Source: Planococcus lenghuensis (GTDB taxonomy: Bacteria > Bacillota > Bacilli > Bacillales_A > Planococcaceae). From it: 64,000 nt of DNA. The DNA is taken from positions 214,501 to 278,500 of the forward strand of contig NZ_CP019640.1 in NCBI RefSeq assembly GCF_001999905.1, written 5' to 3'. Position numbers and translations under genes: made by a program. The notes beneath the pieces are model-generated. The model was not told where the DNA came from. It made no database searches and saw only the letters and a program-made list of their open reading frames with translations. Each line of letters starts with the position of its first letter. Position 1 is the first letter of the stretch. Positions 1-64,000 of this stretch are shown in pieces.

Positions 1-181
1 AGCAGATCAAAAAGAAGCGCCGGATGCTGATAAAGTGGAAGGCAAAGAAGGCCTGACCGAGCTGGATGCTACGTATTACGATGAGTGGCAGTCGATGGAA
101 TACCCCCGGACGAACAAAGAAATCGACGGGCTGGACGAACTCGCAGACGATGATGAGGATATGAAAGATAAAAAGAAATAA
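1..181 (+). CDS. C-terminal end of an unidentified protein (partial)
   Basis: An open frame enters from the left edge of the window and stops at TAA 179-181, giving about 59 residues. The tail is very hydrophilic and acidic, ending in a run of Asp/Glu followed by lysines (DELADDDEDMKDKKK). No domain can be recognised from this fragment, so no function is proposed. A strong hairpin follows at once, consistent with the end of a transcription unit. Confidence 0.6.
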   Translation, partial: ADQKEAPDADKVEGKEGLTELDATYYDEWQSMEYPRTNKEIDGLDELADDDEDMKDKKK

Positions 182-190
182 GTGAACGGA

Positions 191-220
191 AAAGGAGAAG
201 CCCGCGAGCTTCTCCTTTTT
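191..220. terminator. Bidirectional intrinsic terminator
   Basis: An 11-bp stem (191-201 with 208-218) and a six-base loop are followed by a T run. It lies between two converging genes and has an A run on the other side, so it can serve both strands. Confidence 0.75.
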
Positions 221-224
221 TATA

Positions 225-2591
225 TTACTTTGTATAAAGTGTATTCGAAATGAGACGGAACAGGTAATCTGTGTGATCGCGGAATGCCGGCTCCAGGCCG
301 ATTAATGTTACATCTTTATCGCTTTCGCGCACGATGACGGGCTGTCCGGCAGCTGTTTCATTGCCTTTCCAATGACCAGCGACGAAGAAGTCACCATCGT
401 CGAATGACGCAAGCACTTCCGTCTCTTCTGCGCCATCATACCAAGTCGGGCGGTAGACGAATCCGATATCGTCTTGGCCGAAGCTTGCAGTTGTGCCGGA
501 GGCTTCATAATCGACCGTCACGATGCCGTTGCTGTTCCAACCGCCAGTATTCACTGTGACATCCGTCAGGCCAAGCGCCTTCGCTGCTTGAGAACCGCCG
601 GCGCCCGCTGCGAGGAACTTGCCGCCATTCGCGACAAAATCAGTGACGTTCTGTTTGAAGGCATCAAACTGGCCTGTATTCTGGAATCCGAATTCCTTGT
701 TTGCAGTACTTAGGCGTGTTGAAATTAAGTTGGCTGTGCCGTTATAGATAAACGCATCATAGCCATTCAGACCAGCTTCCGCCACTTCAACTGGAGACAA
801 TTCTGTCACATCGAATCCGAGGCGCTCAAGCGCGAGTTTCATGCCGGCGTGCGACTGGACTTTACCCATACCGCCGTCTTCCAGCAATGCCACTTTAAGT
901 GCGTTCAATGGCGTTGTGTCTGCCGGTACTTTGCCGCTTGCGATCTGGAGGCCGGATGCCTTCACAGCAGCAGAGACGGCGTTAGCCGGTGCATCCGTGT
1001 AAAACGTACCATCTGTACCGCGTGTGACTTTCACGCCTTGTGCGAGAAGGGTATTCACCAATTCCACCGCTTTTACAGAAGAATTCGGGATAACGAATGG
1101 CCCTTTTCCGGAAATGGCTCCCTGGCTGCCCGCTTCATTCACTTTCGCGGAAGGAACGGTCACTTTGCTGTTGACTGCATTGGCTTCAAAGCCCCACAAT
1201 TCCGGCAGGCTCCAGGCAGAGATATCATACATAGAAGACGTATCATCAGTAATATCTTCACCATCCCATAGCATGGTGTTTGCAAGTCCCGCTTTCGCCT
1301 GATCCATATTCACGACATAAGAGCCTTTTGCATAACTGACGCCATCCACTTTGAAGGATTTGGATGCACGCACGACTTCAATGTCATTGGCCAGCAAGTG
1401 ATTGACCGCTTTTTCCGTCACGGTCGGATCTTCTTCATTCACCGGCAGTACGTACGCTTCCGGGAAGAAGCCGGCTTCATGGTACGGGTGATCAAAATTG
1501 ATACCGCGCTTGAAGATCTCGATCTGGTCAGCGATCATTTCTTCTTTGTTTTCCGTCGCATACTCCAATGCACCCATGATGGCGTTGTACATCCACGCTA
1601 CGCCGCTTTCGTCATTCGTCGGCGCTTCAAGTGTGTGGCCGTATGCACCGTGGTACATGGCATACATTGGCGTGAAGATCGGCGGGTAATCATCCCAGCC
1701 AGCAGCGTCGTCGCGCGCCGGAATGTAAGTGCCTGTCATGCCTTCATATATCGTACCTTCATAAGCTGCTGCGTTTTCCATGATTTCGTTTTCCATTGCC
1801 TGAGCCTGTCCAAGCGCCCATTTATTATACAAATCATACTCATAGTTTGGATTATGCGGTGGGGTACAAGGCTCAATGAGGCCTTGTTTATTTGGTGCAT
1901 AGTTCTTCACGTAGCCATGTGTGTCAAGGAACACCATCGGATTCCATTCCGTGATCAGGTCGACCGTCTGCTGCGTTTCCGGCTGGGATTGCGTGATGAA
2001 ATCGCGGTTCAAGTCGATGCCTTCACCATTGAAGCGGGTGGCGGCAATGCGTCCGTCCGGATTCGCGTTCACATTGAAAATCAGGATATTGTTTTCAAGA
2101 ATGGAAGTGGTGGTTTCGTCCGTTTGTGTTGCAAAGCGCTCGATCAATTGAAGAAGCGCATCACTTCCGATGAATTCCGTCCCGTGAATCGAACCGTTGA
2201 TCATAATCGGCACTTTAAAGTCAGGGTTGTTCTGCACCCAGTCCTGAGCTTTTCCCGGGTTTTTGAACATTTGTTTTCGCAGCGCCTGAATCTTGCCGAA
2301 TTTGCCGCCAGTTTCAGGGTCAGCAATCGTGACGACATAAAGTGGATGGCCGTCTGCCGAATAGCCGGTCACTTCCACTTTCACCCGGTTCGAGGACTTC
2401 GCGATTTCCTCAAGTTTCGGACCGATTGCCGAGAACTTTGCAAAATCGTAGTTTTCACTGTTAAATAAGCTGCCGTCCTGTTCCTCGAGCGCATTTATGT
2501 AATTGACTTTCGGGGACTCCGCGAGTACAGATGACCAAGGGGTAGAAGCCAGCATGCTGACTGCCAATAAACCACTTACCGTTTTCTTCAT
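225..2591 (-). CDS. Secreted M14-family zinc carboxypeptidase with C-terminal extension
   Basis: The 788-residue protein starts with a Sec signal peptide (MKKTVSGLLAVSMLASTPWS, cleavage near residue 25), so it acts outside the membrane. The catalytic domain carries the M14 zinc motif HGTE (H136, E139), the substrate-binding DLNRDF at 193-198, the third zinc ligand in FLDTHG (H225) and the likely catalytic Glu in HTLEAP (E322). It should remove residues from the C-terminus of peptides or act on cell-wall peptides. The second half (about 400-788) is an extension with a glutamine-amidotransferase-like fold signature that I cannot assign firmly. GGAGG lies upstream of the ATG. It is transcribed alone and converges on the preceding gene. 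Confidence 0.85.
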   Translation of the reverse strand: MKKTVSGLLAVSMLASTPWSSVLAESPKVNYINALEEQDGSLFNSENYDFAKFSAIGPKLEEIAKSSNRVKVEVTGYSADGHPLYVVTIADPETGGKFGKIQALRKQMFKNPGKAQDWVQNNPDFKVPIMINGSIHGTEFIGSDALLQLIERFATQTDETTTSILENNILIFNVNANPDGRIAATRFNGEGIDLNRDFITQSQPETQQTVDLITEWNPMVFLDTHGYVKNYAPNKQGLIEPCTPPHNPNYEYDLYNKWALGQAQAMENEIMENAAAYEGTIYEGMTGTYIPARDDAAGWDDYPPIFTPMYAMYHGAYGHTLEAPTNDESGVAWMYNAIMGALEYATENKEEMIADQIEIFKRGINFDHPYHEAGFFPEAYVLPVNEEDPTVTEKAVNHLLANDIEVVRASKSFKVDGVSYAKGSYVVNMDQAKAGLANTMLWDGEDITDDTSSMYDISAWSLPELWGFEANAVNSKVTVPSAKVNEAGSQGAISGKGPFVIPNSSVKAVELVNTLLAQGVKVTRGTDGTFYTDAPANAVSAAVKASGLQIASGKVPADTTPLNALKVALLEDGGMGKVQSHAGMKLALERLGFDVTELSPVEVAEAGLNGYDAFIYNGTANLISTRLSTANKEFGFQNTGQFDAFKQNVTDFVANGGKFLAAGAGGSQAAKALGLTDVTVNTGGWNSNGIVTVDYEASGTTASFGQDDIGFVYRPTWYDGAEETEVLASFDDGDFFVAGHWKGNETAAGQPVIVRESDKDVTLIGLEPAFRDHTDYLFRLISNTLYTK

Positions 2592-2828
2592 TCAGCGTTC
2601 CTCCAAAATTGTATTTTTGCATAAATATCAAGCCTATTAAATATTAATGTATATGTATGCAGGTTTCTATCATCCCATATAGCTATTTTTGTCTATTGAA
2701 GAGTAGGCTAAAAGGAATGAAAATGATTGAGCTATTATCAATTTTTGCAGAAATCGTCATATTTCTGTACCGGAGAAGGCGTGAAACTGAAGTATAATGG
2801 AGGAAAAATAGGAAAGGTTTTGCCTATT

Positions 2829-3269
2829 ATGAACTTTCTCTACACGTTGCTGTTGTTTTTACATATTTTAAGTGCTGTATTGTCCATCGGCCCCTTTTTT
2901 GTCCTTTTTCCGGTAATCCGGCAGATGAAGACAGCGGAAAGGGAGGTGCTTGCTGGCCATCTCACTACTTTTAGGGGAGCAGTTCGTCTTGTAAAGCACG
3001 CGGGTCACATACTGGTGACGACTGGTATGCTGCTTGTATGGCTCAGTGCATGGCCATGGTACACTTCCTGGGTGGTGCTGACGCTTGCTGTGATGGTCGG
3101 TTCTGTGTTTTTCCTGGCTAATGCGTTTAAGCCGGTCCTGAAAAAATTTGAAGTGCCGGATGCAGATCAACCGGCATTGACAGCAAAGCTGACCCGGTCG
3201 GTCTGGCTGTATATCAGCCTCCTGCTGGTGATGCTGTGGCTCATGGTGGATAAACCGATGCTGTGGTAA
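2829..3269 (+). CDS. Small integral membrane protein, DUF2269-like
   Basis: The gene encodes 146 residues with four predicted membrane segments (about 5-27, 58-78, 83-104 and 125-143). The spacing and the N-terminal LLLFLHILSAVLSIGPFF resemble DUF2269-type membrane proteins of unknown role, but this match is from memory and tentative. I chose the ATG at 2829 because GGAAAGG lies upstream and the protein then begins directly with its first membrane segment. An in-frame ATG at 2727 would add an unsupported hydrophilic leader. A terminator follows. Confidence 0.65.
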   Translation: MNFLYTLLLFLHILSAVLSIGPFFVLFPVIRQMKTAEREVLAGHLTTFRGAVRLVKHAGHILVTTGMLLVWLSAWPWYTSWVVLTLAVMVGSVFFLANAFKPVLKKFEVPDADQPALTAKLTRSVWLYISLLLVMLWLMVDKPMLW

Positions 3270-3277
3270 CACATAGG

Positions 3278-3318
3278 AAAACCGCAAGCTCTCAGTGCGC
3301 GAGAGGCTTGCGGTTTTT
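3278..3318. terminator. Intrinsic terminator between converging genes
   Basis: An 11-bp stem (AACCGCAAGC paired with GCTTGCGGTT), an internal CTC/GAG extension and a following T run. Confidence 0.75.
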
Positions 3319-3319
3319 G

Positions 3320-4174
3320 TTATCCACGGATAATCGGCATTGTGCAACAGCGGAAGGACCCGCCGGATTTAATAATCTCAGAAAAATCCACTTCGATCAC
3401 CTGGTAACCGTGCTGCCGTAGCCGCGCGTTGACCTCTTGGTTCTGCGGCAGGCTGAAGACACGTTTACTGCCGATTGACAGCACGTTCGTTCCGAGGGAA
3501 AACTGCTCTTTTGGGTTCACTCGGATCAGGCGGTAGCGAGCTGCCAGGAGCTGAACCATCTCCTTCGATAAGGCTTCCGGAAAAATCAGCGCCTCTTCCT
3601 CGGACAGAATGTTAAAGACACAGTCGAGATGCAAGTACTTTTCATCGAATGGGACAGGAATAATTTCATAATTTGGCAATTCATTCTGCAGCTTCCGGAT
3701 CGCTTCTTTGCCTGTCCGGCTGCTGACGCCAATAAAAACAGTTCCCCGATCGACGATGACATCTCCGCCCTCTACAGGTTTTCCTGCCATGTTATGATAA
3801 ATCATATTTTCTTCCTGCAGTTTTTTCTGCAATTCCTGTTCTTCGCCTTTTCGGACCATGCAAGCCATCTCACTGACAAAGACTTCACTGCCGATGGTAA
3901 ACCCGATATCACGGGTAAAAACTTGTTCAGGCATGTCCGGCTGCGGCTCGAGCAGTATGGTTTCCGTACCTTGTTCCTGCAGAGCCTTAACGAAAGCCGC
4001 ATGCTGCTTCATGGCCCGCTGTGTATTGATATTCTCTGCTGCGTATTTTTTTTGAACATCATTGATCACATCTGTAATTTTCATATAGCGGGGCGGACAT
4101 AAAATAACGCGTTTTAAGGGGTCGTACTCGCTCCTGCAACCTGCACTTCCCGATTCTTTCATTGTTGAAGTCAT
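3320..4174 (-). CDS. DDAH/arginine-deiminase-fold amidinohydrolase
   Basis: The 284-residue protein belongs to the guanidino-group-modifying superfamily (dimethylarginine dimethylaminohydrolase, arginine deiminase, amidinotransferase). The family's landmarks are present in order: FTRD (86-89), EGGD (135-138), the catalytic HLD (182-184) and the nucleophile region GGSFRCC near the C-terminus (C276/C277). It probably hydrolyses a methylated arginine or related guanidine in the cytosol, and it resembles YkgA of Bacillus subtilis. The exact substrate cannot be read from sequence. The double cysteine at the active site leaves open which residue is the nucleophile, by family position the second. 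Confidence 0.8.
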   Translation of the reverse strand: MTSTMKESGSAGCRSEYDPLKRVILCPPRYMKITDVINDVQKKYAAENINTQRAMKQHAAFVKALQEQGTETILLEPQPDMPEQVFTRDIGFTIGSEVFVSEMACMVRKGEEQELQKKLQEENMIYHNMAGKPVEGGDVIVDRGTVFIGVSSRTGKEAIRKLQNELPNYEIIPVPFDEKYLHLDCVFNILSEEEALIFPEALSKEMVQLLAARYRLIRVNPKEQFSLGTNVLSIGSKRVFSLPQNQEVNARLRQHGYQVIEVDFSEIIKSGGSFRCCTMPIIRG

Positions 4175-4292
4175 AGTAACTCCTCCGGGTGTTAAGTTAT
4201 TTTCTGGTACTATTCCCTTTTTGATGCTTTACTGAAACATGCCGAACAAGTAAATCGTCACAAAAGAAACAAAGATGAGTGGGGGAGATTCT

Positions 4293-4724
4293 ATGGAAAT
4301 CAGCAAGCAAGAAAATCGGCAGGATCGGGAATTTATCCGGAGTAAGGTGATCGACTATAATGCTGCAAAGTTGCCGGAGAGCATAAAGGGACCGGTTGAG
4401 GAAGTCAGTTTCATAACAAGAAATGAAGAAGGGGAAATTATAGGCGGCATCACGGGAACTGCTTTCTGGCAGCATTTGCATATCGATTTTTTATGGGTCA
4501 ACCCTGAAATGCGCGGCAGGCAGATCGGTGAGAAACTGATCAGTCGAATGGAAGAGCATGCGCTGGAAAAAGGGTACCGCCTGATGGTCGTGGATACATT
4601 CAGTTTTCAGGCCCCCGGGTTCTACCGGAAGCAGGGGTTCCGGGAATTCGGCGTAATTGAGGACCATCCCGCAGGGCACAGCCAGCATTTTTTTGAAAAA
4701 CGGCTGACCGAGGAGCGATTATGA
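4293..4724 (+). CDS. GNAT-family N-acetyltransferase
   Basis: The gene encodes 143 residues with the GNAT core: LWVNPEMRGRQIGEKLI is the acetyl-CoA pyrophosphate-binding motif A (R/Q-x-x-G-x-G/A) and FYRKQGFREFG is the C-terminal motif B. The acceptor is unknown. Of two in-frame ATGs I prefer 4293, since GGGGGAG sits eight bases upstream; the ATG at 4275 has no such site. Its stop overlaps the start of the broken peptidase E gene by four bases (ATGA), so the two were one operon. Confidence 0.85.
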   Translation: MEISKQENRQDREFIRSKVIDYNAAKLPESIKGPVEEVSFITRNEEGEIIGGITGTAFWQHLHIDFLWVNPEMRGRQIGEKLISRMEEHALEKGYRLMVVDTFSFQAPGFYRKQGFREFGVIEDHPAGHSQHFFEKRLTEERL

Positions 4725-5418
4725 AGCAGATTATCACGTTAGGAGGTGGCGGCTTTTCGATGGAGCCGGATAACCTGCTGCTCGATCGGTATATCTTAAG
4801 CCAGTCGGCTAAAATAACTCCCGAAATCTGTTTCGTGCCGACGGCGAGCGGTGATTCAGATACCTATATTTCCCGGTTTTACGAATCATTCGGGAACCTG
4901 TCTTGCAAACCTTCTCATTTGTCGCTGTTTAAGCCGCCTGTACGGGATGTGGCTTCATTCGTTCTGGAAAAAGACATTATTTATGTAGGCGGAGCAATAC
5001 CAAGAACTTACTGGCCTTATGGCGGGAATGGAAACTGGACAAAGTAATGTGGCAAGCATGGGAAAAAGGGATTGTGCTGGCTGGAATCAGTGCCGGCTCG
5101 CTTTGCTGGTACGAAGCGGGAGTGACAGATTCCTATGGTGATGAACTTGATCCGCTTCAGGCACTAGGCTTTCTCCCTGGCAGTAATTGTCCGCATTATG
5201 ACGGGGAGGAGTTGCGCCGGCCTCGTTACCATGAACTGATCCGGACCGGAGTGATTCAAGGAGGCATCGCAGCGGATGGCGGGGTGGCGGTCCATTATAT
5301 CGGCACGGATATCCACCGGATTGTCAGTTCCCGCCCCGGCGCGAGTGCCTATGCCGTCCAGCTGGTCGATGGGCGTGTTGAAGAAGAGGCAGTGAAAACA
5401 GAGTACTTGGGCAAATAA
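4721..5418 (+). pseudogene. pepE: Peptidase E (S51 family), broken by a single-base frameshift
   Basis: The first frame (4721-5047) and the second frame (to 5418) together encode a peptidase E of about 232 residues, a cytosolic serine peptidase for Asp-Xaa dipeptides. The break lies in the conserved GGGNTKNLL motif. At 4988-4995 the DNA reads GGCGGAGC where the family needs GGCGGAGGC, and adding one G restores GGGNTKNLLALWREWKLDKV. The nucleophile motif GISAGS lies downstream of the break. As read, translation ends before it and the product would be inactive. It overlaps the upstream acetyltransferase by ATGA. A sequencing error is possible. Confidence 0.85.
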
Positions 5419-5444
5419 AAAAAGACACGGGACATTCCCGCGCC

Positions 5445-5825
5445 TTACTGCTGCTTGTAATAGACCTTGTCGATGTTGTACTTTGCCTGTTTAGTGTTGA
5501 TCAGGTAGGTTTCATAAATGTCCCGTTCCATAGCGTCATCTACGAATGAAACAGCAATGCGGTGAATTTCCTCCCGGTGATTCCGAAGCGGAGAGACATT
5601 GTCCTGTAAATGTTTTTTCACGCGCTGGCGAAGTTTTCGGGCTTTGCCGACAAACAGTAACTCGCCGCTGTGGTTGAAAAATTGAATAATGCCGCCCTTA
5701 TCCCGTGGGATTTCATGAAGATCGATGAATCCTTCAATCGGCTTAATGGCAACTTCACCTTCCTGCAGGTCCTGCTTGCGCCGCATGATGGTCACATCTG
5801 CTTTTGGTGGCTGAATAGTAATCAT
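5445..5825 (-). CDS. GIY-YIG domain protein (UvrC N-terminal-like)
   Basis: The gene encodes 126 residues. The segment GIIQFFNHSGELLFVGKARK followed by LRQRVKKHL matches the GIY-YIG nuclease core of UvrC, with the usual tyrosines replaced by IIQ and LFV. The helix with the conserved Arg (LRQRVKKHL) and the Glu of the active site (YETYLIN) are present. It is annotated in related genomes as a nucleotide excision repair endonuclease, but it lacks the rest of UvrC and its activity is not established. I chose ATG 5825 because AAGGA lies ten bases upstream; a GTG nine bases earlier is too close to that site. Confidence 0.7.
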   Translation of the reverse strand: MITIQPPKADVTIMRRKQDLQEGEVAIKPIEGFIDLHEIPRDKGGIIQFFNHSGELLFVGKARKLRQRVKKHLQDNVSPLRNHREEIHRIAVSFVDDAMERDIYETYLINTKQAKYNIDKVYYKQQ

Positions 5826-5913
5826 TAATATCACGTCCTTCTAATCGTAAAGAATATGGTACCATATACAAATAATATATGCAATTTCAGGACAAATGAG
5901 AATGGAGGCGGTA

Positions 5914-6195
5914 ATGATGGAAATTATAAATCATGAGATGACAGAATTGCGGGACCCGACAGGGATTATCGGAGACAGGTATGAATTTCTGCTGGACATT
6001 GAAGTGGATGAAGAAGATGAGCTGTATACAGATCAGGGACTGATGTTGCGGGTCATCATAGCATCGGACGGGCAAGGAGTGCGGATAATCCAGTATTTCT
6101 TTGTCGAAAAGCAAAGCGGCACAGTGCTGGGTTTTGCGCTTGAAGACGAGGAAGAACAGCAAGTGCTCACATACTGCAATCAGCAGCTGGGCTGA
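5914..6195 (+). CDS. Small acidic protein, DUF6509-like
   Basis: The gene encodes 93 residues rich in Asp and Glu, with the pattern LRDPTGIIGDRYEFLLDIEV and VDEEDELY. This matches, from memory, a conserved Bacillales family of unknown function (DUF6509). No signal peptide or membrane segment is seen. GGAGGCGGTA sits directly upstream of two consecutive ATGs at 5914 and 5917, which decides the start over the in-frame ATG at 5896. It diverges from the GIY-YIG gene. Confidence 0.65.
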   Translation: MMEIINHEMTELRDPTGIIGDRYEFLLDIEVDEEDELYTDQGLMLRVIIASDGQGVRIIQYFFVEKQSGTVLGFALEDEEEQQVLTYCNQQLG

Positions 6196-6338
6196 CTGAA
6201 CCATCCTTCATAAGAAATTTGAACCGTTCTATATTTTACCGTTTGAAGCATGGAAAGAATACATTACCATGGTTATCACCTAACCCGTCTTGAAGCACTA
6301 TCTACTAATGGTCTGTGCCAATGAAAGGAAGAAGTGGA

Positions 6339-6581
6339 ATGGCAGATAAAAAATGGGAAGAAAAAATGTATGAAAGCCGGGAAGAACGGGAGCAGATTGG
6401 CCGTCAGACGAATGCCCGTTCCGCGCAGGGAGAGAAGTCGGAATCAGCAGGCGGATCGGAACGCGTTCTGACTGCTTCGATAGAGCTGGAGTTATCAGAT
6501 GAAGAAATCCGTAAGCGGGTCGGTTCAGGAAATTTCGACTCTGCTAAGGATGACCGGCAGTCAAACTCCATTAATAGCTGA
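6339..6581 (+). CDS. Small hydrophilic protein of unknown function
   Basis: The gene encodes 80 residues that are almost entirely charged or polar (MADKKWEEKMYESREEREQI). It is likely disordered at the N-terminus, and ELELSDEEIRKRVG may form a short helix. No family is recognised. AAGGAAG lies upstream of ATG 6339. The stop codon lies at the foot of the following hairpin. Confidence 0.5.
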   Translation: MADKKWEEKMYESREEREQIGRQTNARSAQGEKSESAGGSERVLTASIELELSDEEIRKRVGSGNFDSAKDDRQSNSINS

Positions 6582-6628
6582 ATGCAAATGCCGGCACCGG
6601 GTAATGAAGGGGCTGGCATTTGCATTCA
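6579..6628. terminator. Hairpin terminator between converging genes
   Basis: A 17-bp stem (6579-6595 with 6612-6628) with one G-T pair. Only a short T run follows on the plus strand. Confidence 0.6.
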
Positions 6629-6636
6629 TTTAAGAT

Positions 6637-6987
6637 TCAGCAGCTCTCACAAGCGACATATTCGGGAGTCATGTGGAAAAGCTCCTCGGGAGACGAGGCA
6701 GCCAGCCGGACAAGTTCTGAAAACACGGCTTCTGATACGCTGAATTTAACCATATGTTCAGGCAACATTACAACTGATTCTGCTGCCTCCCGGGCTGTAA
6801 CCTCCCGGATATCCACCCAGACGGATTCGGATCGCTCATAGGAACGATCGCGGCCCGAATAGCTGTATTCTTTCGTGAGCCGTACAAATGATGTAATTCG
6901 TACGGTCCCTTCTTCTTCATGTGTGCGTTTAGCGCGAGTGAAACAGTAATTGGTGTGTTCCGATACGAAAAATTCGTTTATCAGCAT
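6637..6987 (-). CDS. Hypothetical protein, 116 residues
   Basis: The frame has a good Shine-Dalgarno site (AAGGAGA) upstream of ATG and no better overlapping candidate. The product is soluble, with a mixed beta-rich N-terminal half and a likely helical C-terminal half (SEAVFSELVRLAASSPEELF). No signal peptide, membrane segment or known motif is visible, so no function is proposed. It faces the small gene at 6339 across a shared hairpin. Confidence 0.5.
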   Translation of the reverse strand: MLINEFFVSEHTNYCFTRAKRTHEEEGTVRITSFVRLTKEYSYSGRDRSYERSESVWVDIREVTAREAAESVVMLPEHMVKFSVSEAVFSELVRLAASSPEELFHMTPEYVACESC

Positions 6988-7080
6988 TCGTTCATCTCCT
7001 TGTCAATTGATAGTTACTAATGACAGATCACTGATGTGATACTAAAGAAGTGCGACTAAAAAACTATACCCGCTCTTTGG

Positions 7081-7390
7081 ATCGTGAAACATCAATTTGG
7101 AGAAGAATGGCGAGGGGAAACAAACCGTTCAACGCGTATACAGATTTCTTGCCGCAGGAATGTCTGAGGACACACAGCCAGTGGGGAGATGTCGTATTGC
7201 CCGGCAGAAGAGCTGATACGCCGGGAGGAGGCCCGGGGAGACAGGCGGGCAGGTCTGGCTCTCACGCAGCTGGCGTTTATCTACCAGCAGCAAGAGCTTT
7301 ACCATATAGCAGTAGATACTTTTTACAGCGTGTGCCCGACAAATCGTTAAAGCGCTCAGGCAAGATGAAACGCATCTGCAAGTAACCTGA
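7081..7390 (+). pseudogene. Decayed gene with several frameshifts, family unknown
   Basis: No single frame makes sense, but three segments join into one protein-like chain. They are KHQFGEEWRGE (7087-7119), then TVQRVYRFLAAGMSEDTQPVG in the next frame (7124-7186), then MSYCPAEELIRREEARGDRR (from 7189), continuing through AFIYQQQELYHIAVDTFYSV. A third shift gives CARQIVKALRQDETHLQVT and a stop at 7388. The helical, amphipathic pattern in the third segment argues for former coding sequence. The 3' end overlaps the tail of the facing oxidoreductase gene. I do not recognise the family. Confidence 0.4.
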
Positions 7391-8354
7391 TGGCGGTTTT
7401 CCGATTTTCAAAGCCGGCAATGTGCGGCATGATCAATACTTCATCCGCGTTATACTGATTGATCAGCTTATCCAGCTGCGTCTTTACTGATAATGCATCA
7501 CCGATCAGCACCCGGCTGCGGTTCCGGATCATTTTTTCCCGTTCCCGTTCGCTTGTCCCGCGCTGGCTGGCTGTTTCAGCTGATGGGTAATAGGGCGGAG
7601 AACTGAGTGATTCGACAAAATAGAGCCAGAGGTCGAACGCTTTTGCCAATTCTTCAGCCCGTTCATTCGTCTCTGCCACTACAACAAATACCGCGATCAT
7701 GACCCGGGGTTTTGAACAGAAAGCGGAAGGGATGAAGGATTCCCGGTACTGTCCGGCAGTCTCGGGACCGATGCCCGGCCGGGCGAAATGAGCAAACGTC
7801 AATGCGGTCCCAAACTCTGCGGCCATTTCCGTGCTTGTTCCGCCAGCTCCAAGGAGCCAGATGTCAGGCACAGCGTCGATATTGGGAGAAACAATCAAGT
7901 TGCTGTATGGATGTTCTGGAGGCAATGTGCCTGATAAATAGCCGATTAAATCTGCTGTTTGCTCTCTGTGATCCGTCCGTGGCTTGCCTGCCTGCAATGC
8001 TTTGGTGGCAATCCGGTTAGCCCCGGTTCCGCTGCCGATGCCAAGATCAATCCGTCCGGGGTAGAGAGCTTGCAGCACCCGGATATTTTCAGCCACTTTG
8101 TACGGACTGTAATTCGGGAGTAAGATACCGCCGGAACCAATTCGGATCTTTGTGGTGTTTGCAGCAAGGTGCATCATAAGCATCTGCGGTGAGCTCCCGG
8201 CAACGGAGGGAATATGGTGGTGTTCCGAGACCCAAAAACGCTTATAACCGAGCGTGTCAGCAAGCTTGGCAAGCTGTGTGGTCTCGCGCAGCGCCTGATC
8301 AGGGGTGCTTTCTTCATCAATAGGCGAGTAATCCAAAATGCTGAGTGATGTCAT
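7356..8354 (-). CDS. LLM-class flavin-dependent oxidoreductase (MsnO8/YceB type)
   Basis: The 332-residue protein has the bacterial-luciferase-like TIM-barrel signatures FWVSEHHH, IRIGSGGILLPNYSPYKVAE and [15 protein letters not shown], typical of the single-subunit luciferase-like oxidoreductases of Bacillota. It should use FMNH2, or F420 in other groups, to oxidise an unknown small substrate. AAGGAGG eight bases upstream fixes the start at 8354; the frame stays open upstream but has no signal there. It sits alone between two decayed genes. Confidence 0.8.
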   Translation of the reverse strand: MTSLSILDYSPIDEESTPDQALRETTQLAKLADTLGYKRFWVSEHHHIPSVAGSSPQMLMMHLAANTTKIRIGSGGILLPNYSPYKVAENIRVLQALYPGRIDLGIGSGTGANRIATKALQAGKPRTDHREQTADLIGYLSGTLPPEHPYSNLIVSPNIDAVPDIWLLGAGGTSTEMAAEFGTALTFAHFARPGIGPETAGQYRESFIPSAFCSKPRVMIAVFVVVAETNERAEELAKAFDLWLYFVESLSSPPYYPSAETASQRGTSEREREKMIRNRSRVLIGDALSVKTQLDKLINQYNADEVLIMPHIAGFENRKTAIRLLADAFHLA

Positions 8355-8430
8355 GCTGATTCCTCCTTGCAGTTCGTTAATGGGAAGCTTATCATGATTT
8401 GCGTAAAAGTTCACCGCTGAGGTGGTTGGA

Positions 8431-8801
8431 GTGGAAAGACAGAAAGAGGACATACCGTTTATCCGGCAGGCTTCTGATATCAAAGAGAGCTTGAAAGGTT
8501 TTTCAGATGACAAGAAATACGAGCAGACGGCAAGTACTTGGTGCAGGTATTCAATGGACAGGAAGTGCAGAGGAGAAAAGTGGAATTTGAAACACTGAAG
8601 CAGCTTTCCTGCCTTTCTCAGTATGTCCCGCAGCCACTGGAATTCGGGGACACGTTCATGGTTTTCAGCTATTTGCCGGACAAGGACGCGGAAGAGGCGT
8701 TAAATCAGCTATCAATGGATGTACTTCAGGATCATAAGCACTTTACGGAAATCGTTCCGTCCTGGTATCCGAAAAATTACACAATCGATGCGATCAACTG
8801 A
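8431..8801 (+). pseudogene. Aminoglycoside-phosphotransferase-like gene, frameshifted and truncated
   Basis: From GTG 8431 one frame reads PFIRQASDIKESLKGF and SDDKKYE. The continuation DGKYLVQVFNGQEVQRRKVE plus FETLKQLS and VPQPLEFG lies in another frame from about 8530. Together they match the N-lobe of APH-family kinases (nucleotide loop, then the Lys and Glu helix). The frame ends at 8801, well before the catalytic HxD loop that the family needs. The gene is therefore both frameshifted and missing its C-lobe. 8802-8931 contains no recognisable gene. Confidence 0.5.
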
Positions 8802-8931
8802 TGGATCACGCCAATTGAATTTTTATTCAGCTGCGGCACTGGCGGAGCTAGAAGAAAAGGGATTTCCTGCGTTTACCAGAGACAGGCAGGCGGGAATAGC
8901 ACATACATGTCGATAAAAAAGGAATGATTTT

Positions 8932-9840
8932 ATGATATATGATTGTGCAATTATCGGCGGAGGACCTGCCGGCCTGAATGCAGCGTTAGTGCTGGGGCGA
9001 TCCCGCCGGAATGTCGTGCTGTTCGATGGAGATAACGGCCGGAACCTGGTGACGCGGGAAGCCCATGGGTTTTTGACCCGGGATGGGATAAAACCGGAGG
9101 AATTGAAGCGGATTGCATCGGAGGAAATCGATAAATACGACTCAGTCAACCAAGTGAAGAAGCGGGTTGCTGCTATCAAGCGGATTTCCGATACGGATTA
9201 TGAATTGATAACAGAAGATGGAGAGGTCTTTCACAGCATTAAACTGCTGTTGGCAACCGGGCTTCAGGAAGAACTGCCGGATGTGCCGAAGATTTGGGAT
9301 TTCTACGGCAAGAGCCTGTACAGCTGCCCTTATTGTGATGGCTGGGAAGTGCGCGATCAGCCGCTGGCAGTCATTGCAGATAAAAGTGTATTCACAGTGG
9401 CGAAAAAATTATATACGTGGAGTCGCGATATTGTGATTTGCACCAACGGAGAAGGCGATATATCCGAAGAGGACCGGACAAGGCTGGCTGAAAAAGAGAT
9501 TCGCATTATTGAACAGCCGATTGCGGATTTACAGGGCGCAGATGGCCAGCTGGAGAAAATCGTATTTGCGGATGGCACTTCGATTGATCGGCGATACGGC
9601 TTCATTACGCCATACATGAAACCGGCTTCCAATTTCGGCGAGCAGCTTGGCTGCGAAGTAAATGCGCATGGTGGAATTGTAACGGACAAGTACCGGCGGA
9701 CAAGTGTATGGAATATCTATGCCGCGGGGGATGCATCTCATATTGTGCCGTCGCAGCTCATTATCGCAGCAGGTGAAGGCAGTGCTGCTGCCCTTGGAAT
9801 CGACGGCGATTTGACAAACGAATACTTTGACAACGAATAA
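8932..9840 (+). CDS. Thioredoxin-reductase-like NAD(P)/FAD flavoprotein with CxxC
   Basis: The 302-residue protein has the FAD dinucleotide fold at the N-terminus (IIGGGPAGLNAAL), the redox-active disulfide SCPYCDGWE near residue 133, and the second FAD motif NIYAAGDAS near residue 267. This is the layout of thioredoxin reductase and related disulfide oxidoreductases. The CPYCDGWE variant points to the thioredoxin-reductase-like branch rather than to housekeeping TrxB (CATCDG). The partner is unknown, and no thioredoxin gene is adjacent. AAGGA precedes the ATG. Confidence 0.85.
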   Translation: MIYDCAIIGGGPAGLNAALVLGRSRRNVVLFDGDNGRNLVTREAHGFLTRDGIKPEELKRIASEEIDKYDSVNQVKKRVAAIKRISDTDYELITEDGEVFHSIKLLLATGLQEELPDVPKIWDFYGKSLYSCPYCDGWEVRDQPLAVIADKSVFTVAKKLYTWSRDIVICTNGEGDISEEDRTRLAEKEIRIIEQPIADLQGADGQLEKIVFADGTSIDRRYGFITPYMKPASNFGEQLGCEVNAHGGIVTDKYRRTSVWNIYAAGDASHIVPSQLIIAAGEGSAAALGIDGDLTNEYFDNE

Positions 9841-9870
9841 CCATGAGGACAATTCCTCATGGTTATTTTT
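9836..9870. terminator. Intrinsic terminator
   Basis: A 13-bp stem (9836-9848 with 9855-9867) closes on a six-base loop and is followed by T residues. Its left arm includes the stop codon of the flavoprotein gene. Confidence 0.75.
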
Positions 9871-9916
9871 AATGATTTTCCACCTTTTGCTGGTATCCTG
9901 TGTCAGTGATAATTTT

Positions 9917-10639
9917 TCAGTCCGCTTTTTTAATAAACAGCCGCCAGACGCCATACTGCCCGAGAAATAAGACCAACGCTGCGGCGCTTAAATTGATATA
10001 ATACCAGATTCCTGAACCGAAAAAACGTAAGGGCGTAGCAGCGGTCGGAAGCTGGGATAAATATAAATAATTGGCCTCGAACCGCGGATTGATAAAAAAG
10101 CCGATGATTGCCGCATACACCAGCAGAAATGCAAAGACGGCGAATACAGAGCGGAACGTAATGAATGAAGGTTTGCTTAATGCCAGGAAAAGACAGGCCC
10201 ATGGGATGGCTGTGTGGTGTACAAAAAACTTCCAGAACCGGTAATGTTCATAGCCGTATGGGAGTTCCGGAGTGATCAGTGCCAGAAATGCCGGGATGAC
10301 GCCAAAGTAAAAAGCGGCCTGCACCAGCGGCCGGCTCCAAGTGAGCAGGGCCAAAATGGCGATAACGGATGCAATTCCGCATAAGTGAAGAGGCACATGC
10401 CCGGAAAAACTCCAGATACCCACTGCTGCTGTCCAGCTCTGATAAGAGATTTCAGACACGACCAGAAGGATGAGAAGTGTCCAGCGCAGCCACTGGAATT
10501 TATGCGGTTCATTTTTAAGCCGGTTCTTCAGCAGAAAAAGGAAAACAATGCCTGCTCCTGCCACAGCCAGCACGGTTAGATGACTGGCGGAAAATGGGAT
10601 GAATTCATGATCGGATGTAGCTGCCAGCCACGCTTGCAT
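9917..10639 (-). CDS. YwaF-like integral membrane protein (TIGR02206 family), copy 1
   Basis: The 240-residue polytopic membrane protein has about six to seven hydrophobic segments and the family's conserved patterns GHVPLHLCGIAS, ITPELPYGYEHYRFWKFFVHH and PRFEANYLYLSQLP. These match the YwaF-type membrane proteins (TIGR02206), whose function is unknown. GGGGGAG lies before ATG 10639. The next gene upstream is a paralogue with nearly the same architecture, so this is a tandem duplication. Confidence 0.8.
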   Translation of the reverse strand: MQAWLAATSDHEFIPFSASHLTVLAVAGAGIVFLFLLKNRLKNEPHKFQWLRWTLLILLVVSEISYQSWTAAVGIWSFSGHVPLHLCGIASVIAILALLTWSRPLVQAAFYFGVIPAFLALITPELPYGYEHYRFWKFFVHHTAIPWACLFLALSKPSFITFRSVFAVFAFLLVYAAIIGFFINPRFEANYLYLSQLPTAATPLRFFGSGIWYYINLSAAALVLFLGQYGVWRLFIKKAD

Positions 10640-10705
10640 ACTGTCTCCCCCGTTTTTATTTTAATGTACCATAATCATCGCGAAACAACAGAGTGGATTT
10701 GGTGG

Positions 10706-11476
10706 TCAGGAGACAAGAACCCGACGAAAAAAGACAGGCAGTGTTAAGCCTGTCTTTTTTGGTATTTGAGTAATGAACTTCCAGCAGCAGTACTGGCCGA
10801 GGAACATGGCCATCACGGCAATGGCGAGATTGATGGTGTACGTCCGGCCGCTGCCAAGAAAATCGAGCGGCGTGGCGGCGTTCGGCGTCTGAGACAGATA
10901 CAGGTAATTCGCGCCGGTCGCCGGATTAAAACCCTTTCCAATAAAGAGCGCATAGATCGCGAGCAGGCCATATACCTTAAAGGCTGCCCGCAATGTAATG
11001 GTATGCGGCTTTGCAGTTGCCAGGAACAGCGCAGACCAAGGGATGCTCATATGATGCAGGAAGAACTTCCAGAACCGGTAATGCCGGTACCCGTATGGCA
11101 CTTCGGGTGTGATAACGGCAATCAGCGGCGGAATGACTCCTGTAAAGAATGCGAATTGGATCAGTGTTTCGTTCCAAGTGACGAGCGCAACAACAGCCGC
11201 TAGAGAAGCGACGGCGCATAAATGCAGCGGTAAATGTCCGGCGACGCTCCAGACACCTGCTGAGACTGTCCACGCCTGGTATGAAACTTCTGAAGCCAGC
11301 AGAAGGGCAAGTAAAGCCACCCGGAGCCATTTGAATTTCTCCAGCTGCCGGACCAGTTTATCTTTCAGGGAAGTTATAAACGCTACACCGGCCGCTGCAA
11401 CCCCCATCATTCCGATGTGGCTCGGTGAAAATTGTTCAAATAAATGTTCAGATGTTTTTGCCCACCATTCTTTCAT
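10706..11476 (-). CDS. YwaF-like integral membrane protein, copy 2, with readthrough C-terminus
   Basis: This paralogue of the downstream gene (GHLPLHLCAVASL, TPEVPYGYRHYRFWKFFLHH, GANYLYLSQTP) is 256 residues long. After the last conserved segment (FLGQYCCWKF) the frame runs into KKTGLTLPVFFRRVLVS, which is encoded by the terminator hairpin at 10727-10760 and its flank. Copy 1 ends ten residues after the corresponding point. One frame over, the sequence reads LLKYQKRQA and stops at a TAA in the hairpin, so a single lost base near 10770 would explain the extension. The membrane domain itself is intact. Confidence 0.75.
   Translation of the reverse strand: MKEWWAKTSEHLFEQFSPSHIGMMGVAAAGVAFITSLKDKLVRQLEKFKWLRVALLALLLASEVSYQAWTVSAGVWSVAGHLPLHLCAVASLAAVVALVTWNETLIQFAFFTGVIPPLIAVITPEVPYGYRHYRFWKFFLHHMSIPWSALFLATAKPHTITLRAAFKVYGLLAIYALFIGKGFNPATGANYLYLSQTPNAATPLDFLGSGRTYTINLAIAVMAMFLGQYCCWKFITQIPKKTGLTLPVFFRRVLVS
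10727..10760 (-). terminator. Intrinsic terminator lying inside the end of the coding frame
   Basis: The minus strand reads AAAAAAGACAGGC, a short loop, then GCCTGTCTTTTTT. It is a strong stem with a T run located upstream of the annotated stop of the copy 2 YwaF-like gene. Confidence 0.8.
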
Positions 11477-11650
11477 GCTGTTTCCTCCATTCAGTCAATT
11501 GCAACAATAAATCCAGCATAGCATAAGCAGCCGGGCGCGTAAGTAGTAAATAATTGCGCTGCGGAATCGGCATTGCTTGCGCTGTTCCTGCTCTTTCTAT
11601 AGCATGAGAAAGAACCAGCTATTAAACATTCCAGTACCAGGAGGGTTGTT

Positions 11651-11947
11651 ATGAAGAATCCGCAGCCTGTCGCTTCCGTGACGTATATTAAAGTGGAACG
11701 CGAAGTCGGATATGAGGAAATGGAGATCACCCGTCACCAGCATACCTTGCAGTTATTTGAAGATGCACTTACCACCCCGGACACCAGCTATCCGCTGGCG
11801 GATGTTTGGGATGTTTCCTGGAAGTCGTTTTCTGACCACTCCGGTCTGCTGTATATTCACACAAATCAAGGTGTGTCTGCCTATAAAATCGAAGCCGCTC
11901 CCCAATCATTCATTAATGCCTTCCGCCAGTTAAAAGGAAAAGTATAG
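11651..11947 (+). CDS. Hypothetical protein, possibly PH-like
   Basis: The gene encodes 98 residues with GGAGG before the ATG. The beta-rich pattern SWKSFSDHSGLLYIHTNQGV followed by a terminal helix (PQSFINAFRQLKGKV) resembles small bacterial PH-like domains, but this is only a structural impression. No membrane segment or motif is seen. The 170 bases upstream hold no recognised element. Confidence 0.5.
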   Translation: MKNPQPVASVTYIKVEREVGYEEMEITRHQHTLQLFEDALTTPDTSYPLADVWDVSWKSFSDHSGLLYIHTNQGVSAYKIEAAPQSFINAFRQLKGKV

Positions 11948-11992
11948 TCTGCACAGCCGCTTGGATGCAGCCGCGTTTCCATTTTTTGTACT

Positions 11993-12556
11993 CTACCCTT
12001 TCGTCAAGCTCTTAAACGCTGCCCAATCCAGCAGTCGGGGCAAATCCAAATGCCGGTTGTATGTCTGATCTTTCAGAAGCACGTGGATCGGATCTTCTTT
12101 CAGTGTATTAACAACGGCGGGCTTATCGTCCACATAGCAGTCCAGCTGTAATTCCCTGATGATTTCCACCTTTTCTTCATCTTTCACGCCACAGAAAAAT
12201 CGGTCATCCCGTATCGGAAAACCCTGAGCCGCCATCCATTTTTTTGTGCGTTCGCCATGTTCACCTGGACGGGCGGTAATGTAATAAATCTCATGGCCAT
12301 TTTCTTCAAGTTCCAGCAGCGTATCGACTGCATTTGGATAGGGAGGACAGGACGTATAGTAAATTTCTTCAAGAGACGCGCTCCACATCTCTTTCCCTTG
12401 TGTATCTGTCAAACCGAACGGCTCATGAATCTCAACCCGGTCCAGTGCATGAAAAACACTGATCGGTACATCCTGCTGCAGTTTCTCCCGGTAAATATGA
12501 AAAGCATGCTCACGCAAGTTGATGAGTGTGTCATCAATATCAAAACCGAACTTCAT
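11993..12556 (-). CDS. HAD-superfamily 5'-nucleotidase, NT5C type
   Basis: The 187-residue protein begins with the HAD nucleophile motif FDIDDT (D6 nucleophile, D8 acid), followed by motif II in IYYITARP and the acidic motif III in CYVDDKP. The layout fits the deoxyribonucleotidase type C (5'(3')-deoxyribonucleotidase) group, which removes phosphate from nucleoside monophosphates in the cytosol. AGAGGGA precedes the ATG. It lies 14 bases downstream of GTP cyclohydrolase II and is probably cotranscribed with it. Confidence 0.75.
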   Translation of the reverse strand: MKFGFDIDDTLINLREHAFHIYREKLQQDVPISVFHALDRVEIHEPFGLTDTQGKEMWSASLEEIYYTSCPPYPNAVDTLLELEENGHEIYYITARPGEHGERTKKWMAAQGFPIRDDRFFCGVKDEEKVEIIRELQLDCYVDDKPAVVNTLKEDPIHVLLKDQTYNRHLDLPRLLDWAAFKSLTKG

Positions 12557-12570
12557 AAACGTTCCCTCTT

Positions 12571-13332
12571 TTATTCGTGATTTTCATCATTGCCTCGCTC
12601 ATCCTGCAGATGGCCGGAACGATTGATTTTCGTCTGCAGATAGCGTTCGTTATGCTCGGAAATGTCCCCCCAAAGGGAAACCCGCCGGATATTTTCAAGA
12701 CCGGCCTGCTCGAGTGCCTGCAGTTTTCTTGGGTTATTGGTCAGCAATGTGATCGGTTTTGTGCGCAACGTTTTCAATACCCGGATGGCATCATCGTAAT
12801 TCCTGGCATCATCTGCGAAACCGAGTTCTTCATTGGCCTCAACCGTGTCATAACCCTCTTCCTGCAGCACATAAGCCATCGCTTTGCTGAATAGTCCGAT
12901 GCCCCTGCCTTCATGATTCGCCAAATAGAACAAGGCACCTGCCCCGTAGTCAGCAATCTGCTGCATGGACTCTTTCAGCTGATAACCGCAATCACAGCGT
13001 TTGCTGCCGAAGATGTCACCGGTGTGGCAGATCGAGTGCATGCGGATCAGCGCATCTTCCGCTTCTTTAAAATCTCCATATACCAATACACTCGATTGCT
13101 GATACTCAGCCAGATTCGCTGAAGACAGCTGACTGATAATGCTTTCATAATCCTCTGTCACTTCACAGCGGTTCAGCCAACAATACCATTGGAATTCCAC
13201 CGTATTGCCATATAAATTAACAGGCAGCCGAACAGGGCCCACCAAATAAGTAGCGCCTTCGTCAGTCGGAATTAACCGGATTTTTTCTTTTAGAACAGCC
13301 AATGCTTCCGGCTGGAGTGAAATCTGTTTCAT
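12571..13332 (-). CDS. ribA: GTP cyclohydrolase II
   Basis: The 253-residue enzyme opens the imidazole ring of GTP in the first committed step of riboflavin synthesis. The zinc ligands are C102, C113 and C115 in RMHSICHTGDIFGSKRCDCG, with the usual 11 and 2 spacing. NHEGRGIGL and LTNNPRK complete the active site and GTP site. An N-terminal extension of some 50-90 residues precedes the core, compared with about 200 residues for the Escherichia coli enzyme. It stands without a DHBP synthase domain and away from a rib operon, and no FMN riboswitch is visible upstream. It may therefore be a second, specialised copy. Confidence 0.85.
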   Translation of the reverse strand: MKQISLQPEALAVLKEKIRLIPTDEGATYLVGPVRLPVNLYGNTVEFQWYCWLNRCEVTEDYESIISQLSSANLAEYQQSSVLVYGDFKEAEDALIRMHSICHTGDIFGSKRCDCGYQLKESMQQIADYGAGALFYLANHEGRGIGLFSKAMAYVLQEEGYDTVEANEELGFADDARNYDDAIRVLKTLRTKPITLLTNNPRKLQALEQAGLENIRRVSLWGDISEHNERYLQTKINRSGHLQDERGNDENHE

Positions 13333-13427
13333 CGTCTTCCCCCTTTTCTTTTAACATATGCTTTTTTTATCAGCGGAATCAACTGAAACGTCTCAGTCCA
13401 AAGAGAACGGAAGGTGGTTGTTCATGT

Positions 13428-14483
13428 TTATGTCCAGAAAACCTGAAATGAGCCGGAGCCGGGTAATTGCTCGATAAATGATGAGCCGAACAGCAGGGCG
13501 GGTGTATAACTGCCGCCAGTGAATTCGTGCTGCCGAAGCCGGGCTGTCATTTCCAGTGCACCGAATACCGTGACATCGTAGACATTCGCCGTCCGGATGC
13601 GGACAATCAGTGCCGTACCGGCGCTGTTGACTGCTTCTCCCCAGATGAAAGCCGGATTTTGCATTCGGGAAGTCTCGCTTGGACCTGTCACTTTACGCTC
13701 GATCAGTTTCTGCAACCGGTGTTTTACAAACGAGGAATTTAAAAGCGGCCGTGCGACAGATGCCAGCCGGGCTCCTCTTACTCGGTTTTTGGGCATCGGA
13801 ATCCATGTGGAAATGTTCGGGATGCCGGTTGTGAAAAAAGCGGTGGAGACATCTCCCCATGGAATGCCCATCGCTGACTTGAAGCCGCGCCCAAAATCGA
13901 TGGTGCGCGCCTGACTGCCGAGCGGCACAGGGATGAGCTGGCCGTCCCGCCGTTCAGCGCTTCCGCTGCCTAGCCCGGAAATCATGGTTTTCAGCGTGCC
14001 GCGGGAAGCGCCGGAATCTGAATCGAACCCCAACGCCAATTGCGTCGCTTCCGGCAGCAGCTCTTTCAGGCGAAGTGCAGTACAGTCAGTGGGAATCACA
14101 TCAAAACCGGCCCCTGAACATAGGACAATTCCTGCCGCTGCTGCCCGTTCATGCTGAGCATGGGTATGCTCAAAGACGGAAATTTCTCCTGTGATATCCA
14201 GGTAATGAGCACTTGCTGCAAGGCAACCTTCAATCATTGGCGCGCTCGTCTTCTGAAACGGACCGGCGCAATGCAGAACGAGGCGGATGCCGGCAAGGTG
14301 GCTGCTGACATTCTGGTCCAAGGAAAACACCCGTGATTCGAGGTTTAACTCACGGGCCAATGCCTGAACTTTTTCTTCGCTTCTGCCGGCGAGAATCGGC
14401 GTCATTCCCTGTTTTACCGCTTCCCGGGCAATCAATTCGCCTGTATAGCCATTCGCGCCGTAAATCATCCATGAGCCAGTCAT
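13428..14483 (-). CDS. Saccharopine-dehydrogenase-like NAD(P)-binding oxidoreductase
   Basis: The 351-residue protein has an N-terminal Rossmann motif (IYGANGYTGELIA), then LVLHCAGPFQ, YLDITGE and GFDVIPTDC. This pattern is typical of the saccharopine dehydrogenase NADP-binding family, including trans-acting enoyl reductases. Substrate unknown. I chose ATG 14483 because GAGGAG lies eight bases upstream. The frame extends ten codons further, but those candidate starts overlap the ribosome-binding site. Confidence 0.75.
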   Translation of the reverse strand: MTGSWMIYGANGYTGELIAREAVKQGMTPILAGRSEEKVQALARELNLESRVFSLDQNVSSHLAGIRLVLHCAGPFQKTSAPMIEGCLAASAHYLDITGEISVFEHTHAQHERAAAAGIVLCSGAGFDVIPTDCTALRLKELLPEATQLALGFDSDSGASRGTLKTMISGLGSGSAERRDGQLIPVPLGSQARTIDFGRGFKSAMGIPWGDVSTAFFTTGIPNISTWIPMPKNRVRGARLASVARPLLNSSFVKHRLQKLIERKVTGPSETSRMQNPAFIWGEAVNSAGTALIVRIRTANVYDVTVFGALEMTARLRQHEFTGGSYTPALLFGSSFIEQLPGSGSFQVFWT

Positions 14484-14606
14484 ATGCATCACTCCTCTTC
14501 TATATTTATTCATACCCTAAAAGCGGAAGTGTGAAAAGAACAGATTGCACAGCGGATCAGGAAGCAGTAAAGTGAAATTATTAGAGAATAGCAGGAGGCA
14601 AAGAGC

Positions 14607-15176
14607 ATGATTAGCCAATACAGCAAGGGATTTTTGACAGGTGAATCGGTGCTGCTTCGCAGTATTACTGAAGCGGACCATGCAGCTATATTTGCAGTGG
14701 AAAATGTGATGGAAAGCCGGCTGCTGATGGATGACAGCATCCCGTTTCCAGCAACAGATGCAGATCATGCGGCTTTTCTGGCTAGAGCCAATGATAGCGA
14801 AAAAGGGAATCATTTATTCGCAATTGAGCTGGTGGGTGACAAGACTGTAATTGGAACGACCGGCGTCTATGGCGTGGATTGGAAAAAAGGGACAGGTCAA
14901 GTCGGAATTTCCATCGGCCCCGATTTTCAAGGGAAAGGGCATGGCACGGATGCAATGCGTGTGCTCATCGATTTCGTCTTTACATACATGCGGCTGAATA
15001 AGATTAAATTGGAAGTTTACAGCTTTAATCCACAAGCTGTGGCTTCATATGAAAAATGCGGATTTAAAGTGGAAGGAACGCTCCGGGAAGAGTTATTCCG
15101 CTTTGGGGCGTATCATGATTCCCACCTAATGGGGCTGTTGCGCCGGGAATGGGAAACGCAAAAGACAGGCCAATGA
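14607..15176 (+). CDS. GNAT acetyltransferase, RimJ/RimL type
   Basis: The gene encodes 189 residues. VGISIGPDFQGKGHGTDAMR is acetyl-CoA motif A, and NPQAVASYEKCGFKVEGTLR is the closing motif of the ribosomal-protein-alanine acetyltransferase-like subgroup. The substrate could be a protein N-terminus or a small amine. AGGAGG lies before the ATG. The stop codon falls in the loop of the terminator, so the last codons are part of its stem. Confidence 0.85.
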   Translation: MISQYSKGFLTGESVLLRSITEADHAAIFAVENVMESRLLMDDSIPFPATDADHAAFLARANDSEKGNHLFAIELVGDKTVIGTTGVYGVDWKKGTGQVGISIGPDFQGKGHGTDAMRVLIDFVFTYMRLNKIKLEVYSFNPQAVASYEKCGFKVEGTLREELFRFGAYHDSHLMGLLRREWETQKTGQ

Positions 15177-15189
15177 GCCTGTCTTTTAT
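15160..15189 (+). terminator. Intrinsic terminator containing the stop codon
   Basis: AAAAGACAGGC (15160-15170) pairs with GCCTGTCTTTT (15177-15187); the six-base loop includes TGA. Confidence 0.8.
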
Positions 15190-15208
15190 CATGAGGAGGA
15201 AAAGGAAA

Positions 15209-15650
15209 ATGAGAGAAATTATGCTTGAAGCGGAACTTCCGGCTATTCAGGAACTGCTGGCGCTAGCTGCATCAGCTGACCGAGTGGCGGGGGGAATTGC
15301 AGGATTATCTCCACAAACCTGAGCGAAATCTTTATGTGATGGAACAAGAAGGCGTTATAGCGGGCTGCATCGGCATTGAACTCACGGAGAACATGCGGGG
15401 GCAAATCCGGCATATCGCTGTTTCTCCGAAAATGCGCGGCCGGCAGATGGGCCGGAACATGATTACTGAAATTCATCGTTTACATGGATTACTGCAGCTC
15501 CACGCCGAAACAGATTGTGATGCAGCCGGCTTTTACCGGCGCTGCGGTTTCAACATCAGCAGCCTGGGCGAGAAGTATCCGGGTGTAGAGCGGTTTTTAT
15601 GTGTGAAACGCTGGGAGGTGAGAATAGCTCCAAGTTCTCCTGTTACCTAA
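15209..15650 (+). pseudogene. GNAT acetyltransferase split at a G run
   Basis: ATG 15209 follows AGGAGG and reads MREIMLEAELPAIQELLALA. The frame then fails at a run of six G (15289-15294). With five G the frame continues as GELQDYLHKPERNLYVMEQE through the acetyl-CoA motif VSPKMRGRQMGRNMI and FYRRCGFN to the stop at 15650, a complete 146-residue acetyltransferase. All family motifs lie after the run. The shift could be a sequencing error, a recent mutation or slipped-strand switching. The 3' end overlaps the facing gene by eight bases. Confidence 0.75.
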
Positions 15651-16329
15651 GTGACTGGTATTCATAAGAGATCGAGCCATCTAGATGCAATTTATATGGA
15701 ATATCTTCCGATTCGAAAATATGAGCCAGCACTTCCTGCTTCCGGGAAGTGTTTTTCTCGATTTCTATGAAAACGTACTGCAGTTCAATCGGTATATAAG
15801 AAGCATCAGATAATTGCAGTGCATCCGTCACCTGATAGGCGAGCGAAAACTGGTCATCATAATAAGACTGGAGAGCTGCCAGGCGGATATCGGAAGTTTG
15901 GGTGACTTCCTGTAGAATCGGCAGTCCTTTCTGGACGTCTGTTACAGTCTTATTCGTCAATGTGCCTTGCTCAAACTGCTGCATCAGTTCATTAAGCTGG
16001 CGGCTTAGAGAACTCTCGGCTTCACCGCTTTCTTGTATGTATGCATGGATATTCTGCTGCTTGATGACCTGACTGGTTTCAACGGTGTCCGGCTGTGCAG
16101 TATGCCAGGGAGGCAGATACGTGGAGAGCGCATAAATATTCCAAGTGAGTATGACAATTCCCGCTGCACTACCAATCTGGAAAGCTGGGCGTTTGTAAAA
16201 GACTCTTTTTTTCTCGCTGTCATACTTTTTATGACTATAGCTGTAAGTATCAGCCCGATTAAGCTGAGGCTGTTGCTTTTGAATATCCGCCATTTGTTTT
16301 CGAAAGTGACGCTGTCGTTTGTTGAGCAT
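15643..16329 (-). CDS. Membrane-anchored protein of unknown function
   Basis: The gene encodes 228 residues. A basic, Gln-rich N-terminal cytoplasmic part (about 1-47) precedes one membrane segment near 50-70 (QIGSAAGIVILTWNIYAL). A largely helical extracytoplasmic domain follows, with a likely coiled coil around 105-140. No known domain is recognised. Topology suggests N-in, C-out. A GGAGGG site lies before the ATG. Confidence 0.6.
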   Translation of the reverse strand: MLNKRQRHFRKQMADIQKQQPQLNRADTYSYSHKKYDSEKKRVFYKRPAFQIGSAAGIVILTWNIYALSTYLPPWHTAQPDTVETSQVIKQQNIHAYIQESGEAESSLSRQLNELMQQFEQGTLTNKTVTDVQKGLPILQEVTQTSDIRLAALQSYYDDQFSLAYQVTDALQLSDASYIPIELQYVFIEIEKNTSRKQEVLAHIFESEDIPYKLHLDGSISYEYQSLR

Positions 16330-16407
16330 CTGGCCCTCCTGTAATATCTTTTTTATTGATATTATAGCAATTAGTGGATAAGCAAGGAATGCTGAGGCGG
16401 AAAATGT

Positions 16408-16491
16408 TTAGAATAATAAATTCAGCAAGATGGTTAGCAGAATCGAAATAATAATGGAAATGATGATACTGCCTAAGCACGAAAAACGCAT
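16408..16491 (-). CDS. 27-residue hydrophobic peptide
   Basis: A short frame (MRFSCLGSIIISIIISILLT plus ILLNLLF) is preceded by AGAAAGGTGGGTGG, a usable ribosome-binding site. It forms one continuous membrane helix with a single Arg at the N-terminus. Upstream on the same strand a GGGTAT box (16536-16541) resembles a SigB -10 element, though the -35 partner is poor. Such peptides include type I toxins and membrane stress peptides, and the sequence does not say which. It lies in the 350-base gap before the peptide-binding lipoprotein gene, reading away from it. Confidence 0.4.
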   Translation of the reverse strand: MRFSCLGSIIISIIISILLTILLNLLF

Positions 16492-16678
16492 AGTCCACCC
16501 ACCTTTCTCTTAATTAATAGGTAAGTTGTAGACTTATACCCTGTTCTCTCTTTTAACATTCCTAAAACAGATAATAATAAGGATTCCTAAATTGTTATCA
16601 AAATATTTGCGAAAATGATTGTGTAAGGCTTCTTTGTTTTATATGCTTATACTATTCATCTTAGGGAGGCGAAAGATT

Positions 16679-18313
16679 TTGGAGAAAAAAAGGCATGGAC
16701 TATTTTATTTGTTACTTTCACTGGTGCTTTTTCTGGCGGCGTGTTCAGGAGGAAATGAAGCAAGCAATACAGAAGGTGAGGACAATGTAACACAAGAAAC
16801 AAAAGAAGGAGGTACACTTGTATATGGTCGGGGAGCAGACTCTGTTAGCCTGGACCCTATAAATGTGACAGACGGGGAATCAATCCGAATAACGCATAAT
16901 GTTTTTGAAACATTATTGGAGTACGATCATAACTTGGAGCTGCAGCCGAAACTTGCGACTGAGTGGGAATCAAGCGAAGATGGCTTAACTTGGACATTTC
17001 AACTTCGGGAAGGCGTGAAATTCCATGATGGCACGGATTTTAACGCAGAAGCTGTCGTGTTCAACTGGGAGCGGTGGATGGATCCCGAAAACCCTTACCA
17101 TGTTGGAGAGTTCCCTTATTACCCGTTCTTGTATGGCGGGTTTAAAGGCGATGAAAATCATTTGATCGAATCAGTCACAGCAACAGGCGAACATGAACTT
17201 GAAATCGTATTGAAACGAAAAACTGCACCATTTTTAAGCTACCTGGCCATTTCGATGTTCGGTATCGCCAGTCCTGCTGCAATTGAAGAATATGGTACTG
17301 CATTGAACGAAAACCCGGTTGGTACAGGTCCATTCATGTTCGAGGAATGGAGCCGTAATAACTCCATCATGCTGACAAAGAACCCGGATTATTGGATGGA
17401 AGGAAAGCCGTATCTCGATCAAGTCATTTACCGGGTAATTCCGGATAACTCTGCCCGTCTAACAGCCTTGCAGGCAGGGGAAATCGATATCATAGATGGC
17501 ATGAATACGAGTGATTTGCCAATCGTTGAAGAATCGGAGCAGCTAGAACTGATCAAGCGGCCGAGCTTTAATATTAGCTATCTTGCTTTTAACATGGAAA
17601 AAGAACCGTTTGATGACGTTCGTGTTAGAAAAGCGATCAATATGGCGATCAATAAAGAAGAAATCGTTGGTGCATTCTATAACGGATTAGCAGACGTTGC
17701 GACCAATCCGATTCCTCCGTCGCTATGGGGGTTTGATGAATCCATAGAAGGCTATGAGTACGATGTGGAAGCAGCGAAAGAGCTACTGACAGAAGCAGGG
17801 TATGAGGATGGATTTAAGACGACGATTTACGCAATGAGCAATCCGCGTCCGTATTTGCCGGAACCAATGAAAATTGCAGAAGCGGTTCAGGCAGATTTAG
17901 CCGAAGTGGGAATTGAAGCGGAGATCATCACGATGGAATGGGCAACATACCTGGACGATACAAGCAACGGCGCACACGATATGGCCTTTTACGGTTGGAC
18001 GGGTGTTATGGCTGATCCAGATAACTTCCTATATCCGAATTTAAGTCAGACTAATATCACAAAACCGGCCCAGAATATTGCTTTTTATGATAGTGACGAA
18101 TTCACAGCGTTAATCACAGAAGCCAGGGAAACAATCGATCAGGAAAAACGGATTGAACTTTACCAGCAGGCACAGCAATTGTTCCATGAAGATGCACCTT
18201 GGGTGATGCTTGCTTACACGACGCCTCCACTTGCGCAGGCCGATTATGTGGAAGGCTATGAAGCACATCCGATGAGCAATGATTTACTGACAGATGTTTA
18301 TTTGACAAATTAA
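16679..18313 (+). CDS. Peptide-type ABC transporter substrate-binding lipoprotein (family 5)
   Basis: The 544-residue precursor has a lipobox LFLAAC (C22) and is anchored outside the membrane. EGGTLVYGRGADSVSLDPIN and LATEWESSEDGLTWTFQLRE are hallmarks of the DppA/OppA/GsiB family, which binds di- or oligopeptides, nickel or glutathione. I chose TTG 16679 because GGGAGGCG lies upstream and it gives a clean lipoprotein signal. The permease and ATPase genes are not adjacent. The M42 peptidase gene follows after 17 bases, which suggests peptide capture and breakdown. Confidence 0.85.
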   Translation: MEKKRHGLFYLLLSLVLFLAACSGGNEASNTEGEDNVTQETKEGGTLVYGRGADSVSLDPINVTDGESIRITHNVFETLLEYDHNLELQPKLATEWESSEDGLTWTFQLREGVKFHDGTDFNAEAVVFNWERWMDPENPYHVGEFPYYPFLYGGFKGDENHLIESVTATGEHELEIVLKRKTAPFLSYLAISMFGIASPAAIEEYGTALNENPVGTGPFMFEEWSRNNSIMLTKNPDYWMEGKPYLDQVIYRVIPDNSARLTALQAGEIDIIDGMNTSDLPIVEESEQLELIKRPSFNISYLAFNMEKEPFDDVRVRKAINMAINKEEIVGAFYNGLADVATNPIPPSLWGFDESIEGYEYDVEAAKELLTEAGYEDGFKTTIYAMSNPRPYLPEPMKIAEAVQADLAEVGIEAEIITMEWATYLDDTSNGAHDMAFYGWTGVMADPDNFLYPNLSQTNITKPAQNIAFYDSDEFTALITEARETIDQEKRIELYQQAQQLFHEDAPWVMLAYTTPPLAQADYVEGYEAHPMSNDLLTDVYLTN

Positions 18314-18330
18314 AGGCATGAGGTGGAAGT

Positions 18331-19410
18331 GTGTATCAATTACTGAAGGAATTATGTGATTTAGTAGGTCCAAGTGGATTTGAGCAGGATGTTCAGCGGT
18401 TCATTTTCAACAAGGTGAAAGATGTAGGGGATGAAGTTAAGGTAGATGGATTGGGTAACCTTATTGTAAAGGTGGATGCAACAGACCCTAATATGCCTTC
18501 CATCCTGCTGGCTGCCCATTCGGATGAAATTGGATTCATCGTGAAGAAAATAGAAAAGAACGGAACACTTCGATTTGAACAACTGGGTGGTTTTGATAAC
18601 CGGGTGTTATTAGCACAATCAGTTACGATTAAAGGTGCAAATGGGTACGTTAATGGCGTAATCGGTACGCTGTCTGCTCACTATGTGAAGTGGGATGATC
18701 CGAAACGGACTGCGTCGCACCGGGAGATGTATATCGATATCGGCGCGGCTTCAGCAGAAGAAGTCGCGGAAATGGGGGTAAAAGTCGGTCAGCCGATCAG
18801 CTATGGAAGCGAGCTAAAGCTGGTGGGAGATCAGAAACGCAACCGAGTTGTCGGAAAAGGGCTCGATGACCGAGCGGGTTCAGCACTCCTTGTTCAACTT
18901 CTCACTAAGTTGAAGTCACAGCTCGACCGCAGGCATGGCGATGTTTACTTGGCCTTCACAGTTCAGGAAGAAGTGGGGTTACGAGGTGCTTCCGTACTTT
19001 CTGACGGCATCCGGCCGGATTTTGCGTTAGCTATTGATACGACACCAACAAGTGATACGTATGATGTGCTGATGACTGGAACTCGTTCTCTTGGATTAGG
19101 CCCTTGTATTAAAATTGCAGATAAGTCACTCGTTGCTCATCCACTTGTCATACAACTTCTGGAAAAAGTTGCTCTGGAAAAAAATATTCCCTATCAGAAC
19201 GAAGTGTTTATGGGCATCGGAACAGATGCAGGAGCGATTCATATGACTGCTTCAGGTGTGTCGTCCGGCGTAATTTCGATTCCTTCGCGCTACACGCATT
19301 CACCGACTGAAATTGTGGATTTGAGCGATTTGGAAAACAGCTTGAGATTGGCTGAAGAATTTATTTATCATGCCGCAGAGTTAAAAGATAAAACATTTTT
19401 GGACACGTAA
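18331..19410 (+). CDS. M42-family glutamyl/deblocking aminopeptidase
   Basis: The 359-residue cytosolic metallo-aminopeptidase has the two-metal-site motifs in order: LLAAHSDEIGFIV, VVGKGLDDRAG, FTVQEEVGLRGA (catalytic Glu-Glu) and LAIDTTP, with a final histidine in SRYTHSPTE. The family forms large tetrahedral assemblies that trim peptides. It starts at GTG 18331 with AGGTGG upstream and follows the peptide-binding lipoprotein closely, so a role in using imported peptides is likely. Confidence 0.85.
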   Translation: MYQLLKELCDLVGPSGFEQDVQRFIFNKVKDVGDEVKVDGLGNLIVKVDATDPNMPSILLAAHSDEIGFIVKKIEKNGTLRFEQLGGFDNRVLLAQSVTIKGANGYVNGVIGTLSAHYVKWDDPKRTASHREMYIDIGAASAEEVAEMGVKVGQPISYGSELKLVGDQKRNRVVGKGLDDRAGSALLVQLLTKLKSQLDRRHGDVYLAFTVQEEVGLRGASVLSDGIRPDFALAIDTTPTSDTYDVLMTGTRSLGLGPCIKIADKSLVAHPLVIQLLEKVALEKNIPYQNEVFMGIGTDAGAIHMTASGVSSGVISIPSRYTHSPTEIVDLSDLENSLRLAEEFIYHAAELKDKTFLDT

Positions 19411-19603
19411 TTAAGGAAAAGGCAAGAATTAGACGGATTGCTTTCCGGATTGCCAGCATCGTTTCAACTTAAGAATAAGTTCCGCAGGCCTGACTGTAGG
19501 TCTGTATGTAGTAAAATTGCTGCCCAGCTGACACTTGTTAGCCGGTGAACTTTGGATGTAACACCTTTTGACTTCACCCGGCAAAATAGCCCGGAGAGTA
19601 TCA

Positions 19604-19651
19604 GAACACAAAAAGAAGCAAGCGCATGCGCCTGCTTCTTTTCTGTGTTTT
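19604..19651. terminator. Long bidirectional terminator
   Basis: AACACAAAAAGAAGCA pairs with TGCTTCTTTTCTGTGTT around a self-complementary GCGCATGCGC core. It separates the converging M42 and aldo/keto reductase genes. The 190 bases before it show no gene. Confidence 0.8.
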
Positions 19652-19654
19652 GCT

Positions 19655-20479
19655 TTACCGGACGTTCATGTCGCTTGGTTTCGGGCCTTTACGCTCGTTG
19701 CGGTCGAGTGCATCAATCGCTGCCATTTCATCAGCCGACAGACCGAAATCGAAGACATTGAAGTTTTCTTCGATGCGTGAAGGTGTGACGGACTTTGGAA
19801 TGACGATGCTGCCGCGCTGCAGGTGCCAGCGGATGACGACCTGTGCCGGTGTTTTGCCATGCGCTTCTGCGATTTTGACAACCGCTTCATTCTTCAGCAC
19901 TTCACCGCCTTGCTGCAGCGGGCTCCAGGCCTCTAGATAAATGTTGTGTTTAGTGCAGAACTCTTTCAAGTCGCGCTGTGCCAGGTACGGATGGTTTTCA
20001 ACCTGGTTCAGGACGGGGACCACTTCTGTTTCTGCAAGCAGTTTTTCAAGATGCTCAATTTCGAAGTTGCAGACGCCGATCGCTTTGACGCGGCCGTCTT
20101 TGTATAATTTCTCAAGCGCTTTGTATGTATCGACATACTCATCGAACTCAGGCGTCGGCCAGTGGATCAAATACAGGTCTACATAGTCGAGGCCAAGGCG
20201 TTCCAGGCTTTCATCGAATGCGCGCAGTGTATTCTCATACCCCTGATCGCTGTTCCACACTTTTGTCGTGATAAACAATTCTTCCCGCGGCACACCAGAT
20301 TCTTTAATTGCGCGGCCTACGCCTTCTTCGTTCTTGTAGATCATGGCTGTATCAATCGAACGGTATCCTGTCTCGATTGCTTTTTTCACAGCAACTGCCG
20401 CTTCATCGTTTCCAACCTGCCATACCCCAAAGCCAAGCTGTGGCATTTCTAAACCATTATTCAGTGTGACGAATTCCAT
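19655..20479 (-). CDS. Aldo/keto reductase (YvgN/YtbE type)
   Basis: The 274-residue NADPH-dependent reductase has the AKR tetrad: Asp and Tyr in YRSIDTAMIY, Lys in ITTKVW and His in YLIHWP. The NADPH motif IPKSVTPSRIEEN lies near the C-terminus. It is close to the Bacillus glyoxal/methylglyoxal reductases, so detoxification of aldehydes is the likely job. The start at 20479 follows AAGGAG by nine bases; the frame extends eight codons upstream through that site. Confidence 0.85.
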   Translation of the reverse strand: MEFVTLNNGLEMPQLGFGVWQVGNDEAAVAVKKAIETGYRSIDTAMIYKNEEGVGRAIKESGVPREELFITTKVWNSDQGYENTLRAFDESLERLGLDYVDLYLIHWPTPEFDEYVDTYKALEKLYKDGRVKAIGVCNFEIEHLEKLLAETEVVPVLNQVENHPYLAQRDLKEFCTKHNIYLEAWSPLQQGGEVLKNEAVVKIAEAHGKTPAQVVIRWHLQRGSIVIPKSVTPSRIEENFNVFDFGLSADEMAAIDALDRNERKGPKPSDMNVR

Positions 20480-20591
20480 CAGACAACTCTCCTTTTTCTC
20501 CAAGTAATTGGTATTTTACCGGACCCGCATTAAGCTGTCCATTTGCGTGCACCTGCAGTAAAATAAAGACAGAAGATTGGAGTGAGTCAAA

Positions 20592-22001
20592 TTGACGGAA
20601 GTTGCAGTAATAGGCGGAGGGATTACAGGCCTTTCCGCATTGCATTATTTACAGAAACTGAACGATGCACAGCAGCTGGATCTAAAGTTGACATTGCTTG
20701 AACAAGACGAACAATTAGGTGGGAAAATCCACACGGTCAGAGACAGCGGCTTTATTATGGAAAGCGGCGCAGATTCGATTGTCGCCCGCCATCAGAGTGT
20801 CTCGACTCTTATTGAAGAATTGAATTTGCAGAATAAAGCGGTTGATAATGCGACGGGCGTCTCGTATTTGTATACGAATGACGAACTGCATGCCATTCCG
20901 GAAGATACGATCTTTGGCATCCCGATGACTGAAGAAGCGCTGTTCCGTTCAACGCTCGTCTCGGAAGAAGGAAAGCGGGAAGCGCTGAACGATTTAACAT
21001 CAGTGAATGAAACGTTCACTCATAGCAGTTCGGTCGGTGAGTTCCTGGAAGCGTTCCTCGGCAAGGAATTGACAGAAAATCAGATCGCGCCGATGCTATC
21101 AGGGGTCTATTCCGGAAAGCTGAATGAGCTGACCCTTGCTTCAACGTTGCCGTATCTGCTGGACTATAAAAATGAATACGGAAGCATTATTAAAGGGTTG
21201 GCAGCGAATAAGGAGAAGTTCCAGGCGGCGGCCAATAAAAAGTTCCTGTCATTCGATGGCGGTCTTTCTGTCCTCATTGATCGGCTCGAAGAGGTGCTGA
21301 CGGATGTACGAATCTTGAAAAGCTGCAATCCGGAGAACGTTGCAAAAAAAGAAAATGGTTATTCCATCAGGCTCTCGGACGGCACGGAAATAGCAGCGGA
21401 TGCTGTGGTGCTTGCCATTCCGCATGAGGCAGCGCAAAGGCTGCTTGCTGACTCAGAGTTGGATGAAGAGTTCGGAAAACTGGAAAATTCTTCTTTGACC
21501 AGTATTTATCTTGGCTTTTCCATTCCGGATGCAGCACTGCCGGCAGACGGTACGGGGTTCATTGTGTCGGATAATAGCGATATTCGCTGCAATGCCTGCA
21601 CGTGGACGAGCAGGAAATGGCCGCATACCTCTAAAGAACGGGAACTGCTTGTCCGGTTGTTTTACAAGAGTTCAAATCCTGGCTATGCAGAACTGGAACA
21701 GATGACAGAACGCGAACTGGCAGCTGTGGCGCTTGAAGATATCCGGAAAAGTCTTGGGATTGAAGCGGAACCGACCGCCGTTGAAGTGGCCAAATGGAAC
21801 GGGCTGATGCCAAATTACAGCCTGCAGCATAAAACGGCGGTGACCGGACTGGAAGAGAAAGTGGCAGAACGACTGCCGGGCATATATTTGGCCGGGGCTT
21901 CCTATTACGGAGTCGGCATCGGGGCCTGCATTGAAAATGGAAAGAAAACTGCAGAGGCGATTGCCCGCCAGGCCGCTGAAAGAAAAGTGAATCACTTGTA
22001 G
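20592..22001 (+). CDS. hemY: Coproporphyrinogen III oxidase / protoporphyrinogen oxidase
   Basis: The 469-residue FAD enzyme has the N-terminal dinucleotide fold VIGGGITGLSAL, LLEQDEQLGGKIHTV, the family pattern FIMESGADSIVA, and a C-terminal FAD motif in GIYLAGASYYGVGIGACIEN. In Gram-positive bacteria this enzyme (HemY, also CgoX) oxidises coproporphyrinogen III to coproporphyrin III in haem synthesis. It starts at TTG with GGAG upstream. It is not next to hemE or hemH, unlike Bacillus subtilis. Confidence 0.9.
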   Translation: MTEVAVIGGGITGLSALHYLQKLNDAQQLDLKLTLLEQDEQLGGKIHTVRDSGFIMESGADSIVARHQSVSTLIEELNLQNKAVDNATGVSYLYTNDELHAIPEDTIFGIPMTEEALFRSTLVSEEGKREALNDLTSVNETFTHSSSVGEFLEAFLGKELTENQIAPMLSGVYSGKLNELTLASTLPYLLDYKNEYGSIIKGLAANKEKFQAAANKKFLSFDGGLSVLIDRLEEVLTDVRILKSCNPENVAKKENGYSIRLSDGTEIAADAVVLAIPHEAAQRLLADSELDEEFGKLENSSLTSIYLGFSIPDAALPADGTGFIVSDNSDIRCNACTWTSRKWPHTSKERELLVRLFYKSSNPGYAELEQMTERELAAVALEDIRKSLGIEAEPTAVEVAKWNGLMPNYSLQHKTAVTGLEEKVAERLPGIYLAGASYYGVGIGACIENGKKTAEAIARQAAERKVNHL

Positions 22002-22008
22002 AAGATTC

Positions 22009-22042
22009 AATGCCTGCATCTGTTTTAACGGATGCAGGCATT
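22009..22042 (+). terminator. Hairpin after hemY
   Basis: A 12-bp perfect stem (AATGCCTGCATC with GATGCAGGCATT) but only a short T run, so termination may be partial. Confidence 0.55.
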
Positions 22043-22099
22043 TGCGGTTCTCCTGATGTATGGTATGTTTGAATTATCTGGAAAAAGGAGTGAGGGATA

Positions 22100-22492
22100 A
22101 TGCAGATGAAATCATTGGATCAGACCATTATTGGGGTGTTGGGAATCGAATTTCAGGAAACGTCGGATGAGCGGGTCGTAGCGACAATGCCAGTCAATGC
22201 GAAAACCCACCAGCCGTTCGGGCTTCTGCATGGCGGAGCTTCCGTTGTACTGGCTGAATCCGTTGCAAGTATCGGCACATGGAATTTAATCGATCAGGAG
22301 ACTGAACTCGCCGCCGGTCTCGAAATCAATGCAAATCATCTTCGGGGTAAGCGGGACGGTATCGTTACCGCAACCGGTACACCGGTACATAAAGGCAGAA
22401 CCACTATGGTATGGGATATTCGAATTACAGACGAAGAAGAGAAGTTGGTCTGCATTTCCCGCTGCACAGTAGCCATTATGAAAAAACAGTAA
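22100..22492 (+). CDS. Hotdog-fold acyl-CoA thioesterase (PaaI/MenI type)
   Basis: The 130-residue protein has the hotdog signature HQPFGLLHGGASVVLAESVA and the second-strand pattern LEINANHLRGKRDGIV. It hydrolyses an acyl-CoA or aryl-CoA thioester. The closest Bacillus type is YuxO (MenI, DHNA-CoA thioesterase), but no menaquinone gene is adjacent. GGAGTGAGGG lies before the ATG. Confidence 0.8.
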   Translation: MQMKSLDQTIIGVLGIEFQETSDERVVATMPVNAKTHQPFGLLHGGASVVLAESVASIGTWNLIDQETELAAGLEINANHLRGKRDGIVTATGTPVHKGRTTMVWDIRITDEEEKLVCISRCTVAIMKKQ

Positions 22493-22578
22493 AACCGGCT
22501 CTTAATCTATTTTACCAGCACGCAATTGCCAAAAAGCCTTGGCATTCTTAAAGGGACAATTCCGACCGAACACACAAG

Positions 22579-22615
22579 CAGGACTGCTTCCACTTTTGCG
22601 GAAGCAGTCCTGTTG
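22579..22615. terminator. Terminator between converging genes
   Basis: CAGGACTGCTTCC pairs with GGAAGCAGTCCTG across an eight-base loop (22579-22612). Confidence 0.7.
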
Positions 22616-22619
22616 CTGT

Positions 22620-23168
22620 TTAATCCATCGGGTCAAACGTTTCCAGGTACACTTTAGCGTTCAGTACGTAATGTTTAGCGCCATCCAACAGTTTTTTTCG
22701 TTCTTCGTCGGTCAGTTTCCGGATGACTTTTGCTGGTATACCGGCTACGAGGGTGCCTGGTTCGACAACTTGTCCTTCCCGAACAACCGATCCGGCTGCA
22801 ACAAGTGATTCAGGACCGACTACTGCTCCGTTCAGGATGGTGCATCCCATGCCGATTAACGAGCGGTCTTTAATCGTACATCCATGAACAGTCGCGTTAT
22901 GTCCGATTGTTACATCTTCACCTACTGTTACGGCAAAGCCGGGATCGGTATGGACAGCACAGCCATCCTGAACATTCGAGCCGCGTCCGATATGGATTTT
23001 CTCATGATCGCCGCGGAGTACAGCGTTGAACCAAATGGAACTGCCGGCTTCCATTTCCACATTTCCAATAATACGGGTTCCGGGAGCAGTGTAAGCGGTA
23101 TCGTGGACGATAGGTTCCTTCCCATTAAAGTGATAATAGATGGTCCTCACCTCGCTCAAAGTAGACAT
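22620..23168 (-). CDS. Gamma-carbonic-anhydrase-like hexapeptide-repeat protein
   Basis: The gene encodes up to 182 residues of left-handed beta-helix repeats, with the metal-ligand pattern of the family: VLRGDHEKI, VQDGCAVHTD and IGHNATVHGC. It closes with a GSVVREGQVV-type turn and a C-terminal helix. These trimeric zinc proteins include carbonic anhydrases and PaaY-like thioesterases; the activity is not predictable. The start is uncertain. ATG 23168 has no good ribosome-binding site, while a GTG six codons in (23150) lies close to the conserved start of the fold. Confidence 0.8.
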   Translation of the reverse strand: MSTLSEVRTIYYHFNGKEPIVHDTAYTAPGTRIIGNVEMEAGSSIWFNAVLRGDHEKIHIGRGSNVQDGCAVHTDPGFAVTVGEDVTIGHNATVHGCTIKDRSLIGMGCTILNGAVVGPESLVAAGSVVREGQVVEPGTLVAGIPAKVIRKLTDEERKKLLDGAKHYVLNAKVYLETFDPMD

Positions 23169-23294
23169 AAATGTAAAACTATCTTAATTATACAATGAAA
23201 GCGGCTAAATTAATTAAATTTTCAGTAAAAAATTTCTCTTTTTTGAATCATTGAAAGAGGATTCAAGATTTTTGATAACTAATTAAGGTGCAAC

Positions 23295-23323
23295 TTCAAT
23301 GATTTAAAAGACTAAGTTATAAT
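23295..23323 (+). promoter_or_regulatory. Probable SigA promoter of fhs
   Basis: TATAAT at 23318-23323 is a perfect -10 box, with a weak TTCAAT -35 box 17 bases upstream. It overlaps an in-frame ATG at 23322, which supports starting the protein further downstream. Confidence 0.5.
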
Positions 23324-23351
23324 GGAGAAAAATCTGAAAGTAGGCCGATAC

Positions 23352-25016
23352 ATGACTCTTACTGATCTCTCAATTGCTGCCAACGCCAAGATGTTGCCAA
23401 TCCAGGAAGTGGCGGATCGAGCAGGCATTCCGGAAGAGGCTTTGGAAACCTACGGGAAGTACAAAGCGAAAATAGATATCGCTTCGCTCCCGCCTGCAGT
23501 GAAGCAAGGGCAGGTAGTGTTGGTTACCGCCATCAGCCCGACACCTGCAGGGGAAGGGAAGTCTACAGTTACAGTAGGGCTGGCTGATGCTTTTAAACAG
23601 CTTGGTGAATCAGTGATGGTAGCGCTTCGTGAACCATCGCTCGGTCCGGTCATGGGCGTCAAAGGCGGAGCGACCGGTGGCGGGTTTGCGCAGGTGCTGC
23701 CGATGGAAGACATCAATCTCCATTTCACCGGCGACATCCATGCAATCACCACAGCGAATAATGCACTTTCTGCATTGATTGATAACCACTTGCATCAAGG
23801 GAATGAGCTGGAGCTGGATCCGCGGCGCATCACATGGAAACGGGTCCTTGATATGAATGACCGGGCGCTGCGGAATGTCACGGTTGGACTTGGAGGTCCC
23901 TCGCAAGGTGTCCCGCGCGAAGATGGCTTTGATATTACCGTTGCTTCCGAAATTATGGCTGTACTCTGTCTGGCCGAATCACTGGATGACTTAAAAGAGA
24001 GGTTGGCCCAGATGCTGGTTGGCTACACGTATGACCGGGAGCCGGTCACGGTCCGTGACTTAGGGGCGGCGGGCGCACTGACACTGCTCTTAAAGGATGC
24101 GTTTAAACCGAATCTTGTACAGACGATTGAAGGGACACCTGCCATTATCCATGGCGGTCCGTTTGCGAATATCGCCCACGGCTGCAATTCATTGATGGCA
24201 ACGAAGGCGGCTCGCCGCCTTGCGGATGTTGTTGTGACAGAAGCGGGCTTCGGTGCAGATCTTGGTGCTGAAAAGTTTATGCATATTAAATCGCGACAAG
24301 GCGGATTCGATCCGGATGCCGTTGTGATTGTGGCGACAGTCCGTGCATTGAAGATGCATGGCGGCGTGGATAAGAACGCGTTGAAAGAAGCGGATGCGGA
24401 TGCAGTCCGCCGCGGAATGGTCAATCTCGCCAAGCATGTCGACACTATCCGCCAATTCGGTATCGAACCAGTTGTGGCGTTGAACCGTTTTGTGACGGAT
24501 ACTGAAGCGGAACTGGCGGAAGTTATGGAGTGGGCGAAAGCGGAAGATGTCGCGATTGCGCTGACGGATGTCTGGGAGAAGGGTGGAACCGGCGGATTGG
24601 AATTAGCGAAACTCGTTCAGCAGGAGCTGGAGAAACCGAAAAATTTCAGCCGGTTATACGAACCGACAGATTCAGTCGAAGAAAAGCTGCGTGTCATTGT
24701 ACAGCGCGTCTATGGCGGTGCAGACGTGCAGCTGACAGACAAAGCGAAAAAGCAATTGGCGGAAATTCAAAAATTCGGCTGGGATGCACTGCCGCTCTGT
24801 ATGGCGAAAACGCAATACTCATTATCCGATCAGCCAAAACTGCTCGGCCGCCCGGAAGGATTCACCGTAACAATCCGGGAAATCATTCCAAAGCTCGGTG
24901 CCGGTTTTCTTGTCTGTCTGACAGGGGACATCATGACCATGCCGGGCCTGCCGAAACAACCGGCTGCGCTGAATATGGATATCAGTGATAATGGTAATGC
25001 AGTCGGCCTGTTCTGA
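23352..25016 (+). CDS. fhs: Formate-tetrahydrofolate ligase
   Basis: The 554-residue enzyme makes 10-formyl-tetrahydrofolate from formate and ATP, feeding purine and formyl-Met synthesis. The P-loop [14 protein letters not shown] is near residue 60, followed by [33 protein letters not shown] and the C-terminal [20 protein letters not shown]. The length matches the family (about 555). I prefer ATG 23352 over 23322 because the latter lies inside a -10 box, and AAAGTAGG is seven bases before 23352. Confidence 0.9.
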
Positions 25017-25050
25017 TTGTTTTGCGTTTCTACAGTCAGCTGAAAAGCAA

Positions 25051-25092
25051 GTAAAAAAGCAGTTCCGGTTTTGACCGGAACTGCTTTTTTAC
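25051..25092. terminator. Bidirectional terminator
   Basis: A 19-bp perfect stem (GTAAAAAAGCAGTTCCGGT and its complement) with a four-base loop. It covers the stop codon of the facing GAF-STAS gene. Confidence 0.85.
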
Positions 25093-25952
25093 ATTTTGCG
25101 TTTCTCGAGAACCACTCCAATTTTATTGAGTGCACGTTCCAGGTTGGCTTCCGTTTGGATGTTCTGCAGGTCTTCACCTACATCGATGGCTTTCATGGCC
25201 GTCTGCGGATGGAAACCGGTGAGAATCGGTGTGACTCCAACGAGTTCAAGCAGTTTTACGATCCGAAGGAGAGAAGCGACCACAAATTGATTGATCTGAG
25301 AGATACCTGATAAATCGATGATCAGGTATTCAAGGGATAATTCCTGGCTTTTCGTCAGGGCGAGAAGGATGATGTGTTCTGCCCGTTCTTCGCTGATGAC
25401 GCCGATAACCGGCAGGATCGCAATGCCTTTTGTAATGGGAACGAATGGTGCAGACAAGGTCTGAATCTGCTGATAGGCCTCATCGAGCTCCAGCACATAG
25501 GTAAGGAGCGAAGCCATCGTTTCAAACAACTCGACGTGTTCTTTGCTGAATTCAAACGGATGTGTATCCAATCCGCAGATAGTCCCGTAATTCTCGCCGT
25601 TTTCATAATAGATCGGGATGCCGACGAAACTGCCGCCGCCCAGTTCCTCCGTGACATTCAGTGACATCGTCAAGTTGCTTTGTTTAAGATCCGGAATGAT
25701 TACCACTTGCCGGCCGGCATCAACGCTCACTTTACAGAGTGTTTCTTCAAATGGAGAAGCTTTACCCTCATCCACGAGCACATCATCCCGGTTCACTGCT
25801 TTCATGATCTGATTGGTCCGCTCATCATTTTTGGCAATGAATAATGTATTGATTTCAATAAACTGGCTCATCATGCGCAGGATGTTATCAGCAGCTTCAT
25901 CGAAATTCCTGAATGTTTTTACGTTTTCTCCGATAAAGTAAGGGTTTGTCAT
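25089..25952 (-). CDS. GAF-STAS domain sensor protein (RsbR-like)
   Basis: The gene encodes 287 residues. A GAF-like ligand- or redox-sensing domain spans about 15-150 (FEETLCKVSVDAGRQ, GGGSFVGIPIYY, YGTICGLDTHPFEF). A STAS domain spans about 165-280 (ILPVIGVISEERAEHIILLA, YLIIDLSGISQINQFVVASL). This order is seen in stressosome proteins related to RsbR and in YtvA-like regulators that feed the SigB pathway. No rsbS or rsbT gene is adjacent. An effect on general stress genes, such as the yflT cluster at 42 kb, is an inference. Confidence 0.75.
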   Translation of the reverse strand: MTNPYFIGENVKTFRNFDEAADNILRMMSQFIEINTLFIAKNDERTNQIMKAVNRDDVLVDEGKASPFEETLCKVSVDAGRQVVIIPDLKQSNLTMSLNVTEELGGGSFVGIPIYYENGENYGTICGLDTHPFEFSKEHVELFETMASLLTYVLELDEAYQQIQTLSAPFVPITKGIAILPVIGVISEERAEHIILLALTKSQELSLEYLIIDLSGISQINQFVVASLLRIVKLLELVGVTPILTGFHPQTAMKAIDVGEDLQNIQTEANLERALNKIGVVLEKRKM

Positions 25953-26122
25953 AGAATGTTCCTCTCAAAATTAACATAGTTATTTCTCCTATACCCTTTT
26001 TTAGTAAGGAGTATTCAAGCGGTTCAGAGAAACTCAGTATAGCCGGGTGCGGATTGTCTCCAATGGACAGGTTAAAAAAGGAGGCGTAAAATGACACATA
26101 GCTTACTTGAGGAGACAGGTAC

Positions 26123-26503
26123 ATGGCCATCAGAAAACTGATCCAAATAGTTGTACAGGCATTTTTATTATACTTGATTTTCCTGCTTGGAGAAGCAGTG
26201 GCCAACATTTTCAAGCTGATTATTCCAGGCAGTATTGTCGGACTGCTGATTCTGCTTGCCGGGCTGCTGACAAGAATAGTGCCAGTTGTGGTAATCGAAG
26301 ACGGAGCGAAAGCGTTTTTGCTATTCCTGCCGCTGTTCTTCGTTCCAGCGACTGTCGGCATTATCCAATATCCTGAATTTTTGTCCCTGCAGGGCGCTTT
26401 GCTGATTTTCATGGTGGTGCTCAGCACCTGTATTTCATTAGTCGCGGCCGGATGGGCCAGCCAGCTCTTTGAGAATCGCAAAAAGGGGCGGCAGGAAATA
26501 TGA
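26123..26503 (+). CDS. lrgA: Holin-like protein, LrgA/CidA family
   Basis: The 126-residue membrane protein has four hydrophobic segments and the family pattern IPGSIVGLLILLAGLL followed by FLLFLPLFFVPATVGI. LrgA/CidA proteins act with a B partner in murein hydrolase control and pyruvate or related transport. GAGGAG lies before the ATG. Its last codons overlap lrgB by four bases. The lrg versus cid identity cannot be decided by sequence alone, and no LytSR genes are seen. Confidence 0.8.
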   Translation: MAIRKLIQIVVQAFLLYLIFLLGEAVANIFKLIIPGSIVGLLILLAGLLTRIVPVVVIEDGAKAFLLFLPLFFVPATVGIIQYPEFLSLQGALLIFMVVLSTCISLVAAGWASQLFENRKKGRQEI

Positions 26504-27198
26504 GTGCGGAAATGCTGATTGCGATTGCTTCACTTATCGGAACAATCCTTATTTATCTGGCATGCAGCCGGCTGTATATGAAAATTCCGTTGCCTATCCT
26601 CCATCCGGTTCTGTCTTCGGTGGCAGTACTGGTCCTGCTGTTGATTGGGCTGGATGTTCCATATGAGACCTATATGGCCGGCGCACGCTGGATCGATGCG
26701 TTGCTGGGTCCTGCCGTTGTCGCACTTGCTTATCCGCTATATACACAGCGCAAACTTTTGGTGCGGTACTGGAAATCGGTACTCAGTGCTGTTTTTGCAA
26801 GTCTGCTCGCCGGACTGGGATCTATTTATGTATTTGCTGTGTTCGCAGGAATTGAGCAGCAGGTGCTGATGTCGCTATTTCCAAAATCCATCACTACGCC
26901 GGTTGCTATCCAAGTGAGCGCAACATTGGAAGGGATTCCTTCCATGACAGTTGCTTTTGTCATGACTGCCGGTTTCACAGGCGCGATTATCGGCCCGGCT
27001 GTCCTGCAGGTTGCCCGGGTCCGGAGTGAAGCAAGCAAAGGCCTGGCTCTCGGCAGTGCCTCGCACGGAGTGGGGTTGACGAAAGCGGCTGAACTCGGAG
27101 ATCGGCCGCTGTCCATGGGTTCTGTTGCCATGACCTTAAGCGCCATATTCGGTGCAGGTGTGATTCCATTCATCATCTATTTATTTACAGCAAGTTAA
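26500..27198 (+). CDS. lrgB: LrgB/CidB family membrane protein
   Basis: The 232-residue polytopic protein carries the LrgB hallmarks PKSITTPVAIQVSATLEGIP and ASHGVGLTKAAELGDRP, with six to eight membrane segments. It is translationally coupled to lrgA (ATGA overlap). An LLM oxidoreductase gene follows after 24 bases and may be cotranscribed. Confidence 0.85.
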   Translation: MSAEMLIAIASLIGTILIYLACSRLYMKIPLPILHPVLSSVAVLVLLLIGLDVPYETYMAGARWIDALLGPAVVALAYPLYTQRKLLVRYWKSVLSAVFASLLAGLGSIYVFAVFAGIEQQVLMSLFPKSITTPVAIQVSATLEGIPSMTVAFVMTAGFTGAIIGPAVLQVARVRSEASKGLALGSASHGVGLTKAAELGDRPLSMGSVAMTLSAIFGAGVIPFIIYLFTAS

Positions 27199-27222
27199 CC
27201 AGAACAAGGAGTGAATGATATA

Positions 27223-28221
27223 ATGACAAAACGGTTTAAGGGAATTCCGCTGTCTGTCCTGGACTTGGCATCCATTAATGCGGGCAGCAATGCAAGTGAA
27301 TCATTTAAGAGAAGCGCTGAACTGGCGCGCCGCACAGAACAGCTGGGCTTTCATCGGTATTGGGTGGCTGAACATCATAATATGCCGGGAATCGCAAGTT
27401 CAGCGACATCTGTGCTGATCGGCCATATTGCCGGTGCGACAAGCCATATCCGCGTCGGATCAGGCGGCATTATGTTGCCGAATCATGCTCCGCTGGTGAT
27501 CGCAGAGCAATTCGGCACCTTGGAAGCCATGTATCCGGGCCGCATCGATCTTGGACTGGGCCGGGCACCGGGGAGTGATCAGGCAACCGCATATGCGCTT
27601 CGCCGGACGCTGCATAGCAGCGCTGACCAATTTCCGGAACAAGTGGAAGAACTGGAAGGCTATTTCGCCGGGACGGAGCGTGTTCATGCTTTCCCGGGTG
27701 AAGGAGCGAACGTGCCAATCTGGCTTCTTGGCTCGAGCGGCTTCAGTGCACAGCTGGCGGCAGTAAAAGGGCTGCCGTTTGCATTTGCCAGCCATTTCTC
27801 GCCGGATTATACGATGCAGGCCCTGCAGTTGTATCGTCAGAATTTTAAACCATCTGACATGCTTCAGGAACCATACGCCATGGTCGGGGTGAATGCGATT
27901 GCATCGGAGACTGAAGAACGGGCCCAAGTGCTCGCCACCTCCCAGCAGCAGCAGATGTTCTCCCTGATGCGCGGCATGCCGGCACAGTTCCAGCCGCCGA
28001 TTGAGGATATCCAAGCAACCTGGACGGACCGGGAACTGGCGATTTTCCGGCAGACATTAAATTCGGAAGCCACACTGGTCGGCACACCGGATCAGGTTGA
28101 ACAGAAACTCAGCAATTTCCTGGCAAAGACAGAGGCGGATGAAGTCATCGTAAACTCTGCTGTCTTTCATCAGGAGGAACGTCTCCAATCATATGAATAT
28201 ATCGCTGAAATGATGGATTAA
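27223..28221 (+). CDS. LLM-class flavin-dependent oxidoreductase (YvbT type)
   Basis: The 332-residue luciferase-like protein has [40 protein letters not shown] and [20 protein letters not shown]. It is a paralogue of the gene at 7356-8354, in a different subgroup. Substrate unknown. I chose ATG 27223, 11 bases after AAGGAG; GTG 27211 touches that site. A terminator follows. Confidence 0.8.
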
Positions 28222-28227
28222 CAGACG

Positions 28228-28255
28228 GCCCTGTGCATACTGCACGGGGCTTTTT
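28228..28255 (+). terminator. Intrinsic terminator
   Basis: GCCCTGTGCA pairs with TGCACGGGGC (28228-28250), with a three-base loop and TTTTT after it. Confidence 0.8.
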
Positions 28256-28361
28256 ATGTTTAGCCTCCGTAGAGGGCGGCCATTTGTATTTTCTGGTTAA
28301 CACCAGGGGATGAAACGGGTAAAGGAGAGTAGAACGGAAAGAGAGAAAGGAGATTGATAGT

Positions 28362-28934
28362 ATGGTCAGACTGGAACGGTTTGAGCGCGCGGATATCCCG
28401 CAGTTGCTCGAATGGATAAATTCCGAGAAACTTCTGCGCCAGTGGGGTGGCCCCGGGTTCACTTATCCACTGGACAAACAACAGCTGGATGGGTATGTAA
28501 TGAAGACGGAAAAGAAAAGCACGGATACCCTTGCTTATAAGGTCATCCGGGAAGCGGACGGAAAAGTAATCGGTCATATTTCGCTTGCCCGGATTAATAA
28601 CAGTCACCATTCAGCCCGCATCGGCCGGGTGCTGGTCGGAGATCCTGAAGTAAGAGGGCAGGGAACCGGCGAACAGATGATGCGGGAAATATTGCGTATT
28701 GCGTTTGATGAAATGGCCATGCATCGCGTCAGCCTGGGTGTGTTCGACTTTAATTCTCCAGCCATTGCCTGTTATGAGAAAGTGGGATTCATCAAAGAAG
28801 GATTGCTGCGGGACACCCTTTTTGTGGAAGGGGAGTATTGGAGTGCCTGGGAAATGAGCATGCTGGAAAATGAGTGGCGGGATAGGTATTCTAAAGTAAT
28901 GCATCCAGCCGCGGAGAGCGGCATTAAGGAGTGA
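28362..28934 (+). CDS. GNAT acetyltransferase
   Basis: The gene encodes 190 residues. ARIGRVLVGDPEVRGQGTGE is acetyl-CoA motif A, and SPAIACYEKVGFIKEGLLRD is the closing motif of RimJ/RimL-like enzymes. AAAGGAG lies before the ATG. The isoaspartyl methyltransferase gene starts six bases after its stop, so the two form an operon. Confidence 0.85.
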   Translation: MVRLERFERADIPQLLEWINSEKLLRQWGGPGFTYPLDKQQLDGYVMKTEKKSTDTLAYKVIREADGKVIGHISLARINNSHHSARIGRVLVGDPEVRGQGTGEQMMREILRIAFDEMAMHRVSLGVFDFNSPAIACYEKVGFIKEGLLRDTLFVEGEYWSAWEMSMLENEWRDRYSKVMHPAAESGIKE

Positions 28935-28940
28935 ACGGAT

Positions 28941-29522
28941 ATGACGAATCGAAATGAAGAGATTGCCGCATATTTCCGGAATATGGACCGCAGTTTTTTT
29001 ATGGATACGGATAAAGAGCTTGCACGTTTTGATGAAGCAATCCCGATCGGACACGGACAAACGATTTCACAGCCTTCACTCGTGCTGAAGATGACGCAGC
29101 TGCTGGATATAAAGCCGGATGCAAAGGTCCTGGAGATCGGTACCGGATCCGGATTTCAGACGGCTCTTTTAGCTGCTTTTTCAAAGCAAGTCTATACAGT
29201 CGAACGCGTGGAACCGCTGTATGAACGAGTGCAGGAGCGGCTCCGGGCAGCCGGATATGACAATATCCGCTTCAGACTCGGAGACGGAACGGATGGATGG
29301 GAAGACCATGCACCGTATGACAGGATTATGGTTACTGCTGCCGCTTCAATTGTTCCGCCTGCACTGATTCATCAGCTCGATGCCGGCGGGAAGATGCTGA
29401 TTCCGGTTGGAAGCCGGTTCATGCAGGAACTGCAGCTGATTGAAAAGGACAGGCAAGGAAATGTCCAGACGACCGTGTATGATCTTGTGCGGTTTGTGCC
29501 GCTCCGCGGCCAATATGAGTAA
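28941..29522 (+). CDS. pcm: Protein-L-isoaspartate O-methyltransferase
   Basis: The 193-residue SAM-dependent enzyme repairs isoaspartyl residues in aged proteins. It has the PCMT signature IGHGQTISQP, motif I VLEIGTGSGFQTA, and the post-motifs YDRIMVTAAA and GGKMLIPVG. A protein-repair role in stress or stationary phase fits the family. It is cotranscribed with the upstream acetyltransferase. Orthologues are patchy in Bacillota. Confidence 0.85.
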   Translation: MTNRNEEIAAYFRNMDRSFFMDTDKELARFDEAIPIGHGQTISQPSLVLKMTQLLDIKPDAKVLEIGTGSGFQTALLAAFSKQVYTVERVEPLYERVQERLRAAGYDNIRFRLGDGTDGWEDHAPYDRIMVTAAASIVPPALIHQLDAGGKMLIPVGSRFMQELQLIEKDRQGNVQTTVYDLVRFVPLRGQYE

Positions 29523-29583
29523 GGACGGACCAAAGAGTGATTGTTATCAACACATCCAACCGGGAATACCTTATCATTGCATG

Positions 29584-29610
29584 AGACTGCGTTTAAGCAG
29601 TCTTTTTTTA
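29584..29610 (+). terminator. Intrinsic terminator
   Basis: AGACTGC pairs with GCAGTCT (29584-29603), followed by a run of seven T. Confidence 0.75.
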
Positions 29611-29663
29611 CTCCATAAAAATTCTGTAAATAGATTGAAAGTTAACTTGTAATTCAAAAAAAG

Positions 29664-29692
29664 AACATCTATACTTTTTTTATAAAGATGTT
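29664..29692. promoter_or_regulatory. Inverted repeat upstream of acyl-CoA dehydrogenase gene
   Basis: AACATCT (29664-29670) and AGATGTT (29686-29692) flank an AT-rich 15-base spacer, 40 bases before the start codon. A TetR-family regulator is encoded in the same operon, so this is a candidate operator; direct evidence is lacking. Confidence 0.35.
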
Positions 29693-29731
29693 TAAATTTT
29701 CACGAATCTTTTTAGCTGAGGAGGAAAATCT

Positions 29732-30940
29732 ATGTTAAAAGAGTTATCACCAAAAGCGGAAGAGCTTCAGCATAAATTGATCCGATTTATGGAAGCGTAC
29801 ATTTATCCGAACGAGCGCATTGTTGAAGAGCAGTTAAATGCTGCCGGAAACCGGTGGACCATTCCGCCGATCATTGAAGAATTGAAAGAGAAAGCCCGGG
29901 CAGAGGGGCTGTGGAATTTGTTTTTGGACAATCCGGCTTACGGGCCGGGTTTATCCAATTATGATTATGCGCATCTCTGTGAAATCATGGGTCGCTCACT
30001 GATTGCACCTGAAATTTTCAATTGCAATGCTCCGGACACAGGCAATATGGAAGTGCTTGTGAAATACGGGACAGCCGAACAGAAAGAACGCTGGCTCGAG
30101 CCGCTGCTCCAAGGGGAAATCCGTTCTTGTTTTTCGATGACAGAACCTGATGTTGCTTCATCCGATGCCACGAATATTCAGGGAAGTATTGTCCGTGATG
30201 GAGATGAATACATAATTAATGCAAAAAAATGGTGGACTTCCGGCGCAATGGACCCGCGCTGTGAAATTGCGATCGTCATGGGTAAGACAAACCCGGATGC
30301 GCCGAAGCACCAGCAGCAGTCGATGATCCTGGTTCCATTCGATACGCCCGGCGTTGAAGTGAAACGGCATTTGCCGGTTTTCGGGTATGATCATGCGCCG
30401 CATGGCCATGCGGAAGTACATTATACGGATGTGCGTGTGCCTGTATCAAATATGTTGCTGGGTGAAGGCAGGGGCTTTGAAATTGCTCAAGGACGGCTGG
30501 GACCAGGAAGAATTCATCATTGCATGCGGGCGATCGGAGCAGCGGAACGCGCACTTGAGCTAATGTGCAGCCGGGCTGAAGAACGGTATGCATTCGGTTC
30601 TTCGCTGGCGGAAAAAGGTGTCATCCGTGAAACAATCGCTGAAAGCCGGATTGAGATTGAACAAGCCCGGCTCCTGACATTGCATGCAGCTCATGCAATC
30701 GATACCGTCGGTGCGAAAGCTGCCCGGAAAGAAATTGCGATGATTAAAATCGCAGCACCCCGGGTATCGCTGAACGTATTGGACCGGGCAATTCAAGTGT
30801 TTGGTGGAGCAGGCGTATCAGAAGACTTTCCGCTTGCAGCCCATTGGGTCAATGCCCGGACGCTGCGGTTAGCGGATGGACCTGATCAGGTCCATTTGCG
30901 GGATATCGGCCGGCTCGAGCTGAAGGAGCAGCAGAAGTGA
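29732..30940 (+). CDS. Acyl-CoA dehydrogenase family protein (ACAD10/11-like)
   Basis: The 402-residue FAD enzyme introduces a trans double bond into an acyl-CoA. Signatures are [17 protein letters not shown] (FAD binding), [13 protein letters not shown], and the C-terminal [17 protein letters not shown] and [16 protein letters not shown]. The WWTSGA variant and length resemble the ACAD10/11 and FadE-like branch. AGGAGG lies before the ATG. The TetR gene overlaps its stop. Confidence 0.85.
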
Positions 30941-31560
30941 CGAGAAAATTAAGCATGACAAGGTGGGACAACGGGATGAGTCTGAGAGAAAAGAAAGTAG
31001 CCAAAAGGCGGGAAGATATTCTTCGGTCAGCCAGTCTTGTCATCGCTAAGCGGGGATTCCAGCATGCCACGATGGAAGATATCGCAGGGGAATTGCTGAT
31101 GACGAAGGGCTCACTTTATTATTATTTTAAAAATAAGCAGGACCTCTTGTTTCATTGCCATAATCTGATTCTGTCCAAAGCTCTCCAGATGATGGAAGAG
31201 ATCAAGACGGAGGATATTTCCGCAAAAGAGAAAGTCGAAAAAGCGATCAGAGGACATGTGGCAATTGCAATTGAAGAGAAAGAAATTTTTAACCTGATCA
31301 TCCGACCGGAACAAATCTTCTCAGAAGAGCATATCGAGCTGATCATCGAAAAACGGAATCGTTATACCGATTATTTTGACCAGTTTATCGAAGAAGGAAT
31401 CCAAAACGGAGAATTTACGCTGAAACAGAAAAAAATGGCCCGTATGATGATTCTTGGGGCCGTCAATTGGACGCAAGTCTGGTATTCCGATTCCGGTGAG
31501 TTTGATAAAGAAGAGCTGCAGAATATTTATGCTGACAGCTTAACCCGCATTTTACTTTAA
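30937..31560 (+). CDS. TetR/AcrR-family transcriptional regulator
   Basis: The protein has up to 207 residues. An N-terminal helix-turn-helix ([20 protein letters not shown], then [15 protein letters not shown]) is followed by a helical ligand-binding domain. GTG 30937 overlaps the upstream stop (GTGA) and has AAGGAG eight bases before it, implying coupled translation. ATG 30976 (MSLREKK) is an alternative with AAGGTGG upstream and gives a more usual N-terminus. Cotranscription with an acyl-CoA dehydrogenase suggests control of fatty-acid degradation by an acyl-CoA ligand. Confidence 0.8.
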
Positions 31561-31563
31561 AAG

Positions 31564-31600
31564 ACCGCTGTTCCAGGCAGGAACAGCGGTTTCATTTTTT
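31564..31600 (+). terminator. Intrinsic terminator
   Basis: ACCGCTGTTC pairs with GAACAGCGGT (31564-31590), followed by a T-rich tail. Confidence 0.75.
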
Positions 31601-31608
31601 GCTGTGGA

Positions 31609-32640
31609 TCACAGCTGCTGAAAAGCTGATTTGACTGCTCCGAGAAATTGTTCGATATCTGTTTCTGTTGTATCAAACGATGTAACAAGCCGGATGGTAT
31701 GCTGATCTGCATCCCACAGGGCAAAGGCGTATTGCTGCTGCAGGTAGGCAATCACAGGCTCAGGAAGTGAAACGAAAACAGCGTTAGACTCGACGGGTTG
31801 TGAAAAGCGGGCTTGCGGATACTGCTCCAGTCCTTCGGCCAGCAGTGCTGCCATCCGATTTGCCTGGCGGGCATTGCGGAGCCAAAGGCCATCTGTCAGC
31901 AGCCGGTCAAACTGCGCGGCGATGAAGCGCAGTTTTGAGCCCAGCTGCATGCTCTGTTTCCGGATATACTTTAATTCGGTATATAATTCTTCCCGGAAGC
32001 AGACGATTGCTTCACCGATCATCAGGCCATTTTTAGTTCCGCCGAATGACAGCATATCCACGCCGGCATCAGCTGTCATCTCCTGCAGGCTGCAGTTTAA
32101 ATGGGCCGCAGCGTTGCTGATGCGAGCCCCGTCCACATGGACATACAAACCGTGCCGGTGGCAGAATGATGTGATTTCTTTGATCTCATTAATCGAATAG
32201 ACGGTTCCGAGTTCCGTACATTGGGAAATCGTCACAGCTTTCGGCTGACTCCGGTGCTGTGAGCCAATATGCCGCAATTGCTGCCGGATTTGGGCAACAG
32301 TCAATTTACCATCGGCTGAAGGAACTGTGAGAAGTTTCCCGCCGATCAGCCCTTCTGCAGCTCCGCCTTCGTCCATATGTACATGAGCACCTTCTGTGCA
32401 GATGATCGCTTGGTGTGAACGGACCATCGCTTTAAGTGCCACGACGTTTGCTCCGGTGCCGTTGAAAACGAAAAGTGGTTTACTGTCCGCGCCGAAATGC
32501 TCGTTGAATCGCCAGGCAGCCTGCTCAGTCAGCTGATCATCGCCATATGCGGGCGCATGCCCTGCGTTAGCGGCCTGGATTGCTTCCAGTATCGCCGGGT
32601 GAATGCCGGAATTATTATCGCTTGCAAACATTTTTTTCAT
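31609..32640 (-). CDS. Low-specificity L-threonine aldolase
   Basis: The 343-residue PLP enzyme cleaves threonine or allo-threonine to glycine and acetaldehyde. Signatures are SDNNSGIHPAILEAI, FNGTGANVVALKAM, YVHVDGARISNAAA and the PLP lysine in MLSFGGTKNGLM. The start at 32640 follows GGAGGGG; the frame runs 76 codons further upstream without a start signal or family similarity. Confidence 0.85.
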   Translation of the reverse strand: MKKMFASDNNSGIHPAILEAIQAANAGHAPAYGDDQLTEQAAWRFNEHFGADSKPLFVFNGTGANVVALKAMVRSHQAIICTEGAHVHMDEGGAAEGLIGGKLLTVPSADGKLTVAQIRQQLRHIGSQHRSQPKAVTISQCTELGTVYSINEIKEITSFCHRHGLYVHVDGARISNAAAHLNCSLQEMTADAGVDMLSFGGTKNGLMIGEAIVCFREELYTELKYIRKQSMQLGSKLRFIAAQFDRLLTDGLWLRNARQANRMAALLAEGLEQYPQARFSQPVESNAVFVSLPEPVIAYLQQQYAFALWDADQHTIRLVTSFDTTETDIEQFLGAVKSAFQQL

Positions 32641-32716
32641 CGGTTCCCCTCCTCTTATATTCATTGTAAGCGAACAACATTTTCGATAGGGCAATAAAGG
32701 GCAGAATTTCCCGGAA

Positions 32717-32739
32717 ATTTTCTGATTTATACAGAAAAT
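32717..32739. promoter_or_regulatory. Inverted repeat between divergent genes
   Basis: ATTTTCTG (32717-32724) and CAGAAAAT (32732-32739) form a perfect 8-bp dyad with a seven-base spacer, 77 bases before the hydroxyacid oxidase gene. It could be an operator for either divergent gene. No regulator is known. Confidence 0.35.
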
Positions 32740-32816
32740 ATTCAGAAAAATCTTACTCCGGTGGCAGGAAATGATAAAATAAGTGCGAAGATAGCAATGG
32801 AGAGGGAGGGGAATGT

Positions 32817-33980
32817 ATGACGAATTTCGGGAACCAAGTCCAGTTCGAGATTTACCGGACCATGACAAACCCGGCGCCGGAACGCCTGCCGGTCAGTTAC
32901 GAAGAGTGGGAACGGCGGGCCCGGGGCATATTAGAGGACGGACCGTATTATTATATCGCCGGAGGAGCTGGCAGCGGTCAGACAATGAACAAGAACCGGG
33001 CAGCTTTCGACTGCCGGAGCCTGATTCCCCGAATGCTGAAAAACGTGGAAGACCGGGACTTAAGCATTGAGCTGTTCGGTCAGCGATATGAATTTCCGGT
33101 ACTACAAGCACCAGTGGGCGTCCAGTCTATCATCCACCAGGACGGAGAACTAGCATCAGCGCGAGCATGTGCAGCATTGAAGGTGCCTTATATCACAAGT
33201 TCGGCTTCATCCGTACCTATGGAAGCGGTTGGGGAAGCGATGGGAAATGCACCGAGATGGTTTCAATTGTATTGGAGTAAGGATCCTGATATTACAGCCA
33301 GTTTTCTGCAAAGAGCAGAAGCGTCCGGTCATTCTGCCATCGTAGTGACACTTGATACACCAATGATGGCATGGCGGGAATACGATCTGAAAAATGTTTA
33401 TTTGCCTTTCTTAGTGGGAGAAGGGGTAGGGAATTACTTAACAGATCCGGCCTTTCTTGCAAAGCTTGAAAAATCGCCCCAGGAAGACCCACAAGCAGCG
33501 ATCATGCATTGGACGCAGGTTTTCGGCAATGCCGGACTGACATGGGAAGATTTGGCGTTTTTACGCAAGCATACCAAATTGCCGATTTTACTGAAAGGAA
33601 TTCTGCACCCGGATGATGCCCGACTTGCAATAGAGCATGGGGCTGACGGTATCATCGTCTCCAATCATGGCGGCAGGCAAGTGGACGGTGCAACCGGTGC
33701 GCTGGATGCCCTGCCAGTAGTTTGTGAAGCGGTCAAAGGAGAAGTGCCTGTTCTGATGGACAGCGGAATCCGCCGGGGAGCGGATGTCATTAAAGCGCTG
33801 GCTCTCGGTGCAAAGGCCGTGCTGGTCGGCCGACCGACAATGTATGGACTGGCGGTAGCCGGAGAAGAAGGGGTCAGGGAAGTGCTCCGGAATCTAATCG
33901 CAGATACGGATATCACACTGGCCCTGACAGGGGAATGCGCAGTGCGGCAACTTTCCCGGTCGGTGCTGTCAGGAAAATAA
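32817..33980 (+). CDS. FMN-dependent alpha-hydroxy-acid oxidase (lactate 2-monooxygenase-like)
   Basis: The 387-residue FMN barrel enzyme oxidises an L-2-hydroxy acid, probably lactate. YYYIAGGAGSGQTMNKNRAA is the N-terminal FMN-binding start, YITSSASSVPMEAV and WFQLYWSKD are core motifs, and SNHGGRQVDGATGALDAL contains the catalytic His and substrate Arg. DSGIRRGADVIKALALGA binds the FMN phosphate. The length and N-terminus resemble lactate 2-monooxygenase more than lactate oxidase. GGAGGGG lies before the ATG, and a thioesterase gene follows after 13 bases. Confidence 0.85.
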   Translation: MTNFGNQVQFEIYRTMTNPAPERLPVSYEEWERRARGILEDGPYYYIAGGAGSGQTMNKNRAAFDCRSLIPRMLKNVEDRDLSIELFGQRYEFPVLQAPVGVQSIIHQDGELASARACAALKVPYITSSASSVPMEAVGEAMGNAPRWFQLYWSKDPDITASFLQRAEASGHSAIVVTLDTPMMAWREYDLKNVYLPFLVGEGVGNYLTDPAFLAKLEKSPQEDPQAAIMHWTQVFGNAGLTWEDLAFLRKHTKLPILLKGILHPDDARLAIEHGADGIIVSNHGGRQVDGATGALDALPVVCEAVKGEVPVLMDSGIRRGADVIKALALGAKAVLVGRPTMYGLAVAGEEGVREVLRNLIADTDITLALTGECAVRQLSRSVLSGK

Positions 33981-33993
33981 GGAGGATTGTTTT

Positions 33994-34416
33994 TTGTATA
34001 AGACAGTAATTACACCAAGAGTATCAGAGACTGATGGAGTCGGGCATATTAACAACACGGTTCTGCCGGTCTGGTTCGAGGCAGGCCGGAACCCGATTTT
34101 CAGTCTCTTTACACCGGACCACGATTTCAGCCGTTGGAAAATGGTGATCGTAAAAACAACGCTTGAATTCATGAAACAAATTTATTTCGGACAAGACGTG
34201 GAAATCCAAATAACTGTTAAGAAAATCGGTAACAGCAGTCTGGAACTCTATGAAGAGCTTTATCAGCAAGGAATATTATGTGCAAGGAACTCGGCAGTAT
34301 ACGTTAATTATGACTTGGCTAAACAGGCGGCCGAACGCATACCGGATCATATTCGGGCAGCGCTGTCTGCGCATTTATGCAAGGAATCTGCCATGGAAAA
34401 AGAGAAACTGAGCTGA
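33994..34416 (+). CDS. Hotdog-fold acyl-CoA thioesterase (4HBT/YneP-like)
   Basis: The gene encodes 140 residues with the 4-hydroxybenzoyl-CoA thioesterase pattern VSETDGVGHINNTVLPVWFE, where the Asp is catalytic. It starts at TTG 33994, eight bases after GGAGG. It is in an operon with the hydroxyacid oxidase gene. Physiological substrate unknown. Confidence 0.8.
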   Translation: MYKTVITPRVSETDGVGHINNTVLPVWFEAGRNPIFSLFTPDHDFSRWKMVIVKTTLEFMKQIYFGQDVEIQITVKKIGNSSLELYEELYQQGILCARNSAVYVNYDLAKQAAERIPDHIRAALSAHLCKESAMEKEKLS

Positions 34417-34443
34417 ACATGGATGAAAAAATGAGAAATTGGA

Positions 34444-34478
34444 AAAGGGATATTCGCATAGCGCGAATACCCCTTTAT
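34444..34478 (+). terminator. Intrinsic terminator
   Basis: AAAGGGATATTCGC pairs, with one bulge, with GCGAATACCCCTTT around a short loop. Confidence 0.7.
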
Positions 34479-34777
34479 GAACTAAGATAACAAATTCTTA
34501 TTGAAACATGTTGTTCACCCCGAATATGGGGAATAATTTCCTTTGAAAGTGTGGACTTTCAATGCCGCGGTCATTGTCCACTGGATGTATTCTAACTTAA
34601 GCAACGCAAACCCTGCCTGCTTTTGCGTCCTTGCGGCCCTTTAGCCGCGCCAGTGTGAATAAGTGTCTTCAAAAACATATAGCAGATGCCAGAATTTCAA
34701 CGTTCATCTGTTACCTCAATAAGTTAGAATTATAACACTTGATGCAAAAACATGCAATCGAAAAGGAGCAGGAGGAA
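34479..34777 (+). other. Gene-free, hairpin-rich leader of dsdA
   Basis: No gene is seen. The stretch has several local inverted repeats: ACGCAAA/TTTGCGT near 34603, GCGGC/GCCGC near 34634, GAAAGT/ACTTTC near 34545 and CCCC/GGGG near 34518. It is much richer in hairpins than other gaps here. No known riboswitch consensus fits. It may be a structured leader or a decayed sequence. Confidence 0.3.
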
Positions 34778-36103
34778 GTGAGAAAAACAGAACTGGAACA
34801 GTATATGCAACAAAATCCACTAGTAGCCGATTTGATGGAATTGAATGAAGTCAACTGGCTGAACCCTAACCGAAAGCTAACAGCAGAAGCGGGACCATTT
34901 GCAGTGAGCAGGGAAGATATGCAAAAAGCGGAAGCGGTATGGCGGCGATTTGCGCCATACTTTAAAAAAGCGTTTCCTGAAACAGCTTCAACAGATGGAA
35001 TCATTGAATCGCCGCTGCGTGAAATTCCGCAAATGAAAGCAGAACTGGAAAGGTATGCAGGAGAGACATTTGAGGGACGGTATTACCTGAAGTGTGATCA
35101 TGACCTGCCGGTTGCCGGATCGATTAAAGCGCGGGGCGGAGTTTATGAAGTATTATGTCATGCAGAGCAATTGGCGCTTGAAGCCGGATTGCTGGCAGAA
35201 GAGGATACCTATGAAAAATTCACCTCGTCTGAATTTCGGGAGTTTTTCAGCAATCATGCCATTGGTGTAGGTTCAACCGGTAATCTGGGTTTAAGCATTG
35301 GTATAATCAGTGCGGCGCTCGGTTTTCATGTAACAGTTTATATGTCTGCAGATGCTAAAGAGTGGAAAAAAGAACTGCTTCGGAAGAAAGGTGCGGAGGT
35401 TATCGAGTTTGAAGGCGATTTTGGAGAGGCGATTAAAGAAGGAAGAAATCGCACACTTGCAGATGACAAGGCATATTTTGTCGACGATGAGAAATCCCGG
35501 AAATTGTTTCTCGGCTATAGTACGGCCGCTTTTCGCCTACAGCAGCAACTTGAGTCAGAACATATCCGTGTTAGTGCAGATCAGCCGTTGTTTGTCTATT
35601 TGCCGTGCGGTGTAGGAGGTTCTCCGGGCGGCATTACATTCGGCTTGAAACAATTGTTCGGAGACGCTGTTCATTGCTTTTTCGTTGAACCGACGCATTC
35701 CCCAGCCATGCTCATCGGCCTTGCAACCGGAAAGATGAATGAGGTCAGTGTACAGGATTTCGGAATCGATAATAAGACAGAGGCTGATGGATTAGCCGTC
35801 GGCCGGCCATCAGCTCTCGCTTCCCCAATATGCAAAGATTTAATCAGCGGCATTTGGACAATCGCTGACGCTGAATTGTACCGGCTCCTGGCGCTTTTGG
35901 CTGATAGTGAAGATCTATTCATAGAGCCATCAGCAGCATCAGGATTGGCGGGTCCCTTAAAAGTGAAGGCGGCCGGTTATGCGGAACAGCTCCAGCTGAG
36001 TATGGAAAATGCAGTCCACATTGTCTGGGCAACAGGCGGTTCTTTTGTGCCGGAAGATGAAATGTCGGCTTTTTATGCAAAAGGAAAAGCACTGCTGGGA
36101 TAA
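34778..36103 (+). CDS. dsdA: D-serine ammonia-lyase
   Basis: The 441-residue PLP enzyme converts D-serine to pyruvate and ammonia. The PLP lysine is in LPVAGSIKARGGVYEVL, the glycine loop is GVGSTGNLGLSIGI, and YLPCGVGGSPGGITFGL and FFVEPTHSPAML follow as in Escherichia coli DsdA (442 residues). I chose GTG 34778: AAGGAG is nine bases upstream and the N-terminus then aligns with the E. coli enzyme. The frame opens at TTG 34739 but has no ribosome-binding site there. No dsdC or dsdX is adjacent. Confidence 0.9.
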   Translation: MRKTELEQYMQQNPLVADLMELNEVNWLNPNRKLTAEAGPFAVSREDMQKAEAVWRRFAPYFKKAFPETASTDGIIESPLREIPQMKAELERYAGETFEGRYYLKCDHDLPVAGSIKARGGVYEVLCHAEQLALEAGLLAEEDTYEKFTSSEFREFFSNHAIGVGSTGNLGLSIGIISAALGFHVTVYMSADAKEWKKELLRKKGAEVIEFEGDFGEAIKEGRNRTLADDKAYFVDDEKSRKLFLGYSTAAFRLQQQLESEHIRVSADQPLFVYLPCGVGGSPGGITFGLKQLFGDAVHCFFVEPTHSPAMLIGLATGKMNEVSVQDFGIDNKTEADGLAVGRPSALASPICKDLISGIWTIADAELYRLLALLADSEDLFIEPSAASGLAGPLKVKAAGYAEQLQLSMENAVHIVWATGGSFVPEDEMSAFYAKGKALLG

Positions 36104-36153
36104 GTGGGCTGCTGCACATCAGGAAATAAGACTTGAAAGGAGGAGAAAAGAAC

Positions 36154-36378
36154 GTGCGGGAATTTAAAATCACCTATTTTTTTGATGAGAATCACTATAT
36201 CCGCCGTTTTATCTTTACGGAATCACCGGAAGAAGCAGAAGCGCTTGTCCGCAGTGAGCGGGACGGATGGATCAATTTTTATGACAGCCGCGGAATCTAT
36301 CATGAGCTGCATGCCGGAAAAGTGCGGGTGACACAAATATCGGAGTATTTCAGAAAAGACAAAGGGAAAGAGAAGTAA
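36154..36378 (+). CDS. Hypothetical protein, 74 residues
   Basis: The small charged protein has alternating beta and helix (FKITYFFDENHYIRRFIF, then SPEEAEALVRSERDGWINFY). It starts at GTG 36154, ten bases after AAAGGAGG. It lies 50 bases downstream of dsdA and could share its transcript. No family recognised. Confidence 0.5.
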   Translation: MREFKITYFFDENHYIRRFIFTESPEEAEALVRSERDGWINFYDSRGIYHELHAGKVRVTQISEYFRKDKGKEK

Positions 36379-36482
36379 CGGTATGCAAGGGAATGTAATG
36401 AGTTGACAGAAGAATAATGAAGGGCGCTTATTTTCTGTGTTTCTTTTTAGTTGTCAGAACAATGCAACTTCAATTTTCGGTC

Positions 36483-36510
36483 TTGTTATTTTCCTTGCAT
36501 ATACTATATA
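36483..36510 (+). promoter_or_regulatory. Probable promoter of xpt-pbuX
   Basis: TTGTTA (36483-36488), a 16-base spacer and TATATA (36505-36510), 23 bases before the riboswitch. Confidence 0.5.
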
Positions 36511-36532
36511 CTAAGAACCAACTTAATCGCAC

Positions 36533-36606
36533 CGCCTCATATAATCGCAGGGATATGGCCTGCAAGTATCTACCGGTCTGCCGTAAACGGACTGACTATG
36601 AGCAGC
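36533..36606 (+). promoter_or_regulatory. Guanine (purine) riboswitch
   Basis: The aptamer matches the Bacillus subtilis xpt leader closely. CCTCATATAATCGCAGGGAT opens it, ATATGGCCTGCAAGTATCTA spans P2 and the core, and CCGTAAACGGACTGACTATG closes P3. The specificity base is C (GACTATG, not GATTA), so it should sense guanine or hypoxanthine rather than adenine. Hairpins downstream form the terminator, so transcription of xpt-pbuX should stop when guanine is high. Confidence 0.93.
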
Positions 36607-36665
36607 AACGGAACAGGATATCTATGCCTTTTCAGGCATGATTTTTTGTGTTTCCTTTCGACGTT

Positions 36666-36733
36666 AACAGCCCGAAGGCCATTGCTCCGCTCATTTTGAT
36701 GGACGGATGCAGAGGTCTGAGGGCTGTTTTTTG
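36666..36733 (+). terminator. Riboswitch expression-platform terminator
   Basis: AACAGCCC (36666-36673) pairs with GGGCTGTT (36721-36728), followed by six T. A shorter hairpin ATGCCT/AGGCAT with a T run at 36624-36647 lies between it and the aptamer. Confidence 0.6.
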
Positions 36734-36749
36734 CTGTTCTCAATCATGA

Positions 36750-38680
<1,931 letters not shown>

Positions 38681-38727
38681 AAAAACCTGTCCCACATGCT
38701 GATTCCACGCATGCAGGGCAGGTTTTT
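38681..38727. terminator. Bidirectional terminator
   Basis: AAAAACCTGTCCCACATGC pairs with GCATGCAGGGCAGGTTTTT with one small bulge. Confidence 0.8.
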
Positions 38728-39875
38728 CATTTGTCTTGGAATCGTTCAATTGCCGCTGTGGCAAATTGTCCTTTAATCATATCTTCCATCGGTGGGTTAT
38801 AGAGGCCCGCGCGGACGTTCAAGTAATGCCGGTGCATCGGGTTCGAAGCAGATAAGGCGCGGGAACCGACGATATTCATCGCTTTATCGACCACACCGAT
38901 AGCGGCTTGGGTTACGGCGATTTTCGTAACACTCAATGCCTCGCCCATTTCAGCTTTATCCCTGCTGTTCTCATAGCGCTCGACAGTGCCATACAGCAGA
39001 TGTCGCGCGGTGGCCAGTTCGAGTTCCATCTCACCGATGGTTTGGCGGATGTTGGGGGCTTCCGCAATCGGCTTGCCAAGTGAAGCCGGAATATAATTGG
39101 CGGCAAATTCAGCTGCATAAGCGCTGGCAGCCGCTGCGATACCGATGTAGCAGGCGGGAATATGCAGAAGCCAACCCTGCGCACCGGCCCGGCCGGCAAT
39201 GTCCTTGAGAATATGCGAGGCAGGAACCCGGACATCATCGAGTATTAGCGTGTGGCTTGCCGTTCCGCGCATTGACAGGCTGTCCCATGTTTCATCGATT
39301 GAGACACCGGGGCTTTCACGCGGGACGATCACCATCACGACTTCTTTCTGCTCAGTCGTGGCCGTAACGAAAATATAATCAAGGACGGGCGCCATGGACG
39401 TATACGTTTTTTCTCCATTTAGAATCAAGTCATTGCCATCCCGCACAGCGGTTGTCCTTGGCAATGCGCCGCGCGTCGGACTGCCCGCATTGCTTTCAGT
39501 TGCAGCGCTATTGATCAACGCGCCGTTTTTTACCTTCTCCAGAATCCAGCGGGCCGGTTCATCCCGCCAATGCCGGTTTTCCGCATATTCCAGCACGATG
39601 CCGGCATGCCAGCCGATTGATAGGCCGGTTTCACCCGATCCGCGGGAAATCGCTTCCTGGGCGAGTATATACTCATACAATCCCATGCCTTGGCCGCCAA
39701 ATTCGGTCGGCAGCGTTAATGTATGGTACTGAATGCGTTTCAAGTCTTTGATATTTTGAAAAGGGAACGAATTTGGCTGGTCCAGTTTCTGCTCCCGGGC
39801 GAGGAACTGCGGCTGCAGTTCCTTAATTTTATCGATCAATTTCTGCTGTTCCGCTGTTTTGATAAACGATTCCAT
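38727..39875 (-). CDS. Acyl-CoA dehydrogenase-like protein (YdbM type)
   Basis: The 382-residue protein has ACAD domains in order: the N-terminal helix domain, INSAATESNAGSPTRG at the FAD site, LNGEKTYTSMAPVLDY, DSLSMRGTASHTLILDDVRV, and a C-terminal helix bundle with IVGSRALSASNPMHR. It resembles YdbM of Bacillus subtilis and sulfur- or flavin-related ACAD monooxygenases. The catalytic Glu is not obvious, so it may act on non-CoA substrates. GGAG lies ten bases before ATG 39875. A flavodoxin gene lies just upstream on the same strand. Confidence 0.75.
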   Translation of the reverse strand: MESFIKTAEQQKLIDKIKELQPQFLAREQKLDQPNSFPFQNIKDLKRIQYHTLTLPTEFGGQGMGLYEYILAQEAISRGSGETGLSIGWHAGIVLEYAENRHWRDEPARWILEKVKNGALINSAATESNAGSPTRGALPRTTAVRDGNDLILNGEKTYTSMAPVLDYIFVTATTEQKEVVMVIVPRESPGVSIDETWDSLSMRGTASHTLILDDVRVPASHILKDIAGRAGAQGWLLHIPACYIGIAAAASAYAAEFAANYIPASLGKPIAEAPNIRQTIGEMELELATARHLLYGTVERYENSRDKAEMGEALSVTKIAVTQAAIGVVDKAMNIVGSRALSASNPMHRHYLNVRAGLYNPPMEDMIKGQFATAAIERFQDK

Positions 39876-39960
39876 CCTTTCAGCACTCCTTCTCTGACAA
39901 ACTGATTCAAGCGTATCACAGAGAGAAAATGATGGGTACGGAGAATGCTTGCTGTCCGTG

Positions 39961-40000
39961 TTTACGGCGAGCCCACTGGTTATCGGGAGCTCGCCGTAAC
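39961..40000 (-). terminator. Hairpin at the end of the flavodoxin gene
   Basis: TTTACGGCGAGC pairs with GCTCGCCGTAA. The flavodoxin stop codon lies in the loop, and no clear T run follows, so function is uncertain. Confidence 0.4.
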
Positions 40001-40453
40001 GGAATTGATGGCATCGAAAAGCGCATTGACCAGCAAGCTGCAAGGGTCTTCGTCTTTCGGCTGCGGGTCCAGCTCGATTTTCACAACCGGCTCAACGACA
40101 TGGGCACCAAGATTCTGAAAGCGTGCAGCCATCTCGTCCAATGCCCCGCAGAACTGATCATAGGAGCGGTCACCGGATCCGAAAAGACCGACCGCTTTGC
40201 CGTGGAGAGCCGCCGCTGTCAGATCGTCTGCAAAATCTTCCGTTTCAAAAGGCAGCTCGCCATCGCCGTACGTATAGGTGCCGAACAGAATGGCTGTACA
40301 TGAATCCAGCTCTTCTGGTTTTACTTGTTCACGCGAAATGTTTTTCTTCAAGATTTCTATGTCGTGTTTCTGGAGCTGCACTTCAAGCAAGTCAGCGATT
40401 TCTTCTGTATTTCCGGTCATGCTTGTGAAAATCAGACAGATTTTGGCCATCAT
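39980..40453 (-). CDS. Flavodoxin
   Basis: The 157-residue FMN electron carrier has the phosphate-binding loop FTSMTGNTEEIA, the ILFGTYTYGDGELP loop and GLFGSGDRSYDQFCGA, as in short-chain flavodoxins such as YkuN/YkuP. It can replace ferredoxin under iron limitation. GGAGGT lies upstream of two consecutive ATGs (40453, 40450). The possible electron acceptor is the adjacent YdbM-like dehydrogenase. Confidence 0.88.
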   Translation of the reverse strand: MMAKICLIFTSMTGNTEEIADLLEVQLQKHDIEILKKNISREQVKPEELDSCTAILFGTYTYGDGELPFETEDFADDLTAAALHGKAVGLFGSGDRSYDQFCGALDEMAARFQNLGAHVVEPVVKIELDPQPKDEDPCSLLVNALFDAINSVTASSR

Positions 40454-40679
40454 ACTTACCTCCTTATATAAATTGAATTAAAGAGCTGAACATTTACAAA
40501 CCGTTTCGGCCGCTCAGGGTATGCTTTTCATAATGAGCCGGAAAGAGCGTTCGTCTCCTTGATACGTCAACTATAGAAACGCCGGCACTTCACAGGATGC
40601 AGGTGAATCAGCGAACGCTGCTTTTCTGTTGGTTAGTTCGGCGCTAGCCCACAGGAAAGCGCGGCTGTGGGGCGGAATA

Positions 40680-40708
40680 TTGACAAGTGAAAATCATTAT
40701 TTTAACTT
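40680..40708 (+). promoter_or_regulatory. SigA promoter overlapping a Fur-box-like sequence
   Basis: TTGACA (40680-40685), 17 bases, then TAACTT (40703-40708). The spacer holds TGAAAATCATTATTT, matching 12 of 15 positions of the Bacillus Fur box TGATAATCATTATCA. It is placed to drive the gene at 40826. The rest of the 370-base gap shows no other recognised element. Confidence 0.45.
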
Positions 40709-40825
40709 ACATGATCAAATTTATTTTATAAGAGGGTGAGAACTGAAACCTTGATGCCCGTCAAGGCTGGGAAGGGGGGAGGTGGCTATAATGATGATAA
40801 AGTCCATTAAGAAAGGAAGAGAGGC

Positions 40826-41161
40826 ATGCAAACTTTTCTTGCTGCTCCCGTTGCGCTCGACAAAACATCTCTGTTTGTCCATGGTCACGAATGGCTGCTG
40901 ATACTGGCAATTCTCACGCTCGCTTTTTCAGTTCTGCTGCGCAGTCGGCTTGTGTTCGGTCTGCAATTCCTGTTCCTGGCTGCTGTCTTCACCGTCTTCA
41001 TAACAGGAGAAGAAGCGGTCGGCGGACCAGTTCCGGTCATGCTTTATGCCAGTCTGCTCGGTGTCCAAGTGCTGCTGTCACTTTATACCGCTTATAAAAT
41101 GAAAAAACTGCTCGATGAAAGCTATACCCGGGTGCTCCGGAAAATCCATAAATTGCCGTAG
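40826..41161 (+). CDS. Small membrane protein of unknown function
   Basis: The gene encodes 111 residues with three hydrophobic segments (about 25-42, 44-60 and 68-88) and a basic C-terminal tail. No family recognised. GGAAGAGAGG lies before the ATG. A 36-codon frame at 40791, behind a very strong GGGGGGAGGT site, overlaps its 5' end in another frame and could be a leader peptide. The upstream promoter carries a Fur-like box, so iron control is possible. Confidence 0.6.
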   Translation: MQTFLAAPVALDKTSLFVHGHEWLLILAILTLAFSVLLRSRLVFGLQFLFLAAVFTVFITGEEAVGGPVPVMLYASLLGVQVLLSLYTAYKMKKLLDESYTRVLRKIHKLP

Positions 41162-41172
41162 AACAAATAATC

Positions 41173-41214
41173 GAAAAAGCCGCTGTACACATAATGTGCA
41201 TAGCGGCTTTTTTG
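41173..41214. terminator. Intrinsic terminator
   Basis: AAAAAGCCGCT pairs with AGCGGCTTTTT, with an inner ACAT/ATGT extension. Confidence 0.8.
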
Positions 41215-41344
41215 TTTGGAAAACTGATGCATGGCAATATCGGAAAATTTAACAGGGGTTAAGAAAAATACTAGTTTGTCGGGAATCATGCATAGTTGTA
41301 TTGATGGTGCGCCCGCTTATGAAAGGATTGTTCGGCAGAGTGTT

Positions 41345-41893
41345 TTACCGAACATCAGCACCAAGAGAAGTCCGGAAGTGATTGAGTGCCACAACATGGC
41401 CGTCGGGATTGAAGCTGGCCACTGCCAATTCAGGCACAACGATTTTAAAACCTTTATTGTAGGCGTCCACAGCTGTGTGTAAGATGCAGATATCCGTACA
41501 GACACCGACAAGCCATAGTTCTTCAATTCCCCGTTCCCGGAGTTTCATCTCCAGGTTTGTGCCGGCGAACGCACTATATCTTGTCTTATCCATCCAGTAT
41601 ACGTCCGGATTCTGCCGGTGCCTTTCATACCAGTCTTTTAATGAACCGTATAATTCCCGGCCGGCTGTGCCGTTAATGTTATGCGGCGGAAAAAGAGAGT
41701 TCTCAGGGTGAAAATTATCCTCTTCGTCATGGCCGTCAACTGCAAAGACGATGTAATCCCCGTTTCGCTGAAATTCATCGGTCAGCCTGACGATCTCCCC
41801 TTCGATTGCCTGTCCCGGCTTCCCGCATGTCAGTTTTCCGTCATCCGCTACAAAATCATACGTATAATCAATATTGAGAAGCGATTTTTTCAT
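41345..41893 (-). CDS. Nicotinamidase-like cysteine hydrolase (isochorismatase fold)
   Basis: The 182-residue enzyme has the catalytic triad of nicotinamidases: Asp in LLNIDYTYDFV, Lys in WMDKTRYSAF and Cys in LVGVCTDICILHTAVDAY. The metal-binding loop VDGHDEEDNFHPENSLFP matches PncA, which converts nicotinamide to nicotinate for NAD salvage (YueJ in Bacillus subtilis). The start has a GGAGG site. 41215-41344 holds nothing recognisable. Confidence 0.8.
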   Translation of the reverse strand: MKKSLLNIDYTYDFVADDGKLTCGKPGQAIEGEIVRLTDEFQRNGDYIVFAVDGHDEEDNFHPENSLFPPHNINGTAGRELYGSLKDWYERHRQNPDVYWMDKTRYSAFAGTNLEMKLRERGIEELWLVGVCTDICILHTAVDAYNKGFKIVVPELAVASFNPDGHVVALNHFRTSLGADVR

Positions 41894-41960
41894 GTGAATT
41901 CCTCCTGAAAATTATACGAGCTACCCCTAGTTTACTTTAATTGGATGGCTGAGAACACAA

Positions 41961-41987
41961 ATAAGGCAGACTGCACTGAGTCTGCCC
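41961..41987 (-). terminator. Terminator of the first yflT-like gene
   Basis: On the minus strand GGCAGACT pairs with AGTCTGCC with a six-base loop and a short T-rich tail. Confidence 0.65.
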
Positions 41988-42001
41988 CATCCATTTTCGT
42001 T

Positions 42002-42322
42002 TTATTTTTTTGCCAGAAGCACAAGCTTGCCGGTATCCAGTATTTCTTCATACTCGGCCGCTTCTTTTTGGCTGATGCCGACTGCTTCCATTTCGCTGCG
42101 CAATTCATCGCCGCGCTTATTGACCACGTTTTTCATGCTGCCGAATAAGCCCTGTTCTCCGACACCGGCTGTTTCCGTATCGAATGTGTCGGCCAGGTTC
42201 TTTTCTACATCTTTGTCATGGGCAAAAAGATAAATCTCATCCCGGTCATAGCCTTGGGATTCCAACCGTTCAATTTCCTGTTTTGCCTGCATGGCGTTAT
42301 CAGCAACTTTTACTAATGTCAC
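42002..42322 (-). CDS. General stress protein, YflT domain (copy 1)
   Basis: The 106-residue soluble protein matches the heat-induced stress protein YflT family (VADNAMQAKQEIERLESQGY, then YLFAHDKDVEKNLADTFD). The function is unknown, but members in Bacillus belong to the SigB general stress regulon. It starts at GTG 42322 behind GGAGGG. It is one of three tandem paralogues, each with its own promoter and terminator. Confidence 0.85.
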   Translation of the reverse strand: MTLVKVADNAMQAKQEIERLESQGYDRDEIYLFAHDKDVEKNLADTFDTETAGVGEQGLFGSMKNVVNKRGDELRSEMEAVGISQKEAAEYEEILDTGKLVLLAKK

Positions 42323-42362
42323 GATATATCCCTCCAGTCAAAAATATGGTGCTACGTATTGT

Positions 42363-42387
42363 TTACCACTGATTTTTCATATTAAAC
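42363..42387 (-). promoter_or_regulatory. SigB-type promoter
   Basis: Reading the minus strand: GTTTAA, 13 bases, then TGGTAA, close to the SigB consensus GTTTAA/GGGTAT. Confidence 0.7.
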
Positions 42388-42417
42388 GAATAATGGAAGA
42401 AGATCTGTTTGCGGCAA

Positions 42418-42447
42418 CAAAAGAGACAGACCTTTAAGGCCTGTCTC
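42418..42447 (-). terminator. Terminator of the second yflT-like gene
   Basis: GAGACAGGCC pairs with GGTCTGTCTC (one G-T pair), then TTTTG. Confidence 0.75.
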
Positions 42448-42462
42448 AGAATGTCTGATTCA

Positions 42463-42783
42463 TTATTTCTTTGCTACGATTACAAGTTTTCCTGTATCCA
42501 GGACTTCTTCGTATTCGGCCGCTTCTTCTTTGCTCAGGCCGGTGGCAGCCAGTTCTGTGCGAAGCTCATCGCCGCGTTTGCTCACGACATTTTTCATGCT
42601 TGAGAATAAGCCTTTTTCACCGACGCCGACGGATTCCGTATCCAGCGCTTTTCCAATATCTTCTTCACGATCTTTATCATGTGCAAAGATATAAATGTTG
42701 TCGCGGGTGAATCCTTCTGTTTCCAGCCGTTCAATTTCACGTTTTGCATGGACGGCATTTTCAACTGATAATACTGTAGGCAT
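42463..42783 (-). CDS. General stress protein, YflT domain (copy 2)
   Basis: The 106-residue paralogue of its neighbours (VENAVHAKREIERLETEGFT, then IYIFAHDKDREEDIGKALDT). Nearly all conserved positions, including AHDKD and KRGDELR, are shared among the three copies. GGAGGG lies before the ATG. Like copies 1 and 3 it has a separate SigB-type promoter, so the cluster is three single-gene units and not an operon. Confidence 0.85.
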   Translation of the reverse strand: MPTVLSVENAVHAKREIERLETEGFTRDNIYIFAHDKDREEDIGKALDTESVGVGEKGLFSSMKNVVSKRGDELRTELAATGLSKEEAAEYEEVLDTGKLVIVAKK

Positions 42784-42822
42784 TCAAAATCCCTCCGTTC
42801 AAGTTATGGTTACTTTCTTTGT

Positions 42823-42848
42823 TTACCACCTATCAATTCGAATTAAAC
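42823..42848 (-). promoter_or_regulatory. SigB-type promoter
   Basis: Minus strand: GTTTAA, 14 bases, then TGGTAA. Confidence 0.7.
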
Positions 42849-42884
42849 GAACGGAATGATCCAATTGGACTTGTTTTCATAATA

Positions 42885-42911
42885 AAAAGGCGGACCCACA
42901 TCGGATCCGCC
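42885..42911 (-). terminator. Terminator of the third yflT-like gene
   Basis: Minus strand GGCGGATCC pairs imperfectly with GGGTCCGCC, followed by TTTTTAT. Confidence 0.65.
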
Positions 42912-42926
42912 GCCTGGATTCGTTTA

Positions 42927-43244
42927 TTATTGAGCGACAAGCACTAACTTGCCCTCATCAAGCACTTCTTCGTATTCGTCAGCCTCCATTTTTGAAAGAC
43001 CGATCGATTGCATTTCGTCCCGCAGTTCATCGCCGCGTTTACTTACAACATGTTTCATGCTTGAGAACATGCCTTTTTCTTTCATGCCAATCATTTCGGT
43101 GTCCAGTGCTTTCCCGATATCTTCTTCCCGATCTTTATCGTGAGCGAAAATATAAATCTCGTCCCGGGAAATTCCCTGCGTTTCCATCCGTTCGATTGCC
43201 TGTCTTGCATGGACGGCATTTTCAACTGTCATTACTGTAGCCAT
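42927..43244 (-). CDS. General stress protein, YflT domain (copy 3)
   Basis: The 105-residue paralogue reads VENAVHARQAIERMETQGIS, then IYIFAHDKDREEDIGKALDT. I chose ATG 43244, which follows GGAGGG; the frame runs ten codons further without a signal. It is closer to copy 2 than to copy 1 (shared REEDIGKALDTE). Confidence 0.85.
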   Translation of the reverse strand: MATVMTVENAVHARQAIERMETQGISRDEIYIFAHDKDREEDIGKALDTEMIGMKEKGMFSSMKHVVSKRGDELRDEMQSIGLSKMEADEYEEVLDEGKLVLVAQ

Positions 43245-43294
43245 AGTAAATCCCTCCAGTAGTGTATCAGCCATTTTACAGCCACATTCTTACT

Positions 43295-43319
43295 TTACCC
43301 ATATTTTTACCAATTAAAC
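43295..43319 (-). promoter_or_regulatory. Near-consensus SigB promoter
   Basis: Minus strand: GTTTAA, 13 bases, then GGGTAA. Confidence 0.8.
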
Positions 43320-43402
43320 GGCAAACTCACCGGGTTTTGTTTATAATAATCAGATAATTTATGATATAGTCAAGTCAATTCAATTTATAGGGAGGGAAGA
43401 AG

Positions 43403-44830
43403 ATGACAATAGGAATAAAAACAACAAAGGAACAGCTGTTGAGATTACCCACAACTGCCAGACCGGCTGTGGATGCAGAACAGCTCGAAGTGCCGGAAGG
43501 GTACCGGGCAGAAGCGGTGGCTGCAGGCCTGTCATTTCCGACAGGAATGGCATTTGACGACCAAGGCACTTTGTATATTAATGAAGGAGGAAGCACGTGG
43601 CCGACACGGCCTGCTATGACACCGAGAATTTTGAAATTGACGCCGGAAGGGGAACTGAGTGCCTTTGCCGAGGAAAACTTGGGTGGACCGCGGGGGCTTG
43701 CTTACCGGGATGGCTATCTCTATGTCACATTGAAAGGCGGTTATTTTGCACGCGTGGTGCGGTATGACACCGAAACGGGTGAAAGAGAAGTGCTGCACGA
43801 TCAGATTCCAAGCGGCGGATGGCATGAGCCGGGTGGGCCTGTATTTAATCCGAAAGACGGTCTTTTGTATTTTGCACATGGCTCTGTCTCACAGAATGGA
43901 GTTGTACTGCCGCAAGGTTATACCGTGGACGTGGCGAAAAATCCGGAAGCGCACGATATTCCAGGGGAAGATGTCACGCTGACCGGCAATAATGTGTTCA
44001 GCCGGGACCCGCTCATGCCGTATCCATATTTGACGAAAACCGGTCCTTATAAACCGTTCGGCACACCAGCGGAAAAAGGGGAAGTGGTCAAAGGACAATT
44101 ATGGTGCACAACAGGCGTTTGGCGATCCAAGCCGGACGGCACACAACCTGAATTGATTGCCTGGGGAATCCGCAATCCGTATGGTATGGCGTTCAATGAA
44201 GAAGGAGAACTTTATGTTTCTGATAATGATATGGAAGAAAAAGGAGAACGGGCCGTCGCCATGGACCCGGACCGGATCTGGCATATTAAAAATGCACGGA
44301 AGCCGCATGGAACAGTTGATAAACCGGAATGGTTTGGATTCCCGGATATTGCGGCTACCGGGCTTCCAGTCTGGCATGAAAAGCATTTGCCGGATAAGGG
44401 CAAGCCAGCAGAGCCGCTGCTGGAAAACCCGCCGGAATGGGCAGGACCCGCAGCTTATTTGGAAAAACCGCATTCCTGCATGACGAAAATGGATTTTTGC
44501 ACAAGCGACACATTCGGACACCGGGGAAAGCTGTTTGCATGTGAATGGGGCACGATGGCACCGTTCAATTCACCGCGGGAAGAAGATCTCAGTCACGGAT
44601 TCCGGGTCATGAAAATTGATACTGAAACAGGAGAAGGGGAACCATTCATTTATAATAAGATACTTGAAACGGGACCGCCTGCAGCGGGAATGGCCCGGCC
44701 GGTGGACTGCAAATTCAGTCCGGACGGTAAGAGCCTCTATGTCCTGGATTTCGGTGTCGCGCAAGTGGCGGAGGGCCACATGCTGGCTTATGCCCATACA
44801 GGTGTGCTCTGGAAGGTGACCAAATTATGA
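43403..44830 (+). CDS. Beta-propeller sugar dehydrogenase-like protein (sorbosone dehydrogenase family)
   Basis: The 475-residue protein has repeated propeller blades: GLSFPTGMAFDDQGTLYINE, ENLGGPRGLAYRDGYLYVTL, IAWGIRNPYGMAFNEEGELY and RPVDCKFSPDGKSLYVLDFG. These match the glucose/sorbosone dehydrogenase propeller, where PQQ and calcium bind in studied members. No signal peptide is seen, unusual for this class, so PQQ use is doubtful here. GGGAGGG lies before the ATG. The next gene starts within its stop codon region. Confidence 0.75.
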   Translation: MTIGIKTTKEQLLRLPTTARPAVDAEQLEVPEGYRAEAVAAGLSFPTGMAFDDQGTLYINEGGSTWPTRPAMTPRILKLTPEGELSAFAEENLGGPRGLAYRDGYLYVTLKGGYFARVVRYDTETGEREVLHDQIPSGGWHEPGGPVFNPKDGLLYFAHGSVSQNGVVLPQGYTVDVAKNPEAHDIPGEDVTLTGNNVFSRDPLMPYPYLTKTGPYKPFGTPAEKGEVVKGQLWCTTGVWRSKPDGTQPELIAWGIRNPYGMAFNEEGELYVSDNDMEEKGERAVAMDPDRIWHIKNARKPHGTVDKPEWFGFPDIAATGLPVWHEKHLPDKGKPAEPLLENPPEWAGPAAYLEKPHSCMTKMDFCTSDTFGHRGKLFACEWGTMAPFNSPREEDLSHGFRVMKIDTETGEGEPFIYNKILETGPPAAGMARPVDCKFSPDGKSLYVLDFGVAQVAEGHMLAYAHTGVLWKVTKL

Positions 44831-44844
44831 GCGGAGGTGGGAAT

Positions 44845-45399
44845 ATGGAAAAGCCGGTAACTCCTGTATTACTGGGAATCGATCCCGAAAGCTGGGACAA
44901 CCAGCTGGATAATGTGGAGAAGTGGTTCGAACAGCTGCAGCTCATCCAGGCATCCTTTCGCCAGTTTGCGGAACAGACGGCAGAGAAAATTAAAGAAGAA
45001 CATATTAAAGCCGAAGTGCTTTCAATAGCTAAGAAAGCAAAAGTGCACGAGCAAAAAATCGGGGAATTATATGAAGCGATCGGCCGCGCGACATCCAGTA
45101 CATCCAAGATGGCTGGAGAGTTGGCCGGGAAGCTGAATAGTCCGCTTGCTGATTTGAAGGGACTGTTGGGCGGGGCGCACGGTTACTGGAAGGATTTGCA
45201 TCAGCTAATGATCCTGAACCTGAATGCACTCAGCGCGTTTGCGATGGCTGAACAGCTTGGATTGGCTTTGGGAATCATGGAAATTCCCGAAATTGTTTTC
45301 CCGATCCTGAATGAAAAGCAGAAAAACCATTTGTTGCTTCAGGAATATTCACTCGAAACCGGTGCGGTCGCTGTTCTTTACAATAAAGATTTTGGCTAA
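44845..45399 (+). CDS. Helical protein of unknown function coupled to the propeller gene
   Basis: The 184-residue protein is mostly alpha-helical (WFEQLQLIQASFRQFAEQTA, then EVLSIAKKAKVHEQKIGELY), reminiscent of a four-helix bundle such as ferritin-like or hemerythrin-like folds, but without a convincing metal motif. GGAGG sits seven bases before ATG 44845; an in-frame ATG at 44827 overlaps the propeller gene. Tight linkage suggests a shared task. Confidence 0.55.
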   Translation: MEKPVTPVLLGIDPESWDNQLDNVEKWFEQLQLIQASFRQFAEQTAEKIKEEHIKAEVLSIAKKAKVHEQKIGELYEAIGRATSSTSKMAGELAGKLNSPLADLKGLLGGAHGYWKDLHQLMILNLNALSAFAMAEQLGLALGIMEIPEIVFPILNEKQKNHLLLQEYSLETGAVAVLYNKDFG

Positions 45400-45440
45400 G
45401 CGATCTTTATTATCCACTCAGCAGACAGGAGGGAGGTCTT

Positions 45441-45998
45441 ATGAAACGAATCACTGATTATTGGCAAACATCAGCAGCTCAGCCGGCAGCTGCGGAGAAT
45501 GGCAGAAAAAGCCGCACGCAGCTGCTGGTCACTGCTGCGCTTTTGGCAGCACTGGCGGCTATCCTTCAGTCGGCAGGCGGCCTCCTGCCGGGGATTGGAT
45601 ATGCCGTCAGCCCTTTGGCTACATTGCCGATTGCACTGGCAGCTTTGCTCACAGCGGGCAGCGGGATCAGTGCGTATGTTGTCACCATCGGTCTTTTAGT
45701 GCTATTACAGCCCGGTGAATTATTTATCTTCCCATTTACGACAGGTCTGCTTGGCTTGGCCATTGGTTTATCACTGTTAATGTTTAAGAAAAAGTGGGTA
45801 GCCATTTTTGTGGGAGGAAGTGCATTGTTTCTGGGGATTTTATTCTTGGTATCCGTGTTGCGGTTTCCACTTTTCGGGCCGGAAACTGTACCGGGAGTAA
45901 TGCTGCTCGGTGGCTGTGCCGGTTTTGCGATTGTCTACAGCTGGATTTGGACGGAAGTTATCCTGTTCTTTCGGAAGCGTCTTCCTTTTTTTCGCTAA
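45441..45998 (+). CDS. Polytopic membrane protein, possibly an ECF-type S component
   Basis: The 185-residue protein has five to six membrane segments after a polar N-terminal tail of about 25 residues. The start of the membrane part (LLVTAALLAALAAILQSAGG) and its small size resemble substrate-binding S components of energy-coupling-factor vitamin transporters. No ECF ATPase is adjacent and the substrate is unknown. GGAGGG lies before the ATG. Confidence 0.5.
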   Translation: MKRITDYWQTSAAQPAAAENGRKSRTQLLVTAALLAALAAILQSAGGLLPGIGYAVSPLATLPIALAALLTAGSGISAYVVTIGLLVLLQPGELFIFPFTTGLLGLAIGLSLLMFKKKWVAIFVGGSALFLGILFLVSVLRFPLFGPETVPGVMLLGGCAGFAIVYSWIWTEVILFFRKRLPFFR

Positions 45999-46105
45999 GC
46001 TGGCGACGGAATGTACCATTCTTTTCAATTTTCCTGTTTCTTACTGTGTCTAGCAGGGAAAATAAAAAAGCAGTCGGATAACGAAATTGGAAAGGAGAGG
46101 GCAGC

Positions 46106-47080
46106 ATGAAGGAATACTTTAGATTGCTCAAGGGAGGAGCCACATCGGCACTCTGGGCGGCAATCGTCAATACAACACTTGGTATTATAAAGACAATTGC
46201 TTACTTGATCAGCGGTAATGTCGCCATGTTCGCTGAGATGTTACATAGTTACGGCGATGCAGCAAACCAGTTTTTCGTATTCATCGGTTCTGCATTGAGT
46301 AAAAAAGAACCGACCGAACGTTTTCCGGGCGGATTTGGACGACTTGTCAATCTGGTGCTTTTAGGAGCCGTGATTGTGGTCGGAGTCCTTGCTTATGAGA
46401 CGATCATTGAAGGCTATCATCATATCCTGCATCCGGCAGCAGATGATGAATGGTTTTGGCTGAATGTCGGTGTATTAGCATTGGCAGTAGTGCTGGAAGC
46501 ATTTGTTTTATGGAAAGCGATGAAAGAGGTATTACATGAAGTGCCGGATGTTCAGGCAAGCGGATTCGGAATTATTCCAGCCAGCATAAAAAACCTGAAA
46601 TCGGCGAAACCGGCAACACGGCTGGTTTTTCTTGAAGATACAGTTGCAGTGTCGGGTGCATTGCTTGCATTGATTGCAGTGGTAATCGCGGCCTATACAT
46701 CCTTCGACAGTGCTACCGGTTATGCATCGATTATCATCGGTGTCCTGCTCATCCTTGTCGTCGGCCGGATTTTCCTGGACAACGCAGCGGGCGCGTTGGG
46801 TGCAGCGGACTTGGAGCTTCAGCAGCGGGTCGGTGACCGAGTGATCACGCACCCGGATGTGCATGACGTTGCAGACTTGGATATTGTCACAGAAGGTGAT
46901 CATCGACATGTCGAACTGAAAATCGAAGTGGATCCGAAGATGACCATTGCAGAAGCTGATGATCTCCGGGATTACTTGGAAGAACGAATTCGGGAAGTCA
47001 GAGGGGTCACGGATGTCATCATCGAATTTGACGAGGATGATAAAGTGCCGACATGGTCCGACCCTAAAGGGGAGAAGTAA
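46106..47080 (+). CDS. Cation diffusion facilitator transporter
   Basis: The 324-residue membrane protein of the CDF family exports divalent metal in exchange for protons. The metal site of TM2 is in FAEMLHSYGDAANQ (HxxxD) and TM5 carries FLEDTVAVSGALLA. A C-terminal cytoplasmic domain (HDVADLDIVTEGDHRHVELK) dimerises. Metal specificity is not clear. The MBL hydrolase gene starts two bases after its stop, indicating an operon. Confidence 0.85.
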   Translation: MKEYFRLLKGGATSALWAAIVNTTLGIIKTIAYLISGNVAMFAEMLHSYGDAANQFFVFIGSALSKKEPTERFPGGFGRLVNLVLLGAVIVVGVLAYETIIEGYHHILHPAADDEWFWLNVGVLALAVVLEAFVLWKAMKEVLHEVPDVQASGFGIIPASIKNLKSAKPATRLVFLEDTVAVSGALLALIAVVIAAYTSFDSATGYASIIIGVLLILVVGRIFLDNAAGALGAADLELQQRVGDRVITHPDVHDVADLDIVTEGDHRHVELKIEVDPKMTIAEADDLRDYLEERIREVRGVTDVIIEFDEDDKVPTWSDPKGEK

Positions 47081-47082
47081 AA

Positions 47083-47832
47083 ATGAATAATGAGCTGACA
47101 ACCGTAACGCCAGTGGGCATTTGGGGCGGCTATCCGGCAGCAAATGGAGCAACTTCTTCATTCCTGATCGAAAAAGCCGGATTTCGGTGTCTCATTGATT
47201 GCGGCAGCGGTGTACTGGCATCCGTCCAGAATCACTCGAAACTTGGTGAACTGGATGCAGTTACCATCAGTCATTATCACGCAGACCATATTGCGGATAT
47301 TGGGCCGCTTCAGTTTGCCCGCATGATTGAAAAGCAGCTCGGCGGCAATGATTCAGTGCTGCCGGTATACGGGCACAGAGAAGATCAGGAGCAATTTGAA
47401 AAACTCTCGTACCAAGACGTGACTGAAGGACGCGAGATTAAAGAAGGAGCACCGGTTACAATCGGGCCATGGGATGTCACATTCTGCCGTACAAACCACC
47501 CCGTGTATTGCTTGGCATTGAAATTCTCCTCAAACGGGAAAAGCGTAGTCTTTACTGCTGATACCGGCTGGCATGATGAACTGACACGCTTCGCGGCCGG
47601 AGCTGATCTCCTTGTTGCTGAATCCAATTTATTTGAAGAGCATGTCGGCCGTGTGGAGGGTCATATGAGCGGACGACAGGCAGGCGAGCTTGCCGGAAAA
47701 GCGAAAGCAGGCTCCTTATTGCTGACCCACCTGCCGCAATACGGAGATCTGTCCCGGATCGAGGCGGACGCTCGGAAAGCATTTAATGGACCGGCTGAAC
47801 TGGCAGTGGTCGGAAAAACTTACCGCGTATAA
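47083..47832 (+). CDS. MBL-fold metallohydrolase (YhfI/RNase Z-like)
   Basis: The 249-residue protein has the metallo-beta-lactamase motif SHYHADHIADI, the early LIDCGSGVL strand, VVFTADTGWHDEL and a late LLLTHLPQY histidine. It resembles YhfI of Bacillus subtilis. Substrate unknown. Translated with the CDF transporter. Confidence 0.8.
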   Translation: MNNELTTVTPVGIWGGYPAANGATSSFLIEKAGFRCLIDCGSGVLASVQNHSKLGELDAVTISHYHADHIADIGPLQFARMIEKQLGGNDSVLPVYGHREDQEQFEKLSYQDVTEGREIKEGAPVTIGPWDVTFCRTNHPVYCLALKFSSNGKSVVFTADTGWHDELTRFAAGADLLVAESNLFEEHVGRVEGHMSGRQAGELAGKAKAGSLLLTHLPQYGDLSRIEADARKAFNGPAELAVVGKTYRV

Positions 47833-48011
47833 TAACCGCTGCATAAGAATTGATGGTTCTTCGAAGGATGAAAAACGAGAAAGCAGTGGCATTTAGTCAT
47901 CACTTTTATAACAAAAAAGGGTGAGTTTTGCGTCAAGACTTTCAGGGAAGAATTAAATAAGAATCAGACGTATGAAAACAGCAGCGGTAAGAACGGAAAA
48001 GGGGTGAAAAC

Positions 48012-48182
48012 ATGCAGCTGAAGTTATGGCAGATTGCCTTGGGAGTGGTGCTTCTCGTGGCAGCTTTGGTGGCTGGAGCAGGGGTAGTATGGATAATGAC
48101 GCCTCCGGAACCGGAAGAACCGGTCGCATTTTGGGATGAGCCTGCAGAGTATCATGGTATCGAGTTGACTAATATTGCATAG
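48012..48182 (+). CDS. 56-residue single-span membrane peptide
   Basis: AAAAGGGGTG lies before ATG 48012. The product has a basic start (MQLKLWQ), one membrane segment (about 8-29) and an acidic, proline-rich outer tail (MTPPEPEEPVAFWDEPAEYH). It ends just before a terminator. No family recognised, but start site, codon use and terminator support a real gene. Confidence 0.55.
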   Translation: MQLKLWQIALGVVLLVAALVAGAGVVWIMTPPEPEEPVAFWDEPAEYHGIELTNIA

Positions 48183-48187
48183 AATGC

Positions 48188-48221
48188 GAAAAAAGCGTGG
48201 ACTTTACTGTCCGCGCTTTTT
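48188..48221. terminator. Bidirectional terminator
   Basis: AAAAAAGCG(T)GGAC pairs with GTCC(G)CGCTTTTTT. It overlaps the 3' end of the facing gene. Confidence 0.8.
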
Positions 48222-48494
48222 TGGTGTGCGGCTGTCGGCTTCTGCTACGGTGAACGCCAAGTCATCGTTGCCGAATAATTGCAGCACTTCGAGCAGGGTG
48301 TCCGTGTCGATGGCCAGCTGCTCATCTTCTCCTTCGATTACAGCCATAAGCAGCGGGTTTTCAGGCTGAGTAGGGTAGGCTGCAGCATAGAGAGCGGCTG
48401 GATCGACGTCCCGATTGCAGCACCACTGTACAAACAGACGGATCATAACTTCCTCGTCTTCCCGGTACTTCTGAATAATCCGTTCATCCATCAT
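48204..48494 (-). CDS. Small acidic protein of unknown function
   Basis: The 96-residue soluble protein is rich in Asp, Glu and Leu (LLEVLQLFGNDDLAFTVAEA). It begins at two consecutive ATGs (48494, 48491) behind GGAG. It resembles short conserved Bacillales proteins without assigned role. The frame is open for 96 codons upstream but without a start signal. Confidence 0.55.
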   Translation of the reverse strand: MMDERIIQKYREDEEVMIRLFVQWCCNRDVDPAALYAAAYPTQPENPLLMAVIEGEDEQLAIDTDTLLEVLQLFGNDDLAFTVAEADSRTPKKRGQ

Positions 48495-48572
48495 AAAACT
48501 CCTTTCGAATCCTTTTCCCCATGGTATCATGATTATGATAACGAGTGTGAACCAGCAAAGGGGGATGGAGGA

Positions 48573-49058
48573 ATGGAACAAGTACAGCATGCTATTCAAG
48601 ATGAGTATGGAGAGGCGTTCGCGCACTGCTACGGCTGCGGCCGGCTGAATGATAATGGCCTGCAGTTGCGGACCGGATGGGATGGCGATGGGACTGTGAC
48701 AGTATACGAACCGCGTACGGAACATACTGCGATTCCCGGCTTCGTGTATGGCGGATTGATCGCGTCGCTTGTCGATTGTCACGGAACGGGCTCCGCTTCA
48801 CTGGCCTTGCATCGAAAGAACGGTTTTGAACCGGGAAGCGGGGAAGAGCCGCCGCGATTCGTCACGGCTTCGTTGCACGTGGATTATTTACGGCCTACGC
48901 CTCAAGGGGTGCCGCTGAAAGCGATAGGGCGCACTGAAGAAATTCATCCGAAAAAATGGGATGTACATATCGAAGTATTTGCAGGGGAAACGAAATGTGC
49001 GACCGGAAAAGTAACGGCCGTTGTTATGCCGAATACGTTCCTTAAAGGAAGTGAGTAA
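48573..49058 (+). CDS. PaaI-family hotdog thioesterase
   Basis: The 161-residue protein has the hotdog motif IPGFVYGGLIASLVDCHGTG with the catalytic region shifted as in PaaI-like enzymes, plus an N-terminal CYGCGRLNDNGLQLR, typical of a THEM4-like subgroup. It hydrolyses acyl-CoA thioesters; substrate unknown. GGAGG immediately precedes ATG 48573, so longer upstream reading is rejected. Confidence 0.75.
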   Translation: MEQVQHAIQDEYGEAFAHCYGCGRLNDNGLQLRTGWDGDGTVTVYEPRTEHTAIPGFVYGGLIASLVDCHGTGSASLALHRKNGFEPGSGEEPPRFVTASLHVDYLRPTPQGVPLKAIGRTEEIHPKKWDVHIEVFAGETKCATGKVTAVVMPNTFLKGSE

Positions 49059-49062
49059 AAGA

Positions 49063-49102
49063 ACAGCCGGCCGGATTCGTCTTGGAATCCAGCCGGCTGT
49101 TG
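49063..49102. terminator. Hairpin terminator
   Basis: AACAGCCGGC pairs with GCCGGCTGTT, with an inner GGATT/AATCC stem. Confidence 0.65.
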
Positions 49103-49193
49103 TATTTCAAGGTAAGCAAGTTACGCGTTCCGCAGATTCCGAATTCTGTACACAAGGCATTGTTGTCGGGCCTCGCGGAGTGCCTTCACTTTC

Positions 49194-51008
49194 CTATTGT
49201 CTTTCGATTTCTTCTGTTAAAGTCTCTAGTTCATCGATCAATTCACCGATGTAGGCGATCGTGTCACGTAATGGCTGTTCTGTCGTGATATCGACTCCCG
49301 CCATTTTTGCGAGCTCGACAGGTGTCTTCGTACCGCCGGCTTTCAGGACTTCAAGCCATTCATCAACAGCTGGCTGCCCTTCATTCAATACGCGTTTTGC
49401 CACTTGAGTGGAAATCGTCAATCCGGCTGAATATGTGTATGGATAAAGACCCATGTAATAATGCGGTTGCCGCATCCATGTCAGTTCAGCGCCTTTTGTA
49501 AGTTCCACATCCTCGCCCCAGAATTCTTTCAGGACATCATGCTTCAGTCTGTTCAATGCATCTGCATTGACGCTGTGGCCATCATCGATCCGCTCATACA
49601 CCTTCCGCTGATAGGCAGCTTCCAGTAAATGCGTCACGAAGTTATGGTAATAAGTCCGGGCTACAATGGATGAAATAACCCAGCGCTTGAATTTCGGATC
49701 ACTTGAATTCTCAAGCAAGTGATTGGCCATCAGCATTTCATTCATCGTAGATGGCGCTTCGATGAAATACAGCGACGGGCGCGCATTCAGGATATTCTGT
49801 TCCCGGTTTGCAAAGAAGAAATGACCGGCATGGCCCAGTTCATGCGCCAGTACGAACACTTCATTCATCCGGCCGGTCCAGGAGATGAGGATATACGGAT
49901 GATAACCGTATGGGCTTGAGCAGAAGGCGCCGGTTGACTTGCCTTTGTTCTGCGGGAAGTCGATCCAGCGCTCAGTATAAGAGCGATCGACCATCTGCAA
50001 GTACTCATCACCCATGATTTTCAGCGCATCATGCATGTACTTCTTCGACTCTTCCACTGTAATGGACGGTTCATAGGAAGGATCAAGTGAAATTTTCAGA
50101 TCGGCAAAGGTCATCTTATCGAGTCCATGCGCTTTTTGCAGGAGCTTGGCATATTTTCGCATATGCGGTGCCAGTTCTGTCATGATCAAATCGATCTGAC
50201 GGTTGTAAAGGTCCCGGTCCACTTCCTGATCGAACAGCAGGTAATCAAAGATAGTATCAAAACCGCGGAGGTCGGACGTCGTTTTTTCAGCCTGCAGATG
50301 AGCATCATATGTCTTTGCGGTTGTGTGCTGGTAATCTTCAAGTTTAGCTGAAAAGGCATCGAAAGCAGCCCGGCGGATTTTCGTGTCGCTTTCGCCTTCC
50401 CAGTCGCCTTCAAATGCTATGTAACTGAGCGGGTAGTCCTGTCCGTCCACTGTAAAATCCTCAAACGACATATCGACTAATTTTGTTGTGTTATATAGCT
50501 CGTAAGGTGCGTTGAAGACAGATGAAAATGCAGCGAGGACTGTTTCAGCCTCTGCATGCAACTGATGCGGTTTCCAGCGGATCAATTCCTCGAGATAATG
50601 CGCATGTTCCGCTGACTGCTCTGCGGCCTGCTGCAAACTCTCTTCAGAAAGCTCGAGCAATTCGCTCTGCAGAAATGACAGCCGGCTGCCGATTTGTGCA
50701 CCTGTCGCACCCACTCGGGCGGAACGCAGTTGTGCATTGGTATCCGTCTGGTCAGTTGAAGAAGCTAAGCTTGCGTAAGTCCCGATTGGTACAAGTTGTT
50801 CCCGGATGTTGATGTAGCTGGATAACGCTTTAACCGCTGAAGAGGCATCGGTGATCTTGCCTTTAAATTCGGAAGCGAACGTTTCTGCCTGTTCCTTGAC
50901 AGCTTTTAGGGCTTCATCGAATTGTTCTTCTGTTTCAAATAAATCTTTCAGATTCCATGTTTCTTCCGTTGCGACTTCTGAACGTGGCGGCAATTGCTTA
51001 ACCATCAT
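49194..51008 (-). CDS. pepF: Oligoendopeptidase F
   Basis: The 604-residue cytosolic zinc peptidase (M3B) degrades oligopeptides of about 7-17 residues. The HELGH zinc motif lies in FVLAHELGHAGHFFF, with the third ligand Glu in IEAPSTMNEMLMANHL. It matches YjbG of Bacillus in length. AAGGAGAG precedes two ATGs (51008, 51005). Upstream lie an oppositely oriented SigB promoter and, further out, an S-box on pepF's own strand. Confidence 0.9.
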   Translation of the reverse strand: MMVKQLPPRSEVATEETWNLKDLFETEEQFDEALKAVKEQAETFASEFKGKITDASSAVKALSSYINIREQLVPIGTYASLASSTDQTDTNAQLRSARVGATGAQIGSRLSFLQSELLELSEESLQQAAEQSAEHAHYLEELIRWKPHQLHAEAETVLAAFSSVFNAPYELYNTTKLVDMSFEDFTVDGQDYPLSYIAFEGDWEGESDTKIRRAAFDAFSAKLEDYQHTTAKTYDAHLQAEKTTSDLRGFDTIFDYLLFDQEVDRDLYNRQIDLIMTELAPHMRKYAKLLQKAHGLDKMTFADLKISLDPSYEPSITVEESKKYMHDALKIMGDEYLQMVDRSYTERWIDFPQNKGKSTGAFCSSPYGYHPYILISWTGRMNEVFVLAHELGHAGHFFFANREQNILNARPSLYFIEAPSTMNEMLMANHLLENSSDPKFKRWVISSIVARTYYHNFVTHLLEAAYQRKVYERIDDGHSVNADALNRLKHDVLKEFWGEDVELTKGAELTWMRQPHYYMGLYPYTYSAGLTISTQVAKRVLNEGQPAVDEWLEVLKAGGTKTPVELAKMAGVDITTEQPLRDTIAYIGELIDELETLTEEIERQ

Positions 51009-51111
51009 TAATCTCTCCTTATTGTTTCGGTAATCAAACTAATTGTAAGTATATCGGAATTCACGAAGAATGAAAAATATTATAAAAATTAAGTTTTAGG
51101 TAAAAAATAAG

Positions 51112-51136
51112 GTTTACGCGAAAAAAGACGGGGTAT
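51112..51136 (+). promoter_or_regulatory. SigB-type promoter facing a non-coding stretch
   Basis: GTTTAC (51112-51117), a 13-base spacer, then a perfect GGGTAT (51131-51136). No gene is seen downstream on this strand before the terminator at 51437. Confidence 0.6.
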
Positions 51137-51202
51137 AGTAGGATTACAAGGCGAACTTCGAAAGATGAAATGCACAGCCTTGGCGGAAAATTTGCTTTAT
51201 TG

Positions 51203-51266
51203 ACGAAAGCGAAGTACCAGCAAGTGAAGTACAGAGCAAGCAATGTACAACGCAAGTGAAGTGCAA
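51203..51266. repeat. Four contiguous 16-base tandem repeats
   Basis: Units: ACGAAAGCGAAGTACC, AGCAAGTGAAGTACAG, AGCAAGCAATGTACAA and CGCAAGTGAAGTGCAA. The consensus is roughly RGCAAGYGAAGTACAR. Confidence 0.7.
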
Positions 51267-51412
51267 TGTGTTACGCGTCACGAAGTTTAAGTTTTTTGTG
51301 TAAGTGCAACTGAAGAACAAATTACACGTACTGCAACACCGAGTTATTTTTTGTAGAAAGAAAAGTAAAACAGCAAATTTTCCGTGCATGTCCCGTAAGC
51401 TGGGACAGGAGA

Positions 51413-51437
51413 AGCATGATCCGATTCCGGGTCATGC
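51413..51437 (+). terminator. Intrinsic terminator of the candidate RNA
   Basis: AGCATGATCCG pairs with CGGGTCATGCT (G-T pairs), followed by TTTTC. Confidence 0.65.
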
Positions 51438-51477
51438 TTTTCTGTGTTATATTAGCCGTTTATACCTCAACAGAACG

Positions 51478-51513
51478 TAAAAATGCCTTTCCGCGGAAAG
51501 GGAAAGGCATTCA
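51478..51513 (-). terminator. S-box expression-platform terminator
   Basis: Minus strand AATGCCTTTCC pairs with GGAAAGGCATT, then TTTACG, directly after the aptamer. Confidence 0.75.
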
Positions 51514-51520
51514 TAACGAA

Positions 51521-51638
51521 TCTCCCTTATTTTCCAAAGCCGGTCGCTTTGCAGGATTTAGCACCTTTTCAGCTATTGCTGTATGGTTGCCGGGTTTCAC
51601 AGGGCCAGTCCCTCCACCGCTCTCAATAAGAGTTAGCT
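51521..51638 (-). promoter_or_regulatory. S-box (SAM-I) riboswitch
   Basis: The minus strand reads CTCTTATTGAGAGCGGTGGA, GGGACTGGCCCTGTGAAACC and CGGCAACC, then GGTGCTAAATCCTGC, and closes with AAATAAGGGAGA. These are the P1, P2, kink-turn and core elements of the S-box consensus in order and spacing. Elevated SAM should favour the terminator at 51478-51513. Unusually, no methionine, cysteine or SAM gene lies downstream. The first gene on this strand is pepF, starting about 470 bases beyond the terminator. Confidence 0.9.
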
Positions 51639-51663
51639 ATTAATTTGTAATTGAATGTTAATA

Positions 51664-51692
51664 AGAATAGCATGTCGTTATAAACTGGTCAA
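51664..51692 (-). promoter_or_regulatory. SigA promoter of the S-box transcript
   Basis: Minus strand TTGACC, a 17-base spacer, then TATTCT, about 25 bases before the aptamer. Confidence 0.65.
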
Positions 51693-51716
51693 TAAAAGTT
51701 CGAAAAGAAAAACTAT

Positions 51717-51746
51717 TTGATTTATCTCCAAGTTTCTTAGTATGAT
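51717..51746 (+). promoter_or_regulatory. SigA promoter of the monooxygenase/ATP-grasp operon
   Basis: TTGATT (51717-51722), 18 bases, TATGAT (51741-51746). Its -35 lies 25 bases from that of the divergent S-box promoter. Confidence 0.55.
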
Positions 51747-51792
51747 TACAAGGAATTAACAAAGAGTCAGAAAAAGAAGGGTGCGAGCATAG

Positions 51793-52848
51793 ATGAGATA
51801 CGGATTCTGGATGCCGATTTTTGGCGGATGGCTGCGCAATGTAGAAGATGAAAACATGCCGGCAACGTTTGAGTATGCGAAGGAAATAGCACAATCTGCG
51901 GAAAAATGGGGCTATGATTTGACGCTGATAGCTGAATTAAACTTGAATGATATTAAAGGAACCGAGGCAGACTCTCTCGAAGCTTGGTCCACAGCTGCTG
52001 CAGTAGCAGCGGTAACGGACAAACTCGAAATCATGACTGCTGTCCGGCCTGCTTTCCATAACCCTGCCGTAACCGCAAAGATGGCAGCGAATATCGATCA
52101 CATCTCCGGCGGCCGCTTCACGCTGAATGTCGTTTCCGCATGGTGGGCAGAAGAAGCCCGTCAATATGGCGGTGCGTTTACTGAACACGACGAGCGCTAC
52201 GATCGGACAGACGAATTTTTGGCCATCATGAAAGGCTTGTGGACAGAAGATGAATTTTCTTATAAAGGCACTTATTACGATGTGCAGAATACCCGGCTCG
52301 CACCGAAGCCGGTACAAAAGCCGAATCCTGTTCTTTATGCAGGCGGTGAGAGCCCGCGCGGAAAGAAGTCCATCGTCGAAAACTGTGACGCATACGTAAT
52401 GCATGGCGGCACAGTAGAGGAAATCGAGGCGAAAATCGAAGGAATGAAACAGCTTCGCAGTGAAGCTGGACAAGAACCGCTTCAGGCATTTGGCATGGCA
52501 GCATACGTAATCTGCCGTGATACCGAGGAAGAAGCACTGGAAGAATGGAAACGCATCACGGATGTGAAAGAATCAGCAGGCTACGCCGGCTATCAGGATT
52601 TTGTCAGCAAATCCCAGCTTGAGCAGCAAGTGAAATTGAATGACTACTCGGTATCCAACCGTGGTCTCCGCCCGAACCTGGTAGGTACGCCTGAGCAGAT
52701 CGCTGACCGAATTCTTGCGTATGAAAAAGTGGGACTTGATACACTCCTGCTTCAATTTTCTCCACAACTGGAAGAAATGAAGCGTTTTTCTGAACAGGTT
52801 ATGCCAGTGGTGGAAGAAAAACGAAATGCACAAGAAACCCGTGCGTAA
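51793..52848 (+). CDS. SfnG/SsuD-like LLM flavin monooxygenase
   Basis: The 351-residue reduced-flavin-dependent monooxygenase has the order seen in dimethylsulfone (SfnG) and alkanesulfonate (SsuD) monooxygenases: LRNVEDENMPATFEYAKEIA, GGRFTLNVVSAWW, EHDERYDRTDEFLAIMKGLW, LAPKPVQKPNPVLYAGGESP and NLVGTPEQIADRI. A sulfur substrate is plausible but unproven. No flavin reductase is adjacent. An ATP-grasp gene follows after 21 bases. The S-box lies divergently upstream. Confidence 0.8.
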   Translation: MRYGFWMPIFGGWLRNVEDENMPATFEYAKEIAQSAEKWGYDLTLIAELNLNDIKGTEADSLEAWSTAAAVAAVTDKLEIMTAVRPAFHNPAVTAKMAANIDHISGGRFTLNVVSAWWAEEARQYGGAFTEHDERYDRTDEFLAIMKGLWTEDEFSYKGTYYDVQNTRLAPKPVQKPNPVLYAGGESPRGKKSIVENCDAYVMHGGTVEEIEAKIEGMKQLRSEAGQEPLQAFGMAAYVICRDTEEEALEEWKRITDVKESAGYAGYQDFVSKSQLEQQVKLNDYSVSNRGLRPNLVGTPEQIADRILAYEKVGLDTLLLQFSPQLEEMKRFSEQVMPVVEEKRNAQETRA

Positions 52849-52869
52849 ACTAAAGGAGAGAAAATAGCT

Positions 52870-53823
52870 ATGACAGAAAAAATATATGTTATACATGAAA
52901 ACGAAGAATGGACAGCTCACTTATTCAAGCGGTTGGATGAACTTGGACTGCCGTATGAAGATTGGTTCACGGATGAGAGCGTTGTCGATTTGACCGAAGC
53001 TCCGCCGGAAGGTGTATTCTACAGCCGCATGAGCGCTTCTTCTCATACGCGAGGCCATCGCTATGCGCCGGAAGTGACCGAAGCGCTACTCGCCTGGCTG
53101 GAACATCACGGGCGTAAAGTCTTTAACGGCAGCCGTGCACTCCGGCTGGAAGTCAGCAAAGTGAATCAGTACATGGCGTTGAACGCGGCTGGCGTTCGGA
53201 CACCGAAAACAATTGCTGCAAATGGCAAAGAACAAGTGCTGGAAGCGGCAAAAAGACTGAACGCGCCTTCTTTCATCACTAAACACAACCGTGCAGGCAA
53301 AGGGCTTGGTGTTCAGCTATTTTACTCGCTTGAGGCACTTGAAGAGTTTGTCGAAGGGCCATCGTTCGGTGATTCAGTGGATGGCATTACGCTGATTCAG
53401 GAGTATATCCAAGCACCCGAACCATACATTACCCGCTGTGAATTTGTTGGCGGTAAATTCGTTTATGCGGTACGGGTCGATACGTCAGAAGGGTTTGAAC
53501 TATGCCCGGCCGATGCCTGCCAGATCGGTGATATTTTCTGCCCGGTAGGGGAAGAAGTCGAAGAAAAGCCGAAATTCCAAGTGATTGAAGGATTCAACGA
53601 TCCGATTATCACTAAGTACGAGGAGTTTCTGCGCCAAAACAATATCTCAGTGGCGGGCATTGAATTCATCCGCGATGAGAACGGTGAAATCTTCACTTAT
53701 GACGTTAACACGAACACAAATTATAATGCAGAAGCTGAAGCGAAAGCCGGCAAATTCGGCATGCTTGAACTGGCAAAATTCCTGGGCGAGCAACTGAAAA
53801 CACCGGCAGGAGCAGTGAAATAA
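52870..53823 (+). CDS. ATP-grasp ligase, RimK-like
   Basis: The 317-residue protein has the ATP-grasp core: the N-domain start SKVNQYMALNAAGVRTPKT, the nucleotide loop ITKHNRAGKGLGVQLF, and the metal-binding end AGIEFIRDENGEIFTYDVNT followed by NTNYN. Enzymes of this group ligate an amino acid or peptide carboxylate to an amine, as RimK or LysX do. The substrate is unknown. Co-transcription with an SfnG-like monooxygenase is notable. Confidence 0.8.
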   Translation: MTEKIYVIHENEEWTAHLFKRLDELGLPYEDWFTDESVVDLTEAPPEGVFYSRMSASSHTRGHRYAPEVTEALLAWLEHHGRKVFNGSRALRLEVSKVNQYMALNAAGVRTPKTIAANGKEQVLEAAKRLNAPSFITKHNRAGKGLGVQLFYSLEALEEFVEGPSFGDSVDGITLIQEYIQAPEPYITRCEFVGGKFVYAVRVDTSEGFELCPADACQIGDIFCPVGEEVEEKPKFQVIEGFNDPIITKYEEFLRQNNISVAGIEFIRDENGEIFTYDVNTNTNYNAEAEAKAGKFGMLELAKFLGEQLKTPAGAVK

Positions 53824-53912
53824 GGGATAAGAGTGAAAAAAGCAGCCAAGGCAGGAACTAAAAAAGGGTCGAAGCTCTGCCATGACTGCTTTTCTCTTAA
53901 GAAAATACAAGT

Positions 53913-53953
53913 AAAAAGAGAGGGATTCCTTAACGGGAATCCCTCTCTTTTAA
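53913..53953. terminator. Bidirectional terminator
   Basis: AAAAGAGAGGGATTCC pairs with GGAATCCCTCTCTTTT. Confidence 0.85.
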
Positions 53954-53959
53954 ATGTAA

Positions 53960-54160
53960 TCAGCGATGGTTGCGTGCATGCAGGCGAGCCCGCTTTTCAA
54001 TATCACTCGTTTTCTGGTTCTCGAGTCCGTACTCATCATCGCATGGATGGTCATCCTGCGTCTTTGATTCCTCTGCACTTGTTTCCGGTTCGATCAGCTC
54101 TTCCTGTTCTGCTGCTTCTTCGATTTCAGAAGCGATTTCAGGGTTTTCTTTGCGTTTCAT
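53960..54160 (-). CDS. Small acidic, probably disordered protein
   Basis: The 66-residue protein is rich in Glu, Ser and Thr (EIASEIEEAAEQEELIEPET) with a basic end (IEKRARLHARNHR). AAAGGAG is nine bases before ATG 54160. A GGGTAG box with GTTTTC 14 bases upstream of it could be a weak SigB promoter. No family recognised. Confidence 0.5.
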   Translation of the reverse strand: MKRKENPEIASEIEEAAEQEELIEPETSAEESKTQDDHPCDDEYGLENQKTSDIEKRARLHARNHR

Positions 54161-54235
54161 CACAATCGGCTCCTTTCACCAGGCAATGTTTCATTACTTT
54201 TCCGCTACCCTTTTTAGCAGATGTGAAAACATGGC

Positions 54236-56068
54236 CTACATTGCAGGGGACAGCAGGGTCCAGATCAGTTTCGCTTCTTCCGGTGAACGCGGAGTGACAG
54301 CGGCTGATTTTGGGTAAGGTGCCGCTTCCAGCCGGTTTTTCACGTACTTTTCCACGTATGGATTTTTGTCGACTGCAGTCCGGTACGCTTCCTGGGCCGC
54401 AGCTGAGAAAAAGCCTTTCTTTCGTTCGATCAGCCAGCGGAACCAGGCGTAAAAGGCGTTATCGGTATGCGTTTCATCGTAGTGGTCAATCAGACTTTCT
54501 GCATCTTCCACCCGACCAAGTGCCAAGAGAGAGGAGATGGCCGGATATCGCACACCTTGGTGATCGCCGGGGTTCAGTTGAAGAACCTCATAAAATCCAT
54601 TGAATGCATCAGCGGTCTCCCCGTTTTCCCAGTGGTGAAGCCCCAGCAAAAACAATGCGCGCAAATACGGCCGATTCGTTACGTACAGCCAGGCAACATC
54701 CATTTCAGGTTCAAAATCACCCTGCGCTTCTGTAACTGCCTGCTTGAGAAGCTGCTGCCGCTTTGCCGGGTCGGTTTCCTGCTCTGCAGCGAAGAGAAGA
54801 CCATCAGGGTTATCGGGATCCAGACGGCGCACAGTCTCTGCCTGTTCTATCCGTTCTGTTTCCGTTTCAGTCTGGTAAGTCTCATAGGCTGTTTTCTGTG
54901 CCTGTTCCGCTTCTGTCTTCGGTTCGTAAGGCACATCGCGATAATAATCGATCTGCCGCTGCAGGGCATTTTCATTCGAGATGGACAGATCTTTCAGATG
55001 CATCAGCAGCTGCCAGTTGCGGTACTCATCGGTTTTCGGATCGGTACCGACCTCGAAAGCATAGACCGCTTCTTTTTCATGCCCGGCCATCGTCCAGTCA
55101 TAAAATTGCTGAAGGGATTCAGCGAAACGGAGCACTGCGTCCGGGTTTTCAGCGAACCGTTCCGCTGTTTCTTCCGGTGTCCAAGCCAGCGGAAGAAGTC
55201 TCTGGTTGATGCCGAATTGAATACCTCCGGCAACGGCGGCTTCCGGCACCCCGGCTTCGTGTTCCAGGAAATGAAAGAACGTTTCCATAAGATCGTCGCT
55301 CTTTACATCGGCATCGATAAGTGCCCATTCCAATGTTTCGGCTGCTTTCAGCACATCGGATGATGCCTGACCGGCAGCGCGGGAATCATTGCCGAACAGC
55401 TGATAGACAGCAATCAGATCCGGCTGTGCCGCTGTGGGTCTATCGCCAAGTCGCTGCAGCTGATCAAGTGCATCCTGGGTGGGCTTTTCCGCAATAACCA
55501 CACTATTGAGCGGCATGATGAAATTATCTCCGTAACGGATATCCCGCACGAAAAATCCAAGTGCAATGCTGTCTGCCACTGCCGGAAAGGCCTCGTTGAC
55601 AAGGGCCGTATGCTGAATGCCGGTCCGGATGTCCCGCACAGTCGCCTGATAATTTTCGATGGCTGTGATTTCCCCGGCAATGAATAGCGGATTAAGCCAG
55701 CCGGCCAAGAGCTGCTTTTGCTGCCGGCGGTCCGCCCGTTCCAGTTGCCCCTGGATGAATTCATTCCAAATATCCGCCCGTTCCGAGAAAAAGAATAAAT
55801 CACCGATCACAGATGCCGCTTTGTCTTCTCCGTGAAGCGGGACAAGCAAGTCTTCGGTTTTGTTTTTCCATGTGAGCAGTTCCTTTTGCTGGGAAGGGCG
55901 CGGATGGTTTTCGAAAAAGTCCTGGAGGATGCCCCGGAGTGCCTGGTCAATTTCTTCATTCACCCGGTCGGCAGCATTGTTCTGACCGCAGCATTTCTTG
56001 TACTTCTTACCGCTGCCGCACGGACATGGATCGTTGCGGCCGATATTGCCTGCAGTAAGTCGCGTCAT
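54236..56068 (-). CDS. SEC-C metal-binding domain protein
   Basis: The 610-residue protein starts with a SEC-C zinc motif ([19 protein letters not shown], residues 10-28), known from the SecA C-terminus and YecA. The rest is helical, with TPR-like stretches toward the end ([20 protein letters not shown]). It may bind protein partners; function unknown. The ATG overlaps the stop of the hemerythrin-like gene (ATGA). Confidence 0.75.
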
Positions 56069-56496
56069 TGGCCAGGCTCCTCGAGCAGGATCCGTTCTTC
56101 ATCTCTGCTGTGGATGGCATTGACTGTGATGAGTGCGTGGAACTGGTGCAGCACATCAGGTGTCACGCCTTCTTTGGCTAATTTTTCTTTTACGTCCTCG
56201 ACGATGATCCGCATGATGTCGTGGTCACGCGTCAATTGAATGACAGCATCTTTCAATTCAGGATGCTGCTCGGCCATCTCCAGGTAAAACCCTTCCTCTT
56301 CTGCCTGTGCATGACTCAAAATCCGTGTCTCCCAATAATCGATCAAATGCTCGGCGGCTTGTTTTGCCACTTCATACTCTTTTGCTGCAAGCAATTCCTC
56401 GACTTCTTCCGTTTTATCAATCGCACCCGACCGGCCGCCTTCATGGATGGCGTGGTGGGCATGGAGTTGTTTAAGTGATGGTCCTGATCCTGCCAT
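56065..56496 (-). CDS. Hemerythrin HHE domain protein
   Basis: The 143-residue four-helix protein has the metal-ligand histidines in [33 protein letters not shown] and [16 protein letters not shown], fitting a di-iron site for oxygen or NO sensing or storage. It is divergent to the Fe-S repair gene, sharing a 168-base region, and co-transcribed with the SEC-C gene. Confidence 0.8.
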
Positions 56497-56564
56497 GATT
56501 CCTCATCCTTTCTTTTGCCATCAGTATAACATGAGACAACCGGGAGAATTCCCCGTATAGGCTA

Positions 56565-56578
56565 TTCCCAATAGAGAA
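56565..56578. promoter_or_regulatory. Palindrome TTCCCAATAGAGAA upstream of scdA
   Basis: A near-palindrome (TTCCC-N4-GAGAA), 86 bases before the scdA start. The same pattern stands at a similar distance before narG. Candidate operator of a nitrate/NO or oxygen regulator. Confidence 0.4.
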
Positions 56579-56664
56579 ACAGGGAAGTCCCTCATTGGTC
56601 GGGTGATGCAACAGGCATACACTGAAATTGGCAATACAAATCCCATATCTGGAGGAATCAGAAG

Positions 56665-57363
56665 ATGAACCAGTTAACATTGGATACCACTGTCGCTAAT
56701 ATCGTAATGGAAGTTCCACAAACAGGAGACTTGTTCCGCAGTCTACGGATCGACTTTTGCTGCGGCGGGAAAATTCCGCTCCGTGAAGCGGCGTTGAACC
56801 GGAATCTTGACGGGGAAGAGGTGCTGCTGCGAGTTCGCGAAGTTGCTGAAAAACAATTACAGCATGAGCAAAAACGGCCTTCATCATTTGAACCGGCGGA
56901 ACTCATCCTGCATATCCAGGATAAATACCATTCGAAAATCCGGGACGAACTGCCGCTTTTGGCGCCATACGTAACCAAGCTCGCACGCGTCCACGGTGAG
57001 AAATATCCATACGTATTACGGGTCCGTGAAATTTACCTGGACTTGAAGCGGGAGTTGACCGATCATACGGACGACGAAGATCAGAATGTTTTTCCGCTGA
57101 TCAACGCATTCTTCGCTAATCCTTCCGCTGAAACAAGCAAAGCGTTGAAGCCGCATCTGGAAGAGCTGGAAGAAGAGCATGAGAATGCCGGAAAGCTGCT
57201 GAAAGAACTGCGCGAAATCACAAACGGCTTCGAACCGCCGTCAGACGCCTGCGGAACACACCGGCTGGTGATTCAGCGGCTCAGAGAACTGGAAGGGGAC
57301 ACATTCGACCATATCCATCTCGAAAATAATATCCTGTTCGATCGGGCGCGTCAGGCAATCTGA
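56665..57363 (+). CDS. scdA: Iron-sulfur cluster repair di-iron protein ScdA/RIC
   Basis: The 232-residue protein has an N-terminal ScdA_N domain (FRSLRIDFCCGGKIPLREAA with the CC pair) and a hemerythrin-like domain with histidines in LILHIQDKYHSKI, LARVHGEKY, LTDHTDDEDQ, LEEEHENAG and FDHIHLEN. It repairs Fe-S clusters damaged by NO or peroxide. GGAGG lies before the ATG. Its place beside modABC and nar suggests protection during nitrate respiration. Confidence 0.88.
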   Translation: MNQLTLDTTVANIVMEVPQTGDLFRSLRIDFCCGGKIPLREAALNRNLDGEEVLLRVREVAEKQLQHEQKRPSSFEPAELILHIQDKYHSKIRDELPLLAPYVTKLARVHGEKYPYVLRVREIYLDLKRELTDHTDDEDQNVFPLINAFFANPSAETSKALKPHLEELEEEHENAGKLLKELREITNGFEPPSDACGTHRLVIQRLRELEGDTFDHIHLENNILFDRARQAI

Positions 57364-57365
57364 TG

Positions 57366-57416
57366 CAAAGGAGCCGCTTTCCTTGTCAATTCCTGTTGAC
57401 AATGGGGAGCGGCTCC
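57366..57416 (+). terminator. Hairpin terminator
   Basis: AGGAGCCGCT pairs with AGCGGCTCCC, with an inner TTGTCAA/TTGACAA stem. Confidence 0.6.
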
Positions 57417-57449
57417 CCTACGTTTATCAATATGAGGAGATGGAATTAA

Positions 57450-58226
57450 GTGAAGAAAACAATCCTTTTATTGATAAGCGCAGCCATGATGCTCTCGGCA
57501 TGTACAGTTGAAACCGATAGTAGTGGGGGGACTCTCCGGATTTCTGCAGCTTCAAGTCTTGCAGAAGTGATGACAGCTCTTGAAGCGGAATGGCAAGCCG
57601 AATATCCGGATACAGAGCTGATGATCAGTTATGGGTCGTCAAGCAAGCTGCGCAGCCAAATTGAGCAGGGAGCGCCGGCTGATTTATTTTTATCCGCCAG
57701 TGAAGCGGATGCCATAAAATTGACAGAAGCAGGATTGCTTGAAGAGGAAACAGTGGTTCCGTTCGCTGCCAACCGCCTTGTGCTGGCTTCCCGAAATGAT
57801 TCCGGTTATTCAGGTACGTTGGAAGAATTGTTCGCTGCGACTGATGAAAAGATTGCGATCGGTGAGCCGGAAAGCGTGCCGCTCGGGCGTTACACGAAGA
57901 AAATCCTTGAGGAACTCGGGCTTTGGGCAGGGCTGGATGGACAGCTTGTATACGCCAAAGACGCCCGCCAAGTGCTGACGTATACAGAAAGCGGCAATGC
58001 GGCGCTTGGAATCGTCTATTCCTCGGATGCATTCCGTTCAGACAAGGTGGACATATTGGTTGAACTGCCGGAAGGCACGGAGTCGATTGTGTACCCGGCT
58101 GGAATTTTGACTGAATCAGCTAATATAGAAGCTGCTGAACGGTTCCTGGATTTTCTGACCGGTGATGAAGGTCAAGGCATTCTCCGGGAATCCGGCTTCC
58201 TGCCAGTTAGCGGTGAAGCATCTTGA
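57450..58226 (+). CDS. modA: Molybdate ABC transporter binding lipoprotein
   Basis: The 258-residue precursor has a lipobox MMLSAC (C18). ISAASSLAEVMTALEAEW, then SYGSSSKLRSQIEQGAPADL and FLSASEAD form the oxyanion site of ModA. It captures molybdate outside the membrane. It starts at GTG with AGGAG upstream and overlaps modB by four bases (TTGA). Confidence 0.92.
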   Translation: MKKTILLLISAAMMLSACTVETDSSGGTLRISAASSLAEVMTALEAEWQAEYPDTELMISYGSSSKLRSQIEQGAPADLFLSASEADAIKLTEAGLLEEETVVPFAANRLVLASRNDSGYSGTLEELFAATDEKIAIGEPESVPLGRYTKKILEELGLWAGLDGQLVYAKDARQVLTYTESGNAALGIVYSSDAFRSDKVDILVELPEGTESIVYPAGILTESANIEAAERFLDFLTGDEGQGILRESGFLPVSGEAS

Positions 58227-58906
58227 TTCCATATGATCTGTCGCCACTTGCATTGTCATTGCGGGTCGCCATCATTTCGACGATCGCTGTTTTCATTATC
58301 GGCGTAATGCTTGCCCGGCTCATGAACAGGCACGAATTTTTCGGAAAAAGCGCTGTGGAAGCACTGATCTTGTTGCCGCTCGTCCTGCCGCCGACAGTCG
58401 TGGGCTTCGGCCTGATCGTATTGTTCGGCCGAAACGGCCCTGCCGGTATCCTGCTGGAAGAGTGGTTCGGTGTACAAGTCATTTTTACTTGGGTCGGGGC
58501 AGTGATCGCTTCGTTCATCGTATCACTGCCGCTCATGTACCAAAGTACGGCGGCCGCTTTTGAAAAAGTGGACCCGCGCTGGGAGAACGTCGCCCGGACA
58601 ATGGGGGTCACCGAATGGCGGATTTTCCGGACCATTACATTTCCGCTTGCCTGGCCGGGTATCCTGGCAGGTCTTGTGCTGGCGTTCGCCCGCGGAATTG
58701 GCGAATTCGGGGCGACGCTAATGATTGCCGGGTATATTCCGGGTGAGACAGAAACCATCCCGCTCGCCATTTATTTCTCCTATGAAGCAGGGGAAATGGA
58801 GCAGGCAACGTTTTGGGTCATTACGGTTTCCGCCCTTGGACTGGCGGCCATCACATGGCTGAATTACTGGCGGCGCCGGCATGCAGGCCGGGCAGGAAAG
58901 GAGTGA
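58223..58906 (+). CDS. modB: Molybdate ABC transporter permease
   Basis: The 227-residue membrane protein has about five to six spans and the ABC coupling motif GVTEWRIFRTITFPLAWPGI. ARGIGEFGATLMIAGYIPGE is typical of ModB. It starts at TTG 58223, coupled to modA. The modC gene begins four bases after its stop. Confidence 0.9.
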   Translation: MIPYDLSPLALSLRVAIISTIAVFIIGVMLARLMNRHEFFGKSAVEALILLPLVLPPTVVGFGLIVLFGRNGPAGILLEEWFGVQVIFTWVGAVIASFIVSLPLMYQSTAAAFEKVDPRWENVARTMGVTEWRIFRTITFPLAWPGILAGLVLAFARGIGEFGATLMIAGYIPGETETIPLAIYFSYEAGEMEQATFWVITVSALGLAAITWLNYWRRRHAGRAGKE

Positions 58907-58910
58907 GGGA

Positions 58911-59558
58911 ATGCTGGAACTCGACTTCCGTAAACAATTAAAGCATTTTGAACTGCAGGCAGCCTTGGAATTGAGCTCAGAGATCATGGCAATCGTCGGT
59001 CCCTCGGGCTCAGGGAAAACGACATTGCTGAACAGCATCGCCGGTATTGCGCAACCGGACAGCGGATCCATCCGGCTGAATGGCAGAATTTTTTTTGAAA
59101 CGAACCGGAAACCTTTAAAAATTCAAAACCGGCGGATCGGTTACTTGTTCCAGGACTATGCCTTGTTTCCGCATATGACCGCCCGGCAAAATATTTTCTT
59201 CGGCGTTGGCCGTCAGGCGGATACATCGCACATTACAGAACTGACGGAACTTCTTGGCATCGCGGAATTGCTCAATAATTATCCCCACCAGATTTCAGGC
59301 GGTGAAAAGCAGCGGGTGGCACTGGCCCGTGCGCTCGCAGCCCAGCCGGAACTGCTTTTGCTGGATGAACCGTTCTCTGCACTGGATGATGAAACGCGGA
59401 ATAATTGCCAGCAGCAGCTTGTCCGCATTCATCGTCTTTGGAAGATCCCGGTTATGTTTGTGACCCACAGCCGCCAGGAAGCGGCTAAACTTGCGGACCG
59501 CATCGTGCAGGTGGACCGGGGGCAGTTAACAGTATTGGCTATGGAATCTTCTATATGA
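58911..59558 (+). CDS. modC: Molybdate ABC transporter ATPase
   Basis: The 215-residue ATPase has Walker A GPSGSGKTT, the Q loop GYLFQDYALFPHM, signature ISGGEKQRVALARAL and Walker B LLLLDEP, with the H loop VTHSRQEA. It lacks the C-terminal molybdate-binding TOBE domain common in ModC, so it is a short form. I chose ATG 58911 behind AAGGAG. Molybdenum supply serves the nitrate reductase downstream. Confidence 0.88.
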   Translation: MLELDFRKQLKHFELQAALELSSEIMAIVGPSGSGKTTLLNSIAGIAQPDSGSIRLNGRIFFETNRKPLKIQNRRIGYLFQDYALFPHMTARQNIFFGVGRQADTSHITELTELLGIAELLNNYPHQISGGEKQRVALARALAAQPELLLLDEPFSALDDETRNNCQQQLVRIHRLWKIPVMFVTHSRQEAAKLADRIVQVDRGQLTVLAMESSI

Positions 59559-59621
59559 AAAACTATCTTAAAATGTCTCTGTTGAACTTCCGCAGAACAG
59601 CTTCATTTTCCGGTCCACAGT

Positions 59622-59673
59622 AAAGGGGCTGTCCCAAAGGGTCATGAAAAATGACCTCGAGGGGCAGCCTTCT
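59622..59673 (+). terminator. Long terminator hairpin after modC
   Basis: AAGGGGCTGTCCC...AGGGTCA pairs with TGACCTCGAGGGGCAGCCTT with mismatches, followed by CTTTCT. Sequences of this GGGGCTGTCCC type recur in Bacillota as mobile terminators. Confidence 0.6.
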
Positions 59674-59805
59674 TTCTATTCGTAAAGAAGTGGCTGGGGT
59701 TCGGCCCGGCGAAGGAGTTTCCGCTGTTTGCTCCTTGTTTTTACAGTAAAAAATCAACAGTATTCTTTAACAAAGCCATATGAAACGAATCTCTTCATGA
59801 AGAAC

Positions 59806-59844
59806 AAGGCTTTCCTTTTCACAGAAAAGGAAGGCCTTTTTTAA
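59806..59844 (+). terminator. Second intrinsic terminator
   Basis: AAGGCTTTCCTTTTC pairs with GAAAAGGAAGGCCTT, followed by TTTTT. The rest of 59674-59938 holds no gene. Confidence 0.8.
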
Positions 59845-59938
59845 TTGGCTCGGAATGTGGATGAATAATTCCTTGTCCCGCGTCAATAAATCAGACGGAA
59901 TTTACAGAACGAGGGATTTCCCCCGGTTCAATAGGACA

Positions 59939-59952
59939 TTCCCTAATGGGAA
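59939..59952. promoter_or_regulatory. Palindrome TTCCCTAATGGGAA upstream of narG
   Basis: A perfect 5-bp dyad with four-base spacer, 94 bases before the start codon. It resembles the site before scdA. Confidence 0.45.
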
Positions 59953-60046
59953 GAATTTGCTGCTGCCCGCATAATAAGAATCAGAATCCGATAACTTACT
60001 GGAATTTATTGTGCCTGTATTTCACTAAAGGAGTGTTTTAAAGCAT

Positions 60047-63000
60047 ATGGAAACTAAACGAAAAAATAAACGCGGTCTTAATTTCTTTAAACCGATTGAA
60101 AGCTACTCCGGCAGTTGGTCCATTCTTGAAGAGAAGAACAGAGACTGGGAAAACATGTATCGCCAACGCTGGTCGCACGATAAAGTTGTCCGTACGACGC
60201 ACGGTGTAAACTGCACCGGTTCCTGCAGCTGGAAAGTATTTGTGAAAAACGGCATCATCACATGGGAAAACCAACAGATCGATTATCCGTCATGCGGACC
60301 GGATATGCCGGAATTCGAACCGCGCGGCTGTCCGCGTGGCGCGACGTTCTCCTGGTACGAATACAGCCCGCTCCGTGTGAAATATCCCTATATGCGCGGT
60401 AAATTATGGCGCCTATGGCAAGCAGCCATCACGGAAAATCCGAACCCTGTCGAAGCCTGGGCAAGCATCGTGGAAGATCCTGAAAAAGCGAAAATCTACA
60501 AGCAGGCACGCGGAAAAGGCGGCCACGTGCGCGTCGGCTGGGACGAAGCGCTCAAGCTGATTTCAGCTCAGCTTATTTACACGATCCGCAAATACGGCCC
60601 AGACCGTATTGCCGGCTTTACACCGATTCCGGCGATGTCGATGATTTCCTATGCATCAGGCGCCCGGTTCATTTCCCTCATGGGTGGCGAGATGCTGAGT
60701 TTTTATGACTGGTACGCTGACCTTCCGCCTGCTTCTCCGCAAATCTGGGGCGAGCAGACAGATGTTCCGGAATCATCCGACTGGTATAACGCCGGCTATT
60801 TGATGATGTGGGGCTCGAATGTGCCGCTTACCCGGACACCGGATGCCCACTTTATGACGGAAGTTCGCTATAAGGGAACAAAAGTCGTATCGGTTGCACC
60901 TGACCTCGCGGAAAACGTGAAGTTCGCCGATAACTGGCTCGCACCGAATCCGGGGACGGATGCAGCGCTTGCCCAGGCGATGACGCATGTCATTCTCGAT
61001 GAGTTCTACCATAAACGGAAAGAACAAATGTTCATCAATTATGCAAAGCAGTTTACAGATATGCCATTCATGATCATGCTCGATCCGCATGAAGACAGCC
61101 TGAAAGGCGGGCGTTTCCTGCGTGCAAGCGATTTTGGGGATGCCACCGAGCATTCAGACTGGAAACCGGTCATTTTCGACGAAGCAGCGAACGGGCTCAT
61201 CGTCCCGAACGGCACAATGGGCCAGCGCTGGGAACAGGAAAAGAAATGGAACCTGATTCTCGAAAATGAAGACGGAACGAAAGTGGAACCGGCCCTGTCT
61301 GTCGAAGGGCACGGCGAAGAATGGCTGGAAGTTGTTTTCCCTTACTTCGACAACAGTGGAAACGGCGTATTTAAACGGATCATCCCGGCGCGGAAAGTAC
61401 GTCTGGCTGATGGCACGGAACGCTATGTAGCCACGGTTTACGATTTGATGATGAGCCAATACGGCATCGCGCGCGTCGACAGCCCATACAACGCAAAAGG
61501 CTACGACGATGCAGATTCCCTCTATACACCTGCCTGGCAGGAAAAAATCACAACCGTCAAAGCATCGGTTGTAACACAGATTGCACGTGAGTTCGCACAG
61601 AATTCTCTTGATACAGACGGCCGTTCCATGATCATCATGGGCGCCGGCATCAACCACTGGTTCAATAGCGACACGATTTACCGGTCAATTTTGAACCTCG
61701 TCATTCTGACAGCATCGCAAGGCGTCAACGGCGGGGCTGGGCGCATTATGTCGGCCAGGAAAAATGCCGGCCGATAGAAGGCTGGTCAACAGTCGCATTC
61801 GCAAAAGACTGGCAGGGACCTGCCCGGTTGCAGAACGGCACCTCGTTCTTCTACTTTGCGACAGAACAATGGCGCTATGAAGAAGGCGGCACGGACTCGC
61901 TGAAGTCACCGACAGGCGGCGACGTCAAGTATCAGCACCCGGCTGATTACAACGTGCTCGCTGCCCGGCTCGGATGGCTCCCATCGTATCCGCAGTTCAA
62001 TAAAAACAGCCTGTTGTTCGCAGAAGAAGCGAAACAGGAAGGCAAAGAAACAAATGAAGAGATCATCCAACATGCATATGAACAAATCAAATCACGCGAA
62101 ACGAAATTCGCGATTGAAGATCCGGGTGCACCGGAAAACTTCCCGCGCTCCCTGTTCATCTGGCGGTCGAATCTGATCTCAAGTTCTGCAAAAGGACAGG
62201 AATACTTCATGAAACACCTGCTCGGCGCATCGGACGCACTTCTGGCAAGACCGAACGAAGATGCGAAACCGGAAGAAATCGTCTGGCGCGAGGATGTGGA
62301 AGGCAAGCTCGACCTCATGGTGGCACTCGATTTCCGGATGACGTCAACACCGATCTATGCGGATATCGTTCTGCCTGCTGCAACGTGGTATGAAAAGACG
62401 GATCTGTCTTCAACAGACATGCATCCATTCGTTCACCCGTTCAATCCGGCAGTGAATCCGCTTTGGGAATCCCGTTCAGACTGGGATATTTACCGCAAGA
62501 TGGCTGAGACCTTCTCGGAAATGGCGAAAACCCACCTTCCGGGCGTCTATAAGGATGTGGTCACCTCACCGTTGGCACACGATACAGCAAGCGAAATTTC
62601 ACAGCCGATGGGGCTCGTGAAGGATTGGGCAAAAGGCGAAATCGAAGCAATCCCAGGCAAGACGATGCCGAATTTGAGCATCGTGGAGCGGGATTACACC
62701 AAAATCCATGACAAGTACATCACGCTTGGACCGAATCTCGCCGTCAGCAAAATCGGGGCGCACGGGGTCAGCTTTCCGGTGAAGGAAGAATACGAGGAAC
62801 TAAAGCGGATCAACGGCGTGTACTATGATGAGACGATCAAGAGCGGCCTCCCGAAAATCCAACAGGCACGCCAAGTGGCAGACGCCATCCTGCATTTATC
62901 TTCTGCGACAAACGGCCGCGTGTCCCAGAAAGCCTATAAGCAGGCGGAAGAGGATTCAGGTGTGCCGCTCATGGATATTTCAGCCGAGCGGGCGGCGGAA

Positions 63001-63732
63001 AAGATCACGTTCCAGAGCATTACAGCGCAACCGCGGGAAGTCATTCCGACACCGGTGTTCAGCGGATCGAATAAATCCGGCCGCCGGTACTCACCGTTTA
63101 CAACGAACATCGAACGGCTCGTGCCATTCCGGACATTGACCGGCCGGCAGCATTTCTACATCGATCATGAAGTGTTCCTGCAGTATGGCGAATCGCTTCC
63201 TGTTTATAAGCCGACATTGCCACCGATGGTATTCGGCGCGCGGGACAAAGAAGTGAAAGGCGGCGTCGATTCGCTCGTGCTCCGTTACCTGACGCCGCAC
63301 GGCAAGTGGAATATCCATTCCACCTACCAGGACAACCAGCACATGCTGACGCTGTTCCGTGGCGGTCCAACCGTCTGGATCAGTAACGAAGACGCAGATG
63401 CCCATGGCATTAACGACAACGACTGGCTTGAAGTGTACAACCGGAATGGGGTTGTCACTGCACGCGCAGTCGTCAGCCACCGGATGCCGAGAGGCACGAT
63501 GTTCATGTATCACGCACAAGATAAGCACATAAACGTACCAGGCTCTGAAATTACAGATACACGCGGCGGCAGTCACAACGCGCCGACCCGCATTCATATG
63601 AAACCGACACAAATGGTCGGCGGATACGCTCAGCTCAGCTATGGATTCAACTACTACGGACCGATCGGAAATCAGCGGGACGAGTACGTGGCGGTCCGCA
63701 AAATGAAGGAGGTCAACTGGCTTGAAGATTAA
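60047..63732 (+). pseudogene. narG: Respiratory nitrate reductase alpha subunit, frameshifted as read
   Basis: Two frames (60047-61736 and from 61738 to 63732) together encode one NarG of 1228 residues, the length of the Bacillus protein. It is the molybdenum subunit that reduces nitrate at the membrane. HGVNCTGSCSWKVFVKNG is the [4Fe-4S] site, YPSCGPDMPEFEPRGCPRGA follows, and the C-terminal cofactor domain includes HGKWNIHSTYQDNQHML. The break is at four G (61733-61736): five would give VNGGGWAHYVGQEKCRPIEG, the expected conserved sequence. Both halves are otherwise intact, so an assembly error or a very recent mutation is likely. Confidence 0.9.
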
Positions 63733-64000
63733 AGCACAAGTTGCAATGGTAATGAATCTAGATAAATGCATCGGCTGCCATACATGCAGTGTTACATGTA
63801 AAACGACGTGGACGAACCGGAAGGGCGCTGAGTATATTTGGTTCAATAATGTTGAGACAAAACCGGGCATCGGCTATCCGAAGCGCTGGGAAGACCAGGA
63901 GCTCTATAAAGGCGGCTGGCAACTGCGCAAAGGGAAGCTGGAACTGAAATCCGGCAATAAATTGTCCAAAGTGGCCCTCGGAAAGATTTTCTACAATCCG
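63722..64000 (+). CDS. narH: Nitrate reductase beta subunit (partial)
   Basis: The first 93 codons of NarH, the Fe-S electron-transfer subunit. It starts at TTG 63722, nine bases after AAGGAGG and overlapping the narG stop by 11 bases. DKCIGCHTCSVTCKTTWTNR is the first ferredoxin-like cluster motif (CxxCxxCxxxC), and GAEYIWFNNVETKPGIGYPK follows as in Bacillus NarH. It runs off the window edge. Confidence 0.93.
   Translation, partial: MKIKAQVAMVMNLDKCIGCHTCSVTCKTTWTNRKGAEYIWFNNVETKPGIGYPKRWEDQELYKGGWQLRKGKLELKSGNKLSKVALGKIFYNP

Follow-up and report, generated by a model that had tools for sequence, protein, structure and literature searches.

A complete S-box riboswitch unit on the minus strand of the window (the whole 64,000-nucleotide stretch of Planococcus lenghuensis DNA analyzed here) has no gene behind it, and the sister species I. 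explosivorum lacks it at this position while keeping both flanks. We consider it rather likely that this S-box is an orphan regulatory module, the target gene of which was lost or never present. The unit and its surroundings comprise the following features.

51664-51692, minus strand: SigA-type promoter driving the S-box unit, TTGACC-17-TATTCT, with a TG before the -10 (consensus scan)
51524-51632, minus strand: complete SAM-I (S-box) aptamer (RF00162 and a family-specific model)
51495-51535, minus strand: predicted antiterminator, in which GGAAAATAAGGGA pairs with TCCCTTTCC (folding)
51479-51511, minus strand: intrinsic terminator of the S-box (stem and T run, folding)
51009-51478, minus strand: gene-free stretch beyond the S-box; it is collinear with I. 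explosivorum and antisense to the RNA at 51146-51443
49194-51008, minus strand: pepF, oligoendopeptidase F, first gene past the S-box on its strand (TIGR00181, 619.9 bits, over the cut-off)
51112-51136, plus strand: sigma-B-type promoter of the facing RNA, GTTTAC-N13-GGGTAT (motif)
51146-51443, plus strand: structured, conserved RNA that faces the S-box and carries a terminator of its own at 51408-51443 (homologues, folding, covariation)
51717-51746, plus strand: promoter serving the divergent LLM gene, TTGATT-18-TATGAT (consensus match, conserved in I. explosivorum)
51793-52848, plus strand: LLM (luciferase-like) flavin monooxygenase, the divergent neighbor (profile match)
52870-53823, plus strand: RimK-like ATP-grasp protein, encoded next to the LLM gene in a conserved pair (conserved neighbor)

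The S-box is confirmed as a clear member of the SAM-I family (RF00162), real, complete, and far beyond chance. In a scan of the 64-kb window, the aptamer at 51632-51524 matches the family at 88.4 bits (E 1.2e-19) over its full length (model positions 1-108 of 108), exceeding the gathering score of 44.4, and it reaches 92.5 bits with a family-specific model. Two other RNAs are found elsewhere in the window, a purine riboswitch (36517-36618, plus strand, 74.6 bits) and a BsrC sRNA (34591-34678, plus strand, 68.5 bits).

The whole S-box transcription unit, from promoter through aptamer to terminator, spans about 215 bp. Its promoter, like the others described here, is a consensus match from a scan that returned three sites in the 1-kb region against 2.1 expected; this is weak alone, but the position of the S-box promoter fits. 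The terminator consists of an 11-bp perfect stem (51511-51501 with 51492-51482) followed by a T run, and a 48-nt piece containing it has a predicted fold of -18.6 kcal/mol (z -5.4). The predicted antiterminator, which pairs AAGGGA:UCCCUU plus GGAA:UUCC, lies behind P1 and shares one strand with the terminator, making the two mutually exclusive; its energy is -12.7 kcal/mol versus -17.3 kcal/mol for the terminator hairpin, all folding energies being predicted without ligand. The RF00162 match, the consensus scan, and the folding thus bear out a sequence-only reading of this DNA, which had described a complete aptamer, terminator, and SigA promoter on the minus strand.

The same reading had noted about 470 gene-free bases and then pepF, and this also stands. 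No sulfur, methionine, or SAM gene lies in the roughly 470 bases 3' of the S-box on its own strand, and no credible gene occupies the minus strand from 51478 to the start of pepF (51008), where the open reading frames of at least 40 amino acids run antisense to the conserved RNA. The larger of these, an 81-residue frame at 51389-51144, was rejected as a gene on that ground and has no Pfam match. The window S-box therefore resembles SAM-I leaders (RF00162) in having an aptamer, a predicted antiterminator, and a terminator, and differs from them in having no methionine, cysteine, or SAM gene on its own strand. A gene 3' of the S-box is the usual context and lies outside the covariance model, such that its absence leaves family membership intact.

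The LLM-pepF site of I. explosivorum has the same gene order (ATP-grasp protein, LLM monooxygenase, facing RNA, pepF), and the LLM promoter and the facing-RNA terminator align between the two species. The S-box module is missing there, with a gap that extends from just before the -35 to just after the terminator; none of the eight S-boxes of the I. explosivorum genome lies at this site. With one genome per species compared, gain here and loss in I. explosivorum fit alike. A 17-nt look-alike of an S-box deletion scar in I. explosivorum was not significant by shuffles (0.13 and 0.35), and no direct repeats flank the S-box module as an insertion footprint, just two terminator stems showing up.

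As to the origin of the S-box, its nearest aptamers belong to four genomes (G204, G222, G226, and G242) of a different Planococcaceae genus, where the S-box precedes an MFS transporter and both lie beside a MetE-like gene. Identity to the window S-box is 80-86% across the aptamer and 70-75% once the terminator is included, and the terminators are similar. All remaining S-boxes compared reach at most 81% over the aptamer; those of LLM type reach 75% at most, and those preceding MFS transporters in a second genus (L216-L221) are farther away, at 66-69%. A tree based on about 110 sites groups the four MFS-type S-boxes with the window S-box (support 0.78), which is at most suggestive of a relationship between them. 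The likeness ends behind the terminator: a transporter follows the MFS-type S-boxes, whereas the genome carrying the window S-box has no such transporter, and no close remnant of one was found in it. A recent copy from another S-box of the same genome was considered and rejected, as the next DNA match is just 81% over 82 bases. A search for a plasmid or phage origin returned just ordinary S-boxes, about 75-81% identical, of which the top match precedes a methionine ABC transporter. MFS transporters under S-box control were seen in L050, L052, L053, L054, and L216-L221, with a MetE-like methionine synthase gene adjoining in the L050-L054 group; the S-box-preceded MFS transporter is a candidate methionine-related permease.

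The source genome (4.15 Mb, Indiicoccus group) contains 18 S-boxes, 16 of which directly precede a gene; metK, metI/metC-type, methionine transporter, methylthioribose, and sulfonate-type genes are among these targets, with names assigned by eye from the translations. The two exceptions are the S-box at 51632-51524 of the window and one at C1:1731328 (L002, G000:C1:1731328-1731433, plus strand), which is intact and scores second best of the 18 (97.3 bits). Behind the latter come the opening codons of a DszA/NtaA-type monooxygenase, an early stop, and a further fragment, as read by eye. An intact S-box thus stands before a dead DszA-type gene, and intactness is no proof of a living target. Tandem pairs of complete S-boxes, each with a terminator-like hairpin, were also observed at two loci, before a substrate-binding protein (L059, 1253-1584) and before a metI-type gene (L062, 1502-1874).

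Three explanations had been offered by the sequence-only reading: loss of the gene, control of pepF through a very long leader, and an antisense transcript to a candidate SigB RNA. Because the nearest S-boxes drive an MFS transporter that is missing here, and because a second S-box of the genome stands before a dead gene, the orphan module is the best of the three. The form of gene loss originally envisaged, a simple deletion between the S-box and pepF, is not supported: a synteny check for a metabolic gene at this position finds none in I. explosivorum, where the stretch from the RNA to pepF is collinear and the S-box module is the extra piece in the window. Counting against an orphan, no trace is left of a lost gene behind the window S-box, and every S-box signal is intact, as it would also be in an element still in use. 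Some riboswitches are known to lie beside pseudogenes or insertions through rearrangement and seem to have been severed from the gene they first served (PMC9943018). The window S-box would likewise be separated from its proper target by rearrangement, but no remnant of an original gene remains at this site.

Control of pepF would require that read-through at low SAM, over about 470 bases, add to pepF transcription. The position is suitable in that no other gene on this strand comes before pepF, a terminator scan found no minus-strand terminator between 51478 and pepF, and the switch looks able to read through by way of its predicted antiterminator. However, pepF is preceded by a promoter of its own (TTTTCA-17-TATACT at 51076-51048, minus strand, a consensus match), the -10 of which (CCGATATACT) is preserved in I. 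explosivorum, and an S-box is present at none of the 15 pepF loci of other genera that were sampled. To our knowledge, PepF is not a known S-box target. Such control is therefore unlikely, and possible in this species alone; if it did operate, methionine starvation would raise a peptidase able to free methionine from peptides. The antisense idea has a precedent in Clostridium acetobutylicum, noted in the sequence-only reading, where an S-box controls ubiG-mccB-mccA via antisense RNA (PMC2940859); two antisense-acting riboswitches are experimental cases and 292 are computed (PMC9943018). The geometry is alike (PMC9943018, PMC2940859): the S-box lies just past the 3' end of the opposing transcription unit and points inward (terminator at 51479 versus an RNA end at about 51443), and read-through at low SAM could cover the whole RNA at 51146-51443, interfere with it, and tie sulfur status to the stress response. 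The facing RNA is moreover real and conserved, with a sigma-B-type promoter before it. The target in C. acetobutylicum is a methionine-to-cysteine operon, in contrast to the non-coding RNA of the window, and the pairing of S-box and RNA is specific to one species. The RNA occurs in 120 genomes of the family, adjoining pepF in the Planococcus genomes inspected, and no S-box adjoins it in I. explosivorum or the Planococcus loci scanned. Genus names for the relatives are probable where they were set by matching coordinates, as for Planococcus and Sporosarcina. We regard interference of this kind as quite improbable, and it is very unlikely that the S-box is a SAM-gated antisense regulator through which methionine shortage silences or destabilizes a general-stress RNA. 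We know of no functional link between the facing RNA and SAM. Were the antisense reading true, the S-box would be a riboswitch peculiar to this species and acting on another non-coding RNA. On the sequences compared, neither pepF control nor antisense control has comparative support.

The divergent side of the S-box presents a further possibility. The absence of a sulfur gene, as first reported, holds for the S-box strand but overlooked the LLM gene at 51793 on the plus strand, the best NCBIfam models of which are of sulfur type, SfnG and SsuD (alkanesulfonate monooxygenase). Both scores fall below the cut-offs, and hence no exact function can be given to the LLM protein. The pair formed by the LLM monooxygenase and the RimK-like ATP-grasp gene is conserved across Bacilli, and a sense S-box lies 61-271 bp upstream of the LLM gene in 48 of 80 loci of relatives (L099-L178, Bacilli). 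The window S-box occupies the same intergenic place as these sense S-boxes, yet points away from the LLM gene, and it could on this basis be an ancestral sense leader of the LLM operon that was inverted in this species. Against this, no S-box precedes the LLM gene in the Planococcus loci or in I. explosivorum, the sister carries the LLM promoter without change, and the aptamer is closer to the MFS type (0.80-0.86) than to any LLM type (0.75 at most), leaving inversion highly unlikely. In three loci of Oceanobacillus and Ornithinibacillus (L144, L150, and L152), a second, divergent S-box lies before an ssuE-like gene, with the LLM operon on the other side. Finally, the terminated RNA of about 180 nt might pair with distant mRNAs, by analogy with SreA of Listeria monocytogenes, which acts in trans and in cis (PMC8079631). 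As with SreA/SreB, terminated RNA from the window S-box would be predicted to accumulate at high SAM. SreA is the one precedent for such a role, however, and it also controls its own downstream operon, whereas the window S-box has no cis target; a trans-acting sRNA is accordingly the least probable of the functions considered.

We therefore favor the orphan module, for which the following history may be proposed. The window S-box would descend from, or be a copy of, the S-box that places an MFS transporter under SAM control in some other Planococcaceae, and the transporter would have been lost or never have come along. At high SAM, transcription of the unit would stop at the terminator and leave an RNA of about 180 nt, whereas read-through at low SAM would produce an antisense transcript across the facing RNA and, because no minus-strand terminator intervenes, perhaps into pepF. 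Any effect of this read-through is probably incidental.

The facing RNA is of more interest than the S-box and deserves attention of its own. The candidate SigB RNA of the sequence-only reading is well founded: homologues are present in 120 of 261 Planococcaceae genomes and span five genera, often with two copies and sometimes as tandem pairs. A sigma-B-type motif, judged by the sigma-B promoter consensus of Bacillus, stands upstream of 30 of the 33 copies inspected, at a distance of 8-9 nt from first bases that the copies share. Family members are 250-500 nt long (L051, L234-L261, and L268-L278 are among the homologues), the Indiicoccus versions being shortened. They share the nearly invariant stretch GCACAGCCTTGGCGGAAAATTTGCT and the invariant stretches TTTTTTGT and AGTGCA; the two long-range stems show little variation, and covariation is seen in the terminator stem. 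The core pattern (at most two mismatches) matched once outside Planococcaceae in a set of 399 genomes of the class. No match to Rfam 15 was found on this stretch up to E 5, and a literature search on sigB-dependent small RNA of Planococcus returned no published identity. The facing RNA probably represents an undescribed RNA family.

For the neighboring operon, the sense S-box before the LLM/ATP-grasp genes in Bacilli is a clue to a sulfur role. As an orphan, the window S-box would illustrate how a riboswitch can be parted from its gene or survive it, and would caution against taking an intact aptamer as proof of a live regulatory link.
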